Shown here: in pieces, positions 1-64,000 of the stretch
Position numbering within the stretch: position 1 is the first letter of the stretch
Layout of the letters: the number at the start of each line of letters is the position of its first letter
Origin: Ceratodon purpureus
Lineage: Eukaryota; Streptophyta; Bryopsida; Pseudoditrichales; Ditrichaceae
Direction: 5' to 3'
Length of the DNA: 64,000 nt
Assembly (NCBI GenBank): GCA_014871385.1
Contig: CM026426.1
Span: 85,580,947-85,644,946, forward strand
Translations under genes and position numbers: made by a program
The notes under the pieces: generated by a model
Told to the model about the DNA's origin: nothing
Seen by the model: the letters and a program-made list of their open reading frames with translations, nothing else
Databases searched by the model: none

Positions 1-135
1 GACATCTTCGGTGGAGGCACCTATTGCTGTCGGAGAGGAGTGGACTGTGGACATCTTCGGTGGAGGCACCTATTGCTGTCGGAGAGGAGTGGACACTTTC
101 GGTGGAGGCATCTACTGTTGACGAGGAGGTAGCCG
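1..135 (+). repeat. Direct tandem repeat, unit 42-49 bp
   Basis: The segment starting GACATCTTCGGTGGAGGCAC at 1 recurs almost perfectly at 50 and, diverged, at 92. A fourth weak copy (TCTTTGGTGGAGGCACCTAC) lies near 300. The first step, 49 bp, is not a multiple of three, so copies 1 and 2 fall in different frames. Confidence 0.8.
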
Positions 136-588
136 CCTCAGTCAACGGCCTGAATCGAGGGTCCACTCGAGAATGGGTTAGCTTTAGAGTATACCAGTCA
201 ATCACGTCTCTTGCAACAAAGCAAATTTCAAGTATAGATAGTTCCGATTTAGTGCCTACAACAGTAAAAATATGCCCTGCTGTCGGAGTGAGGGAGCAGA
301 TATCTTTGGTGGAGGCACCTACTGATGTCGACAAGGCAACCGTTCCAATTGAGAAAATGATTACTGTCGAAGAGAAGGCAGTTGCTTCAGCGGAGAAAAT
401 CCTTGCGGCTGAAGAATTCGCCCCAGTTGAAGTGAGACAGAAGATGGAATCAACGTATCAGACGGAAGAGAGACAGAGTGCAACAAAGGACGGAGTCGAC
501 GCATCGACGGAGGCCCCTGTCTTCACTGCTGTTGCGAAAAGGTTTGTTCGAGAGCTACTCAATGCCTACAGCCATTGGCTGGGACAGA
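3..588 (+). CDS. Acidic Val/Glu-rich repeat protein, 5'-partial, hypothetical
   Basis: The frame is open from the window edge, so the true start lies upstream. The product is rich in Glu, Val, Ala and Ser, with a degenerate repeat of the type SSVEAPIAVGEEW / LSVEASTVDEEV / SLVEAPTDVDKA near residues 10-40 and again near residue 95. No domain, signal peptide or membrane segment is visible. A GTATGT at 589 is a good plant-type donor, so I end the exon at 588; beyond it the frame runs on into AT-rich DNA and stops at 779 inside a MITE. The first 130 bases are tandemly repeated, so the repeat protein is expanding at the DNA level. I do not recognise the family; it could be a transposon-encoded or a fast-evolving host protein. 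Confidence 0.4.
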
Positions 589-754
589 GTATGTATCTTC
601 CACTACTCATTAGAACAAAAATTAGGATGTTTAGTCTTTCATGTTCGAAAATGCATCTTAAACATCAAGATATCATATCATGTTTAGATTATGCTCTGTT
701 GCTGTGTTCCAAGGGTGAAAATACCCACAACAAGTCTGGAATATCTGAACTTAA

Positions 755-1758
755 CCCTTTAGTGCTCAGGGAACCATAATGTGGTTGCGAAACTCAGTTG
801 GAGATGAATATCTTGAAATCTGAAATGAATTTGCTCTCGATTATACCTGTTCAGATTTACGTTCTTCTGAGGGGCTCACAATGCAACAATCAGATCTCAA
901 TTTGGAGTAGTGTAGAGGGTCCAAATCGATAAGAATATATCACTGTAGCAATATACGGCAACAAAAAGAAAGGCAAACTTGAAGAAAATACGGAGATGAG
1001 ATTACAAAAGATAAAGGTCTTGGTGGGATGAACTTTGCTCATGAAGAAAGTTTTAGTCCATGAGTGGTTGTTTCCGTTGACATTGTAAATGTAGATGGAT
1101 GATTCTCTAGAAAAAGAAGTGATGTGTCATTGGAGTAAGGCTAAAGATGATTGCCATAACGATACACATCCTTGTCGATACGGTATTACAGTAATATTGT
1201 ACATGTAGTGTATTTAGAGGAAAATACAGTAGATTTGAGGTTTTTTATTTACTTTTTTTCTTTTATGCCTACATTCTAATTCTTCAACCGTTGTGGATTG
1301 CATTACATTTGAGTCATGTCAATGAGGCCTAGTGTACAAAAAACATGCTAAACCGTATTCTATTCTCATGCCTAAACCTTAAAAATCCTCTAAATCTTTT
1401 ACTAATTTAGCACATATATATTTTTTATATATCCTAAAGATGTTAATATGGGACATAGCTGAACCGCTCTTTTACTAAATTTAGAAATTTATTCTGAGAT
1501 TTATGGGGTTCCAAACTTACACCCCCTGAAAAATTACACAAAAGTGCAATCTAACTGTCCTCCATATACGGATTATATACTTCAAGTTCCCACGGTTGGA
1601 TTAGGTCTATGATTTGCCCATAGTATTCTACTTACCTTAGCTACAATACTATACGGTTAGATACAGAGTAGTACAAACCTATTTTCTTTTATTCCAATAA
1701 TAGCGCAGAAAACGAGAAAAAATAGAGTTGCTGGAAAAAAACCCTGGGCACTAATGGG
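755..1758. mobile_element. piggyBac-like MITE flanked by TTAA
   Basis: The left end is CCCTTTAGTGCTCAGGG (755-771) and the right end CCCTGGGCACTAATGGG (1742-1758). These are inverted copies with 15 of 17 matches. Both are flanked by TTAA (751-754 and 1759-1762), the target duplication made by piggyBac transposases. The 1,004-bp interior is AT-rich and codes for nothing I recognise, so this is a non-autonomous copy mobilised in trans. Its insertion lies just downstream of the donor of the repeat gene at the window start. Confidence 0.8.
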
Positions 1759-2104
1759 TTAAAAGAGAATGTCTTTGAGCAGGTTCTGTGTATGCTATCA
1801 CTACAGAAGAGTATTGTCAGTTTGTATACAGTTGGAGTATTGTTTGTTAGTAAATTGTTATTGTGTAGAATGCTTACTTTCTAGAAAGTGTCTCAGTAAA
1901 ATGATATTGTGTAGAATGTTTGGCTGTTTAGATTATGCAAACTTGAATATATGTGTGAAAGTATGCAATAGGAGATGTGTAGAATTACTAGGGGCAATGT
2001 GTTTGAACCACTTCTTTGCAGTACATCTCTCAACAGGCCTAGAACTTAATTTCTGGAAGAGAGAATACTCAAAGGTGATAAGTAGAAATACTCAAATTAC
2101 ATAT

Positions 2105-2330
2105 ACTCGAAATCCAAAATTCATCCAAAATTCATCTAAATTTTATCCAAAATCCATTCAAAATCCAAAATCCATTCAAAATCCAAAATTCATCTTAAAT
2201 CCAAAATTCATTCAAACTTTAGACTCCAACCAAATTTTTACTACATCCAAAATCTAAATTCCATCCAAAACACAAAATATATCCATATTATAAATCCCAC
2301 CTAAAGTACAAATTTCATCCAAAATTCAGA
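2105..2330. repeat. AT-rich minisatellite, ATCCAAAATTC-type unit
   Basis: Irregular tandem runs of an 11-bp unit ATCCAAAATTC and its variants (ATCCATTCAAA, ATCCAAAATCC). It lies 5' of the LINE remnant and may belong to its leader, which cannot be decided from one copy. Confidence 0.7.
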
Positions 2331-2687
2331 ACTCATCTCAAAAATAGAATTCACTCACTACCTAAATCTCACACAATATTAGATACTATACAAAAACAAT
2401 ATCTTCTAAACAAACACTCTACAACCGCGACCTATCAACACCGCGACAAAATAGAACATAGACAAAATACAAATCAATACATGTACAATTGATTTGCTAA
2501 CTCAATTACAGACCAACCACCTAAACTCACTACCAACTCACATTACTTACCTCTACAACTAAAACAAATAATACCTGCACTTCCTAATCTATTCAGCACA
2601 GCAAAATTCACAACAACTAAATATTGTAAATAAAACAATAAAAACCATAAATCAAGCATTTATCATGGATATTACATTATAAACAAA

Positions 2688-2732
2688 TTAGCCCTACTTC
2701 AATGCGGAGACATTGAATCAAACCCAAAGACA
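2688..2732 (+). other. 2A-like ribosome-skipping peptide, degenerate
   Basis: The frame reads LALLQCGDIESNPKT. The 2A consensus is D-x-E-x-N-P-G-P, and everything up to NP is intact while the last two residues are KT. Known 2A sequences sit near the N-terminus of LINE ORFs in trypanosomes and several animals, and the upstream Leu-rich context matches them. Without the final Gly-Pro, skipping is not expected in this copy. Confidence 0.65.
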
Positions 2733-3439
2733 ATACCTAACATACGTAGAACTCATCCATCCTAACATAAGAAAATAGCTAAAACATACTTCATCCCCAA
2801 CACAATTAGGTTACAACCGGAATACCAACACAATGTAAACTCATTTGCTCCAATTTTTAAAATTAACCACCACCTACACCACCAAGCAATCATTGAATTT
2901 CCACATCTACATCAATACATACAAACACAAATACAATCTCCAATACCTCACATAGTATATGCACTAGTCATTACCATACATCCATTAGTAAATAAATATA
3001 ATGATATATTAGCTCAACCTTACATTTACTACTTTAATAATATTTGGACTAATACATTAATAATTAGACTAGCCAACCTCAATAACCCCCCCAAAAGACA
3101 CATCCTTACACAACACCCATACACCAAATTCATTGAAATAAACCAAGACCTAATATCACCTAAAAACTCTATTCATAATGAACTATATAAATTTATCCAC
3201 GACCAAGATACACCACCACCACCAACCGCAATGTAAAGAAAATTTCCTTTTCTATCAAATAAATTAATAACTAAAGCATTACGGTGCTTCAAAAGTCTAA
3301 ACAAATATTCACATCCACCACCTCTTTCAAACATCCCAACACCCACACCATGAATAAACAACAACACCAATCATGAAACAAACATAATAACCTAGAATGC
3401 ATCATGACTTAACACGGCTCTACCAAACCTACAAAACCT

Positions 3440-4270
3440 CATATACAACTCCTTCACAAAAACGGCAATTATAACCATCCAAGAAACAAAACTCACAACA
3501 AACAAATCCACAAAATTCATACAAAACCTATTCTCTCAATATAAACTCATTTTTAAAAATACACACGCCCTCACAAGATGTATATAACAAAGATGCCTTA
3601 GACTCCCGGAAGATAAGGTATCCTCACGTTAATACATAATAAATATGCTTTTCCTAGTAATATTACCAAAATCCCTACACCTGCAAACATTTCCCTATAC
3701 CTACAAATTATAAAAAATAACATCCATCCACTACAACCATGGTTAATCATACACATATATATGCCTATACATTTTGAAGACATCAGCCTCATCTCCTACA
3801 TTCAAACTACGATCACAAATCAAATCACTGCAGCCCCTAACCATATATACATCATGTGCAAAGACTTCAATCACGGCATCTGACTAAATGGAAGACAAAA
3901 TAACAATAACAATATTTTGCCACAAGAAGAAGATATTAAGTGGAAAAGCTTTATCAACTCAGTAAATCTAGAATACATTCCAAGAAACACAACATTTTCT
4001 AGAAAAGGTGGCTACAACTATACATCAACTAGTCTAATAGACAGTTTCTATATAAAATCCCTAGATAATACTAGATTCACCTCAATGACAAACATAAACA
4101 TGAATTTAAACTCAGACCACTATCCAGCCACCTTACACATTCGACAAAATCTATTAATAGCTAGACCTTCAGCTCCTATAAATACCTCAACAACAAGAAC
4201 ATTAAATCCAATGCCCCTAGAAAATTTAGAAAAATTTGGTATTAATTTTTTTGAAAGGAATTCTACGTAA
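3440..4270 (+). pseudogene. LINE AP-endonuclease domain, broken
   Basis: Endonuclease-exonuclease-phosphatase fold motifs appear in the expected order. AIITIQETKL (3465-3494) carries the metal-binding Glu. CKDFNHGI (3857-3880) stands where the family has GDFN. TSLIDSFY is at about 4029-4052, and NLNSDHYPATLHI near 4105-4143 contains the catalytic SDH. This domain nicks target DNA to prime reverse transcription. The first half has frame changes and in-frame stops, including TGA at 3881 in what looks like a Trp codon; the last 117 codons (3917-4270) are open. Confidence 0.75.
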
Positions 4271-4606
4271 ATAAAAGAATAAATTAATTTACTAGAAAAC
4301 TATGATCATCTTCCCCCGCTCTGTGGCAAGGCGCTTGTGTATCTTTAGACAACATTATGGAATTTTTTTCAAAAACCTTTGAAAAAACATGTAAATCAAC
4401 TCCACTACCACATCTAACAAATAGAACATTGCAACATGGCGGTTTTTTGCCCCGAAAACTAGCCAAAGAATGGGAAAAATATCTTGCCACACACCATTTT
4501 ATAAAAAAAACTACATACATTGCAAAAAACAACTCACAATGGCAAACACATCTTATCTTAAACGAAATACGTAGCCACCAATGTACAAATCCTTCATCCA
4601 CCATTA

Positions 4607-4864
4607 ATGGACACTATACCAAACGAATGGATCGATGTCGTTGCTGCTATTGCAAAAACCGCCGATAAAGAAGCCAGGACAATAACCACAAAATACACTA
4701 AAGATTGTATCTGTAAAGCCGTATCCATAAATCGACAACTTTATGAAAAAAGCCCCAAAAAAGTAAATAGAAAGGTCTTTAAAAACTCATTGATAGACTC
4801 GATCCTTGCTACCATCGACAACTCTCTAAAATGTGTCCTTCAACTATTCTTTTGCATTCAATAG
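4607..4864 (+). pseudogene. LINE linker region before the lost reverse transcriptase
   Basis: An 85-residue basic frame (DKEARTITTKYTKDCICKAVSINRQLYEKSPKKVNRKVF). It has the Lys/Arg-rich character of the stretch between endonuclease and reverse transcriptase in LINE ORF2. It overlaps another frame that follows the endonuclease (4357-4668), so at least one frame change separates them. Assignment rests on position and composition only. Confidence 0.4.
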
Positions 4865-6150
4865 AACTAACGGTAGCTAGATAGTATATTCAATGTATTG
4901 CAAACTTGAGAGAATCCAATTCTTTCAACAACAACTCTTGCGGAAGCATTGAATATTGGTCTAGCATGGTCTTTTCATCAATTGAGAAGTGATATCTTCA
5001 AATCTCTTTCTCCACTTAGTTTCCAATTACATCCTCTTGGAAGGCATAACAATGGCACAAACATGGTCTCCTTGAAAAGTTCAATCAAACATATATAGTC
5101 AATAGCTTCTAATAATAACTTTGAACTTGACCTTTGTCAAAGAGAATAAGCCTGTTAGGTCTTATAAAATATTAGATAATCATCTTCCTACTGAGTTTGA
5201 ATGGGCTTGCTTCAATCGCCTTCACAAACATCAACGTTAAAGACAAAATGATTAGTATTTAAGCAAATCAATGCCTTTATCCTTTGTACTTTAGTACAAA
5301 TCAAATGTGATCCAAACTTCAATGGCTAATTGTTCAAGACCATTCATGTTCAAATCAATGGAACATCATCGCAAATGGCACAACTTCTAACAACTAATTT
5401 GTGGAAGATGCAACATTTGTGCCTACAACATCCTCACTTGAAGCTATTTAAAGAACTTTACCACCATCCTATATATGTAAGACAATGGTGCTTTTAAGAA
5501 AATGGATTATTGTATTAAAACATTCATATGAACATTTGTTGAGGGTCTACCTTTTTTACATTCCCCAACTCAAACAACAAAAATACATTGACCTCAAAAC
5601 TCTTCAACTACATGCCATTCTTAGCAAGCAAGTGGCCTAGATTCCTCAAGTCTGTGAGTTTTGGCATACTAATCTTTCACCATTGCTTGTGGGTCTTAAA
5701 GAAAGAAAATGGCCTTATCTCACAAACATATAATAAACATTTACATCCAGAAGCTTCTACAATCTTCTAAAAATTTCCATAGCCTTGTATAACCTTCTGT
5801 AGGCCCTTCCGAGATTATTCTATATCTCCTAAAACCTTCTATAATATTATTGAACCTTCCATAGTCTTTTAGAATCTTCCATAGTCTTGTAGAAGTTTAT
5901 TTCTTCGTTTTAACAAATTTAACAAATTTATTTGTAGGATGACTCATCTCCGGATGTTCAACCTATATTTATTTGTTGATTTTAACAAATTTAAGAAAAC
6001 AAATGCAAAAAGAATTCATTATGTCACTCAAATCAACATGGTAAACAACTATATGTTGTTTTCAATAGAGGAATTTTAATTATGGTAATTTTGATTTCAA
6101 TTAGTATAATTTTAATTACGACAATTAATTTACAATAATTAAATATTGTA
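4865..6150. other. AT-rich intergenic DNA, no gene seen
   Basis: No coding frame with domain character. Near 5740-5890 short imperfect repeats of CTTCCATAGTCTTNTAGAA occur, including AGAAGCTTCT, which looks like a heat-shock-element core, but no promoter or gene lies beside it. Confidence 0.5.
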
Positions 6151-6151
6151 T

Positions 6152-6245
6152 AGAAGAGGTGCCTTAGTGGCAAAGGCATGTCTTTGAAGACTCATCCTCA
6201 GAGTGAGAGTGGCTCCGCAATTTGCATAGCCGTAACCCTAGTCAG
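6152..6245 (+). repeat. Possible tRNA-derived SINE head
   Basis: GGTGCCTTAGTGGCAAAGGC resembles a tRNA A box with D-loop, and GAGAGTGGCTCCG about 50 bases on is a poor B box. No tail or target duplication was found. A folding or SINE-library search would decide. Confidence 0.22.
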
Positions 6246-6553
6246 ATCCACATTTTCTGTTAATCAAATTTAAGATTAAATACAAGTGTTTTGCGTATGC
6301 AATTGATTGTCTTAGCATTTTGCATTCCTCAGTGAGCATTTTGCACTAGTTGTGAGTGATTTCTGACGTGTTTCAGCAAAGATAGGCAAATCTACTAGAA
6401 CTGTCAGCGAGAGTTAATTAGGCACATTCTTCAAGAGAGGAACAGATGCAAAGCCATTACCTCCATTGTATTGCACAAGTAGACCACAGAAAATAAAAAA
6501 GTAGTAGAAGTAGGGCACTCATTAGCATTCCAAGAGTACTCAAATTTCTACTA

Positions 6554-7426
6554 CTGTAGGTTCATAGCAGCTTAGGCAGAAAATAATTCTAAAAATTACC
6601 GCCTAAAATTTTTGGAAATTCTGGGCAACTTTTGCCTGATATTATGAAATTTAAAATTCTTCATTGCCTAAAATTGAGAAAAGTCTACTTTGCAGAAGAT
6701 TATATCTCACTTTGATGCTTTGAATGATTGAGAAGGGAGAGAAGGTGCTCCTTTTGTAATCAAGCCGACTTACACTACTCCACAAAGAATATGGGTTAAG
6801 AAGTAGCAAGACTTTAGGTGGGGTTTTAGAAATGTGTTGTATACAGATTTTTGGAGTGTGATTGAGCATAGAAGATGAAGTTTTATAAAAATTTAATGAA
6901 CAAAGAAAAGTTGAGTAACCAAGCCTTCTTCCATCTCCAACAAGTTTTATGTCAAAAAAACTTTTTATGCAAAAGATATGGACAAAACAGCACGTAAAGG
7001 TCCATGTATCAAAATGTGTTCCAAACAGTTTTTTTAAAACTCATTTGTGCATAGCAAATCAACTTTTTTGGAAAAATTTTGGTCTAAGAAAAGCTTTAAA
7101 ATCATGCTATCTTTCATCTTCTACAAATTTTGTGTCATTTGGAGACTTTTTGCAAAAGCTATGTTTGTTATTAAAATGAAGACTAACTAGTTGTTTCGAC
7201 TCAAAGTTCACATATCCCACATGCATTGTTGAATACAACTCCACTTCTCGTGTATAAGTCACTGAGCATTGTAAGCCTTTGAAGTTGGATGAGTGCCTAA
7301 TTCAATTTAATTTAAATTCAAAAGTGCCCAACTTTTCGGATATCATTTTTTGAAGTGCCTAACCATTTTTTGCACTTTAATTAAATCATTAGGCAAAAGA
7401 GTGCCCAAGCTGCTATGAACCTACGG
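6554..7426. mobile_element. Non-autonomous DNA transposon with TA target site
   Basis: Terminal inverted repeats read CYGTAGGTTCATAGCAGCTT then RGGCA at both ends, with about 23 of 25 matches. Each end is bordered by TA (6552-6553, 7427-7428), the duplication made by Tc1/mariner-type transposases. Inside, TGCCTAA, GTGCCCA and similar GCC-containing motifs repeat in opposite orientation within the outer 150 bp of both ends, like subterminal transposase sites. The 873-bp interior has no transposase. Superfamily is inferred from the TA target only. Confidence 0.7.
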
Positions 7427-8723
7427 TATACTAAGGGATTTTTGAATAGAAAGAGAAAAGTGAGCAATTTGAGTGCTCACAAAATATAACAACAATTACC
7501 AATCAACAATGCAACAACTCATTTTTATAATTTTGTAGTGTATATTTTTTCATAAGTTTTCCATATTTATGACAATTTTGATTGATAATGGTTTTTTTTT
7601 TCCAACTCTTGCTCTTATAAAAATATAATGCATGAGATGTTTGAATACATTTATATCAATGAGGTTTATTATTAATTTTGGAGGAAAACAAAATAACACC
7701 AAATTATGTGTTCAATCATCAACATCAATGAGCCCTAGACGAAGATGGAATTTTAAATGACATATTGGAGTTATTTGTAAAGTCACCCACTTATTCGTCC
7801 CATGTCACTTTATAATTGTGACATATTGTTTAACGCCATGATATCAAATCCACTTCATTACAAAAAAAAAAAATACAATGCAAGCATCTTGGATCACTCA
7901 CCTACTATCTTACAAAATACAACGACTTTACAAAAAACTCTATTGGACAAGAAAGTTGGTGAGGTCACAAATACCTGGTAGTTTAGTAAATTTATATAGA
8001 ACTCTATTGAATGTTAAAGTTAGAAAGGTTACAAACAACTTTATTAAATGAGTTAATATATAACTCTAATGTGTCATGTACACATTAAAAAGTTTAAATA
8101 AATACATATAATCCAAGGCAAACACAAAACACATATGCTCTATATTTGACAAGAATATTTGTAGAAACTCAATGTTCTTGACTGAAGTGATACAGTAACC
8201 CAAGGCTGTTGCACCAAGTTCCACATGAACTTTGAAGAATGGTCCTAGGGAGGATCAATCTCCACACTCGTACCCTTGTGGATGGAGTATTGGGGCTCAT
8301 CAAACCTTGTTCCGACACTCTAATTAATCCTTCCAACCCACGGCATCAAAATTTTATCTAGCTATATGTGGCTACTTGGCAACATGGTAGTGGCTACTGG
8401 CGAAAGACGAAGTGTATAATTTTTAAAATACTAAAATATTCCGACCAGAATGTCCTGTATGAGCCCAAGTTCATCGCCCAATGGCACGTAGCTAGATGGT
8501 TGGCATCGCCAGCTTTGGCGGATCGGAGGGTCGTGGAGCGCCGATGCACGTCCTCCACTTGCTAGACTTCAGCCGCTTCGCAGCTAGGGTTTGCCGATCT
8601 TCTTCCTTCATCTCCCTCCCATCGCCATTAGCGCTCTTAATTTCTCTCTTACATCGTTAGCTCCCCTGCATAATGTGCGCTCGTATTGAAGTGACCATCA
8701 CTAACTTTGAAGTATGTCTTGAA
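7427..8723. other. AT-rich flank, then GC-richer stretch; no gene supported
   Basis: 7,937-8,070 holds two diverged direct copies, about 66 bp apart, starting ACTCTATTG. 8,460-8,723 is richer in GC and contains CTAGGGTTTGCCGATC, which looks like a plant 5'-UTR. No open coding frame follows before the end of element A at 8724. Confidence 0.4.
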
Positions 8724-9320
8724 CTAGGGGTGGAAGTATGCTAGACGAATGTACTTTTTGAGTCACAGTACAATATACATTGAAGGCATAAATTTGTACT
8801 TGCAATTACCTGTACTCAAAAGCTTTTTCCTTCGTTTTTGTTTTGTTTTTCCAAATACTACATATGTAGAGATCTCCTGTGCATTATTGAATCAGTTAGA
8901 AAAGCAAGTTAAGTGTGTTCAATTAGTACTATTGTGCACTAGTACAAAAAAGTCACACAGTACTCGTATGTGAGAAAAGTACAAAATTCTTCAACATCAA
9001 AAGCTCTAATTTTGTTTTTGTTTTTTGCAAAGGAGATAATAAGGAATAGCCTATTGGAATCTATCCCTGATTTTACAAGTACATAGTTAATTTGGTCTGT
9101 ACATGGAAGTAAGTGCTGGTTTCAGTTGCAACGGAATACAAAGTGGAAAATTATGATTTTTTGTAATCGGAGGCATGATTTCCGACGGCGGCACACATTT
9201 CTACAATGGCCTTCTCTCAAATAAAGAGAATTGTCATTTTTCCGTTACTTGACCCCGGACGTGTTCCTGCGTGCTACTTGTACAAAATGTACACATGAGT
9301 ATATAATGTACTGGGTATCT
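8724..9320. repeat. Element A left end, GTAC-motif-rich
   Basis: Thirteen GTAC tetramers in about 590 bp, where about two are expected. They mostly occur as AAGTACA, TTGTACA, ATGTACT or CAGTACA in both orientations. The right end (22,990-23,113) has five in 120 bp. This fits subterminal binding sites for a transposon protein. Confidence 0.55.
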
Positions 9321-9734
9321 GTCATAACTACTGCCTCGTTGTTTTCAACAGATCCTGTTTTCCCGGGCCGCCATGCCATGAAGGCGCCGCCACCTCCTGA
9401 TTTGTCCACGTCATCATCTCTCTTGCTGCTATCCTCTCATCGCTCGTGCAGCACACTGGCGCGTCTTTGCTGTAGCATGCTATTGCTTGCGAATTGAAGA
9501 TTATGCTTGGTGCTGTAGTTTAGCTTGTATGTTGTGGGGTAACTCTTGCTCATTAGTTCAAGGGCGGTTGCTCTTCCTCTGTGAATAATGTCAAAGTCCA
9601 CGCAGCGGCAAGTTGTTCTTGTTCAGAAACTGATAACATCATACTTTACTGCAAATGTGATCACTGAGTTCGGTTCTTCTTGCTGTCATTCATTCTGTGA
9701 GGTTTCTGATTTGGGTTATGTTGAATAAACACCA

Positions 9735-9935
9735 GTGTCAAAGCAAGGGAATCGTGACTTCTATCTAGGCAAGTGCAACAACGTAGATGAGTCTCCTAGG
9801 CGGTCTTTATTCATGAGTCCAGTTTCATTATGTTATTCTGGAAGTAGCTTTGACAACACACCTTCTCTTTCTGAGGGAAGACTTTCACTAGGGTCTCCTA
9901 TTGCTTCTTGCGAATCTGTTGCGTTCCGGAAGTGA
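9735..9935 (+). CDS. Possible 5' exon of the element A transposase gene
   Basis: A Ser-rich 66-codon frame begins right after a good acceptor (AACACCAG/T at 9734), and a GTGAGT donor lies just beyond its end near 9,951. The frame stops before that donor, so it may be leader rather than coding sequence. No domain is visible. Confidence 0.22.
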   Translation: MSKQGNRDFYLGKCNNVDESPRRSLFMSPVSLCYSGSSFDNTPSLSEGRLSLGSPIASCESVAFRK

Positions 9936-10114
9936 GAAGATTGATATTCTACGGTGAGTTTCGGTTGCAGTCTCATGAAAGAGTATCTCTGTCTTTTTCT
10001 TCTATAAGCTTGTCGTGCTTCTTGAACTCGTCGACCATGACCTCTCATTCGGTTTTTGATAACTGATGTGTGTTTCTTGTTTTCTACGTCTATTATTTTT
10101 CTAGGTTTCCAGCG

Positions 10115-13100
10115 ATGGATAACACTTCTAAGAGGCAACGCTTGCGACAGGGTATGAGTCGCCCAGGTCCAGCAGCGAGGCTTGTTGAAGCTCGCTTGCA
10201 GGAGGAGTTACGGGCAGTAGTTACAGAGAGGGCGAGAGAACGGAAGGCCCTTCAGAGAGCACGAGATAGACAAAGACACGAGGAAACATTGGTGTTAGCT
10301 TCTGTGCCGCCGGATCATGAAGTCGAAGATGCTCTAATTGCGCGGGAGTTGAACCGAATCTCCCTTCGCATAGCACAGTACATAGTCGAAGAGTTGAGAA
10401 GTTGTCTCGGTCCATCTAGTAGGAGAGATGTTATGGAGAGGGTCATGCGTCATAACACTATTTCGCCTTTGCTACCTGTTTACTATGCTCGGCCACAGGA
10501 AGCAAAGGTTATTCATTCTTTCATTGAGAACTTCAAAAACGAGTTACAGTTAGTGAAGCAGGCTAACTCTAACGAGCTGTTGGCAAGGAAGAGTGCCTTG
10601 TTAGATGCCGCAGTTAGCCAGAGGATCGAAGGAGTGAGGCCGTTGTCACGTGTTTTGGTTACGACATAGAAGAGCATCAATATTGCGTTGAACAGAAGGG
10701 TTTACGCCGCCGACAGTCAAGACACGGTTTGCAGTCTTCGCTTAAATCGGAAGAAGAGAGCAGGGCTATCTGAGTATATCAAACAATGCATTCATGCATG
10801 GTGGAATGGTCAAACAAAAGTATCACCAAACAAGAAGGACATCGTCAAGCACAGAGTAGGTCGAAAAGACTGGGCCGAGCCTCATCCAACACATTACTTG
10901 TGCGAGCCTCAGGTGAGTTGTAACTTATTGATATGAGTTTGTGTAATATGATTAGTCCGAATACTTAGTCTTCACACTTTCGGTATCTCACAGGACAAAA
11001 AAGATATCTAAAGATTCTGGAGAAGTCGGAAAACAGTTACTTTGTAGTTTTTGTACAGCGTGTTTTGCCTAGGCTGCATTCTGTGGTACATAATTTGGAT
11101 CAAAACATTGCAAGACAAATTACTATATATAGTCAATTTTGGGTGTGTACTCTTTGTAATGTTAACTTCTATCAGGGTCCTGTTGGAGTGAAGTATAAAC
11201 TGTACTGGTTCTGTAATTTGGAGGCAATATATGATATAATACTTCTGAGGACTACAGATTAGAAGTGGAGAAGTGGTACCATGCGTACTTTACGTTCATA
11301 GTAAGTCTTAGATGTGCGTCGTGATGTACTTTTTGACTTGGGACTTCCACTAGTTGCGATGTAGCGGTATAAATGTCCATAAGATGGTTCTTCATTGTAC
11401 TTATTGTACGAGGAGAATTTACCTTTGGTACACAGTTTACTTGTTTCTATTTTTTTAGCTACTTTTGAAAACTTATCAATAACGTAGAATATAGTTCAGA
11501 ACTTGGAGTCATGTTGATACGTGGCGTTGCGATGTATTGTACTTTCTTAGTATACAATTTATACTTGCATCAATGTCAAAAATACTGAGGAGTACCCACT
11601 GTGATTTTCTGTGTTTTTTGTAGAGTAAGGGTGTTAGTTTTCTACAATTAGTACATTGTGTTGTATGTTTTGTAAGAGGTTCTGTAATGAGGGTCCTAAA
11701 TTGTACCTGATGTATACTTGTGCGTGATTGGCAGACCTCGTTCTTCTTGCGCTTCGAAGAGGTCCATCCAGAATGTACTATGCATAATGCGGCAAAGGGC
11801 TTTTGAGAGGTTGAAGCCTTGGTGGGTGCAAAAAATGAAGGAGAGGAATACCTGTTGTTGCATATACCACGTGGAGATGGACATGATGAAGGCTGGATTG
11901 AGCAACCTCAGAGACAAAGTCAGGGGGCTCCATGTGCATACCACTTGTGATTGTGCGTGTATAGTGTGCACAGGCAGTAAGGAAGGGACTTGTTGTGCAC
12001 ATGAGAATACTTTCAAACAAATAACTCTAATGTGGGAATCATGTGTTTGTGCAAAGGGAGAATTTGATGTGTGGCACAGACTTGAATGTCTCATGGGCAA
12101 CTGTTCTAGTTGTGGTTTCGAGCTCTTTCCTATTTGTCCGCATGAATTGTCTGGTTCTAACACCTTTCTTGTTAGATGGAAATGCTTCGAGTACTACCAG
12201 GTGGGAGTGGATGCTCATTCTGGAAGAGTGAAGATTCGGCTTAGGGAGGCTTTTAGAGAAACAGCTACTAACGAATTCCTATCTTATATGGAGAAAATAG
12301 TGACCACCTTTATCACGCACAACTTCAAGGCGCGATGGCAAGATGAGCAATGCCAATTGATGATGAAGAACGTTCCAGAGGGGGTTGTTGTATCACATAT
12401 TGACTATGCAGAGAACTACACTTTTGCCATCCAAAACGAGGTCCAGAGCTTGTACTACTTCAGTACTAGTGTGACCATCCTGGTGCACATTACGATGTGG
12501 AAAGAAAGAGAGCAGACCATGAAGCAGACTCACTTCTACATATCTGATGATAAGGCTCACGATTCAGCTTTTGTTCAACATTGTCTGACGTTGCATTGGG
12601 ATTGGCTGGGTGATTCAGGGTTGACACCGGAGGAACATTGGGTCTATAGTGACGGGTGAAGTTCCCAGTTTAAGTGCGCAACAGCGATGTACTTTGTTGC
12701 ACGCTACCCTGCCCTCACGGGGGGCTGCAAGATGCGGTGGAACTACTTCGAGTCGGCTCATGGAAAAGGAGAATGGGATGAGGCTGGTGCCGTGGTGAGA
12801 AGGGCGCTTGCTGCTGAGCAGATCGAGAATCCACTCAGGCCCTTACAGAATGCCGCTCAAGTGGTGGCGTTCCTGGAAGAAAAGTACATAGAGCGTGTTG
12901 CCAGCTCATATGCTCATGCTAAAACTTCCCCTCTTTCACGTGTATTTTGGTTGATAGGAAATACAGAGGTGGATCATACTGATAAGAGTATCAAGTGTAA
13001 CACTTTGCCCGGCTCAAAGAGTCTATATTCTATTATGGGCTTTTCTATGTCTGATCCTACTATGCTTAGAACTCGAGAGTTGTCATGCTTCTGTGTCCCG

Positions 13101-13650
13101 TGTATTGATGGTGATTGGACTGAGTGTGAGAATCTGTTGCATGTGCAGGAGTGGACTGTACAGAGGCTTTGTCCAATGAGTGCAGGGGCCGTAGCACAGC
13201 AAATTGAAGAAGTTGACGACGAGGCTAACTGGGTGTATGATGGCATTTCAGAGGAGGTCGGTGATTTGGTGGACATCGGCGACAATTTCATGATTCCAGC
13301 AGTAGAAGAGAACGAAGACGGGGTGGAATTCTACATTCTCCGGTGTGAAGCAAAGAAGTTTGTGTTAGCAGAGCCCATGACTTGCCCTTGGGGGGGGGAT
13401 ATTTAGGGCTGGAGACGTTGTGATCAGAGCAAAGTATTACAAGAAGTATGGACGTGGTGAGAAGACATATGTACTCTGTGACAAAGCAGTTGATGCACAT
13501 GTCGATGCCCATCTGGTTAGAGCTTGTAAATTCCCTATGGTTCTAGCTCCTCACAGGGTTAAAGGTACTCCTGTATACACAATGTCTAGTGAAACGCAAA
13601 GGATATGTGAAGATGCCTTGCGAGAGTGGTGGGCGTTCAATGAAGATTAA
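10115..13650 (+). pseudogene. DDE transposase of element A (HIDYAENY / SDG / HGKG family), multi-exon, broken
   Basis: Exons: 10115-10912 (acceptor TTTTTCTAG just upstream, donor CAG/GTGAGT), probably small exons near 10,994 and 11,225-11,280, then 11,734-13,650. The N-terminal part is basic and coiled. A Cys/His block follows (about 11,850-12,150: CDCACIVC, CVC, CSSCGFELFPICPH). The core has HIDYAENY (first Asp), VYSDG then SSQFKCATAMYF (second Asp) and SAHGKGEWDEAG (third acidic residue). Further on comes LRTRELSCFCVPCIDGDWTECEN, a second Cys cluster. These motifs match a transposase-like family usually annotated as hypothetical in fish and cnidarians (recalled, not searched). Lesions: TAG at 10667 at a likely Gln, TGA at 12657, and a one-base frame change at the G8 run (13391-13398) before the last 85 codons. 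Without those the gene looks recent. Confidence 0.75.
10913..11733 (+). other. Intron-rich, GTAC-rich stretch within the transposase gene
   Basis: About fourteen GTAC motifs lie between 11,040 and 11,710, again well above chance. A short open exon (DYRLEVEKWYHAYFTF) appears at about 11,225-11,280 between ACTACAG and GTAAGT. Confidence 0.4.
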
Positions 13651-13773
13651 GTACATGTTGACCCACTTTGTACACTGATTTCAGGATTGTTTCTCATTTG
13701 CCGTTGGTTTTAGTAGTACCGGTCCTGTGATGATACAAGTCAAACAAATGCTTGGGTATTTGTCTGACTGAAA

Positions 13774-14121
13774 GTGAGCTCCAGAGATATCCCGCTATCC
13801 AAGTGCTCCCCCTTTTTTTTGCTACAGTCATCTATTGTTTGGCATAGTAGTCTATGATTAAGAGAACCTGCAATCCCTTTCTTTTTTTTATTCTTTATAA
13901 TCGTCTTTTTATAATTTCATTTTGTACCTTGTAATGTCACTCTCTTTTACGTTTGTGCCTCTTCAGTGTAGTATCACCCATTCCGTATTTCTTTTTTCAT
14001 TTTGAGCCAGGCTGGACGATCATGGTTCTACATTTTGCTGGATATTAGATACTGTAGTTTTTTTCCTTTTTGTTTTGGGCCTTCTACAGGGAGCACCGGA
14101 TAGCGGTATCTCAAGAGCTCA
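13774..14121. repeat. Inverted repeat of about 35 bp, MITE-like, between convergent genes
   Basis: Left arm TGAGCTCCAGAGATATCCCG continuing to 13,810, right arm 14,087-14,121 as its inverse, with about 30 matches of 35. Arms enclose about 280 bp of T-rich DNA. TGTCTGA occurs at 13,761-13,767 and again at 14,122-14,128, a possible target duplication, but six extra bases lie on the left. It sits in the gap between the 3' ends of the transposase (+) and the SET gene (-), so it could also act as a hairpin at converging transcript ends. Confidence 0.55.
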
Positions 14122-14375
14122 TGTCTGAGGATAACTACTCAGACTAGCCAAATAGTAGCATTGAAACATAGAACTAAGATTACTCAAATAGTGCCATCGA
14201 TACTTTCATTCTAAGAATTAACAAGTGAGTTTATAAACTCAACTTCAAGCTTCCAGCTCCAGAGTTTGAATGGTTGTATATTTATCCGAGTTGTTCTATG
14301 TTTGCTACACAATAGTTGAAGTTTCTAGAGTCAAAAAAAGCCTTGCCTATGGCCAACTTGTACATGTCTAGAGCT

Positions 14376-14590
14376 CCAAAAAATGTACAAAGAGTATGTT
14401 CTGAATACACACGGTACTACAAACAATACATGGGCTGAACCATTCTTCAAAATCTTTGCATTTCGCCTGTTTGTACATGTAGTATATCAAAAATGTACAA
14501 ATAGTATGTTGTAGATTTATATACGGTAGTACAAACAGTACATGGGCTGAAATATTGTTCAGAATAGCACAACACAGATGTGAAGTCATC
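14376..14590. repeat. Tandem duplication, period about 110 bp, with GTAC motifs
   Basis: AAAATGTACAAAGAGTATGT at 14,380 recurs as AAAATGTACAAATAGTATGT at 14,490, followed in both by TACAAACARTACATGGGCTG. Each unit holds several GTAC motifs. It abuts and slightly overlaps the 3' end of the SET gene. Confidence 0.75.
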
Positions 14591-15649
14591 TTCTCCTAGG
14601 TGCTTTCCTCGTTGACCTTCGGATGGCAAGTGGTAAGGCATTGTCTCTACACATTTTACTCTTACACTTACAAGAAAACTGAGGTAGGTCCAGATCATCA
14701 TTGTTAAAATTAGTGCCATAGTCCCAAGTTAGTTCCTCTCCAGGCCGTATGATACGATTTGCAAAAAATGCTACATGATAGAAGCGGCGATCCACACTCT
14801 CTATCGAGACAGGTACATCCACTAGGTTAGAATCTTCACACCTGAAATGAGAGAGGCCCACCGTCAGGTCAGATTGAAAACGTGAGGACAAAGACCGCAG
14901 AGTATATAGAATATGGTCACAAGTTCTAACATGTGGTTCAAAAACCTGGCCACATTTCCAAACCGAGAGGAGTCCAAGCATAGTGCACTGTGGTCGTCCA
15001 GTATCCGCTCAGTGGCCCAATCAGCATCAAGTTGCAAGCTATAGGACTGACCCCCAACTACCGCCAAGTTCCTAACCATTTGCTCAGCATTCGTTAAAAT
15101 CTCTCCCATCAACTCAAAAACAAACGCACCTCTAGGTATTAGCTCAGTCGTCCGAATCCCCCACCCCGTAAGGGCTGTAGGAAAAACCTCTACTTGAAAC
15201 TTCATCCCCTGCTGGACAACACGATTGCCACAATCACTATGACACCTACACTTAACATTGCACTCCTTAACGAAAAGACGACCCACATGACCTCGGCACA
15301 CTGAATCTCCATTAAAACACCGTGCACCCTTCTTACAGTAATGTGCATCTTCTTCATTGCGTGGCTCCAGATATGCGTCCTCCACTTGGCCTCCTTCAGT
15401 GTATGCAACTCCACCGACTGGACTGGATTGGCATGCACAAGTACCATTCGCCCCCAAGCATTCCGGGGAACATATACAGAAGTCCCCGGGGCGGAGGCTT
15501 TCAAGGGTGGTAGGCACGACTGCTTGGTCAAAGACCACACTCGTATTCATATATTGAAAATATGTCATAGCAATTTCAGACTGACCGACAAGGACAAGAA
15601 TCCTCTCAAGCCCCTTCGACAGGTCTGCTGCATCAAACCAAGCTTCAGC
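14586..15649 (-). CDS. SUVR4-like SET-domain histone H3K9 methyltransferase
   Basis: Nuclear chromatin enzyme expected to transfer methyl groups to histone H3 lysine 9. Two visible exons: 15649-14931 and 14841-14586, with an 89-bp intron (GTTAGA...TTTCAG) that restores the frame across the active-site motif. Pre-SET: a zinc-binding Cys set from CICSPECLGANGTCAC to KECNVKCRCHSDCGNR (about residues 58-145 of the visible part). SET: GWGIR for cofactor binding, LDADWATE, ALCLDSSRFGNVARFLNHMC (NHxC motif), then GEELTWDYG with the catalytic Tyr. Post-SET: FSCKCKSKMCRD. The LDADW and ELTWDYG signatures match the SUVR1/2/4 clade, which in Arabidopsis acts on transposon chromatin. An in-frame acceptor at 15650 means further 5' exons exist, not found with confidence. 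There is no lesion in the visible exons, unlike the neighbouring genes. It could be a captured or a host gene. Confidence 0.85.
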
Positions 15650-15975
15650 CTGGTAGAATCACATCCCAACAGACCACCTTCCCCTCGTCATTCTCTTAAA
15701 AATGGAAAGGACAAGTTCTAGAACTGCAAGGGAGGACTACGAAAAGTACAAATGCAAAGAAATAAAAAAATGGGCCGCAAATAGCACAACCGCATGGGGA
15801 AAAAAAACAGACAAGCCTTGAACCTTCCCTGTTGGGAAGACCTCGGTGATGAGGTAAGATACATTAATATACCTGCAAGTCCATTCTATGCAAGCATTCT
15901 ACCGCAGCTCAATAGATCAAAAAACAAAAAACTTAAACACTACAAGCAATCCTACAGATTGCAGAAGCCTGTATT

Positions 15976-17560
15976 CTATGTGCCGCCACCTCTCCGCCGT
16001 TTCTTTGAGGGTGCGCCACCTACCTTGCTGCCCTTTCCCTCGGCCTTCTTTCTCCCCTTTACCCTAGTCTTCTCAGCGGATTCCTCTGCCGCTTGCTCTC
16101 CCTCCTTGGCGGTGCGTGCCCTGGTCCGCACATTGACCTCAGGGACAGCAGCGGGACTCCCACTCACTCCCACTCCGACAATCCCGGCCAACTCCTTGTA
16201 TGTGGTCTTATCAGCAGTGTATAGATTCTCTACCGCCGTTTGAAGTCCCGGGCCTACATCATCCTCCAGTGCCAGCCCCTTCATCCTCTTTGCTCTCAGC
16301 TTGAAAGGAGACCGGCGCAACACAGAGTTCATTGCATGGGCTCCTCTCCCTCCGGTGCTCCCAACGACAACGTTGCCACGCCAGCCGCCCCTTCCACCAC
16401 GGCTGAATCCTCCGCGGCTGCCTCCAACTCCTCTACACGAGTCCTCCCAGCATCGCCCTTCTCCTTTGCCACCGGGTCCATCTCCTTTAAAGTACCCTCG
16501 GACCTCCTTCTTGGTACCGCCATGAACTTTGCAGTTGCCTCCACCGAAACTAGTGTCTCCACCAAACACCCAGCCACAGTTCCTGTGCCATCCCGAGGAA
16601 GTTCTCCCCAGAGGGCTCTTCCTTTGCATCTCGGCAGACATTGTGACCCCGGCTTGGCCATCTCCTTCGTCTCAGGTTGCGGCGGCGTGTCCTTCCCCTT
16701 CACTACTTGGGCAGACTTCTCCACTGCCGTCACGTCCTTTCCCTTCACTCCCTCGGCAGAATTCTCCACTCTTGTCACCTCCTTCCCCTCCATTCCCTGC
16801 GGTCCCTTCATCTCCTTCGCCTGCACCTCCTTCCCCATCGCTCCCCGCGGTCCCTTCTCCATTGCCGTCACCGTCTCTCCTTCCACCTCTGTCCCCTGCT
16901 CTGCTGCCGCGGCCTTCTTCTTCCCGCTCCCAACGACCCCAGTCTTCTTCTTCGAACTCCCAACAACGCCAACACTTCCTTCAGCCTTCTTCCCGCTCCC
17001 ACTCACATTAACACCCTCAACCCGACCACCGTGCCCCCCTTCTTCACCCGGTGGACTCCTCACTTCGACCAGATCCTCCTCTTCCACACGGTCTTCCCTG
17101 TCTGGGTGTTCTGGCCTGCCTTCTCCACCGGCTGGCTGTGTAGGCAGCTGCTCCATACTAATGTCGCCGTCTCCTCCCTCCTTTGTCCCCTCTTGTGAGG
17201 ACGCATCATCTCCCTGTGAACTCCCATCCGAGTCGGTAGTGCCTGAGCTCGAACGTTCTGGGGACATCTTGGAATAAGGCTCTTTGTCATCTGAAGAATC
17301 CTCTCCCGACTGCACATCAGGTTCAGACCCCTTCAAGTGAGTGCCCTTTGAGAGACACTCCATCACTACCTTCTCCACCGGCTTCGGGAGACTTGGTTCC
17401 TCTCTTGAATGTATGCTCTCTCCCCTCAGAATCCGTAGGGGCACCCCACCAAACTCTTGAGGCACGCGTCCAGAGCATGCTGATTGGCTTGTCTCCCCTT
17501 CGGCTGTTGGTCCCGCGCTGTTGAAGGCCTTCTTACGTGATGCAAACCTGAGGCTAGAAC
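15976..17560 (-). CDS. C-terminal exons of the element A coiled-coil/zinc-finger gene (Lys/Glu-rich tail with NLS)
   Basis: The acceptor GTGGCAG at 17,561-17,567 joins in phase to the donor after the zinc-finger exon (18,458), giving VPSDG-SSLRFASRKKAF across the join, so this continues the gene at 18,459-20,413. The tail is low complexity: an acidic Ser/Asp/Glu stretch (17,160-17,290), then Lys/Glu repeats such as GMEGKEVTRVENSAEGVKGK and VKGKDVTAVEKSAQVVKGKD, then a different frame from about 16,330 down to 15,976 ending KKRRRGGGT, a likely nuclear signal. A small intron or frame change near 16,330 joins the two frames. No enzyme domain is visible. The repeats encode a disordered charged tail. 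Confidence 0.5.
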
Positions 17561-18457
17561 CTGCCACGACACAAGAGATTAGAGTCTTTACAGATTGTAC
17601 TAAATGTAATTGTAGTCGACTAGCAGACCATGAACCAGTACTATCACTACCTATTGGATTTGAACTTGTGGACCATTTGTACAAGTCCGCAATTCTGAAT
17701 GTACTATAGGACCTGGACTCAATCTATGTTTACCATGTAGGACTTCTAGTACCAAGTTAAATAAAGACAAGAAATACTTGTTGTAGCTCCGTCAAGTACA
17801 ATGTCGTCTGTGTACAGCACCATAAGTACATTTCAACCACATGTAGTACATAAGATACTTGCTCTAAGTAGCTGCATGTACCTGAAGATTAGGCCTAATA
17901 TACAAATATGACATTTCCAGCACCTAACCAAAGTCACCAAGTACTATGCAATATACAATAATCCATGGAATTCAGTGAAGCAACTTCTTGTACACATGTT
18001 GCATTCAGACTTTTAGCCTAATATACAAACATGACATTTCCAGCGCCATACAATAATCAGCAAGTCCTCGACCACTACATAATAATGCATGGAATTCTGT
18101 AAAGCAACTTCTTGTACACATATTGCATCTAGACTTCAACACTAAGATACACATTCAGTCACATACCGTAAGTGAAATCGGACTTCTTATACACTGTACA
18201 AGCTTAACTTCTCTAAGATCACGATCAGATGAGTGATTGCAACCACAAGTATGGAGTATACAACCTTACCAGCCAACACTGTACTGGTTATACTAGGGCT
18301 AACAGACTTCGGTAACTCACCAGAAGTTATACAATTGCACCCTACAATCTGAGCTACGTAGTCCATAAGCTCTCAAATCCCTACGAAGCAAGACAATGAC
18401 TATTCAGGTAGCAAGGCACATAACAAGAGTCTGAAAATTACGTCTATTTAAACTTAC
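17561..18457 (-). repeat. Intron filled with GTAC motifs and a 123-bp tandem duplication
   Basis: The intron has donor GTAAGTT (minus strand, from 18,457) and acceptor GTGGCAG (ending 17,561). It carries about fifteen GTAC motifs between 17,590 and 18,300, where three are expected. AATATACAAATATGACATTT at 17,897 recurs at 18,020, and the copies continue through CAACTTCTTGTACACAT (period 123 bp). The motif array is therefore carried within a gene, not only at the transposon ends. Confidence 0.65.
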
Positions 18458-18458
18458 C

Positions 18459-20413
18459 ATCCGAAGGGACCTTCGCCATAGCCTGCTTTGTTCTCTCTTC
18501 CATCAGCCTCCTCCTTTCCTCGGCCAGTCCAAGCATCCTAGCCTTCTCCACCAAATCTGCAGGTGGCTCCCCCCAGCCAAAACTTCGATGCTAATCCGGG
18601 TGACACACCTCCCCACACCCTGTGGCCACGCACTTGCCGCTCCGTACGAAGACAACCGAAGCATAAAAAGGATGATACAAGTGTCTACAGGAGGATACAA
18701 CCATGTCATTCTGCGGGAACGGGAAGGAACACAAGCAACAAGCTGTAATCCTAATCAACTCGGTCTCATCTGAAAAATCAAACCCACGCAGAATTGATTC
18801 TCCAGCCGCATACACCATTGGACTTGGAGTAAAGTTCAGATACTCCTCCCCTGCTTCAACTGAAACTTCTATGCTGCAAGGGCTTCGAACTGCAGCTGGC
18901 TAGAGTCCAACTCCCTTGTCAACGCCTGGATCTCAGCCTCGGCAGTCTCGAGCTCCTCCTTTGCGGCCGCGACCATCTTCTCTTCCTCTGCCGGCTGCTC
19001 CTGAATTCGCTCCATCTTGATCTTCTCCTTGTATACATCCGCTCCTTGTTCTTCAAGTCCTCTTATCAAGGCCATCTTCTGCTCCTCCTGTTTCCTGAGT
19101 TGTCCCATGCCCCATTCGGACTGTTTGCTCTTCCAAACGGCTTGGTCTAGCCGTTGAGCTGCCTCTTTCTTCAGCTCCCGCCTGTGCTTTTGCTCCAAAT
19201 AGATAGCCTGCATTAATCCCTCCACGTCATGCAGCCGCTCCTCCACTGCGCCCTTGGCCAACCTCCCACTACCATGATCACGTGCCGCATCCTCCTGCAA
19301 ACAGACACCACTGGCCATGGCGGATTCAAGCCCCCCCCCTTGATTCACCCGGTGCCCCACGACCCCTAACCCTCGCCACGTCCCCTCGCTCCATCTTCCC
19401 TTCCCAGCCGGGCTCGACTTTGATGCTGCGCCACTCCTTCCCTCGTACATCGACTTTCTTCTTCTCCTCCTCGCACTTGGAATCCGCACTACTCTTCCTC
19501 AGCTCCTCCAGCTTCCCCCTATCAAGCTTGTACCGACTCCTCTGTCGTTTGTTGGTCTCCTCCCCGAATGCACACCAATTCACCCGACCTCCACCCTCCT
19601 CGTACTCCAAAGCAATTCCTTCAGCAAACCTTATTGTAATCAGGTTCAGATTCTCCTCCTCTTCATGCTCGTACAGAATGGGGTCAGATACTTCACCCTG
19701 TCCACCACCTCTTGAACCTCGCAGTCCTGCCAATAGAATCTGCTCTGGCCCCCATCCCCATATGGTTTACCAAATAATTTTCGCACCGTGTCGGAGGAGA
19801 CTGACCCGCGACAGAAGTGGTGGGGATTGTCTCCATCGTTGGAGAGTCCATACTCTGTTGCAAAATCCACCTTCTTCAACTCCCGCGAAGGCTTCTTCAA
19901 CCTGTCAATCTCTTCGTCAACATCCTCTACGCACAGGAAGGCCTTCTCGGACCGCATACTCCCCTTTCCCTTCTTCTTCGCTGTAGAGTTCAAACCCGCG
20001 GCTGGCTCTCCCTCCTCCTCGTCCTGGCTTGGTGCTCGCTGTCGCATCGCTCCTCCTGCCTTTGTCTGCATTGGTGTTGCTCCTTCTCTCACCTCGTCCC
20101 GGCCTCACTTTCCTTCTGCTTGTCTCCCCTTCTTCCGGATCTCCCCGGCAGCAGGCTTCTCCGTGGATGTCCGTCCTCTAGCTGTCGACCCTCGTGCCTT
20201 CTTCCGCGGACCCTCCTGTCCAGCTTTGTCCTCATCGCTCCCCGCATTTCGACTCCTTCTCTCTTGCGCTCCCTTACTTCGGCCCTTCCGCGCACTGTCC
20301 CTGTCTCTAGAGCGTGCGCTCTGGCTGCGTTCCATCCCTGCCCTAGCCCCAACCTGCCAATCCCGAGCTACTATCACTGCCACCCTCAGTGCACCTTCAC
20401 GGCGCCAACACAA
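18459..20413 (-). pseudogene. Coiled-coil/variant RING-finger protein of element A, broken
   Basis: Order from the N-terminus: a basic Arg/Lys/Ser region (20,413-20,105); an acidic linker; a globular domain (about 19,960-19,520) with RFYWQDCEVQEVV and FAEGIALEYEEGGGRVNWCAF; a long Glu/Lys coiled coil (19,240-18,900); and a Cys/His finger (18,760-18,570): CCLCSF, ND-VV, SCRHLYHPF, GKCVATGC, then HRSFGWGEPP. The gene at 30.4-32.4 kb has the same order and matching motifs. Lesions: TGA at about 20,102 (likely CGA), a frame change near 19,700, and TAG near 18,588 in what should be a Trp before HRSFGWG. Function unknown. A coiled coil plus RING-like finger suggests an adaptor or ubiquitin-ligase-like role, which is inference. 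Confidence 0.55.
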
Positions 20414-20699
20414 GCTTGAACTGAAACTTACCTAAAACCCTCAAACCCCAAGCTCACGAACCCCGCGTAGAAACCCACATTACAGCAAACACATTGTGCC
20501 CTACCAATCTCTACTCGCCATCTCTGGTTCAAGCAATTTTCGCTAGAGTCCACAAGCATGGCTCTCAACGACCCCCAACTCCAGAGGTGCGAGACGAAGG
20601 TCACTTCCGACCAACGGTCACCCACCAACTGAACAACCTATACACCGCCGCCCACCGGTCGATCCTACACTCTCCGTCGATGGTAACTGGTGACCGCCG

Positions 20700-22990
20700 G
20701 TCACTCTGGTGAGTAATCACTTCCCGCCGTTCCTAAGCCGTCACTTCAAACACTTCCACCTATCATTGCGTGGGAACATTAATTCACATTTGGTGGTATA
20801 CTCCCACACTTAATTCTCTCCTATCCTTAACCAGATTAGTTTACTTAATTACCATTCTCAAAAAAATCCCTAAAAAATTAAAAAATCCCCAAAAAAATGT
20901 TTGTATGTTTAAACGTACATGTGAAGCTTTAAATAAATTATCCTTGTTTTCACAATGACATTATACACTATGGTGAGGGTTTGCAAGAATAACAAAATAT
21001 ATACTGCACATAATCAAAATATCATAAGTAGATTGCCACTGGAATGCATGAGGAAATCTCTCAAAGTATTATTTTCTTCTTAGAATTAAATTTGTTTAAG
21101 AACTTTAAAATAAAAAAAAAATAAAAAAAAAATAAAAAATAAAAAAAAAAAACATTTTCAAGTGAAATTTGTTCATCGTCCCTTTAATTTTTTATGTCTT
21201 TCTTTTACGAAATTCAAGTATCTAAATTGTTACACCAATGCGTACCGCTTTTAATTAAAATAACTTGAAATAGCCTTAAATGAAAACCAACTAAAATACA
21301 TTTACTTCACTTTGATTTCACAATTACGCTAGTCTTCAAGTAAATTCTCATTTGGTCCTTAAAAGAACGTTGATTTTTTTTTATAAAAATGAACACCATA
21401 TATAAAGTTACTTCTACAATATCTTCCACTTTCGTCCTTGAAGAAATGTCCTTCTTCATTTCTTCCGCTTCTTCTTTTCCTTTTATTGTTTCATAATTTA
21501 TTTAAAGAGCGGATGAAATGATGTTCATCTATTATTTGTTCTAATTTATTTTTTCTCCCTTCTTATAGTACTGTATCATCAGATTTGTCTATTTTTTTCT
21601 ATCTCTCTATTATTATTTTTCTTTTCTCATCTTTCTAAATTTATTTTCCATTCGTCCTTTTAAATTACCATATTCCATATTTGTTTACTCTTTTTTTATC
21701 TTTCTAGTTATATTATTTTTTCCTTTATTGTTTTCTTCTATTGTTTTTCTTCTATTGTTTTTCTTTTATTTCTTTTCTTCCTTCTTCTTTTACCATATTC
21801 CATATTTGTTTCCGCAAGTGAAAGGGATAAATGAAAAATAAAAATGGAAATGTAAAAAAAAAGAGATTATAACGGGGATGAAATTGAGAGTGAACAATGG
21901 GAGTGGAAGGGATGAATGAAAGGAGTGGAGAAAATGGAAAAAATAAAATAAAATGGAAGACAATGGAGATGTAAATGAAGAAGAAAAGTGCAAGTGGAAG
22001 GGATAGATGAAAAATTAAAATGGAAATGGAAAAAAAAAACAAGATTATTATGGGGATGCAATTGAGACCAAATAGTGGGAGTGGAAGGGATAAATGAAAA
22101 TAGTGGAGGAAATGGAAAAGATGAAAGGAATACAATAGAGATGTAAATGAAGAAGAAAAGCGTGAGTGGAAGAGATTAATGAAAAATAAAATAGAAATGG
22201 AAAAATAAAATAAAAAATTATAATCAGGATGAAAATGAGAGTGAAAAGTGGTAGTGGAAGGGATAAATGAAAAGAGTGGATGGAGAGGAAAAAAAAATTA
22301 AGGGGAAGAAAATTTGATGTTCATATACTAATTTTTAAAATTGTACCTTCTATTATTCAAAACTCAAAATAGCTCTTGACAAAAAAATGTAAAAAACAAA
22401 AAATAAACATACTATATTCAGTAATTTCTATGGCATTTTCCTAGTTTATTTTTAAGATGCTAAATTAGGAACACTCTATAATTCTTAAATAAAAAATGTA
22501 TAAAAAATCAATAGTGATTGTTTTCAATTTATATCTTATGATTGTATTAAAAAGAGGATCATATTAGAGCCATATTATAATTTAAATGAAAACAGTTTGT
22601 ATAGTATTTTGGAATGCTTCAACAAACCAATCACTTGACTTAACTAGGCTTCATCCGAAGTTCATCTAAAAAAATCCTGAAGTCCACACAACTCCATAAC
22701 TTTCAGACGCTTAACAAATATACAATTTACAGGAGCACGATGATACCACATTACATGGATGATGGGCAACGTCGTTTGAGTTGAACTAGGATGCTGTATT
22801 AATCAATCAAGTCTGGATCCTGCCGTCGAGGCTGGACATCAACTCCCGCCAGTGTATGTATTTGAATTCTGCCACATGTCGAGTCGAGAACAGCTGGCCC
22901 ACATGGATCTCCATCAAAGGGAATCCTTAGTGTCAGAGCTCGCTATTTTGATTGGCTCATCCAAATCGCCGAATCCCTCCTCCTGCATGG
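20700..22990. other. AT-rich block lacking GTAC motifs, probable insertion in element A
   Basis: Only about four GTAC tetramers occur in 2.3 kb, fewer than chance, while they are dense on both sides. The left part is T-rich, with an A/AAAT run at 21,108-21,153. The right part is a GA-rich tandem array. No coding frame with domain character. No ends of an inserted element could be fixed. Confidence 0.4.
21818..22290. repeat. GA-rich tandem array, period about 175 bp
   Basis: Units begin GTGRAAGGGATARATGAAAA at 21,818, 21,994 and 22,166 (steps 176 and 172), followed by a G-rich then A-rich section. About 2.7 copies. Within each unit GTGGAAGGGATAAATGAAA recurs once more, a nested half-repeat. 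Confidence 0.8.
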
Positions 22991-23113
22991 AATTTGAACG
23001 GCTCAGATTGAGTTAGGCAGAGTACTTATTGTACACTTAAGTACTCAAAGGTCCCAATGGTACAATACAGTTTTGCCAAAACTGCACTACCTCCAGTGTA
23101 CTCTCACCCCTAG
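22990..23113. repeat. Element A right end with palindrome
   Basis: Five GTAC motifs, a perfect hairpin CAGTTTTGCCAAAACTG at about 23,069-23,085, and the terminal CACCCCTAG at 23,105-23,113. Confidence 0.5.
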
Positions 23114-23766
23114 CTTCGCCAAGAGGCCACGTAGGTTTTGAGGGTTTAGCCAGCTACTTCATAGTGGGGTTTATGTTGTTTCTACAACTCCTGGAAGATG
23201 GTCTTGATGGAAATTTCAGCTTCAACTTCAATGTCCTGCCGTTGCTGGTGTACTGCGTTGGTAGAAATACATGCTAGTAATGTCTTGCAATGGCGCCAGA
23301 AGAAACTCCATGGCCAGATTCAAAGGTATGTAGAAGGCTCCTCTTCGTTGCCTTTCTTCGCTAGTTTTCGAATTCTGCTTGAAGTTTTCGCGCTCTTCTT
23401 TGTGATTTTGTGCTTCTTGCTTTATTCTTGTACTTCTGCTCCTTGTGTTAAGGATCTATCTATACTTGGATCGATCTCAAAAGCCATGGTTTAAGAACTA
23501 TCGCCAAAGGCATGTGATGTGCTCAGGGTTTAGACAGATCGCTTAAGGGTTTAGTATTTCATGAACATCTTCATGTTGTATTGGGGTTTGAGTCTTGTGT
23601 TTCTGGACTTCTGTAGTTGGGGATTCTTGTTCTGGGTGATTAGATCGGAATTCTGAGAGAGATATTTTTGGTTTAGCGTACTGTAGGATTCAAGGTTGTT
23701 GTATTGAGGTCAAGGTTTCGGGAAAAGTTTGCTTCGGCTTGTTTGTGTTGGGCACAATTTTCAATT

Positions 23767-24561
23767 ATGGAAGGGAGATCTAAGAGTCCGGATCTTCAGA
23801 GTACTGATTCTAATGACTTTGTTGAAATGGCACCTGCTGTCCCTGGTGTCTCCCGAGCAATTTTGCAAGCCCCTTTGCTTTCCGAACAAATCATTTCAGC
23901 GGTGGATCTGTCTTCCGAGAGTGGCAATAATCTGCAGCCTTTGAAGAATCCTACGCTGGATCGGCTGAAGGAGCGGGAAGAGCGCAGGAAGCAGACAAAA
24001 GTTGATGAAGCAAAGGCTACGCACCAAAAGATGATTCGTCTTGGAGATGGATACGACTTGATGAAGAGGAAGATGGCCGCAAAGACAACCGGTATAAGTA
24101 AGTTTCTCTTCTTTCCAATTTCTTGTACAGTTCTATTCATCAGCAGTTGTTGCCCAATGATCAGATGCGTGGATTTCAAATGTTTGCTCTCATGCACTCC
24201 CCCCATTGTAAATCTGATAGTAGCTCATGTATTTGTCGCCATTTGTTGCAAAAGACTATTTCTCTCTCCAAGGAATTTCCCTCTACCCTCAGGCTTGCTC
24301 AAGAAGGGGCCTCCTGCTACAAAGAAGTAGGCACCTTCCGCTAAGAAAAAACCTCCTCCTGCTGTGAAGGCTTCATTGCAAGCCTGGCCCATTGCTATGG
24401 TGTGCGACAAGGATGCTTATACAAATCCCAAAGACACGAGCAGCAGTGAGCCCTACTACATGCTGGGGGTTTATGCTAATGGAATTCAATTGGATTCAAA
24501 GGTGCGTGACTTTGCTACACAATGCGAGGCTGTTGTTGGTGCGAGTCTACTGAACCATTAG
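23767..24561 (+). pseudogene. Hypothetical Lys-rich protein, two exons, one in-frame TAG
   Basis: The ATG at 23,767 opens MEGRSKSPDLQSTDSNDFVE, a charged, partly helical frame with KEREERRKQTKVDEAKATHQ, up to a donor near 24,098 (AACCGGTATAAGTAAG). A second exon from about 24,285 reads SGLLKKGPPATKK, TAG (24,328), APSAKKKPPPAVKASLQAWPIAMVCDKDAY and on to a TAG at 24,559. The TAG inside KK-APSAKKK stands where Gln is expected. No domain is recognised. Position and strand would allow it to be the 5' part of the transposase gene at 25.9 kb, which is unproven. Confidence 0.4.
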
Positions 24562-24853
24562 GGGAAAAATGGGGTCTGCAATGGGCCTTGTAAGATAGCC
24601 CGGATTAGGTGAGCTTCCTGCCCAAAAACCCCTCTGCCGCTGTCAGGAGGGGGAGGAAACGCTACCAGTAGCAGCCTTTTGGAGACGGACGGGAGCTGCG
24701 TGGCTGGGTTTTGCCTCGTTGGCGAGAGGGCGTGGACGGTGGTTGTTGAGCGCCAAGGAGTGGAATTTATTGCTCTGCAATTAATAAACTGCCTCGATCC
24801 GTTGCCTCGATCCACCAATTGTTCGACTTGTTGCCACAACGGTTAAGGCGTGA

Positions 24854-24931
24854 TGGCACCACCGGCTCTACGCCGTTCAGCACCATTGGCTCTACGCCGT
24901 TCAGCACCACCGGCTCTACGCCGTTCAGCAC
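24854..24931 (+). repeat. 24-bp tandem repeat, three copies
   Basis: GCACCACCGGCTCTACGCCG plus TTCA, three times with one variant. In one frame it encodes APPALRRS repeated, but no stable longer gene contains it. Confidence 0.8.
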
Positions 24932-25856
24932 CAAGAAAACGAAGCGCCCTATTCTGCTTCAAGCTAATCATTTATGGCACTGTGGGACGTAGAATTGTAT
25001 GTGATTTGCTCCAAAGATTCCAAGTGGCGATGGCGCCCCAGATCGGTGGAGCAAACTTGAGATTCCAATTAATTTCTTGGCAGCGTCCGCTAGCAGCGAC
25101 GGCGGCGAGGGGTCGTTCTCAGTCGGCGACATTGGCTTCATCAAAGAGATCAAAACTGATGTACTTGAAGGGAGGGTTAGTTGCCACGATAAACCTTTGA
25201 GGGGTGTTTAGGGGCTAATGGGTTTTAGAGCAATTTGAATTTTGGTTTCATTAGGCCTTGCTGCCACAATGGCAAAACGCAAGGTAGGTTTCGTGGTCGA
25301 CAGCGCTTGTAGATGCCAAGGTCTATCGAATTAGGTTCGGAGTATTTGTAATTGTGAATTTAGTCGTCCAACAATAATTATCACGGTTGAGAGAGTTTGC
25401 TGATACTTTCATTGGGTGTAGGAGGTGTCCTAAAATCTTAACAAGTTTTGTCGATTGCCTGCAAATCACCAAGCGTGACCAGGGGAGATTCAATTAAGAC
25501 TACCGATTATTGGGTCCACGATGGCAGCAAGGGCTGCACGAAGCACTCACTACATTCCCCAAGTTTCACCGGACGCACGCTATGCCCCGGTCATGAGATG
25601 AGGTTCTAGGCAAGTAGAGCTGTGCATGAGGAGCTCGTTTCCAACACGAAGATTGCATGGAGACACGAACATTGCCTCGTGTATCAATGGAGACATTTAC
25701 CCTATAGATCTAGTGACACGGAAGCCACCTTCAATCAAATTGTTAAAAGAGTTCATTGAATTCATATGTCATGGAGAGTATGGTCTTCGCGGATATACAT
25801 AGAGGCTGCTGTATCATTGTGTACATGGTCCTACACAGGCGGAGACGTGGATCTAG

Positions 25857-28616
25857 TTGACACATTTGAGCGAAGAAGTGCTTCAGCTTGGAGGCGAAGC
25901 TCTGGCCAGCAACTCAAGGGCAGCCGAAGATGTCCAAGTGCAGAGAATGCGTTGCCTTGAGTTAGAGAAGACATGCACGAATTTGCGGGCTGAATTACAG
26001 GCTGTCCGTGAATGCCATGCCCAAAGGGTGGAGCAATTGGAGCGCCATGTGCAAGGTCTCAAAGGAGACGTTGACCGCTACTAGCGGAGGGCCAGCTTCA
26101 AGAAGGAGACCCTCATCGGCATGCGAAGTAGGGTTCGGGCTCTTAGAGGGATTCACGAGTTAAAACCTAGATCAGGTGGAACAAAAGCAAGAGTGAAGCT
26201 TGTGCGGACAGTGCTGCAACCAGATATGGTGCAGTTTGTTGTCCACTTGAACCGAGAGGAGCGTTGCCAATCTCAACTTTGGGGGGATATAGAGTCCCAA
26301 TATAGGATTGCTGTAGCACTAGCTCGAATTCAGTCACGGCATGAAGGTGTAGCCCTCGCTTCTCAGCCTGCAATGGCACATGTTCAGCCAGAGATTGCGA
26401 ACAATGTGCTTAAATCGATTGGTAAGAGTATTGAACCGGACAAAATTCTTACTGCTTGCGACCAGGCAAGGGTTTCCTATCAGGGATATGATGCTACCTA
26501 CAAAGCAGTGAAGGCTCCCATTGCTGATCAGATCAAAGGAGTCACCGAAAGTATTTTGCCGAGCCCCTATCATGTGAAACTCCTTCGGCAGGAGTTAAAA
26601 TGCAAACCTGCCACAGTATATTGGCGAATACTACCATGCTGAAGGACGACTTACGCTACCAGCAAGTTCTAAGAAGAATAAGAAGTCCGAGGACATGGTA
26701 AAGGAAGTCGTTTTGACTGAGAAGAATTCCCATTCCACAAACCTTGAGGTGGTCCAAAGAAGCATGGTGATCTTCTACGGCATTACGGAAGAAGGTAACG
26801 TAATCACCTCGGACTGTTGTTTTCAGAGTTTGCAGTCAACAGGTGAATTTATCAATAAATTGTGCCCTTACAACCACTCGCCATGTTTCCACAGTGTTAA
26901 GAAGGGCACTGCTGGTATTTATCATGAAATTGGACGAGGCTGAGATTGTGAATGGCAAAAAATTTGAACGAGTCAGCATCACGTTGATGAATAGGGCGCT
27001 CGACCCAGACATTCAGAGGAACCATGCGCTGTTTTTCTCAGTCCAGTCGGAGCAGGAAATCTGGCTAGTGGCAACCTTTCAAGTGGAAGAAGAGTCCTAC
27101 AAAGTTCTCTCGTGGATAATTTGATAAATCCAAATTTCCATCTCTGATTGCAGCACAGTCCAGTGGCGAGAAACTCACGGTCCCTGAAGTAGGAGAATTC
27201 CATGTGGAGTGGCATCTTCCTGCGGACATGAAGACGATCAAGTGTATATACGGGCTTCAGTCAGGGCCGTCGTGTGCAATGAACTACATATACTGCGAGC
27301 AGAAGAGGGCTAAGCCTACCGTAGGGACAACAAGCCAAGCGAGTGTTGCTAACAGAAAATGTACCAAATCAAACTGGGTGGGGGGACTGTTTGCCAACTC
27401 TGTGGAGCCAGAACCTTGTCACATGCGTGCACATACAAGGTAACGGCCTATCTTGCCAATTCCGTTGCAGAGAGTGCACATTTGTACACTCCATGCCCAG
27501 GTTCGATTCACGGAGAAGATTGTGCATCAACATATCATTGTTGTCTGGAACATACAAGATCAAAGACTGAGGGCTAAAGCAATAGAGTAGGTGGAGAAGT
27601 ACTTGTCAGCTTTCCGGGCACACGGTGGCAACGTGGAGATTAGAAAGGATCCAAAACTGAGTGGCAGCACAGGGAATGTGCCACAGAAACCATCTTTCAG
27701 TGGGGTTGTTGCCAGCAGCCTATTTAAACCAAGCGTTTGGTCTGGAAATGACAAGGCTTGGAAAGACATATGTCAAGCAGAGAGCAATAAGAGTGGCGGC
27801 GGTGCACATCGTAGGGCGAGGGCTGCTATGTGGCAAGCCTTTGAAGAGGTTCTACCATATTTTGGCGGCTTGGTGTTGACAGCAGAACAACGACTCCAGT
27901 TCAAAGGGAAGATAGAAATGTGGGGGAGAACATTTTTGGAGGCCTTTGGAGAGGAGCATGTGTCCTACTACATGGTGAGTTCTATCAATGGTGTTTGAGA
28001 TGAATAAGGGGTTGATGGCTGATCTTACTTTCTTCAATTCTCAATCCAAGACAAACCTTGTTTTGGTTGTTGACAGCATGTACTTGTCAGGTACGGCAGT
28101 TGGTTTGTGGAGGAATACGGTAGTCTGGCCGTATAGAGTTGCCAGGGTATGGAGAAATCCCATCATCAAGCGAAGGCAGCGGTTCAAGCGCATACAGCTC
28201 ATGGTCGTGGCAAAGAGCACATCACTGTTATTTTGCAACAATTCCAGCATTGGTACCGAAATATACATCATCGGTATAACAAGAAATTAGAGTGCACTAG
28301 GGTTCTCAATACCCCAGTTGATGAGGCAAGATTGGCGGCTACGCGTAGAAAGTGAGAACAGTGGCATCGATCAAATGCTGCCAGAGCTTTGGAGAAGTGG
28401 CGGTCAAGGCGACGGCGTGTTAGCAGCGCTTGGGCGTGTGATAACACCGTTGGAGGTGGTGGAGCCAACAATGCTCAAGCAAGGGGTTCTACCAACGAAG
28501 ATGACCCCGAGGAGGATGGCAACAATGTGGATCCTGAGGAAGGTCCCAACTCCACTAACGGTGAGGACGCTGGCAACAACATGGAAAGCGATGACGCTGG
28601 CAACGACCCTGTGTGA
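25857..28616 (+). pseudogene. Second DNA-transposase-like gene (KLDEAEI / ADMK / MEKSHHQAK family), broken
   Basis: Readable in order: a coiled coil (25,857-26,084); a helical domain (26,085-26,600); an RNase-H-like core with VFIMKLDEAEIVNGKK, ERVSITLM, then VEWHLPADMKTIKCIYGLQ followed by CxxxYIYC (27,204-27,300); an HGGNVEIRKDPKLSG section; GEEHVSYYM ending at a GTGAGT donor (27,971); and a final exon with GMEKSHHQAKAAVQAHTAHG and an Asp/Glu/Asn tail. The Asp-after-Lys-Leu and ADMK positions match the two Asp of a transposon-like family with GDxK-xxx-GL-CxxC motifs in animals (recalled, not searched). Lesions: TAG at 26,082, a one-base frame change near 26,605, and TAG at about 28,127 just before SCQGMEKSHH. 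It is a decayed copy. Superfamily name not assigned. Confidence 0.6.
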
Positions 28617-29115
28617 ATTGAGTACAATGCGTTCTAAACTCATTGGATGGACATCTAGAATGTGGCAAGATTTTTTATTTTATTTTATTTTATTTTTTAT
28701 TAATCGGAGTAGACAGTGGTTCTTCTTTGAACATGTTTTTTGGTTTCATTCTAGAATAGCCATTTACGGATAGATTTATCAAAAAAGATGGATTTTTTCC
28801 AGCAATTCTCTAAAATGGCTTATCCATTGCTATGTTAATCTCCATAATTATTAAAGAGGCACCCATGGAGAAGGTAGTAACTCCATCGTTAGTGTGGTCG
28901 CTGCCAACAAAGAGGACAGTGACAACGCGAGCAGTGGCCGTGTGTGATTTGACTGCAATGTGTCCTGGTAATTATGTTATAGCTATGTAGAATGTGGCTA
29001 GCAACAATGTTTTTTTTGAATGAGTTAGACCATGGTTCTCCCTTACACTTGTTTTGTGGATAACTCACTATAGTGCCTAGTCAATGCAATTCTTAATCTC
29101 CATAATTAATGGGTC
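28537..29115 (+). repeat. Direct duplication of the transposase 3' end, period about 330 bp
   Basis: The coding tail and 3' flank (AACTCCACTAACGGTGAGGACGCTGGCAAC... GTGTGAATTGAGTACAATG, 28,549-28,860) reappear diverged at 28,880-29,115 (GTGTGTGATTTGACTGCAAT; shared TTAATCTCCATAATTA at the ends). A slipped or nested second copy of the element end would explain it. Confidence 0.65.
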
Positions 29116-29311
29116 TTAGTAATCATATGTACCGGTCACGCTAAAATCAAGATTTTAATTTCTAAGACGATTTTCTAAGTACCCACATCAATTGGGGATG
29201 TGTCGTTTAGGGCCATGGCAATTATTTGCATGGAGTGGCAATGAAGGGAGAAATGAGAGCTTTGCACCAACTCCTCAACCTCCCTTCTTTAAACTCTGTT
29301 TGAGACTCTCA

Positions 29312-29343
29312 ACCCCCCCTAAACCCCCCAAACCCCCCTAAAG
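29312..29343 (-). repeat. C-run / telomere-like tract, strong G-quadruplex potential
   Basis: Three C6-C7 runs separated by TAAA or AAA, then TAAAGG. On the minus strand this is G6-TTT-G6-TTTA-G7. It resembles the plant telomere unit CCCTAAA with lengthened C-runs. Confidence 0.7.
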
Positions 29344-29879
29344 GCGTCCCAATGTCCTCTTGACTCTACACTTGGCCTAGTTTCCAAGGACCTACAGGTG
29401 GTTGACTCCAGCACGGATTCCCCTCTCTTTTCTAGCCCTCTTCCCATACGCCGCACGTCGTTGACTCCAACACCTCGTCTGCGCCTAGAGGGGCCGAAGC
29501 CTCTCCACATGCTTTCAGCAAGCGCCTAGGCGATTTGATTTTCCAATTGGTGTTGTGGGTGCCGGGGAGAGACCGTGGAGGAGAAGAAGTGCCCTCCTCG
29601 TGCCGTTGAGGATCGGGAGCAGGTGACAAAGAGCGATAGCAGGACCGACAAGAAGTTGGAGGAGCCGTTGCGGTTTGCAGCTCGGGAGACCTGCAGCGTG
29701 AGAAGCGGGCCAGGGAGGAGGGGCAAAGGCGATTCAGCATAGGGAGGAGCAGCAGGGTGTGGAGCGGGGGAGCGCAGGTGAAGAGCAGAGGGGAGTAGCA
29801 GGGTCGGGAGCAACGAGGATCAGGGTCGGGAGCTGGGCGTTGCCAGCAAACCGCGGAGGAAGGGGCATCAAGTTACTGG

Positions 29880-30115
29880 GTCGGCCGCAGGGTCAAGGAG
29901 CTGCAGGCGCAAGGAGCTGCGGAGGCGCAAGAGGCTGCGGGGAGCTGCGAGGCGCAAGGAGGCGAGTTTCCAAGGCCCAAGGGGCGAGCTGCAGAGGCGC
30001 AAGGGGCGAGCTGCGGAGGTGTACGGGGTGAGCTGTAGAGGCGCACGGGGCGAGCTGCAGAGGCGCACAGGGCGAGCTATAGAGGCGCAGCAGGCGAGCT
30101 GCGGAGAAGCGAGGG
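29880..30115 (+). repeat. 22-bp minisatellite, about six clear copies
   Basis: Unit GAGCTGCAGAGGCGCAAGGG plus GC. Clear copies run from 29,985 to 30,112, with decayed ones to the left. Twenty-two is not a multiple of three, so an ordinary coding role is unlikely despite the open GC-rich frames on both strands. Confidence 0.8.
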
Positions 30116-30368
30116 TTGAGGTGCGAAGGCGCAATGCGCAGTCTGCTTAGGACTCCAGCGAGGTAAGTTGCCGATCACTGATCTCACGTCTTCTCATTGT
30201 CTTTTTTCAGTTGAGTTGGAGTGAATTGGCCATGGCAAAGTCGTGAGGTTCCAAGTTCAGCCATGGCCGCCACAGTCCTTGGTTCTATAAGTTTTTTGAA
30301 GAAACAACTTAACTAGTCTAATCCGCAAGAATAATCCATTGCTTGTGGTCTTTTGTTTTCCAAGTGCC

Positions 30369-32445
30369 ATGCGCGATCCCTCTATTGTAAAATCTGTTGT
30401 GTTTGCACTACCAACGCCAGGGATGTCGTGCTGTAGGAAGGGAAAGGCTGCGGCTTCTCCAGAGAAGGATTGCACTGAGAAGAAGGAGGTCGTGGAGAAG
30501 AAGGAGGTCGTGAACCTTGCTGACAGCAAGGAGGAGGAAGGAGTTGAGACGCCATAGGATGATGCGTTTGATTTGGAGGCCTTACCCCCTGCACTTCATC
30601 GACAACTCCACCACCTCGCCCCATTTCTGCTGGGTAGGCAGGCTGCGGATTACGATGAAGACTTCTTTCACTGCACCTTGGAGCTCTCCAATGTAGGGTT
30701 CAAGTTCAGTGACCTCAGCAACGACAAGCATTGTTGGAAGGCCGACTTCATCGACAGATGGCCGAAGCGTACTTCTGGGCGGCACTACGTTGCTGATTGT
30801 GAGGATGGAGAGGCCGTGAGGAATTACTTGCTCCAATACCGGAAGACCTATGGAGGTGACCCCGACAATTGGGCATTCGGGACCTCCTTCCTTCGGGCTT
30901 GCCACCTCTTCTTTGAGGAGGGCGAGGATGTCAACTTCGCCCAGAAGGCGCGTGAGAAGCTGCTAGGGCGTAATCCGCAGAAGTTGACACCCCCGGCCTT
31001 GAGGGAGCAGATTGAAGCCATCATTGACTTCCTTGCTGGCGACATCCCCGGTGCTGGCAGCAAGGGCAAGTGCGGAGGGGCGGAGGGGCGGAGGCGAGCT
31101 GCGGAGCCAATGCATATGGAGCCACCTCCAAGGCCGTCACGGCCACGGAGGCAAAGAAGGTCAGGGGTCCTAGATCCCTACCCGCTCCTGCCAAGGCCGT
31201 GGAGGAGAAAAAGGCTGTGAAGACCCCAGCTGCCGTTGCCATCAAGGTGCAGCCCTTGGTGGCAACGGATCCGAAGCAGGTCCTAGAGCAGCAACGCCTT
31301 AAGAAGAAGTCATTGGAGGCGGCACTCGTGAAGGTGGAGGCCAGACGGGACCGCGTGAAGGTCAACCTTGCAACCCAGCGGGACTACATCAAGACCAAGG
31401 AGGCCGAGGAGTCCAAGCTCTATGACGACATCTTCTCCGCCTGCGAGGCCGCCAAGAAGGCCGCGGCTGATGGCAACGATCAAGAGAAGAGGCGCTTTGA
31501 TCAGGCGGCCCGCTTGGGCCAAGACAAGCTAGGGCTCGCAAGCAAGGCACTTGAGGAGGCCCAGGGCCGCATTGATAGGATCTACAAGAAGTTGGAGGAG
31601 ATGAAAGCGGATGAGCAGAGACGGCATGCTGAGGTTTCCACGCTGACAGCAGAGATCTCGGCCTTGGAGTTGGCATCAGCTTTCTTGCGGCCGAAGAAGG
31701 TATTGGCTCGCTACCCCGGCGAGTGGCAGGTTTTGCCAATAGCCGTGAACCACCGATGCCCCTTCAGCAAGCGTTGCTTCGTTGACACCTGATGCGTACC
31801 TTTGTTCTGCGGCTGCTTGGCACATCCCCATTGTATGTTTGAGGCAGTCTTCTCCGAGGACGCCCGATGCCGTCGATGCGAGCGGGGTATGACTAGAGGA
31901 TGGCTTGGGCAGTGGGGCTTCGACCTTGACTCCAAGGCCGCGGAGGAATTACGCCTCACCAAGGAGATCCTTCTGGCCAAGCCCGCTTCACCACGTGCTA
32001 GCAGCAAGCGGCCCGCTGCCCCCTCTATGGCCGCGCTTCCGTGGAATAAGGCCAAGTATGTCACTGGGGACACTCCTGGTCCATCGACAGATCTCAATAA
32101 ACGCCCTGCTTCTGCCAACGGCGACCAAGGTTTGTTGCCCGTAAATCTACCTACCCATTGCTTGTTGCCTGCCCCGTGGTTACATCCGAATGTTACTTCT
32201 TTTCTAATTCTTGTTTGTTGGCAGCAACTGCAAAGGATGCTCTCCCCGACTCAGACTCCCTAGCGTTCGATCCCACGCAGGTCTTTCCTCGTGAGACCCA
32301 GGCAGCCCTATGCGGTGATGGGAACCGTGACTCCTCCGCCACCCCGCAAGGACCAGGTGAAGGTGAGAAGAACGAGTTCGATACCAACATGGAGAAACTG
32401 TCGAGCCTTGTTGAGGCAATTGCCACTAATGCAACCGTGGAGTAG
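30369..32445 (+). pseudogene. Coiled-coil/variant RING-finger protein, homologue of the element A gene
   Basis: The ATG at 30,369 begins MRDPSIVKSVVFALP, then a Lys/Glu linker and a globular domain (30,560-31,050) with RHYVADCEDGEAV and SFLRACHLFFEEGEDVNFAQKAREKL. These align with YWQDCEVQEVV and FAEGIALEYEEGGGRVNWCAF of the element A gene. A long coiled coil follows (31,260-31,670), then a finger (31,750-31,900): HRCPFSKRCFVD, CGCLAHPHC, EAVF, ARCRRC, GWLGQWGF. The last exon follows an intron 32,137-32,227 (GTTTGT...GGCAG) and ends TAG at 32,445. Interruptions: TAG at 30,555, a frame change between the globular domain and coiled coil near 31,070, and TGA at about 31,790 inside the finger. 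The start is chosen as the first ATG after a TTTTCAG-rich stretch. Function unknown. Confidence 0.55.
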
Positions 32446-33990
32446 ATTCCCACCTTGGACAGTTTTCTAGGCCGGGTTAGGGGTTTGCTGGCAGCGACTC
32501 TAGGTCCGAACTTTTATGGGCCACCTTTCTCAAACTTTTCCGAAGTTGAAAACAATTAGCCTCTGGAGTGCCATGTCTCTTTGAAAGAAATGGCATTCTT
32601 GTAACCCTTCTTTTTTATTTGCAACTGTATTTCTCCTTTATTGTAGATTGTCGACAGCAAGGGCTGCATTTTAGCCGCCATTTTATCTTTCGACCTGTTT
32701 ATCTCTTCAAGCCTGCGCTATTTGAGAGCCATGGCCGTCTTTGAAGTTCATCCCTTTGTATTTCCCTTCTTATATGCAATCAGGTTGCATTTTTTATTTG
32801 CAAGCTCTTTTGTTCTTTATTTTTTCTTACCTCATTAATCGCAACCATGGTTCCTTTTAATATTTGCAATTGTTATTATTTTCCATATGCGACCTACTTC
32901 ATCTCTTATGTACAACTGTTTTAATTTTTATCTTATTCTATTAGAATCAACTGTAGTCCTTTTTTTATTTGCAACTTTCTTTTTTTTTCCTGCGTTGGCA
33001 GCAAGGGCTGCATTGTACCCGCCACTGCCAGTTCAGAGCACCAAGTTCACGAAGGAGCCAACCTCTACGACCAAAATGACAAACTTTACATTCCTTCCTA
33101 ATTACTTTATATTTGTCAAGTGCCAGACTCCATTTTGTGTTTGCAACTGATGTGGTCTCTAGTTAGCAATTGTTTTTATTTCTTATTTTGCACTGGCAGC
33201 AGGCTCCACCATCAATGGCGCCACCACAAGTTCTAAGCAATTTTCCGATTCAGACCCGGGCTCTTTGAAACCCGGGCCTTTCTTTAGACTTCCTGTAATT
33301 TATTTTATTTTTCATTGGCACCCTAAGATGCATTTCTTAATTGCAACTGTCTTTGTTTTTTATTTCCGCTGGCAGCACAAAAATCGAGAGTCCTTCAAAT
33401 TTGCCGTATATAACATGTTCATAGAAGAAGTCCCACTGAAAGTCCTGAATGGTAAGCAAAACCATTACCTGAACTCACTAACGACTTGGCGAAGAACCTA
33501 ATGACATCCCACATACTATAACTACTCATCTTGAAATCACTTATCCTACAGCTCCACAATCTTAATCCTTTTGCGAACCGAGACATCTGCAACTATAAGG
33601 TGTCTCTCATGGCGCTGGTTGATCTGCACCCAACAAATCCTGTCTGTTTCGTTTGCTGGCAGCAAGGACCTCCGAACAGCCAATTCCCAACACATCTAAA
33701 CGATACGATGAATTCGCCTAGACTCATACCTTTTTCTCGGGAACACCGTTGGCCTCTATCACAACCAGGTTGTACTGCCCAGGTACGTCATCTCCAAGTG
33801 CCATTGCAATTTCTTGCCGCTGGTGGGATACTGGCCAGCCCTTGCCAACTTCGAATGCTGGCAGCAGGTTCCCCCTAAACATACAAGACACTTCCACCAT
33901 CACCTCCTCTGGTAGGTGATCCATCGCTTCCCACTTACTGTTGGCAGCCCCCCTATACCTTGTATACATGAACCTGGTGTGTAATATTTG
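32446..33990 (+). repeat. Array of T-rich segments each ending in GGCAGCA
   Basis: TTTGCAACTGT-like starts (32,619; 32,863; 32,970; 33,141; 33,341) are followed by pyrimidine-rich DNA and CTGGCAGCA or TTGGCAGCA (32,485; 32,654 as CGACAGCA; 32,997; 33,193; 33,369; 33,659; 33,858; 33,943). Spacing is about 85-340 bp. Each unit looks like a plant intron 3' end joined to a short exon. GCAAGGGCTGCA occurs after two of them and again at 25,527. Reads as a decayed multi-copy exon/intron array or a satellite built from a splice-acceptor region. Confidence 0.45.
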
Positions 33991-34960
33991 TCTTCCCTCA
34001 TGATAGCGGAAGACAATGCTGGTCCTGTTGGCAACGCACTTGATGACATCTTGGCCAATGTGGAACTTCTCGTTCCACCCTGGTTTCATCAGACTGCTCA
34101 GCAGAGCCTCGGATCGACTATTCAAGACAAACAGTGTAGGTGTCCGCCTAATGCTTTCAGCAGCTACCGCAAACAAATCAACCATAACATGGATTGGCAT
34201 AAACCATTGCTAGTAGACGAAGCTGCTACCAGTTGTTGCTTTCATAGCATTTGCAAAATTGAGAGTGAGCTTTGTTCTAAACGCCTCAGATGTGTGCATG
34301 TCTGGCAAATCCCACTCCACATCATTGAATCGTGGAAGCGGGAGTGCTTCAACCTTCCCGTACAGCGTGTCACCAGTTGGAGGCAAATACAGACCACCAA
34401 GGAAGAATGTACCTATGTCCAGCAACACCGCGTGGCTTTGTCGATTCTGTGTTGCCTCCCCAATCTCGACATGGTGCACAAGAATGGGACCAAGGATAGA
34501 TGTGGGGTGTATCCAATCCTCCGAAAGCAACGCTTAAAGGTAGTTTGCCATACCTGAATTGGTTGTTGCCTCAGTGGGATCCAAGCACAGATGCCTTGGC
34601 TGATATGCATGCTGCACAAGCACCTTATCGAGGTCGCATGCTCCATGCTCCGTGGAGATCCAAGAGAAATCTCTGATCTGCGCTTTGAAGGCCCCCCGAA
34701 AATTTTCTCCACCATGCCGACTTGCCTCTCTACCCCAAGGCCTATCCGACGCTAGTTGCAGCATAACCCATGAATCACAATCCACCCTCATCGGGATCCT
34801 GTTGCCCTCCATGTCTTGAGTGTTATACAGGATGGCACTTTGTACGAGGGAGTTTGGCCGTGTAGCCATACCACTAGAATGCATGAAATTTTCGACTGTG
34901 AACTCAAAAACTCACAAATGTTGTCGTCGTTGTCATCAACCGCCAAAACTACATGCTGTC
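33724..34960 (-). pseudogene. Unrecognised coding relic, one long frame with two internal stops
   Basis: A single reading frame runs for about 400 codons on the minus strand with only two internal stops and no frame change, so it was coding until recently. The product is mixed hydrophobic and polar, with no low complexity: PMRVDCDSWVMLQLASDRPW, ILGPILVHHVEIGEATQ, GTFFLGGLYLPPTGDTLYGK, FNDVEWDLPDMHTSEAF, MVEVSCMFRGNLLPAFEVG and GQYNLVVIEANGVPEKKV at the end. I do not recognise a family. A likely acceptor precedes it near 34,905. The GGCAGCA segments on the plus strand overlap its 3' part, so one of the two readings may be coincidental. Confidence 0.4.
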
Positions 34961-35849
34961 AACACACCCTCCGCCATCACGAACGCCTAATTCCGACGCC
35001 CACGGCGTTGCCACCAAGGTACGACCTACCCTAAACCTCATCCCGAGACCCCAATTCCCAACTCAGGTACTCTCTCCAACCTATGTGGATGGCAGACCGC
35101 TGGCAGCGTTTGGGAGACCACTACAGCTAAACCCTAAATCTCTATTGCACAATGTGTGACCACCCACAACCCAAATCGAAAAACCTAATGAAGCCTTTAG
35201 AGGCCTCCACCGCTCTATCCTGGTTGACAACGCAACCGCGACAACTTTCTCACAGGAACGCATGAGGTTTGGAATGACCGTTGGCAGCATTTCAACATCA
35301 ACACCATGTGCACGTTGCATCTCAAAGGGGGAGCAGCAACTCGATTCCGGTAGGTGGCTAAACTGAGTCAGTTTTGCAGGATTTCATAAAGCCCACCACC
35401 GCTGACACCCTTCTGCAATGCTTGGATTCCGTGCGCTTAGAGGCTCCGCTCTTGACCTGCGGGAATACACGCGCGAAGGGACACAAGCCTTTGTGCGCGA
35501 CTACTAGCTGGATCCCCCAAACACCGATTTGGCGACCTGCTGGCACCATTGGTGCCAGCAAGTAAAGTGCACGGGCATGGCCAAATTTTGAGGCACAAGT
35601 TTCAAGAGAAGGCCCATTGTAGACCCCATATTTCCCCTAATGCTAGCATGTGGTGAGTATCACTAACCCCCTCTCGATTTCAGCTCCTCGTTACTTTTTC
35701 AAATGTTGTCTTGCTCTTTGTAGAACCTAGGCTTCTCTAATTCAGAATGCTATTTTAAGTTGCTCTTGTTTAGGGGGGTCTTTGCCTGTTACCTAAGGTG
35801 TTGAGTCTAGTGCTTCGCCAATCATCATACCTCCTAAGAGGAGTAATCT

Positions 35850-38242
35850 TGCGGTGAAACTCATTCCTCGCAGTAATCCCGCTCTCAAGCTCATTCCCGC
35901 TAGAGAGGTTACACCACGACGCACTCTGATGTTGTCTGGACCTGATGATCCCAAGCTTATTCCAATTCTTAAGCAGCCCGGCACTGCATCCTTGAAGTAC
36001 CCTTCAACTGACCGGGAGGGTGACAACAATATAGTCATGGCCAGCGATTCGAGTTCCGAAAAATGGAAAGGAGAAGAAATTGCAAGTGAATTTGACGAGT
36101 ACATGGATAAGGACAATAACAAGCAGAGTGAGTTAGATGATGATTTCCAGGTTGTGCCAGAAGGCCCTCCACTCAAAAGACGAGTCTGCTACGATAGCAT
36201 AAGACTGTACCACATTGAATGGACTTCTAGATGTCCTTGGGTTGTGCCTGTTACGAAAAACGGTAGACAATATGTCAAGTGTGATCCCTGCTCAGTTGTT
36301 GATGGAAGACGAGTTCTCCTAATGCCTAAGCTGGATACGCTTTTGAAATGTGCAGGGCAAAGGAAGCTTAGTTCTCCAATACTGTCTCTTTGAACCTGAG
36401 CTCTATGCAATGCTTGTTTCAATTCTCGAAAACTATGGCAAATGTTTGTTTTAGGCCTGTGGCAATATGCTTGCTTCTGAGGTGATAGTCTTATGCCGTG
36501 GGGGTTCTGCAACGCAGGCAATTGAAGACGTTGAGAAGTTATAAGTCAAAAAGGTGAGATGTATGTCAACAAGCCTCTGTCGCCATTAGCAATATTTGTT
36601 ATTGTATACAAGAAGACCGAAGCTCACAGTGCTTGAGCAAGTGAACCATGTGGACAAGAAGATGAGAGCTAAGAAGAAGGTGCAGATGATAGTTCTCTAT
36701 CACTTGTTCGACCAAGGTAGGCCGATGGCTGACTTTCCTCAAATGAAGGAGTTCCTGAAGAAACTTGGCACTTCTGACATGTCCCCAATAAACACAGGAA
36801 TGAGCATAGCGGCTGGTGCCTGGTCGAATGCATGTTTAATCAAGTAACACCTATGTTTCCATTCCAATTCTTCCCTTTTGTCTACTAGAAATCTTTGTTT
36901 CAAATTCTTCCCTTTTGTCTACTAGAAATCTTTGTTTCAAATTAGTAGTGGTTGCTGAATGGTGCCTCCTTGTAATGGGTGCTGAATGGTTGAATTGCCG
37001 TTGGCTGAATAATTGAATTGGTTGTTGGTTGGAGTTTTGAATGGTTGTTGGTTGTTGGCTAAATGGTTGAATGATTGAATGGTTGTTGAATGATTGAATG
37101 ATTGAATTGTTGTTGAATTGTTGCTCCTAGTGTTTTTGCTGGTTTTTATCTTGTGCCAATGGTACATGTGTTTAGGTCCAGGATTGCATGAAGGCTAAGA
37201 TATCTTTAGCTAGCTTTGTGGCATTAATCTGTGATGAAGTGACAACTGTTGACCATGGCAGCTACGTCTCCATACATGCATATGTGTGTGAAAATTGGGT
37301 AAGTGTGCCATTGTTGATTGCAGTCAAGCAAGTGACTGATGGTGGCAAAGCTCCAGATATCACCAAGCTCTTGATGGATACCCTTATGCAGATGGGTGAT
37401 CTGGATGAGTGGAGCATCAGAACCAAGCTCATCTCATTTGGAGCAGATGGCGCCAATTTTTTATAAGGGTGCAAGACCGGAGTTGCCAAGCAGATTAAAG
37501 ACTAGCATGCCCACTATGTTATCAGTGTTCATGACTTTGCTTACAAGTTGAATCTTGCATTCAAGTCCTTGAGTGGTGTGGGTATTATGCCAAATATTGA
37601 GGATCTTATGAGGGCCACATATGGCTACTTCGCCCATTCACCAAAGAAGATCTTGGAGTTTCAACAACTCTCAGAGGAGAATGATAGTAGAGGTCTGAAG
37701 CTCTTGAGGAACGTGTCCACTCTGTAGATTAGTCTACTAGATCCTTTGAGGAGGATTTTATCATAGTACAGGTCTGTAATGGGCAAAATGTACCAAGTCA
37801 AAGGCTCAGATATGAAGGCTCAGGAAAAGGTCCTTTCAGCCCCTTTTGTCTCATGTTTTGCTGCATTTCAGTTTCTTTGTAGCTCCAGTGCAAAAGTTGC
37901 TACTTCTGAATTGCAATGTCGGCAATAAGTGATGATTCTAAGGGTAATGTTTTCTTTTTTTAAGAATGCCTCAACCTTATGGTGGACTCATACACGCTTT
38001 TGGGAATGGCAACAGTTGTCCCTCTCATTGAGAATGTGGATTTACTTATGTCATTTGCTCAAGCAAGCAACGTGTATTTCCAAGACTTTGTGGGAGCTCT
38101 AGTTGTTTGTGAGGCCGAGCTCTTAAAGTTGTATGCAGACGATGCTTGTGCTTTTTCATCTTACAAACACCATGTTTTCAAGAGCGAGAATTTCTCTCTA
38201 CCGTTTGATTGGAGCGGCAGAACTTTCTATGTCAAAAATTAA
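35850..38242 (+). pseudogene. hAT-type transposase relic (DUF4371/ZNF862-like)
   Basis: Exon-like pieces in order: a BED-like zinc region (36,200-36,370: RCPWVVPVTKNGRQYVKCDPC, KLDTLLKCAGQRK); LFDQGRPMADFPQMKEFLKKLG (36,700-36,760); and the RNase-H-like core (37,188-37,780): ICDEVTTVDHGSYVSIHAYVCENW with the first Asp, KLISFGADGANF with the second Asp, GCKTGVAKQIKD, VHDFAYKLNLAFKSL, YFAHSPKKILEFQQL, and NVSTL then ISLLDPLRRIL where hAT proteins have TRW. The C-terminal piece runs from 37,979 to 38,242. At least four internal stops (TAA 37,463; TAGs near 37,504, 37,725 and 37,764) mean it is dead. The fold cuts and pastes DNA with 8-bp target duplications. I could not find its terminal repeats. 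Confidence 0.75.
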
Positions 38243-39160
38243 TTTGTAGCCAGAGTTAGCTTTTGTAGAGAAGTTATTGTTGCCAATTAAAAGTCGCTGG
38301 AAACATCCTAGAGCCAGCATTTTTTGGCTAAAAAAAATTCTTTTGCCAGTCTAGCTAAAACTTTGTTCACGCTGTAGCCAACTAGCGCAAGCCAATCCCT
38401 CAAAATAATTCTACTGAGTCACGGTGCCAATTTCCCGCCTCCCCGCCAATTGTTCCCGCCTGAATTTCTTGGTCCCGCTCGTTGCTTCCTTCACGAGCCG
38501 TCCCATCGTCGCATCTAGTTTGCTCTCGGTGTTGCATCGAGCCTACCTTCCTCCGCGTCGAGACTAATCTGCAACGCATCAAGCATACAACCTGCGTCAT
38601 AGCGAGTCTGCAGCTTATGTCGAGCTCGCCCTCTCGGCGAGACTGTCAACATTCGTCCTTGCCCTGTGCAGCATTCGGCACCACTCACGACTTTTGTAGT
38701 TTCAGCAGCAGTCTCGATCTTGCCACGCTCCTTGGAGCCTCACCCTTGAGTCGATCCTGCAGCCCCATCGTCGCTCTCTCTTTTGCTTCAGGTGTTGATT
38801 CTTAGTAATTTTGATTTTTTATTTATTTAAAGTTTTTGTTACTGCATTGCTCCTTCTTTTGCTTGTATTCTATGTTCTTTTTTTTCTTGTATTGTATGCT
38901 GTTATGATTTCTTTTGTAATTTTCAACTTCAAATTGTAACATACAATGTAGGGTTTACGGTTCCATGTTTATTATGTTTGATGGAAGATTGCTTGTTCAA
39001 TTTTTGCAGGTTGAAGTGTAGGTTTAAGAAGAAAAAAACAAAGAGTTTATTTTAGTGTTGATAGGTAGAAAAAATAGAAGCATTGAACTTGTACCAATAA
39101 TTTTTTATGTATATTGATTCAATAAGCTGACTTAAAATTAAATCATGACTTTAAATTAAA
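38243..39160. other. No gene supported
   Basis: 38,420-38,800 is a GC-richer stretch with open frames on both strands that look like chance. The rest is T-rich. It may be leader or terminal sequence of the neighbouring hAT or palindrome element. Confidence 0.4.
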
Positions 39161-39162
39161 TC

Positions 39163-41695
39163 ATGGGGCAATACCCACCGTAGCCAAGTTTTTGAGCAAA
39201 ATGATTCATTTTTGGTCGCCTCTTAAAGGTTCTTAATAATTCAATAATATAGAAAAGAAAAATTAAAAGAAAATAAAATGTAGAATTGCACCCACACAAG
39301 AAATTGTAATGGCATACTATAAAATTGAGCTGATACCATCATGGGCTCAAATTGAGTTATATCACAAATCTTTGGAAATCATCCAAAGAAGCACGCTTGG
39401 AGATACCTCCTTAGTGGCTAGGCAATACTCATCATGATTTGAATTCATTACGACCTTTAAGAAATACTCATCTTAGCATTACCCATCATAGTGATATTTT
39501 GAAAATGCACCACTTCCTCTAGAAAATATCCATCATAAACTAAGTATGAGACAAATCACAACCACATGGGATGAACACCCATCACAAAGATACTCTGGAA
39601 TGTGTCACAACTCTTAAATCCATATCCATCGTGATTACATTTCTAAAAAGAAAATTATATCTTGCCCTTTGTGATCATTCAAGGCATATTTAGGTAATTC
39701 TGGACTTTTTAAAGTCCAGAATTAATGGTCAGCTCATCCGCCGACAAAATGTTTGGAGTAAATACCTTAAAATCATTGAAAAAAATTAGAATAAATACTG
39801 TAAAATAATGCAAAATTCACAAAAAATTAGACATAATGATGTCCAAATGTAGAATTTATAGCTGAAACAGAGTCAAAATAATAAATTTTGAGCCAAATAA
39901 TGGTTTTTATAGCATATTTTGAGCAGAAATTGCAAAAAAAAAAAGTTTTTTTTCAACCTTGCTATTTTGGTCGGCAACCCGCCGACGGAATGATAAAAAG
40001 TCCAGAATTAGGCGTTTTGTCCAGAATTACTTAAATATCCCTTATTCTATAATATCTCCAAAATTAGGGGGAAAAGATATTAAATTGTTACTTCGCTAAG
40101 CCTTTAAAATATAAACCATACAAATGCGCATAAATTTTGAATAGATGCAATAAAATAAAAACAAAAAAAAAAACTAATGCGTTAAAGGTATTAAACATAT
40201 GCCATACAAAGCTTCAACGATGCTTGAATTTCAAATCTCCTTTGAAGCCACAAATGATGTCTATTCCAATTTATGTGCAAAAATAAATATTGGTACCCTC
40301 ATTTCATTGGAAGGCAATCCCAAGTTGCAATTGTTACTTTAGATGAAGGTGGGTTCATAAGGATGATTGCACAATAAGGCCAAGAAGCCTCCATCCATCT
40401 ACGTAATACATAATATGTGATGGTGACCATGACTTAAAACCATGGATTACCTCCTTATATTTTGATGGATGAGAAAGCGACAGGAATATCCAAGGCATCC
40501 ATCCGAGAAAGTACCAGTAAGGGCTAATTCTCCCGGCCAAAGATCGGCGCTTCAAGTGGGAACAATTACTGGTTTGGGTGATTTTCCAAAGTCCTCATGC
40601 TGCATCCATTTTACCTCAAGACCTTTACCCGTGGATTTAAGCATACTAGTAGAACTACGGCCAAGGAGAATCAACCCCTACACTGGTACCTTATCGGATG
40701 AATGATGTAAATGGTTCCTTTGATTTCTCATCCATCATCATCCAAGTAGGTAACCCATGGTTCGAACCTATAGTTACCTTGACATCTAGATGAATGGGGG
40801 CTTTTTGGCCTTATTGTGCAATCATTCTTATGAACCTACATCCATTTAAAGGAACAATTGCAACTTGAAATCGCTTTTCCAATATAATGAGAGGACCTAA
40901 AAATTTTTGTGCACATAAATTGAAGTGGTTATCACTTATGGTTTTAAAGGAGATTTGTAAGTCAAGCACCATTGAAGTTTTGAATGAGGTATGTTTTAAA
41001 GTTGTAACTCATTAGTAATCTTGATTTATTAAAATGCTTAAGAAGCTAAATGGTGATACCGCACAAATGAAAATGTGAGTGAATGTTGAAACAGTTTAAT
41101 AATTTTAAATTTCCTAGGTTTATAGGTATTATTGAATGATTATACAAAGTAGACATATTTTTTTTTGTAGACATGCAATCATGATGAATTTGGCATAAAG
41201 ACTTGTGATGTATCTCTATGATAGGTATTTCCTCCATGTGGTTGTGATTTATCTTATATGTATTCCATGATGGGTATCTCCTAGAAGACATGATGCATTT
41301 CAAAATATCCATTATGGATATTTCTTAGAGATCATGATGCATTTTAAAATTGCTCTATGATGGGTAATGCCAAGATGAATAAACCTTAAAGATGGCAATG
41401 GATTTAAAATTATATTCATGATAGATATTGCCTAGGGACTGAGGAGGTATGTCCAAGTGTGCTTCTTTTTATGATTGTTTCAAAGTTTTGTGATATAACT
41501 TTATTTGGGCTTATGATGGGTATTGGCCCAATCATAGAGTGTGCCATTAGAACTTGTTATGTGCTTGCAATTCTGCATTTTACTTTTCTTTTAATTTTTC
41601 CTTCTCTTTATCATAGAGTCATTAGGAACCCATGAAGGGCAACCAGAGACAAATCTTTTTGCTTAAATCTTTGGGTATGATGGATATTGCTTAGA
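39163..41695. mobile_element. Giant imperfect palindrome (foldback-like), arms about 1.03 kb
   Basis: The left arm 39,163-40,552 is the inverse of 40,655-41,695. Example pairs: GGCAATACCCACCGTAG (39,168) with TATGATGGATATTGC near 41,680; AATTGCACCCACACAAG with CTTGCAATTCTGC near 41,560; GGTTCATAAGGATGATTGCA (40,352) with its inverse near 40,830; AGTACCAGTAAGGGCTAATT with its inverse near 40,690. The central spacer is about 100 bp. After removing a 363-bp MITE the left arm is 1,027 bp, close to the 1,041 bp of the right. No transposase inside. A foldback transposon or an inverted duplication are both possible. Confidence 0.75.
39681..40043. mobile_element. MITE nested in the left palindrome arm
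   Basis: Ends AAGGCATATTTAGGTAATTC (39,681) and, inverted, AAGGGATATTTAAGTAATTC, continuing TGGAC at both. Second inverted sites with CCGCCGAC occur inside both ends. ATTC directly flanks each side, a possible 4-bp target duplication. The matching place in the right arm lacks it, so it arrived after the palindrome formed. Confidence 0.75.
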
Positions 41696-41905
41696 GAGTT
41701 GTGTGTTAATTCAAAGTTAGCTTATGATGAATATTTTTCCTACGTCGTGATATTATTCATTAGGTCTTCATGGTGGGTATTGTGTAGGAAGTTTTGAGAG
41801 TTGTCTACGTATGCTTCTTTTGAGGATAATTTCAAGTTCTTGTGATAAATCATATTTGGGCTTCATGATAGGTATTGCTCAATTATAAAGGTGTATCTTT
41901 TTGTT
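41190..41905. repeat. Array of TGATGGGTATTGCCTAG-type units
   Basis: Variants of ATGATGGGTATTNCCTAG recur roughly every 40-70 bp (41,218; 41,270; 41,310; 41,350; 41,430; 41,515; 41,680; 41,770; 41,870). The section 41,440-41,550 is repeated at 41,795-41,905 (period about 355 bp). The inverse units fill the left palindrome arm. Confidence 0.65.
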
Positions 41906-42860
41906 CAAGCATGATTGTTCTTGTGTGCATACCTCCTCCATTTTTATTTTTCTTTTTTGCAATCTGATAATTTATTAACTAAAGCTTCTTTGATTATGCA
42001 TATGATTTTAATAATTTGATGTGCTATGTATTATTTCCATGTGTAGAGTACAAAATGCCTTGACAAAAAGAAGATCCCGTAATTACAAATGAGCATATAA
42101 TTTGACAATCAGTACTTTGTAATACAAAACTAAAAGCCTACAATGAACATTCACCTAGACCTCATCTATGTTAGACTTTAAGAAATTCATACAATGAACA
42201 AAGTAGCTAAAATATTAAACCATAATTTTCCTAGATCAATACAATTCTAGAAAATGCAAACACAAGCCATACTTTTCTTCAACACAATCCATACATACAT
42301 GAATTCAATGACTCTAAACCAATGCAAAGTCAAATATCAAGACAAATGTGAAGAAGAGATTGCATCAACATACATTAGAAATCATTTGTTACAAATTTAA
42401 GGCTTCTATTTTTCCTACTTAAGACTAATTCAAACTTCCAACCTCCCTTCCTTCTTCTTGAATCTACTCTTCAACCTGCAAAAACATAACAAATTTTTTT
42501 ACAAAAAATGATAGACATATAACCTTAAATCCTAAAACATATTTAACTAAAAATTGTAATTTTAAAGTGAAAGCCACTAAAGCAATCAAAACAAAACACA
42601 AAACAAGCATTGCAAAGGAGAGAAAAACAAAATAATTAGATTAAAAAGAGAAGAAGTAAAACGTTTAAATTGCAAAACGTAGTTTTAGATCCCAAAGCTC
42701 TGGTTCCATGTTCAAATTATTGGTATCTCAAAATTGTCTCCCTACACTAGTCCATCGTAACTGAAAAAAAGTACCTTTCATGTGTGCTTATGTTGAGCAA
42801 ATCTCCTTGAGCCTAATTCTAGTATAGCCCCGGGCTTCCTCCAGGTCGGAACCATACCGA
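41906..42860. other. AT-rich, no gene seen
   Basis: No frame with domain character, no terminal repeats recognised. Confidence 0.4.
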
Positions 42861-42961
42861 AACGATTATGGACCAGGACGTCTCCATCTCCCCGCTGTCC
42901 GATTTATATCACCCTCGCCGTCGGATAACTGAAACCTAGACCGTCCGATGTAATCTTCCTC

Positions 42962-43300
42962 GGCCGCCCGATGCTTCTTCTGCGAGCCGTTGGATGTTCT
43001 AAAATGTGAACCCTACGATGACGTAAGCCACCACCGTCAGATCTTTTCACTTACACCTCTAGGATTAAACAACCACATGCAGTCCGATGCTTTTCATGCA
43101 AGCCCACCGATTCTTTTAATGTGAACCCTACGATTAATGGTGGACCCTCCGTTGGATGCTTTCTCTTTTAGTCCTTGGATTAAACAACCGTTAGTCGTCC
43201 AATGATTTTACATCTAGTCCTTCGTTGTGTTGAAATTCTGTTGCACGATGTTCTCCACATCCACCATCCAATTTAACGACTGACAACCGTAGATTATAAG
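42962..43300. repeat. Tandem repeat, period about 115 bp, three decaying copies
   Basis: CCCGATGCTTCTTCTGCGAG (42,967), TCCGATGCTTTTCATGCAAG (43,083) and TCCAATGATTTTACATCTAG (43,198) start successive units, each with GTGAACCCTACGAT and GGATTAAACAACC where preserved. CCGTCGGAT and similar half-sites recur upstream from 42,890. No coding content. Confidence 0.75.
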
Positions 43301-44515
43301 CGTTTGCGTACTAATTTTGGATGATCTTGAATGTCAGATTCAGTTTTTAGGATTCGGCGGATTAGAAGCAAGTCCAACCGTCAATGTACAATGCCATATG
43401 TAGACCTTGTGCATGTCCACATATATATGTAGCGTGTGAGATCTACATTTTTGGTCCCGGGAGACGAATGCGGTAGTCGCTTGTCATCTGACGGTGCCAC
43501 TTTCAAAAGAGATGAGCATCCGTCGGAACATTCACCGGGAATCTAGACGTAATCATGGATGCCAATAGTCGATGAGTGCCGTGGTATGCACAGTAAGTAA
43601 AGCCAAAACTATCGAATGATGCGAGCGGCTGGTTGAAGTCCTAGCTATTGGTGATTGGTTGCCCTGTTCCACTGCAAATATTTCGGCAAATTAATTTCCA
43701 CAGCCCGTGTAATTGCAATCAAAACGACGAAGTGGCTAGAGCATTCTAAATTTAACACACCTGTGCATTTGATTCGTAGATTATCAACGCATATCTCGGA
43801 TATTCAGTTTAAATTAGAATCATCACCACTAGTTGGTCGATCCACATTCTCAATTTTCTCTTGATCAAGATCGCGCTATGCTTGTCCGACTACTCCAGAT
43901 CACGGTATCGATGATCCGCATGCGCACTGCAATGACACCGCAGTTTGTCGTTTGCTCTGCTCTTGAATCTTTCATCAGACCTGCAGACGTGTCTGAGCTT
44001 GTTTCGTAACCGGATAGCGAGTAGGCGGGATGCGAATACTTTTGGCACCGTCTGAAAAAGCAGTACCGAAACTTCTCATATTTTTATTTGTTCATAAATA
44101 GGAATCGCAAGATTACAATTCAACTGCTGATCCTTGCAGGACTTTGCTCGTATCATTCAGAGAACACTGGTTCTGGTAGCATAAACCTAGGCAATTCCCT
44201 AAATATCGTACACAATGCGAGGATCCTGATCAACATAATTTACTGCAACAGGTGCGATCACAGTTTAATGCGCCACTTCTGCGTTCACGGATGTGCAACT
44301 ACGTTTAGCTAGTGTCTTTGTGGTTGATAAACACAGCAAACGCTCCATCCTGGTAATGATCAGTCAACTTCAAGGAGGAAGTCCGTATTCCATAGGACCC
44401 AACCGCAACCATCGCCAGTTGCTCCTATGGCATCCTCCATTATCTTCACGCCTCATTGCTTTGCGGCATACATGGGCGTCACGCTTGGGACAAATACGGC
44501 TTGTACATTGACCCA
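43301..44515. other. No gene supported
   Basis: Mixed composition with short open frames in all phases. None shows a domain or intron signals. 44,500-44,520 has two GTAC motifs only. Confidence 0.35.
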
Positions 44516-47210
44516 CTATGTACCCACCTCGCAGGGTATATTGGTTAGTAGTTTATTCTTTGGCATTTTGTAGTGGGCTCCTGACCTTCCCTGTGCATTG
44601 GCTGTCCCGTTGTGTTTTGGGTGTAGTATCCACACGTCTTTGTAGACGCGTACCGGTTCCTGCACATGCCACCGCATCTTTGCATATTGAAACGCATTCC
44701 ACAGTGCCGAGCAATTTAGGAGTTGTGCAGCGATCATCATACATGATGCCCACTCGGCATAACATCTATAGTGAGAATCATATGTAGTATTCTTCAAAAA
44801 GTGTGTTGCGGATTGACGATCTCACCTGCCCCGCCGTTATCGGCGCCATATCCTGCTGTTCCAAACCTTCCCTTAGTCTACGAGAGCGGCGTTTTTGCCT
44901 GGCTATTCTTTGCTTTAGTATATTTCCTGCCTCAATTAGGGCTCCTTTGTCAACCGCCCTGTCAAGGTGAAGACCTACGTCGACATCCGCTCTACCATTC
45001 AGTTGTCGCCGCTTCCCTCCCTGAGTAGACTTAGATCTGCGCGGACATCCCCTCCGTCTACCGCCAAGTTCAGATCCATGTGCTCCACATAATCATCGAA
45101 AAGATCGTACTTATAGTGAATCAATATCCAAAGCACTAGGCTCTTAGCAATTTACAAAAACTTACATTTAATTCTTGTTTGAGTTCTATTCACATACCTA
45201 GGTCCACTCCGTCGTCATCACTGGTTGCCGGGATGATATCCGTTGGTCTCGTTTCCCCTTCCATAGCGGGCACCATCTACTCAGGCGTATTATCCGGGAC
45301 TTCGGGATCGGGCAGACCCCGATGTATTATCCGGGGAGTGGCTTCACGCGCTATCCATGTCTCCCGCTGTACGTATGTCCTCAGCAACCCTAGGACTTGT
45401 AATCGAGAATCCAGCAGTATCGGGTTGACGTCTGGCCAGGCGGGTGCTATTTGTCAGCGACCTTACTGTCTCCGTCAAGTCGTGAATTTCCTCAGGGAAA
45501 GTGTCGCCAAGTTCGAGTTTCTGCAACACCAATCCCTTTGTGATCTCAGTTTCACGTTCGATGGAGGCCACCTTTGTCTTCGTCCTCTGCAGATCGACCA
45601 CCACGTCCTACAGTTCTTGCGCACCGCCGCGAGCAGAGTAGATAGTGCCCCCTGGTTAACGCCCGGGGCGAGGGCATCACTTGAATCCATGTGTGATGGC
45701 AAGGGGCACTGTCGAATCGGGGACTGAGGGCAAATTGACCCTTTGGAACGCTGTGGCCCAGTGCTTGGTTCCACTTCTATTGGCGGTGACGGAATAGCCT
45801 CCTCGGGATTGACGTCCGGGTTGGACGCAGTGAACGAAGAGAAGTCACCTTCAATCTGACACAGATTGGGAACTTAGTGCAAGATGGCACCAGAATCAAT
45901 GTGAAGATAAGCTACTCTATTTGATGTTTACAATGTCATATTAGTCGAAATAAACCTTATCTAAATCCATGAGTATCGAACCTGTCAATCAGCAAACTCG
46001 AGCAGACATCCCTATCCCCACAGAACTCAAGAAAACAGCAGACACAGTGTAAACAGTCCACTGTGACTGCAGCTAACGTGACGGCATGTACCTCCTCTCT
46101 AATACCGCCATCAGGACCTGTAGCATTATGGATAATGCCTTCCTCGCATACGCTGTCACCTCCAAGACCTAGCGGCCTCCACGGATTTCTATTCATTTGT
46201 TTTGACCTCATTCGGTGACTCTCGCTCTCGGACGCCTTCAGCGTCCACAACGCGACCAGTGCCAGGAAGCGTTTGGCGGGGCAATGGGGGTGGTGCCCCC
46301 GTGCTTGCGCCAGTAGCACTGCCATTGGTATCTCGTCTAGCTGAGAGCCTCTTGGAGGTACTCCCTCACGTATCCTTGCGTAGCGGAGGATGGAATGTGA
46401 ATTGCCGCAGAAGGTCGTGCTCGATTACCTCGAACGACATTGCCGCGTGGTGCGCGAACTGCTTCACGCTGACATCGAGCACCTTGCCGGCAATATCCCG
46501 TATAGCTCTATTGAGAACAGTCATCAATGCTATGACATTTCCAAACGAGTCCGTGGGAATGTGTGTTTTGTTTCCCTCACCGTTCAAGTTCCGCTGCCTG
46601 CTAATGTATTCAGTTCGTTGTCTTCTAGTGTAGTTTCTCCTCTCGTTCTCTGTGGTGAAACTATCATGACTGCAAAATGGAATCGCCAACGCACCAAGTC
46701 TCGTAGCTGAGACTAATGGTACCATGGGAAGAAGCCAAGATGCACCTCGCGTCGCACTTTTAGGAGTCTCTATGAAGACATCCTCAACTGCAGCAGTGTT
46801 TTGCGGCGTCGGAGCCCATCACGGTTCTCTAGTAACATCGCCATCCCCCAAGTTTTGCAGACCCCCGCGCCGCTGATGGACTCCCCGCTGCACTGGTGAA
46901 GCCATGTCGGCGTTGATTATTTCCGTGTCGCCTCTACCATCGCTTTCAGATGCAGACACCATACGCACGGGGTTTGCTTGTGTGCCGCGTGCATGCATGT
47001 AGAACTGAAACATCTGCTGCATCATTGGATGCGCCATGATCTTTGCCGCCATAAGGTCAGCACCGGATATGTGACCATCGTGACTCGATGCCTGTGGAAT
47101 TTGCTAGGATGTCCCGCCGCTCATTGTGCCGAAGCTGATAGAAGGCTCAAACCTAGCCTCGGGCGCTTGCTCATCGCTTTTGACCTCCATAACCTGGGAA
47201 CACCGATTCA
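44516..47210 (-). pseudogene. Unrecognised multi-exon gene on the minus strand, broken
   Basis: From 47,210 downward a continuous frame encodes a Met/Gln-rich helical start (KIMAHPMMQQMFQFYMHARG), an acidic linker, then a globular domain (46,720-46,370): SWLLPMVPLVSATRLG, FCSHDSFTTENERRNYTRRQ, GNVIALMTVLNRAIRDIAGK, VSVKQFAHHAAMSFEVIEHD. A possible exon at 46,325-45,957 and a coiled coil at 45,604-45,344 (VDLQRTKTKVASIERETEIT, LTETVRSLTNS) follow, then a Cys-containing piece at 44,765-44,516. There are about three internal stops and probably one frame change. I do not recognise the family. The long coding frame with few breaks suggests a young mobile-element gene. Confidence 0.4.
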
Positions 47211-47923
47211 CACTGTAAGTACCGTCCTAAGTATTCACCTCCCCTCACATCAGTCCCTTACCACCTTGCTTTCCTGTTCTATAAGACATCTATATTCTCC
47301 CACTTGGACTGCTTAATATTAGACAATTGTATCAAGGAGGAACTACAAAGAACCAGTGAACATCCCAAACTACGTTACCGCCTGCAAGCACAAGTTGGCA
47401 TGAAAAAATGCTCAAACTGCCGTCCGCTGATGCAAATGGTGCACTTGCCGCACGCTTCAATGCAAATAGAGAGAGGATTTGAGGTCAGATTGCTACAACC
47501 CGAGTGTTTGGCAAGTTCCGCATCTGCATGGCGGCGTCATCTATAGTTCTTTTTGCACAGGTCATCGTTGGGTGATCCAAACCGCGCTTCCACCGGTAGA
47601 TAGATTTTATGGGCGAACTATATCCATAGATCCTTTCTGAAGAGTCGTCTTAGGGTCCCTTGTGAAGCTCCTAAGAGTTGTATACTATCAAGGGTATCAG
47701 ACTATGAGTACCACTCACCTGCTTAACCACCAATACCATACCATATCCGGCCTAGCAGGGTCTTCACTAGTATCTTGCCAAGCACGGGTATAGAGTGTAA
47801 GATAAACTAGGAGAACGGGTCCTTACATTTACCTCGACACTCGAAAGAGACACCGTGTGTTGGAATTTCTATTTACCTCTACCCCAAATGCAACTTTACT
47901 CCGAGCCTAGCTCTCACTCTAGC

Positions 47924-47932
47924 CGAGGAAGC
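47924..47932. other. Left copy of 9-bp target site duplication of the giant MULE
   Basis: CGAGGAAGC here and TGAGGAAGC at 61,657-61,665, one mismatch. Nine bases is the usual Mutator target duplication. Confidence 0.75.
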
Positions 47933-48192
47933 CGGAGAACGCTATATCCCATGTAGGAAAGGATAGACTCGCGGGCCCCGCCCCTCGGCGGTCACCGTCG
48001 ACGGCCACGTCGGATCAGCTGTTTTTCCCGCGCGGAGGCGGCCACAGTAACTACGCCCCCCCCTAACTTCTACATCTCGTAACACTGTAACACAGTCCCC
48101 CTGGCGGAGACACTGCATGCATCTAGTAACACTAGAATATCGTGACACTGCGTCCCTTGATCAGAACGTGACCGAAAGAAAAAACATTGACG
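47933..48192. repeat. MULE left terminal inverted repeat
   Basis: Begins CGGAGAACGCTATATCCC and ends AAAAAACATTGACG. It contains the palindrome CCGTCGACGG, a C9 run (48,056-48,064) and GTGACACT (48,142-48,149). It matches 61,387-61,656 inverted along nearly its full length. Confidence 0.9.
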
Positions 48193-48362
48193 ACGAGAAG
48201 TTGCAGAACGGATGCAATGTCACATTGTCGTTTAGAATTTTGATCTAGGGTTACGGAGTGCTTGTTTTCGACTAGGTTTCCTTTCAATGCTTGTGTTTCG
48301 TGTTGTTGTGTCCATTTCCTTCATGCATGCTCGAGTAGCCCATTTCCCCACCATCAGAAGCC

Positions 48363-51300
48363 ATGGATGGCGTAGGTTTAGGGTGTGAAGAGAAGAACTG
48401 CTGCAATGATGTTGAGATGGACGCGGACGTCGACTTGAGTCAGTTCGATATTCACAAGCTTCAGCTCGAGGGAATAGAGGCCTGCGTTCAGCACCCACCT
48501 CCAGGCACTTTCGGTCCCAGGGATTTGGGATGGGATCTGGTGAACTGCCCTCCTCGTGGGGGTCACAAGAAATCACATGTTGTTCAGCAGTGTTACATAC
48601 CCACGATTAGGGTTGACAACTTCATCGATGGGATGCAGTGTGGGAGGGAGGGAGCACAATGCAAGTTCCGCCAGAACAAAGAAAATAGAGGACCTAACCA
48701 GTTCCGAGACGGACACCGCACTGCGCTCAACTTCGTCAGGTACGTTTGCCACTGTCACAGCAATTCCTTTCGGTTATTGGCTTAAATTCTCACTGTCACA
48801 GTCTTCCGCACATCTGTTTGTACCGATCCTGGCCCGCCTGTGATGGATACGAATGTAAATGTCGGTCGTGCATGTCATGCCGATTAGGGTTACCGTTCTC
48901 GGGAAGATTGTGCTTGACCTACATTGCAGGTTTAGGGTGCTCGTAGAGGAAACACATGTTCCAGTGACATAGACGTAAAGCACAATCTCCATTTTATGTA
49001 ATGTCAGATACAAATGCAAGTATGGTCCACAAGATTACAGTGGCATCGTGAAGCCCATTTCCGAGGACCTCCTGCCGAAGCCAAAGAAGAAAGCGTGCGT
49101 CCCTGACTCGCAACCGGAGGGTAACGCAATTGCTCCCACAAGGAAGGCTCGGGCGAAGCGTTCAAAGCCCGGTGAGGGACGCAAACCACCACGTAAGTTC
49201 AGGTCGAAGACTGTCGCAAACGTCGATGCTATGGATTCGATGGTACAGGAAGCTGAGGTAATACCTCCAAAGGGTCGAACACGAAAGAAGAAGGTGGTTC
49301 CTAAAGACAGTGAGAGTCCAATGCCCAAGCAAACGGCGGGAACGAATTCCGGTTTGCCGGATTTGAACGAGGTTCCGACTGTTGAGGACGTTCTGCCTGA
49401 GGCACCGAAGGTTATCAAGAAGCGTGCTCCCCGGAAGAAGGCTGTGCCGAAGGATGTCAGCGGCTGCAAAAACCTGGTGAATGTCGTAGATAAGGAGGCA
49501 CCAGTAAAGCAGACGAGGCCTCGTCAGCAGAGAAAGAAACGTGACACTACAAAAGAGACGTCACTTGCATCTGACGGAAGCAAGGTTGTCGATCCTATTC
49601 CTCCTAAGCCTCGTAAGCCGCGTGGACCAAGAATGAAGAAGGCGGATACAGCCATACCGGTGATGATTTCCAATCCACCCATGGAAAGAAATATTGATCA
49701 GTCGATGACACCTCCACTGGCATCAATAGCTTCGTTGAGCTGCGACAGTGGACAAGGGATACCGCATAGTACATGTACTGAAGGTAGTGGGAATATTGGT
49801 GGGCAAGGAATTGATATCCTCTTGATTGCACTCTGTGACACTGCTACATGCATTGGCGGTACAGACTGTCATGAGACAATGGAGAATTCGTAGGTTCAAC
49901 CTCCCGGCGTTAGTGAGGTCCTAGATCCCTTCGGTACAAAACCAACTGAGAATCACTTTCCCGAATCCGTTCCAAAACAAGAGACGAAGCCTAAGGTAAA
50001 GCTACGTAGAGACTTGAAGAAGAAGTGGGGGGGGGGGTCTATAAAGCGAGGTTGTCTTGCACAGTTCACCGTCAAAACTCTGCTCTACCTCCCTCACGTC
50101 TCCGAGATTACCATAATTCATGAGAAATACGTCAATTCTGACGGATTAGTCGTCCATGGCGGAATGAAGGTAGGGGATAGAAGCGCCTTCTCTGCTCATC
50201 TTTCTCCGGAAATCAGGTCATTCGTGGAAGACTGTCTGCGTAGGAAAGAGACCGTCAATCAAATCATGAGGAAGCATCTTGACTTGTTGAAAAAATATCA
50301 AGCCGAAGGTAGGGACATTACTAGGGATCTGTTACTGACTACAAAGGACATCTGAAATATTTCTGGTAAGTTGGCATAGGAGACATATATGCTCCACAAA
50401 AATGACGCGCAAAGTGTTCGCATGTGGGTACAGAGGAATCCGGATAAGGTGTTTAACTACAACGAATCAAACGCTACTAAACCAGTCCCCGTTCCAGGGG
50501 AATTAACAGGTCAGAACATGCCATTCACAACTGGTATTCAAACAAAGTGGCAGAAGGAAATGATGTTAAAATACGGACATCAAGGTGGCATATCCGTAGA
50601 TGCCACATTCGGGACAAATGACAAAAAGGTTAGCTGCTCCCTTCTTATTCCTGCAATCCTACGAAGTTGTGACACTATCTACTTACCCTGTCGTAGAACG
50701 TTTCACATTACTGACACTGTGGTCACTTTTCGTGACATTGATTATATCGCCTTTCTGTCTTACAGTTCCCTCTTTACACACTTATGGTGTTCGATGAATG
50801 GCATAACGGCATACCAGTTGCATAGATACTTACCTCAAGGTGTAAAGAGACGGATCTCACCCCTTGGATGTCGGCATTGAACGAAAAAATGAAGGCAGAG
50901 AACCCCGATTGGAGACCTTCGGCGTTCATTGTTGATTGCACACGTGGGGAAATTAATGCAATCAAGTAAGTCCTCCCCTGACTATGTGTGACTCAGATCG
51001 TAACTCTAAAAACCGTCCATTACTGGATTTTATAATAACGCCGCTAATGTTGTTATTTTAATTTTCGCAGTGTCACATGGCCTAAGACAGCCATATTCCT
51101 GTGCCTCTGGCACGTACGCCGAGCTTGGCAGAAAAACGGCTGTTATAAAATACCAAATCTGGAACGTCGTGCTGCCATTCTAAAGGAGTTAGGGATGATG
51201 ATGTATGACAGAGAGTCACCTCCAGTGGACGAGGGAAGGGCATGGGCCGATAAAAAGATTGAGGAACTGGAGAAAAAATACCCCCAGGAATCCGAGTTCT

Positions 51301-52225
51301 GGAAGTACATGAAATTTCAGTGGTTAGATAAAGTGCACATGTGGGTTGTAGGGTACCGGAATATGGACTACTGTGGATAGGATACGAACGCTGCCATCGA
51401 GGGATACCACGGCTTCACGAAGTCCATTCTTAAATCCGAGAGGAGTAGAATGACTGGCAGACGAGTTGACTGGTGTATTACTGCGCTTACGGAAGACGTC
51501 CTTGACCACTACTGGTATAAAGACCTCCGGAAACAGAAGGGATTTGTAGACAACAAAACAATGCAAGACACGGTCGTTTCGTCTATTCTGAAAGCCAAAG
51601 CTATCCCTGACGAAGACGTGACACTACCATTGCTTGATAGTGACACTGCACTTGTTACTTCCACTGATCATCGGCATTTGAGATATACAGTGCACAATCC
51701 AGGTACAGAATGGGGTGTAATTGCGTATGGGCACAGCGCGGCAACATGTGCAAGCATCATGTAAAAGTGGTCATGATGTTGCACCCTGAAATTGCAGAGG
51801 GAACAATCGCTAGGTACTGCGGAAGATTAGCAGGCAACATTAACGGTGGGCTTTCGCAACTTCTGACACCTCGATGTGTAGATCCTCCTCCTCCACCGAG
51901 TGAACCAACAACTCCATACTCGGCTACGAGGGCAACTCCCCAAAGGAGAGTATAAACTGACCTTCCTGAGATTCTGCAACGACAGATTGATCAACTCCGT
52001 GAGGAGGTCGACGGCGATGTCGTACTTATGGAGCATTTGGTAGCAGAATTTAATATGACATTGGGACGGATGCGGACATTGAAGGCTGAACTTTGGTCCG
52101 GGACTCGGCACCCTATGGCCGCATCTCCGAAATTTGTCCCGGTCAACGACAGAAAGGGTTTTAAGCTTGGTCGTTTTAGAGATTTCCTTGAAGGGCCCAG
52201 AAGGACTGTAGCTCGTCGCCTTTGA
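48363..52225 (+). pseudogene. MULE transposase, FAR1-like finger, DDE core and SWIM finger; broken
   Basis: Catalyses excision and insertion of the element. Exons: 48,363-48,739; 49,008-50,628; 50,766-50,966; 51,071-52,225. All introns are GT-AG and in phase (for example NFVR-YKCKYG). N-terminal zinc region: CGREGAQCKF, YKCKYGPQDYSG, later RGCLAQFTVKTLLYLPHVSE as in FAR1 fingers. Between them lies a Lys/Arg/Pro-rich insert with AT-hook-like KPRGPRMKK. Core: SVDATFGTN (Asp), AFIVDC (Asp), CLWHVRRAW, AAIEGYH (Glu). SWIM finger CNCVWAQRGNMCKH. C-terminal coiled coil. Stops: TAG 49,891, TGA 50,353, TAG 50,377, TAG 50,823, TAG 51,378, TAA 51,953, plus one frame change at 51,707 in a G run. Every stop can be explained by one C-to-T change on either strand. 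The frame continues cleanly after each. Confidence 0.85.
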
Positions 52226-52388
52226 CGGTACTGACTATCAGGATCATGTTATTTAGATACCCTGATTTAGGGTTTCGGGTTCACGGTAATAAAAAGGGAA
52301 ACCGCTTGACACACTGTTCTCATTATCTCGTACACTTCCTGTTATCACTTTCTCTGAGGTTCTTAGTTTTTTTAGCGCGGTCGTTGCT

Positions 52389-52796
52389 ATGGCTTCCTTA
52401 TTGCTCTTCGTCGCGCTTGATGTAAGCGATATACTCTTCTGTTTTGTCGTCGCAGTTTTTGCTATGGCGTTTCTTGCTGTGCTAGTTATCGTTTCCAGAT
52501 ACGAAGTGGACGTCATTTGGCGTAATGTGGACGCGGAGCGTACCGTGGGTCCTTCTGTATGTAAGGGCATTTCTAGGGGCGGAGGAAAACCGAAGGCACA
52601 TTTCAGGAAACGGGGTGGTGTACATCACGACCCGGCTTCGATGGATAATGTCGGATCTGTAGGACTATCCAGCAGGCGTGTACAGGAGGTGGAGGAACCT
52701 TGCAATTCGGAGAATGCGGCATTCATATGGGGAGAGTACTATGCAGGTATAGGCGAGGAAGAGTTACATAACTTAAGCTCCTACAGTGCTAAGTAG
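52389..52796 (+). CDS. Possible small membrane protein, 135 aa
   Basis: ATG at 52,389, 163 bp after the transposase stop, open to TAG at 52,794. Residues 1-37 are strongly hydrophobic (SLLLFVALDVSDILFCFVVA, then MAFLAVLVIV), giving one long or two short membrane helices. The remaining 95 residues are basic then acidic and look soluble. I recognise no family. It could be a genuine cargo gene, a 3' exon of the transposase, or chance. It has no internal lesion while the transposase has several. Confidence 0.3.
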   Translation: MASLLLFVALDVSDILFCFVVAVFAMAFLAVLVIVSRYEVDVIWRNVDAERTVGPSVCKGISRGGGKPKAHFRKRGGVHHDPASMDNVGSVGLSSRRVQEVEEPCNSENAAFIWGEYYAGIGEEELHNLSSYSAK

Positions 52797-53321
52797 TGTC
52801 AAGCATCCAGATTTGTGTGACAGTGCAGTAGGACTTGATAGTGGTCTCGCATGCCAGTGTAAGTTTTTAATTTTGGATGTATACAAAGACGGAGATATCA
52901 TTTTGAAGTATACACTTAGGATTCTATTCGATGCAAATCCGTTATAGTGTGACACTATGTCATGGCGTAACACTTGATGGATGCTGTCGTAACCTAAGAT
53001 GCATATGTAACTGCTTTAATGTCTGTGTTAAAACATATAACTAATTGCCTACAGTTCTAAATTATGAACTGCTGTGAGTACATGATACTATGGAATTGCA
53101 ACCACACTCCAACATCTTAGTGTCACGTGACGTATTCTTCCACTTAGATTGCCCTTGCAGTAGTGAGACGTAAGTAGGCAAACACTGTACTCGCTTGAAC
53201 TGTTCAGTTGTGGGGAAGAGAACGACCTTCTTTCTCTCTGGAGCATTCTTGTTAACACCCGAAGGAATTGTCCTTCTGCGGTCTGGATGGCGAGGCCCAA
53301 TACACAAGGCCGGAGGATATA

Positions 53322-53721
53322 CATTAGGAGAAAAATCAGCTCAAAATAAGGTCGTGTAAGCCTGCCCTTTCTAGGTGAACTCCCTTCTTTGGGCACCTCT
53401 GCCGCTGGCAGCGGATGCCAGAGTTGCTGCCCGCACAGAACTGCGTGGCGCACTCACAACAAAGGTCCTCGGAATATTAGGTGAGACATGAATGCCTCGG
53501 CTCGGGCTTTGGTCCCAAGTGGGCAGGTTGTGTCAGCCCGACACTGTAGATGTGCCCTCCACACGCCTCCCTCGGAGGTCATTGGTTCGAGCCCCCGTGG
53601 CGGTTGCTGGCACCACGGTGGCACCTCACATGCCATGTCAAAAAGTACGCGGGCAGCGCCCGTTTTTTTCTCTCACGTGCCGCTTACACGGCCTTTTTGT
53701 GACCTGATTTTTCTCCTAATG
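53322..53721. mobile_element. Foldback/MITE nested in the MULE, 400 bp, with a B-box-like site
   Basis: CATTAGGAGAAAAATCAGCT at 53,322 and its inverse CTGATTTTTCTCCTAATG ending 53,721. The inverted repeat extends to GGYCGTGTAAGC, about 38 bp. The interior is GC-rich and holds GGTTCGAGCCC (53,584-53,594), a good polymerase III B box, with TGGTCCCAAGTGGG (53,510) as a weak A box. It contains no GTGACACT, unlike the host element. No clear target duplication. Confidence 0.6.
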
Positions 53722-53899
53722 CTCGGTCATCTTGTAGAGGCACTCCACTACGATTGGAGGACAGAAAGGAGCGTTCCGTTCCTGGGACAGGTACCTCGAC
53801 AATGTTGGCCATTGTTGCTAAGAACTCGAGTACCTTTGATTCTAGACCTTCCATCCCTGGGTTGGACTCCGAATATCAAAACAGAGCTAACGTCGATCA

Positions 53900-55427
53900 C
53901 AACCTAAGAAATTGAAGTACGGAAGAGAGGGTGCAAGAGAGGATCCGAAACTAAGAAGTTCTCCCTTATATACAAACGGTTCGCGTTGATGTGTTGAATA
54001 GGTCGACGTTCTTCTACTATGGGAACTCGCTCACGTTTGGAACTCTGAATACACCATATATAGTTCTGACACAGTAGTCGTGACACTGCCCTATATTATG
54101 GCAGTGTCCTAGTGTCACAGTAGTCGTGAGACTGCCCTCTGATCATAATAGCGAGAGTACCATAAGGTCCATCCACATTGCTATTTAGCAACTTCTTATC
54201 ATATCCGTAGTACAGCCTACTCCATACGAACACATACTTAGACCTTGCATTAGAATAAATATCAATTAATTTTCAACACACATGTTATAGACCCTAGGAA
54301 AATTCCGGATTTAATAAACATATAATCCTCTATAAGATATGAAGACGTAGGCTCTATCCTCTCCCCTAATTCTTAAAGAAATCATTATAGAACAATCGTA
54401 GTAATTAATTAATGTGGTGAATACTATTAAAATGATTAGTTTGTTTCTTTTCAAAAAATCGTTATGCTATACATAGTAGAAATCTAAATACTTTGTTACT
54501 AAATTCATAAAAAAATATTTATGTTCTTTAATGATACATAAATTTTCATAATAAAATACGTAATTCCCATATTATGAGGTTTTGAAAAAAAAAATTAAAT
54601 AAATAAACCAATGGCTCTCAAATTAAAAAATAATTTGAGTTCTTCGATGAATATATGAATTCTCACGTTATCAAATAGACATAAAAATGTGCGAGTACTA
54701 AACCAAAAATTATGATACTATATAATTCCAAAAAAAAATAAAAAAATAGTTAAAACTTATTTCATGTAAAATTTAATATGATGTTATGTGTTTATTTTTT
54801 TAAGTAAATGACATAGATGAATAAATTGAAATTACGATCATAAGTCCTTTGCTTCTATGAATTTTATATCTCCTATCTTCGTGTATGTGATATACTAAAT
54901 GTTACTATGCACTTACTTCCTCATTCTCAGGATCCGTTGCTAAAGTCTATGTTAATTGAAAATATCCTTCATTATGAATACCTAATCAACAGCCGTCTTT
55001 GATTTCGATAGATGAGGCATTCATACCTTTGTTTTACTATAATACTATCAGATGCGAAATAGTAGAGTTAAGAGTCCCACCTCCTTTCAAATTAATGCAT
55101 CGACGTTGCTATAGACACTCCCACATGTTTTGTGGTGAGGGCACACTTAATCATTTTTGCTTACAGGATAGTATGCAATTAATAAAGGAAGGCCAGTTCC
55201 AATACGTTTAGACCCAAACGATGTACAACAAATAGGACAATAGATTATGTCAAACATGTCTCTAGTATACCTACCGGTTTCCAGAAAGGTTTAGAGAGTG
55301 TCATATGTCCAAAATGCCTTTAAGTCATAATGTATTCTAAATGACTATTACAATGTCCATTCAGACGCCATATAGTGGCCCCTTCTTATCGTTCACGGGG
55401 CATTCTCTATCGGCCGCTGTACACATT
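53900..55427. other. MULE spacer between the two gene sets
   Basis: 54,070-54,145 has a direct repeat of CAGTAGTCGTGACACTGCCC (second copy with one change), with two exact GTGACACT-type sites. 54,200-54,900 is very AT-rich with no coding signal. Transcripts from both sides converge here. Confidence 0.55.
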
Positions 55428-58400
55428 CTACAGCAACGATGACCTACATCTAATCGCTGTCCACCTCCGGTAACTCTTCCTCACCGTCTTCACTGCCCGC
55501 AGCTTTCTCCTCCGTGATAGCGAAGGCGCCTTGTAGCGATTATCCCGTTGGACCGGGTCGAGTTCTTTCGCCATCAGTATCAGAATCTCCATGTTCATGT
55601 CCTTTGACCTGAATTCTTCCTGCATCTTCCTGTTCATCATTGCCAGACTGTTATTTACCTGCATAGTACGAAACTGACGAGTATTTCATGGGTTACGTAG
55701 GTCTAAATTCCATCAACAACACATTTGCTAAATATGTACGCGACATATACGAAATTTTCACAGTCTTTCCAACAGTGAACTGCTCCACTTATCCTACAAA
55801 AGTCGACCACAGTGTCACTTCTTATACGATATGGGAGAGTCACGGTCACAGTGTCACAATACAGTCACAATTAAATAACGGAAGATTGATAAAGATAAAA
55901 TACCTTCAGGTATAGTAATGCATTGCGAACGGTGCTGTGGCCGCACTCATAATTCCCAGACTGCTGGTTTACTTCTTGGTGGACGACCTTCACTTCGTAA
56001 TTTTGAACACCCCTGAGTGTTTGCCATGTAAACTTATCCACTTAACAATATCAGCGTCCGTGCTATCGGGATGATGACGCTGACCTACAACGGAGTCCAG
56101 ATGCAATACCTTGTCATACTGGAATATGAGTAGTGACCAATGCCCCTTACTGACCCAGGGCAACAACATCTCTTTAACTTGGCGGATCTGTACGGGTGGA
56201 GAAGGTTGCAAGAACCTCGAGGCCCACTTCAGCAAAGACGTCTTCCCGTGCACTAGTCCTTGTAGACAAGAACTTGCTCTGGATAACAAGAACTGAATCT
56301 CATTTCGGGTACCGGAGGGATACTGAAAATACAATCTGGACATCACAAAGTCCACGACATCATTACCTAACCTTGTCCGCACTTTCGTAAGACCTCGAAT
56401 GGCCCCGAACTGAACCTCAAGTTCCTTCTCCTTCTCGTTGAAGACGACGACCTCCTTTGCTCCATCTTTCTTTCCCAGTCGTCCAGGAAGCCCTAGAAGA
56501 AGGTCCTCGACTCGCAGATGTTTGTACGCTTGTGCAAGTGTCATCACCGAAACTTCCCCAATGTGTACGAGGCTTGCACCAGGCCATGGATCAGAAGCAA
56601 CAGCTGCGGCAATATCCGCGTCTGAAGGTTCTTCATTGGGCTGCGGGCTATGGGAAGTCTCGGAAGGTTCTACATGTTCGACACCCGTAGTTAAAAAAAC
56701 CAGCTGCGACACCACTTCCAGCTCCTCCGCCTCTTCGAAGCTGTTGTTGAGATTATGGCAAGTGGGAAGTTCGTCAGGAATACCTTCCGCACCTGAAGTC
56801 TGCAATGTTACAATGGAAACCCCTCGATAAGGAGTCTGAACCCCAGCTTCGTCATGCCCTTTTTCCCACTGTCCAAAACTAGGGACTTGTGAGAACGCCG
56901 GCACGCCAATGTTCATGTCAGGCCCAGAGTGTGTGGTGTTCTGAAACTGACTAAGTGTTATGATATCGGTGGACGCATGCAAAAAAATTCTTCTGTAAGG
57001 ATAGCTTAGATCTCTGGGAATACGGCTGTGGTTGAAGCACGAACCGCCGTCAGATCTTCATTTACCGCAACATTGTCTACTTGTTTTTCATCAAAGGAGA
57101 AGGAGTCATCAAGAGCATGTGTATCTTCTTTAGTGTCACATTTAATTTGTTCCTGTTGGGAGATGTCCTGATGCGAATCATCTCCTTCGGGGACAAAATC
57201 ACGTGACACTGTGAGGCTTGCAGTCTCGATCAACTCAATTTCAGTACAAGGCTGCCCACAAGCTTTGTCCGTCATTGTCTGGATCATCGGCTGAGGTTCA
57301 TCCTTCGACGTAGTCCCGCAGACTGCCTTAACATTTGCAGCGGCTTCACGGTCAGTGTCTTCATCAACACTAGGCGTCTGGATATGTCGTTGGACCTATT
57401 CCTTGATAAAGTCCCAGGAGCATACTTCCCATTGATTATCGTCCTCCGCGCCCAGAGCCTCCCCAATCTGCTCCGCTGTCTCCATCATTTTTAGTCGTAA
57501 TGCAGCCACGCCTGGATTCCAAGATGGAGTAGAGGACGCGGAGACCCACCGAATGTTGCACTCCTCCCGAATTCGTAGTGCTGTGCTCCAGTGCTGGTGA
57601 GATTCTTCCCAATGTTCGTAGTCTGTCGTGGTCCATGCTTTCATAAATTGCATGGACTGACAAACTGTTAAGTCTTGGAGAGCCCTAAACTGTACGCCGT
57701 ATATCCAATCCAAAATTGCAGTAACTACGACTGCACCGGCAGCGTTGTTAACAAGTTCAAGATCTTCCTGCACACGATGCCGCAAAGCATCCCCGAGAGT
57801 GAATCGTACACCAGCATACTGATAGGCACCCTCGGTCAGGAATGCTGAGAGGGCGCGTTTCACTCCAACAATGCTTCGACACTCTCCACGAAGTTCCGTC
57901 TCTGTCAATCCATAGAATGGACAGGTAAGCATTCTGTAGACTCCATGTACGTTCCGAAAGAGGATCCGCATCAAATATGCAAGTGGCGTTGGGGACTTCA
58001 TGGGTAAACGGGACCCCCGCAGAACATTCGTGATCTCCCTCGCCTCCGACACTATGACACAGTGATGAAGACATGAGACACAGAATTAGGTATGTAAACA
58101 TCGGTGACACTGAAATCGGAAATTAATTAAATCACAGAGGACGCGGTTCTGGAATTGGAGTACTCACTGTCATGGCGCCACGGTAAAGGGGCTAGCTTTG
58201 GGAGTATGTTCCTCGCAAAACGCATGACCCGAAATAAAGGACACCAGTCCCATAAAACCTCTTCCGCGAGCATAGCATGATCCCTCCTAAATAAATCAAC
58301 TGCTCTCTATTCTTCAGCTAAGCGCTGAATCTGCATCCTCTCCTTATACTCCGCTAGTGAAACTTCGTCGTCGGCGTTGTCGATAGTCCATTGGAGGTAC

Positions 58401-60662
58401 TCTTTCAAGCTTCCTAGGTCTTCGTACGGTGTTCCCTCCTCCACGCTTTGAACGAGCATATCAATGGATGCGGTAACGTCTGCAACTATGTAGCTTGGCA
58501 ACGGTGCCTTCTTATCTCCCTGCGTAAAGGACCATCACAGAGAAGATACGGACGTCAGTGTCACGGATCTGCATGAGAACACATTACTTACCACTACACA
58601 CATTATAGGAAACACGGTGAGTACGGTGAGAGTCTTGCCTTTCTCCATGCCCACCAGTAAGCACATCGCATTAGCTTGTCACGGAACTCGTCTGTCTTAA
58701 CAAAAGTCTCCCAATTACGCACGAATTCTTCTCCACTTGAACAATCCCACGTCCACGGCAGTGTCACCTCCGCACCGAACTGTCGTAGGTGATATAGCGG
58801 TGGCATACGCAGCTGATGTGGCGCAACGGGCGCTCCGTTATCGTCCCGCTCAGATTCCGCTACCGAACAAGTCTGCAGCAAGTAATTCTTTTCTAGCTCC
58901 TTAAATGCCGCAGCCTTGGCCTTGAACCTTCCCTCTGTTTGCGAACAGAATGCAAATGGTTTTGGAGACCCCCTTCCCATCGCCCAGTAAAGCTTCAATT
59001 CATTGCTATTCTCCCATGTCCCCTTCCAAACCACCATCTCTGAAACATCCGTCGCCGTAAACGTCGGCGAGTTGACCTGAAACTCGTTCAGTTCGCATGG
59101 GTGCATATCCTGAATGTCACAGCCGGGATCGGGACTGTGACACTGGGCGTCAGGGGTGACAGTGTCACAGAACTTTGTCGCGTAAAGGTCATCATCGGAG
59201 CCGAGATAGAGTTTTGGACCACCTTTATGGACCTGCTTCACAGGTATATGAGGACCACCATGACTAGGGTCAAGTAGCATGGGCAATTTACTCTGAACGT
59301 ACTTCCTTGCTGGAAACACGTTTCCCTGCAAAAGAAATTTATCACCGAGAATTTGTATCGCCCTGTCCCTATCGCATTCAACGTCAAAGAGAACCGAATT
59401 TTCCTATGGAGATTCAACTATTTTTCGTCGAGATGTTTTCCGGTCTTGACCACGCGCCTCGCCCCGGACCGAAACGTGAAACTCTTCAAAATCGTCGTCG
59501 AGGTCGGCTTTTCATTTATTGCTGTCACGTTTACCACCGTTGTCGTCTTTCCCCGCCAAACTGGAGACGAGAACAGTGTCACTTACATCGAAATGTACAC
59601 CTTTTCTCTTCCGCGCCTGTTCTTCTTCGTGGTGAGGATTGCCGGCTAAACCCCCGGCAGTATCCCCTCTCGCAATATGATGGGGCGACTTACCCGCATT
59701 CTGGCACTCCTTCAGATTGTTCCCGTTGTCACTGCCTCCCTCACGAGCATTCACTCCGGAAGGCCCGCATCCGACCAAGATCTCAGGTATTTTGTTCTTC
59801 TCCAACTCCATGCCCTGTCGCCTAGTAACCCTCGTCGATTTCTCCGTTGGAGTTTTCGAAGCTGCACGTGGAGAGATTTTACGTTTCTTGGCCGGAGTTT
59901 TGGGAGTCCCTACAACTGGTTGTTTCGCTACCTTCTTCCTCTTCATAGGAGTACAGTTCTTCCCACCGTCTGCTGGTTCTATGGCGCGTGCCCTACGAAC
60001 ATGTCCTCCTGTGGTGTCACTCGAGCTCCAGTTTTCCACATACCCTGTGCAACGCCACCTTCAATCAGTGGATCTACTCCCCCATCCCCTAACCCCCCTT
60101 CTTCCCCTGGTTCATCTCCTCCTCCATCCTCCGCATCCGCTCCTCGCATAGAGTCCACTCCTGTCGACCCCACTGTCCTACGGCTAATAACCTCGACCTT
60201 CTTCCCCTCCCCTTTCTTAAAGTCAGGATATGGTAGGAGGAGAGCCTTTGGTCCGTCAGGGTAGAGTGCCTCTGGACAACCCTTGACATACCAATGCCTA
60301 TTGAGTATCATCTTATTCAAAAATTCACTCGCCCCGCAGTGAATGCAGACGAAGAACTTCCTCGTACTACCCGGCTTCCGTACTCCTTTGGCCATGGTTG
60401 CGAACTCAAAAATCAGGTCCTGAACCCGCTGCTGACTAGGGTACACAACATTATAGGTAGAGGTGTAAAGCTGTTCTCGCAGTGTCACAGGTTGAGGCGC
60501 CATATCGGCTGCCTTCGCTTCTTGAATATGCACCCCGCAACTCGGACACCCTCTTTTGCTAAATAGAAGAAACCTGAATATATTCCTTAACCCTACCGGT
60601 GAACCGCAGCCTGCTTCGCAATGCACATTCTTGTAAATCCAATCTTCCTCCCGATGGTCCAC
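55428..60662 (-). pseudogene. Zinc-finger/NLS protein with Ulp1-like (C48) cysteine protease domain; MULE accessory gene, broken
   Basis: Expected to cleave SUMO-like conjugates. From the N-terminus: CPSCG, then FVCIHCGASEFLNKMILNRH and CPEA, a C2H2/BED-like finger (60,662-60,270); a basic NLS-rich linker (60,020-59,520: MKRKKVAKQP, PAKKRKISPR); an exon 59,326-58,603 with Cys-containing and Trp-rich parts; an exon 58,519-58,168; an exon from 58,051 with WDWCPL-type and acidic stretches; then the protease (56,560-55,905): GHWSLLIFQYDKVLHLDS (catalytic His and Asp) and VNQQSGNYECGHS (oxyanion Gln and nucleophile Cys). A last exon 55,664-55,428 is basic/acidic. Lesions: TAGs near 58,307 and 57,394 where Gln fits, frame changes near 60,010, 57,000 and 55,995. 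Whether all exons form one transcript is inferred from strand, phase and acceptors. Ulp1-like domains are frequent in plant MULEs. Candidate binder of the element's repeated motif. Confidence 0.7.
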
Positions 60663-61386
60663 AGCGTCCTTGCACAGTAATCCAATTTGAGTACTTTATT
60701 CTAACCCTAAAACCATGAAGATAATTCGGGAAGCCTAGAACCTGAAGCAGGATCCGTAACCCGAGAACCTCTAACCGACTTCTCACACCAGACAGAAACA
60801 AAACACATGTCGAGGTGTAAACATTTCTAGATATTGAGAGCGTAGGTAATACAAGGACAGAGATTCCACCGGGTATCCTCCAGAACTGGGGGATTTTGCT
60901 CTGTGGAGATTCAACATCACTCCGCTTGACAACGCGGAAGCCCAAGAAGAGAATAGAGTTATCCTCCATTTCTAACGACCTAAACCGCTCATACCAAACG
61001 ACGGAATGCAATCAAAAAGATAATGGAAGTGTACCCACCTGCAACGACGCTAGAGAAGTCGAGGCAATGAACCGCAGAATTGAATAACGCAGCGCCATTA
61101 GGATAGAAGACCATCACCTCCAGCGCGTAGGTCGTCGTAATTGCGCAATGATGACGACAACTCATTGCCGGATAGATGTGACATTGTGGGAGGGAAGCCA
61201 TGGCTGCGCAAAATCTCCCTGAATCTCCAAGCGGAATCTCAAACCGCGACAAAGAACAAACCACAATTTCCAAAGCGAAGAAGAAGAGCGCCGACCCATG
61301 CCGATCCGACCCCTTTCCCACAAAACACTAAACCCTAAACTGTCCACAATAGCGAGACATAGATTGCTTCAGTGACGTGGTAGTGA

Positions 61387-61656
61387 CGTCAATGTTTTTT
61401 CTTTTGGTCACGATCTGATCAAGGGACGCAGTGTCACAATATTCCAGTGTTACAAGATGCGTGCAGTGTCTCCGCGAGGGGGACTGTGTTACAGTGTTAC
61501 GAGATGTAGAAGTTACGGGGGGGGGGGGGGGGGGGGGTAGTTACTGTGGTTGCCTTCGCTCGGGGAAAACAGCCGATCCGACATGGCCGTCGACGGTGAC
61601 CGCCGAGGGGCGGGGCCTGCAAATCTACCATTTCCTACATGGGATATAGCGTTCTT
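61387..61656. repeat. MULE right terminal inverted repeat
   Basis: Inverse of 47,933-48,192. It contains AGTGTCAC (61,430-61,437) and a run of about 22 G at 61,517-61,538 where the left repeat has only C9, which explains most of its greater length. Confidence 0.9.
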
Positions 61657-61992
61657 TGAGGAAGCTTCCCACATAACCAGACCCAAACATAAAGTTTACT
61701 GCTCACATCGATTACCTGGTTCCCGTAATCGGACACCCCAGGAAACATTGCTCACGCCTCAATGTGCTCTCGCAAAGCGGTGCGTCCATTTTGGGAAAGT
61801 AAAGGTTGTGCAGGAACGCTTCACTGTTCCCGTAGTCATTTCCCATCTTTATCTCTTGATCTGACAGCCGTTGAATCGAGCTTGTCTCCTACAATTTACA
61901 AAGGTGAAGGCACTTGACGTCTTTGGCCCACACACCCATACGTCTACACGGAAGAATTTCCATTGCAAGAGAGAAGGAAGTCGGAGTACAAT

Positions 61993-62355
61993 ATGGAGAT
62001 TGCTGTGACGAAGCATTTTGTCTCGGTGAAGGGGGGGAATAGAGACAATGGAAAGCACATAGTTTGTAAAATAGAAGCGCTAAAGAGGAAGCTCGAAGCT
62101 GCAAATGAAAGCCTCCAAGTATTGAAGTTGCTTGACGAACACCGAGAGGCTGTGAAGGTGATGCGAGACGCTCTTGTCCAACTCGAGAGACATGTGGAGT
62201 TCTGGCACCGGAATGTTGACAAGCATGTGGAAGACCTCGTCTGCAAAACTACCAAGACGGATGGACCGACCCAGGAGGCCATGGGGAATGCCAAACTTGT
62301 GTGCAATTGTGGTAACCCCAAGTGTGACTTCCACTTTAGTGTTGATGAGTGGTAG
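61993..62355 (+). CDS. Small coiled-coil protein with Cys/His motif, 120 aa, hypothetical
   Basis: The ATG at 61,993 opens MEIAVTKHFVSVKGG; an in-frame upstream extension exists but lacks a better start. Residues 25-85 form an amphipathic Glu/Lys/Leu coiled coil (KIEALKRKLEAANESLQVLK, LVQLERHVEFWHRNVDK). The C-terminus CNCGNPKCDFHF is a compact zinc-binding-like motif, ending DEW and TAG. Uninterrupted. It lies 337 bp outside the right MULE end. No family recognised. Confidence 0.45.
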   Translation: MEIAVTKHFVSVKGGNRDNGKHIVCKIEALKRKLEAANESLQVLKLLDEHREAVKVMRDALVQLERHVEFWHRNVDKHVEDLVCKTTKTDGPTQEAMGNAKLVCNCGNPKCDFHFSVDEW

Positions 62356-64000
62356 GAGGCACATAGTGGTGGTTTGTGTCCAACATGGGGGATGCAAGAA
62401 GACTATGAATGTGCGGTAGTAGACGGGAGAGGCTCATGGTTATCTAGTATGGGATCTTAGGATGTTTAGGTCAAGTGAGGGTTCATGTAGCTTGTGTATT
62501 GACATATTCTACTAGAAAATTGTTTTTGAGATATAAAAAGGATATAGGTAGTGAGCAGACAAAGACAATGCACTAGGTACACAGTTTTTGTAAATGAGAA
62601 GAAGTTGACCTAGACATATTTTAGTCAGTGACCAAATTGTTCTACGAGGACGAACAAGTCTTTTAAGTATGATAAAAGCGGATAGGTAGATTTCTAAATT
62701 GTGATAGGAGATTGAGGTACGCATGGAATTCACCGGGTTTCTTTAAGGCCTGAAGCCAAGTATCGGCGTAGGCTGATGTATGTATCCGAAGCTTGCCTCC
62801 ATTTTGTAAAAAAACATGTTATTCCACGAAATTACTTTGTCCATTGTAACACGCGCCCCTTAGACACAGGTTGAATGCAAAATGTAACCGCACATTCTAC
62901 TACCGGAAGGAAAATAGGCAGGTCTTTAGAAATAGACCTGCCCGACTTGTACAATGGTAATTCAAATATTTGCAGCACAAGTGAAAGAGGAAGACGAAGA
63001 ATTGCATTAGAAAAAACGGCCATGGTAAATTAATGACGAACGTAGCCATTGATAAGGTAATACTCAAAAAAACTCATCTATCCATGTCGCTACAAGACAC
63101 CACACAGTATGCAGGATCCGCGGTAACGAAGACGATTAGTCAAAACATAAGGGACAGCAGCCCCACGCCGTTTTTCCATACCAGGGCTGGAAAATACTCG
63201 AAAGTGACACACACTCAGGCGAGAAAAACCCCGTTTTTCTTGTAGTGAATATAAGTGCATGAGCGAACGTGCATTAGCTATCGTAAATGGAACAATGATT
63301 TCGCTTGATTAACGTTTTAAGTCACCTCTAGAAACTCCGGCTTGATCTCCTGCAACCACAATCCAAGGAGCGATTACTGAGCTCGTGTGAGTTTTCACTC
63401 TACTCATTTTCAATTTGTGATTGTCCCTAAACCAACCCTTAACACACTCTGAATATTTCTCACTCTAGACAATCATGTCACAAATCTATCTAATATAACT
63501 TTCACATTGCAGAGAACAAAACTACAAGTGCACCTACGGACTCATGTTTACATAGTGAGAGGGGCCAAGTAGTTCAGCTCACCAAGTACGGGATAGAAAC
63601 ACTAAAAAATAGACAGATTCACGAATGGAATATATAAATTGCAAAAATTGTTTAAAAGGCGAACTAGGGTATAAATGGACTGCAGAAGTTTAGAAGTGCA
63701 ATATCAACTAAAAATTTGTCAATTTGTGGCAACTCCCAACAACAATAGCCTCCTTGAATTTGCAAATGCAAGTCAAGATTAACAGGTGATGTTGAAATAG
63801 TGATCACTTAGATCTGCCTGAAAGGTTGGACGAGCACATTTGCTAGCTCCTATCTCCTGCTAATTCCATGTTCAAGAAAGCAAGAAGTACACACTCTAAA
63901 CTCTAATAGCGTCGACTTGGCAAGCTCGGCGAGTGCAACAAGCAAAGAGGGCAACAGGCACGATGAGAATCGAGAGAGGATGCGAAAAGGATGCAAAAAG
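62356..64000. other. No gene supported
   Basis: Only short frames. A perfect hairpin GGCAGGTCT / AGACCTGCC (62,917-62,942, 8-base loop) is present. No promoter, RNA gene or terminal repeat recognised. Confidence 0.4.

Follow-up and report, generated by a model that had tools for sequence, protein, structure and literature searches.

A short DNA motif, AGTGTCAC/GTGACACT, is dispersed at high density through a Mutator-like element (MULE) of the moss Ceratodon purpureus, recurs as the leading 8-mer in very diverged relatives of that element and, to judge from its pattern of conservation, is apparently kept there by selection on DNA. Its sites may serve as dispersed binding sites for a protein that the element itself encodes. 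The likeliest candidate is the product of an accessory zinc-finger/Ulp1-like gene, which would act against silencing in the manner of the VANC proteins of Arabidopsis. We put this forward as our leading, if tentative, reading, held at a little short of even confidence.

Structure and class of the element

The window (the whole stretch of DNA analysed, 64,000 nucleotides) contains one copy of the element, here called A0 (table 1). As the original prediction had it, A0 is a Mutator-like element, by its transposase domain and its target-site duplication. Its terminal inverted repeats (TIRs) measure 257 and 269 bp and are 90-94% complementary. The transposase domain was scored in a homologue, element C7, whose spliced exons match PF10551 with an E of 2.7e-13 (50.6 bits against a cut-off of 27.6). 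Single transposase exons gave no MULE match in Pfam, and the window's own copy was not among the matches listed in a genome-wide PF10551 search. Among eight elements inspected by eye, the target-site duplication is a perfect 9 bp in six (A1, A2, A4, A5, A6 and C7) and matches at 8/9 bases in A0, and none was seen in A3; the range given for MULEs is 8-11 bp (as described in PMC6446971). The reading frames of A0 are interrupted, with a stop within a conserved transposase exon and an accessory frame that is broken, by eye, near 57057-57398.

Table 1. Features of element A0 in window coordinates; strands of sites refer to YAGTGTCAC.
Feature	Position	Strand	Remarks
MULE copy A0	47934..61657	.	13.7 kb; ends GGAGAACGC...GCGTTCTTT; reading frames interrupted
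Left target-site duplication	47925..47933	+	GAGGAAGCC; 8/9 bases equal right copy
Right target-site duplication	61658..61666	+	GAGGAAGCT
Left TIR	47936..48192	+	five motif-like boxes GTAACACTG, GTAACACAG, GAGACACTG, GTAACACTA, GTGACACTG at ~48079-48150 (by eye)
Right TIR	61387..61655	-	comparable boxes (by eye)
Transposase gene	48414..52222	+	tblastn against element C7; exon limits provisional
Transposase segments conserved with C7	48414-48740, 49006-49770, 49906-50352, 50380-50631, 50826-50966, 51069-51377, 51381-51719, 51716-51949, 51959-52222	+	
Nested insertion	53322..53722	.	400 bp, 40-bp inverted ends; not at same place in other six copies
Accessory gene	55874..60695	-	N-terminal zinc finger to C-terminal Ulp1-like protease; convergent with transposase; interrupted in A0
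Accessory zinc-finger domain	60183..60503	-	N-terminal, CxxCx12Hx5C; limits approximate; candidate DNA binder
Site	48142..48150	-	left TIR
Site	49541..49549	-	transposase exon
Site	49835..49843	-	intron or non-conserved stretch
Site	50669..50677	-	intron
Site	51068..51076	+	likely splice acceptor (by eye)
Site	51618..51626	-	transposase exon (DVTL), kept in C7
Site	51640..51648	-	transposase exon (DTAL), kept in C7
Site	52949..52957	-	central spacer
Site	53118..53126	+	central spacer, kept in C7 (block inverted there)
Site	54080..54088	-	central spacer; additional sites here in copy A1, 46-bp step
Site	54110..54118	+	central spacer
Site	55810..55818	+	accessory-gene 3' part or spacer
Site	55849..55857	+	accessory-gene 3' part or spacer
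Site	57131..57139	+	accessory exon (CDT)
Site	57203..57211	-	accessory exon
Site	58104..58112	-	probable accessory intron
Site	58556..58564	+	probable accessory intron
Site	58759..58767	+	accessory exon (VTLPW), found in F too
Site	59137..59145	-	accessory exon
Site	59160..59168	+	accessory exon (CDT)
Site	59574..59582	+	accessory exon (SDT)
Site	60480..60488	+	accessory exon (PVTL); GTGACACT fixed in 5/5 subfamilies scored
Site	61429..61437	+	right TIR

A motif that belongs to the element

The 8-mer occurs 23 times in the window, always within 47933-61656, and is the top-count 8-mer of A0. All 22 starts listed in the original prediction are exact; a further one, at 51069 (minus strand), had been overlooked. 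Our recount agrees that the remaining 50.3 kb holds none, and the chance figure given for the element (~0.4) was about right (0.54 when recomputed). In 100 dinucleotide shuffles of the whole window the mean was 1.99 matches and the maximum 7. Even variants with one mismatch are denser inside the element (31, or 2.26/kb) than outside (29, or 0.58/kb). All 23 sites extend to the nine-letter form YAGTGTCAC, with the ninth base constant in class. They fall about once per 600 letters, genes included, and occupy TIRs, introns, exons and spacers, as had been claimed. Bin occupancy is close to Poisson, and regular spacing was not seen.

The motif is a property of the element and its relatives rather than of the region, and its sites recur in other copies of the family. 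The transposase exon has at least 150 matches in the 362-Mb genome, and AGTGTCAC leads the 8-mers in all six diverged elements sampled, poly-A aside. This ranking is by over-representation for A0, C7, D, E and F (one- and two-letter words and dinucleotide repeats excluded) and by the commonest count for G. In unfiltered counts the motif comes first in five of the six, and second after poly-A in E. Pooled over 49.9 kb of elements, there are 80 exact copies against 2.04 expected; each position shows a preference, and so do the flanks (Y in 74/80, R in 64/80). Coding sequence is not spared. Sites per kb in long open reading frames and in the rest are 2.40 and 2.10 in E, 2.02 and 1.97 in F, 1.47 and 0.97 in C7, and 0.75 and 2.00 in D; that is, the loads are about equal in two elements, higher in exons in one and lower in D. 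A genome search for the pair pattern AGTGTCAC-N8-GTGACACT gave no match.

Conservation of the sites

Across diverged elements the sites are conserved well above background: in alignable DNA (~70% identity), conservation is complete for 12 of 23 site observations, compared with 3.9% of 9-bp blocks. At the PVTL site of the accessory gene, GTG ACA CT is fixed in subfamilies A, B, C, E and F while the neighbouring codons vary, which argues that selection acts on the DNA. This fixation contrasts with codon usage, in which GTG makes up only 32% of Val codons and ACA only 30% of Thr codons. The tripeptide CDT is seen nine times where 0.43 is expected, and seven of the nine are spelled by the motif.

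Support for the expected conservation among copies comes from the diverged elements and not from family A alone. There, the 9-bp sites deviate by 2.0% against a background of 2.86% (2.42% outside CpG), a difference that is not significant: when 20,000 CG-free sets were drawn at random, 3,823 were as low, and of 20,000 random sets 1,295 were. The 8-bp core deviates by 1.5%, a figure given without resampling. Copies of family A show CG and CHG transitions at 5.0% and 4.2%, compared with 0.7% at A/T, and this methylation-type signature of decay indicates that the family was methylated at some time, a point against the anti-silencing reading.

The accessory gene

The predicted zinc-finger/Ulp1 gene is present, with good conservation of its zinc-finger domain (63% identity between A0 and F, against 50% in the protease part). 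Between A0 and C7 the linkers are 34-43% identical. The zinc finger is not alone in being conserved, since 74% identity is reached between A0 and C7 over a 42-residue piece of the protease. Pfam hits to zinc-finger and C48 profiles either are weak or fall short of the cut-off, and zf-C2H2 matches in relatives are weak. PF02902 is found in 6 of 10 members (best E 0.0038) and scores 16.1 bits in F against a cut-off of 20.7. The top three hits of a profile search are two SENP8 proteins and one Ulp1-like SUMO protease (E 0.0056-0.011), and the best E from a solved-structure search with the zinc-finger part was 0.17. Protein database searches returned nine and three relatives, nameless or annotated 'hypothetical protein'; the contigs that carry them are no longer than 10.2 kb.

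With E values up to 10 allowed, the DUF1985 profile matched neither the proteins of E and F nor four pieces of the window, and with E up to 1 it matched neither alignment A3 nor alignment A1; a genome search for it gave 0 matches, with all controls silent too.

What may read the motif

With some 20 sites per copy, an element-encoded binder would coat the entire element, from one TIR to the other, but scarcely any other DNA. We suggest that the N-terminal C2HC zinc finger of the accessory protein would read the motif, and that the Ulp1-type protease at the C-terminus of this protein would free silencing factors on the element of SUMO (or a relative), so that the element would stay expressible and mobile.

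The transposase N-terminus may also be a binder, and the TIRs carry the densest boxes. The strongest competing account, which we consider unlikely, makes the motif a site that transposase (or a TnpA-like protein) binds during transposition, prominent in the TIRs and also scattered through the interior to aid synapsis or regulate excision. Five motif-like boxes cluster in each A0 TIR (by eye), C-type TIRs are similar in layout, and subterminal repeats of CACTA elements are described as bound by TNPA (PMC2613891). The transposase exon is also the most conserved product compared, ahead of the zinc finger and the protease piece. Against this, 21 of the 23 A0 sites are internal and lie in introns, exons and spacer, the sites of five elements are never more than 1,955 bp apart, and a related MULE, H (the single one examined), pairs a similar-looking transposase with a different motif.

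Selfish elements often borrow host factors, and the core GTGTCAC is near-palindromic, like the sites of many dimeric factors. Recruitment of host transcription-factor sites as enhancers is nevertheless improbable: enhancers need no exon coverage, and the first 5.8 Mb of C1 give no sign of broad use by the host, with ~13 motif matches per Mb outside one element among the matches listed. Less probable still is a role in RNA, with GUGACACUR in transcripts serving splicing, export or protein binding. Within gene spans GTGACACT does favour the gene-sense strand, with 38 sites to 14 (two-sided P 0.0012). The 14 antisense sites nevertheless speak against such a role, some of them being found again at corresponding positions (QCHG in D and E, by eye), and so does a site that A0 and C7 share in a spacer block of opposite orientation in the two elements. 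Finally, the motif might have no function and reflect protein constraint, simple repeats or a short duplicated unit that spread recently, as the local tandem duplication of sites in A1 and, in C7, the looser motifs in steps of 8 bp might suggest. This is very hard to credit, since the identical motif in diverged elements largely refutes it, site flanks in A0 are mutually unlike beyond the ninth base, codons are fixed over the 8 bp only, and introns and spacers carry sites too.

If an element-encoded binder does act against silencing here, any intact copy could un-silence all others, even where most spacers no longer align. The broader proposal, that sequence-addressed anti-silencing by a SUMO protease exists outside flowering plants, with one fixed address running through coding and noncoding DNA of a whole MULE superfamily, is doubtful at present but not far-fetched. 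In a limited collection, the titles listed on moss Mutator elements, Ulp1 and VANC showed no report of such a system, and in literature text the 8-mer strings occurred as whole words only in unrelated work. The moss family offers a system for comparing motif and protein over more than 100 copies, and the step that follows binding by VANC-like proteins would become testable through SUMO.

Comparison with known systems

Spm/En and other CACTA elements likewise combine a repeated short motif with an element-encoded DNA-binding protein (putative in the A0 family). They belong to another superfamily, however, and their motifs are described as subterminal (PMC2613891), whereas that of A0 spans the whole element.

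KAONASHI (KI) and other Ulp1-gene MULEs share with A0 an Ulp1-like gene opposite to the transposase (PMC2528002, PMC13317346), and the same sources report such genes in TIR-MULEs of melon and grapevine. KI elements are non-TIR, unlike A0, and their reported hosts are flowering plants; the accounts drawn on here mention neither a zinc-finger N-terminus nor an exon-wide motif for KI MULEs.

Within the same genome, MULE H (C1:26.25 Mb) has a comparable transposase architecture (by eye), a convergent second open reading frame and its own repeated motif. That motif, GATGGGTATT, lies in two noncoding arrays, often at ~46-bp steps; H has no AGTGTCAC and is more distant from the A0 family.

The VANDAL elements are the best documented case of self-addressed anti-silencing. 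Like A0, VANDAL21/VANC21 and VANDAL6/VANC6 are described as multi-gene MULEs with a short motif dense in their own copies and rare elsewhere (PMC5735166, PMC10398659). A direct VANDAL assignment is not favoured, given the long TIRs, the DUF1985 of VANC proteins not found in the accessory proteins and alignments searched, the exonic sites and the single motif across diverged subfamilies. VANDALs typically lack TIRs or have short degenerate ones, a difference that does not exclude A0 by itself, the clade including members with TIRs of 46-174 bp, according to PMC6446971. As described, VANC21 sites are noncoding and arrayed, whereas those of the A0 family are dispersed through exons and spacer; and VANDAL motifs differ between related families, a fast turnover to which an unchanged motif in A0's relatives would be the opposite. 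What stands of the original VANC-like reading is a MULE, a motif under DNA-level constraint and a zinc-finger/Ulp1 gene. According to a 2026 review, there are VANC genes that contain Ulp1 and act on motifs. The likeness may be one of working mode, with common ancestry not required; a moss analogue would suggest that the strategy is old or recurrent among MULEs. VANC21 is reported to bind YAGTATTAY, its expression stripping methylation over VANDAL21 (PMC5735166), and the layouts of this motif and YAGTGTCAC, compared by hand, agree at seven of nine positions.

A short word dispersed through one MULE

The 8-mer GTGACACT/AGTGTCAC is the top-count 8-mer of the MULE at 47933-61656 (copy A0). When the element is set against its flanks and against shuffled windows, as the original prediction had proposed, the count is 23 exact copies within it and 0 in the window's remaining 50.3 kb, with a mean of 1.99 (maximum 7) in the shuffles. 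The absence from the other 50 kb that had been noted earlier is confirmed. The 22 positions listed earlier are all exact, but one minus-strand site (51069) had been overlooked. The 9-bp form YAGTGTCAC fits all 23 sites, and their surroundings share no common pattern past the adjoining base. The motif is therefore a dispersed short word with no longer repeat behind it, in keeping with the earlier view that it is no simple satellite. Site occupancy of 1-kb bins is approximately Poisson, and by eye five related boxes cluster in each terminal inverted repeat (TIR; see table).

Coordinates of features in the window and in related elements
Feature	Location	Remarks
Left TIR	window 47936-48192	
Right TIR	window 61387-61655	
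Motif-like boxes, roughly GTRACACTR	window 48079-48150 and mirror in right TIR	five per TIR
Inverted central-spacer block	window 52959-54048; C7 5460-6149	~73% identity; between the convergent genes
Insertion, 400 bp	window 53322-53722	40-bp inverted ends; a 97% identical one elsewhere in copy A1
Pre-SET and SET ORFs	window 14586-15658 (-)	Pfam E 3e-8 and 9e-10; histone-methyltransferase-like gene or fragment
Tandem 26-bp unit	3611-4063 of the fetched piece of copy A4	17 copies, in A4's nested insertion
H family motif GATGGGTATT	C1:26252237-26258046	two noncoding arrays, either side of transposase gene

Ends and genes of the element

The element ends are GGAGAACGC...GCGTTCT plus two bases. In the eight elements examined by eye, a 9-bp target duplication is perfect in six, matches at 8/9 bases in A0 and was not found in copy A3. 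A0 carries two convergent genes, both with interrupted frames. The plus-strand gene encodes the transposase: the spliced exons of a related element, C7, match PF10551 (E 2.7e-13), which upholds the assignment to MULEs, and a SWIM-like CxC...CxH stretch is visible by eye.

The minus-strand accessory gene encodes a protein with an N-terminal domain of ~100 residues bearing a CxxC-x12-H-x5-C pattern; weak zf-C2H2 matches occur in 4/6 members (best E 0.0012). Its C-terminus is a Ulp1-type protease domain, with profile matches to SENP8 (E 0.0056) and a Ulp1-like SUMO protease (E 0.011). PF02902 is matched in 6/10 members (best E 0.0038) and reaches 16.1 bits in element F, under the cut-off of 20.7. 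Catalytic-type His, Asp and Cys stretches were seen by eye in relatives.

Family copies and diverged relatives

The 362-Mb assembly contains at least 114 accessory and at least 150 transposase matches. Among the matches listed, many superfamily copies sit on the window's contig (C6, 110,524,308 bp), and six of the seven copies of family A are among them. The seven two-ended family-A copies derive from 14 near-full-length matches among the 34 returned by a TIR search of the genome, and carry 23, 23, 22, 20, 19, 18 and 18 YAGTGTCAC sites. None was found in their fetched flanks (61 kb in total, of which 50 kb belong to the window) or in a 26-kb insertion nested in copy A4. Alignment of the copies distinguishes 28 sites, 23 of which occur in the majority of copies having the place; two further sites are exclusive to copy A1. 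However, family-A copies deviate <3% from their majority sequence, and a resampling test of site conservation within the family was not significant.

Diverged relatives were picked by protein or TIR match, their motifs not known beforehand (C7 whole; D, E and F, 7.5 kb each; G, 5 kb); alignable stretches mostly show ~66-77% identity. With one-/two-letter words and dinucleotide repeats omitted, A0, C7, D, E and F (23, 15, 10, 17 and 15 copies) all have AGTGTCAC as their most over-represented 8-mer, and it is the top-count 8-mer of G (9 copies). Unfiltered, it ranks first in 5/6 elements and second, after poly-A, in E. A0, C7, D, E and F together (49.9 kb) hold 80 copies vs 2.04 expected, preceded by Y in 74 and followed by R in 64; of single-base changes, A at position 2 and T at position 6 are tolerated best. 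In E and F, long ORFs and the remaining DNA have similar site densities, whereas the density in ORFs is higher than outside them in C7 and lower in D. At 16 ends of other related copies, each locus being roughly half flank, AGTGTCAC occurs twice in 13, once in one and not at all in two.

Genome-wide counts are 8,833 for YAGTGTCAC and 5,989 for its reversal. Among the first 100 listed places, which span 5.8 Mb of contig C1, 24 lie inside one 15-kb stretch where a single element's matches to the transposase, Ulp1 and zinc finger are also located.

Maintenance of the word in DNA

Pairwise comparison of A0, C7, D, E and F (ten pairs) gives ~70% identity in alignable DNA, where 12 of 23 site observations are fully conserved over 9 bp vs 3.9% of 9-bp blocks. 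Observations are counted from both sides, so that the 12 are six sites seen twice, and numbers are low: aligned DNA contains no site at all in three pairs, and no conserved one in four of the remaining seven.

In the accessory N-terminal PVTL of subfamilies A, B, C, E and F (the site lies outside the D and G pieces, and A4 was left out of the codon comparison), V is GTG, T is ACA and L begins CT, while the P codon varies (CCT/CCA/CCG), as does the codon that follows. Outside motifs, GTG and ACA make up 32% and 30% of their respective codons, and some PVTL strings elsewhere in these sequences lack the motif. Copy A1 does not match the PVTL protein pattern, yet the DNA site is kept in 7/7 A copies. 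Accessory proteins of D, E and F, read from six ORFs totalling 4,212 residues, have the tripeptide CDT 9 times vs 0.43 expected; seven are spelled TGT GAC ACT by the motif, none in D. Judged from these sequence comparisons, site conservation, fixed PVTL codons and CDT excess together, the motif is kept at the DNA level, exons included.

Proposed mechanism

On the best account, the sites would form an array for predicted binding by the element's own protein, the accessory protein being the first candidate via its zinc-finger domain. With a SUMO-type protease attached to this candidate, the simplest mechanism would be that silencing proteins sitting on the element are stripped of SUMO; Arabidopsis silencing is reported to involve MOM1 and the SUMO-ligase-like PIAL2 (PMC6084981). 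A binder of one constant motif is expected to retain its reading domain. Between A0 and F the zinc-finger domain is 63% identical and the protease part 50%; the A0-C7 comparison gives 34-43% identity for the linkers, 49% for the main protease piece and 74% for a protease piece of 42 residues. Zinc-finger conservation fits a reader of this kind, but its contrast with other parts is moderate.

The transposase is a rival candidate binder, all the more since the densest boxes sit in the TIRs. Action at the RNA level may be an alternative to DNA binding: within gene spans GTGACACT lies in gene sense 38 times vs 14 opposite. A 0.7-kb spacer block inverted between A0 and C7 retains a conserved site, which favours action at the DNA level.

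For silencing itself, family-A transitions reach 5.0% at CG and 4.2% at CHG vs 1.5% at CHH and 0.7% at A/T, an excess that marks these copies as probably methylated at some time. CpG observed/expected is 0.80-0.92 in the five elements vs 0.58-0.74 in the rest of the window; as expected, this higher ratio fits a young or an often unmethylated lineage alike and does not separate the two.

A second MULE family

The 14 kb examined around H (C1:26.25 Mb), a control MULE of another family and the only one taken, lack AGTGTCAC. The same 14 kb hold GATGGGTA 17 times vs 0.34 expected, in arrays flanking the transposase gene. A convergent ORF shows Cys/His pairs by eye and has no Pfam match. Genome-wide, GATGGGTATTG occurs 503 times vs 104 reversed, and a second H-type copy surrounds another PF10551 match at C1:26.08 Mb. 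H, with its own arrays and without AGTGTCAC, shows that motif systems vary between MULE families within one genome.

Comparison with known systems

The H motif layout resembles that of VANDAL elements, the Arabidopsis MULEs with anti-silencing VANC proteins. VANC21 is reported to bind YAGTATTAY, and its expression to strip methylation across VANDAL21, with other motifs at VANC6 targets (PMC5735166); by hand comparison YAGTGTCAC matches the VANC21 motif at 7/9 positions, which is suggestive only. KI-MULEs are described as carrying a Ulp1 gene opposite to the transposase, and Ulp1-carrying TIR-MULEs are described from melon and grapevine (PMC2528002). According to a 2026 review, some VANC genes have Ulp1 and such elements recognise motifs (PMC13317346). 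On these accounts the theme is already known from flowering plants. Apparently new, as far as literature searches show, are the moss host, the zinc-finger N-terminus on a Ulp1 protein, the exonic sites and the sharing of one motif across very diverged elements.
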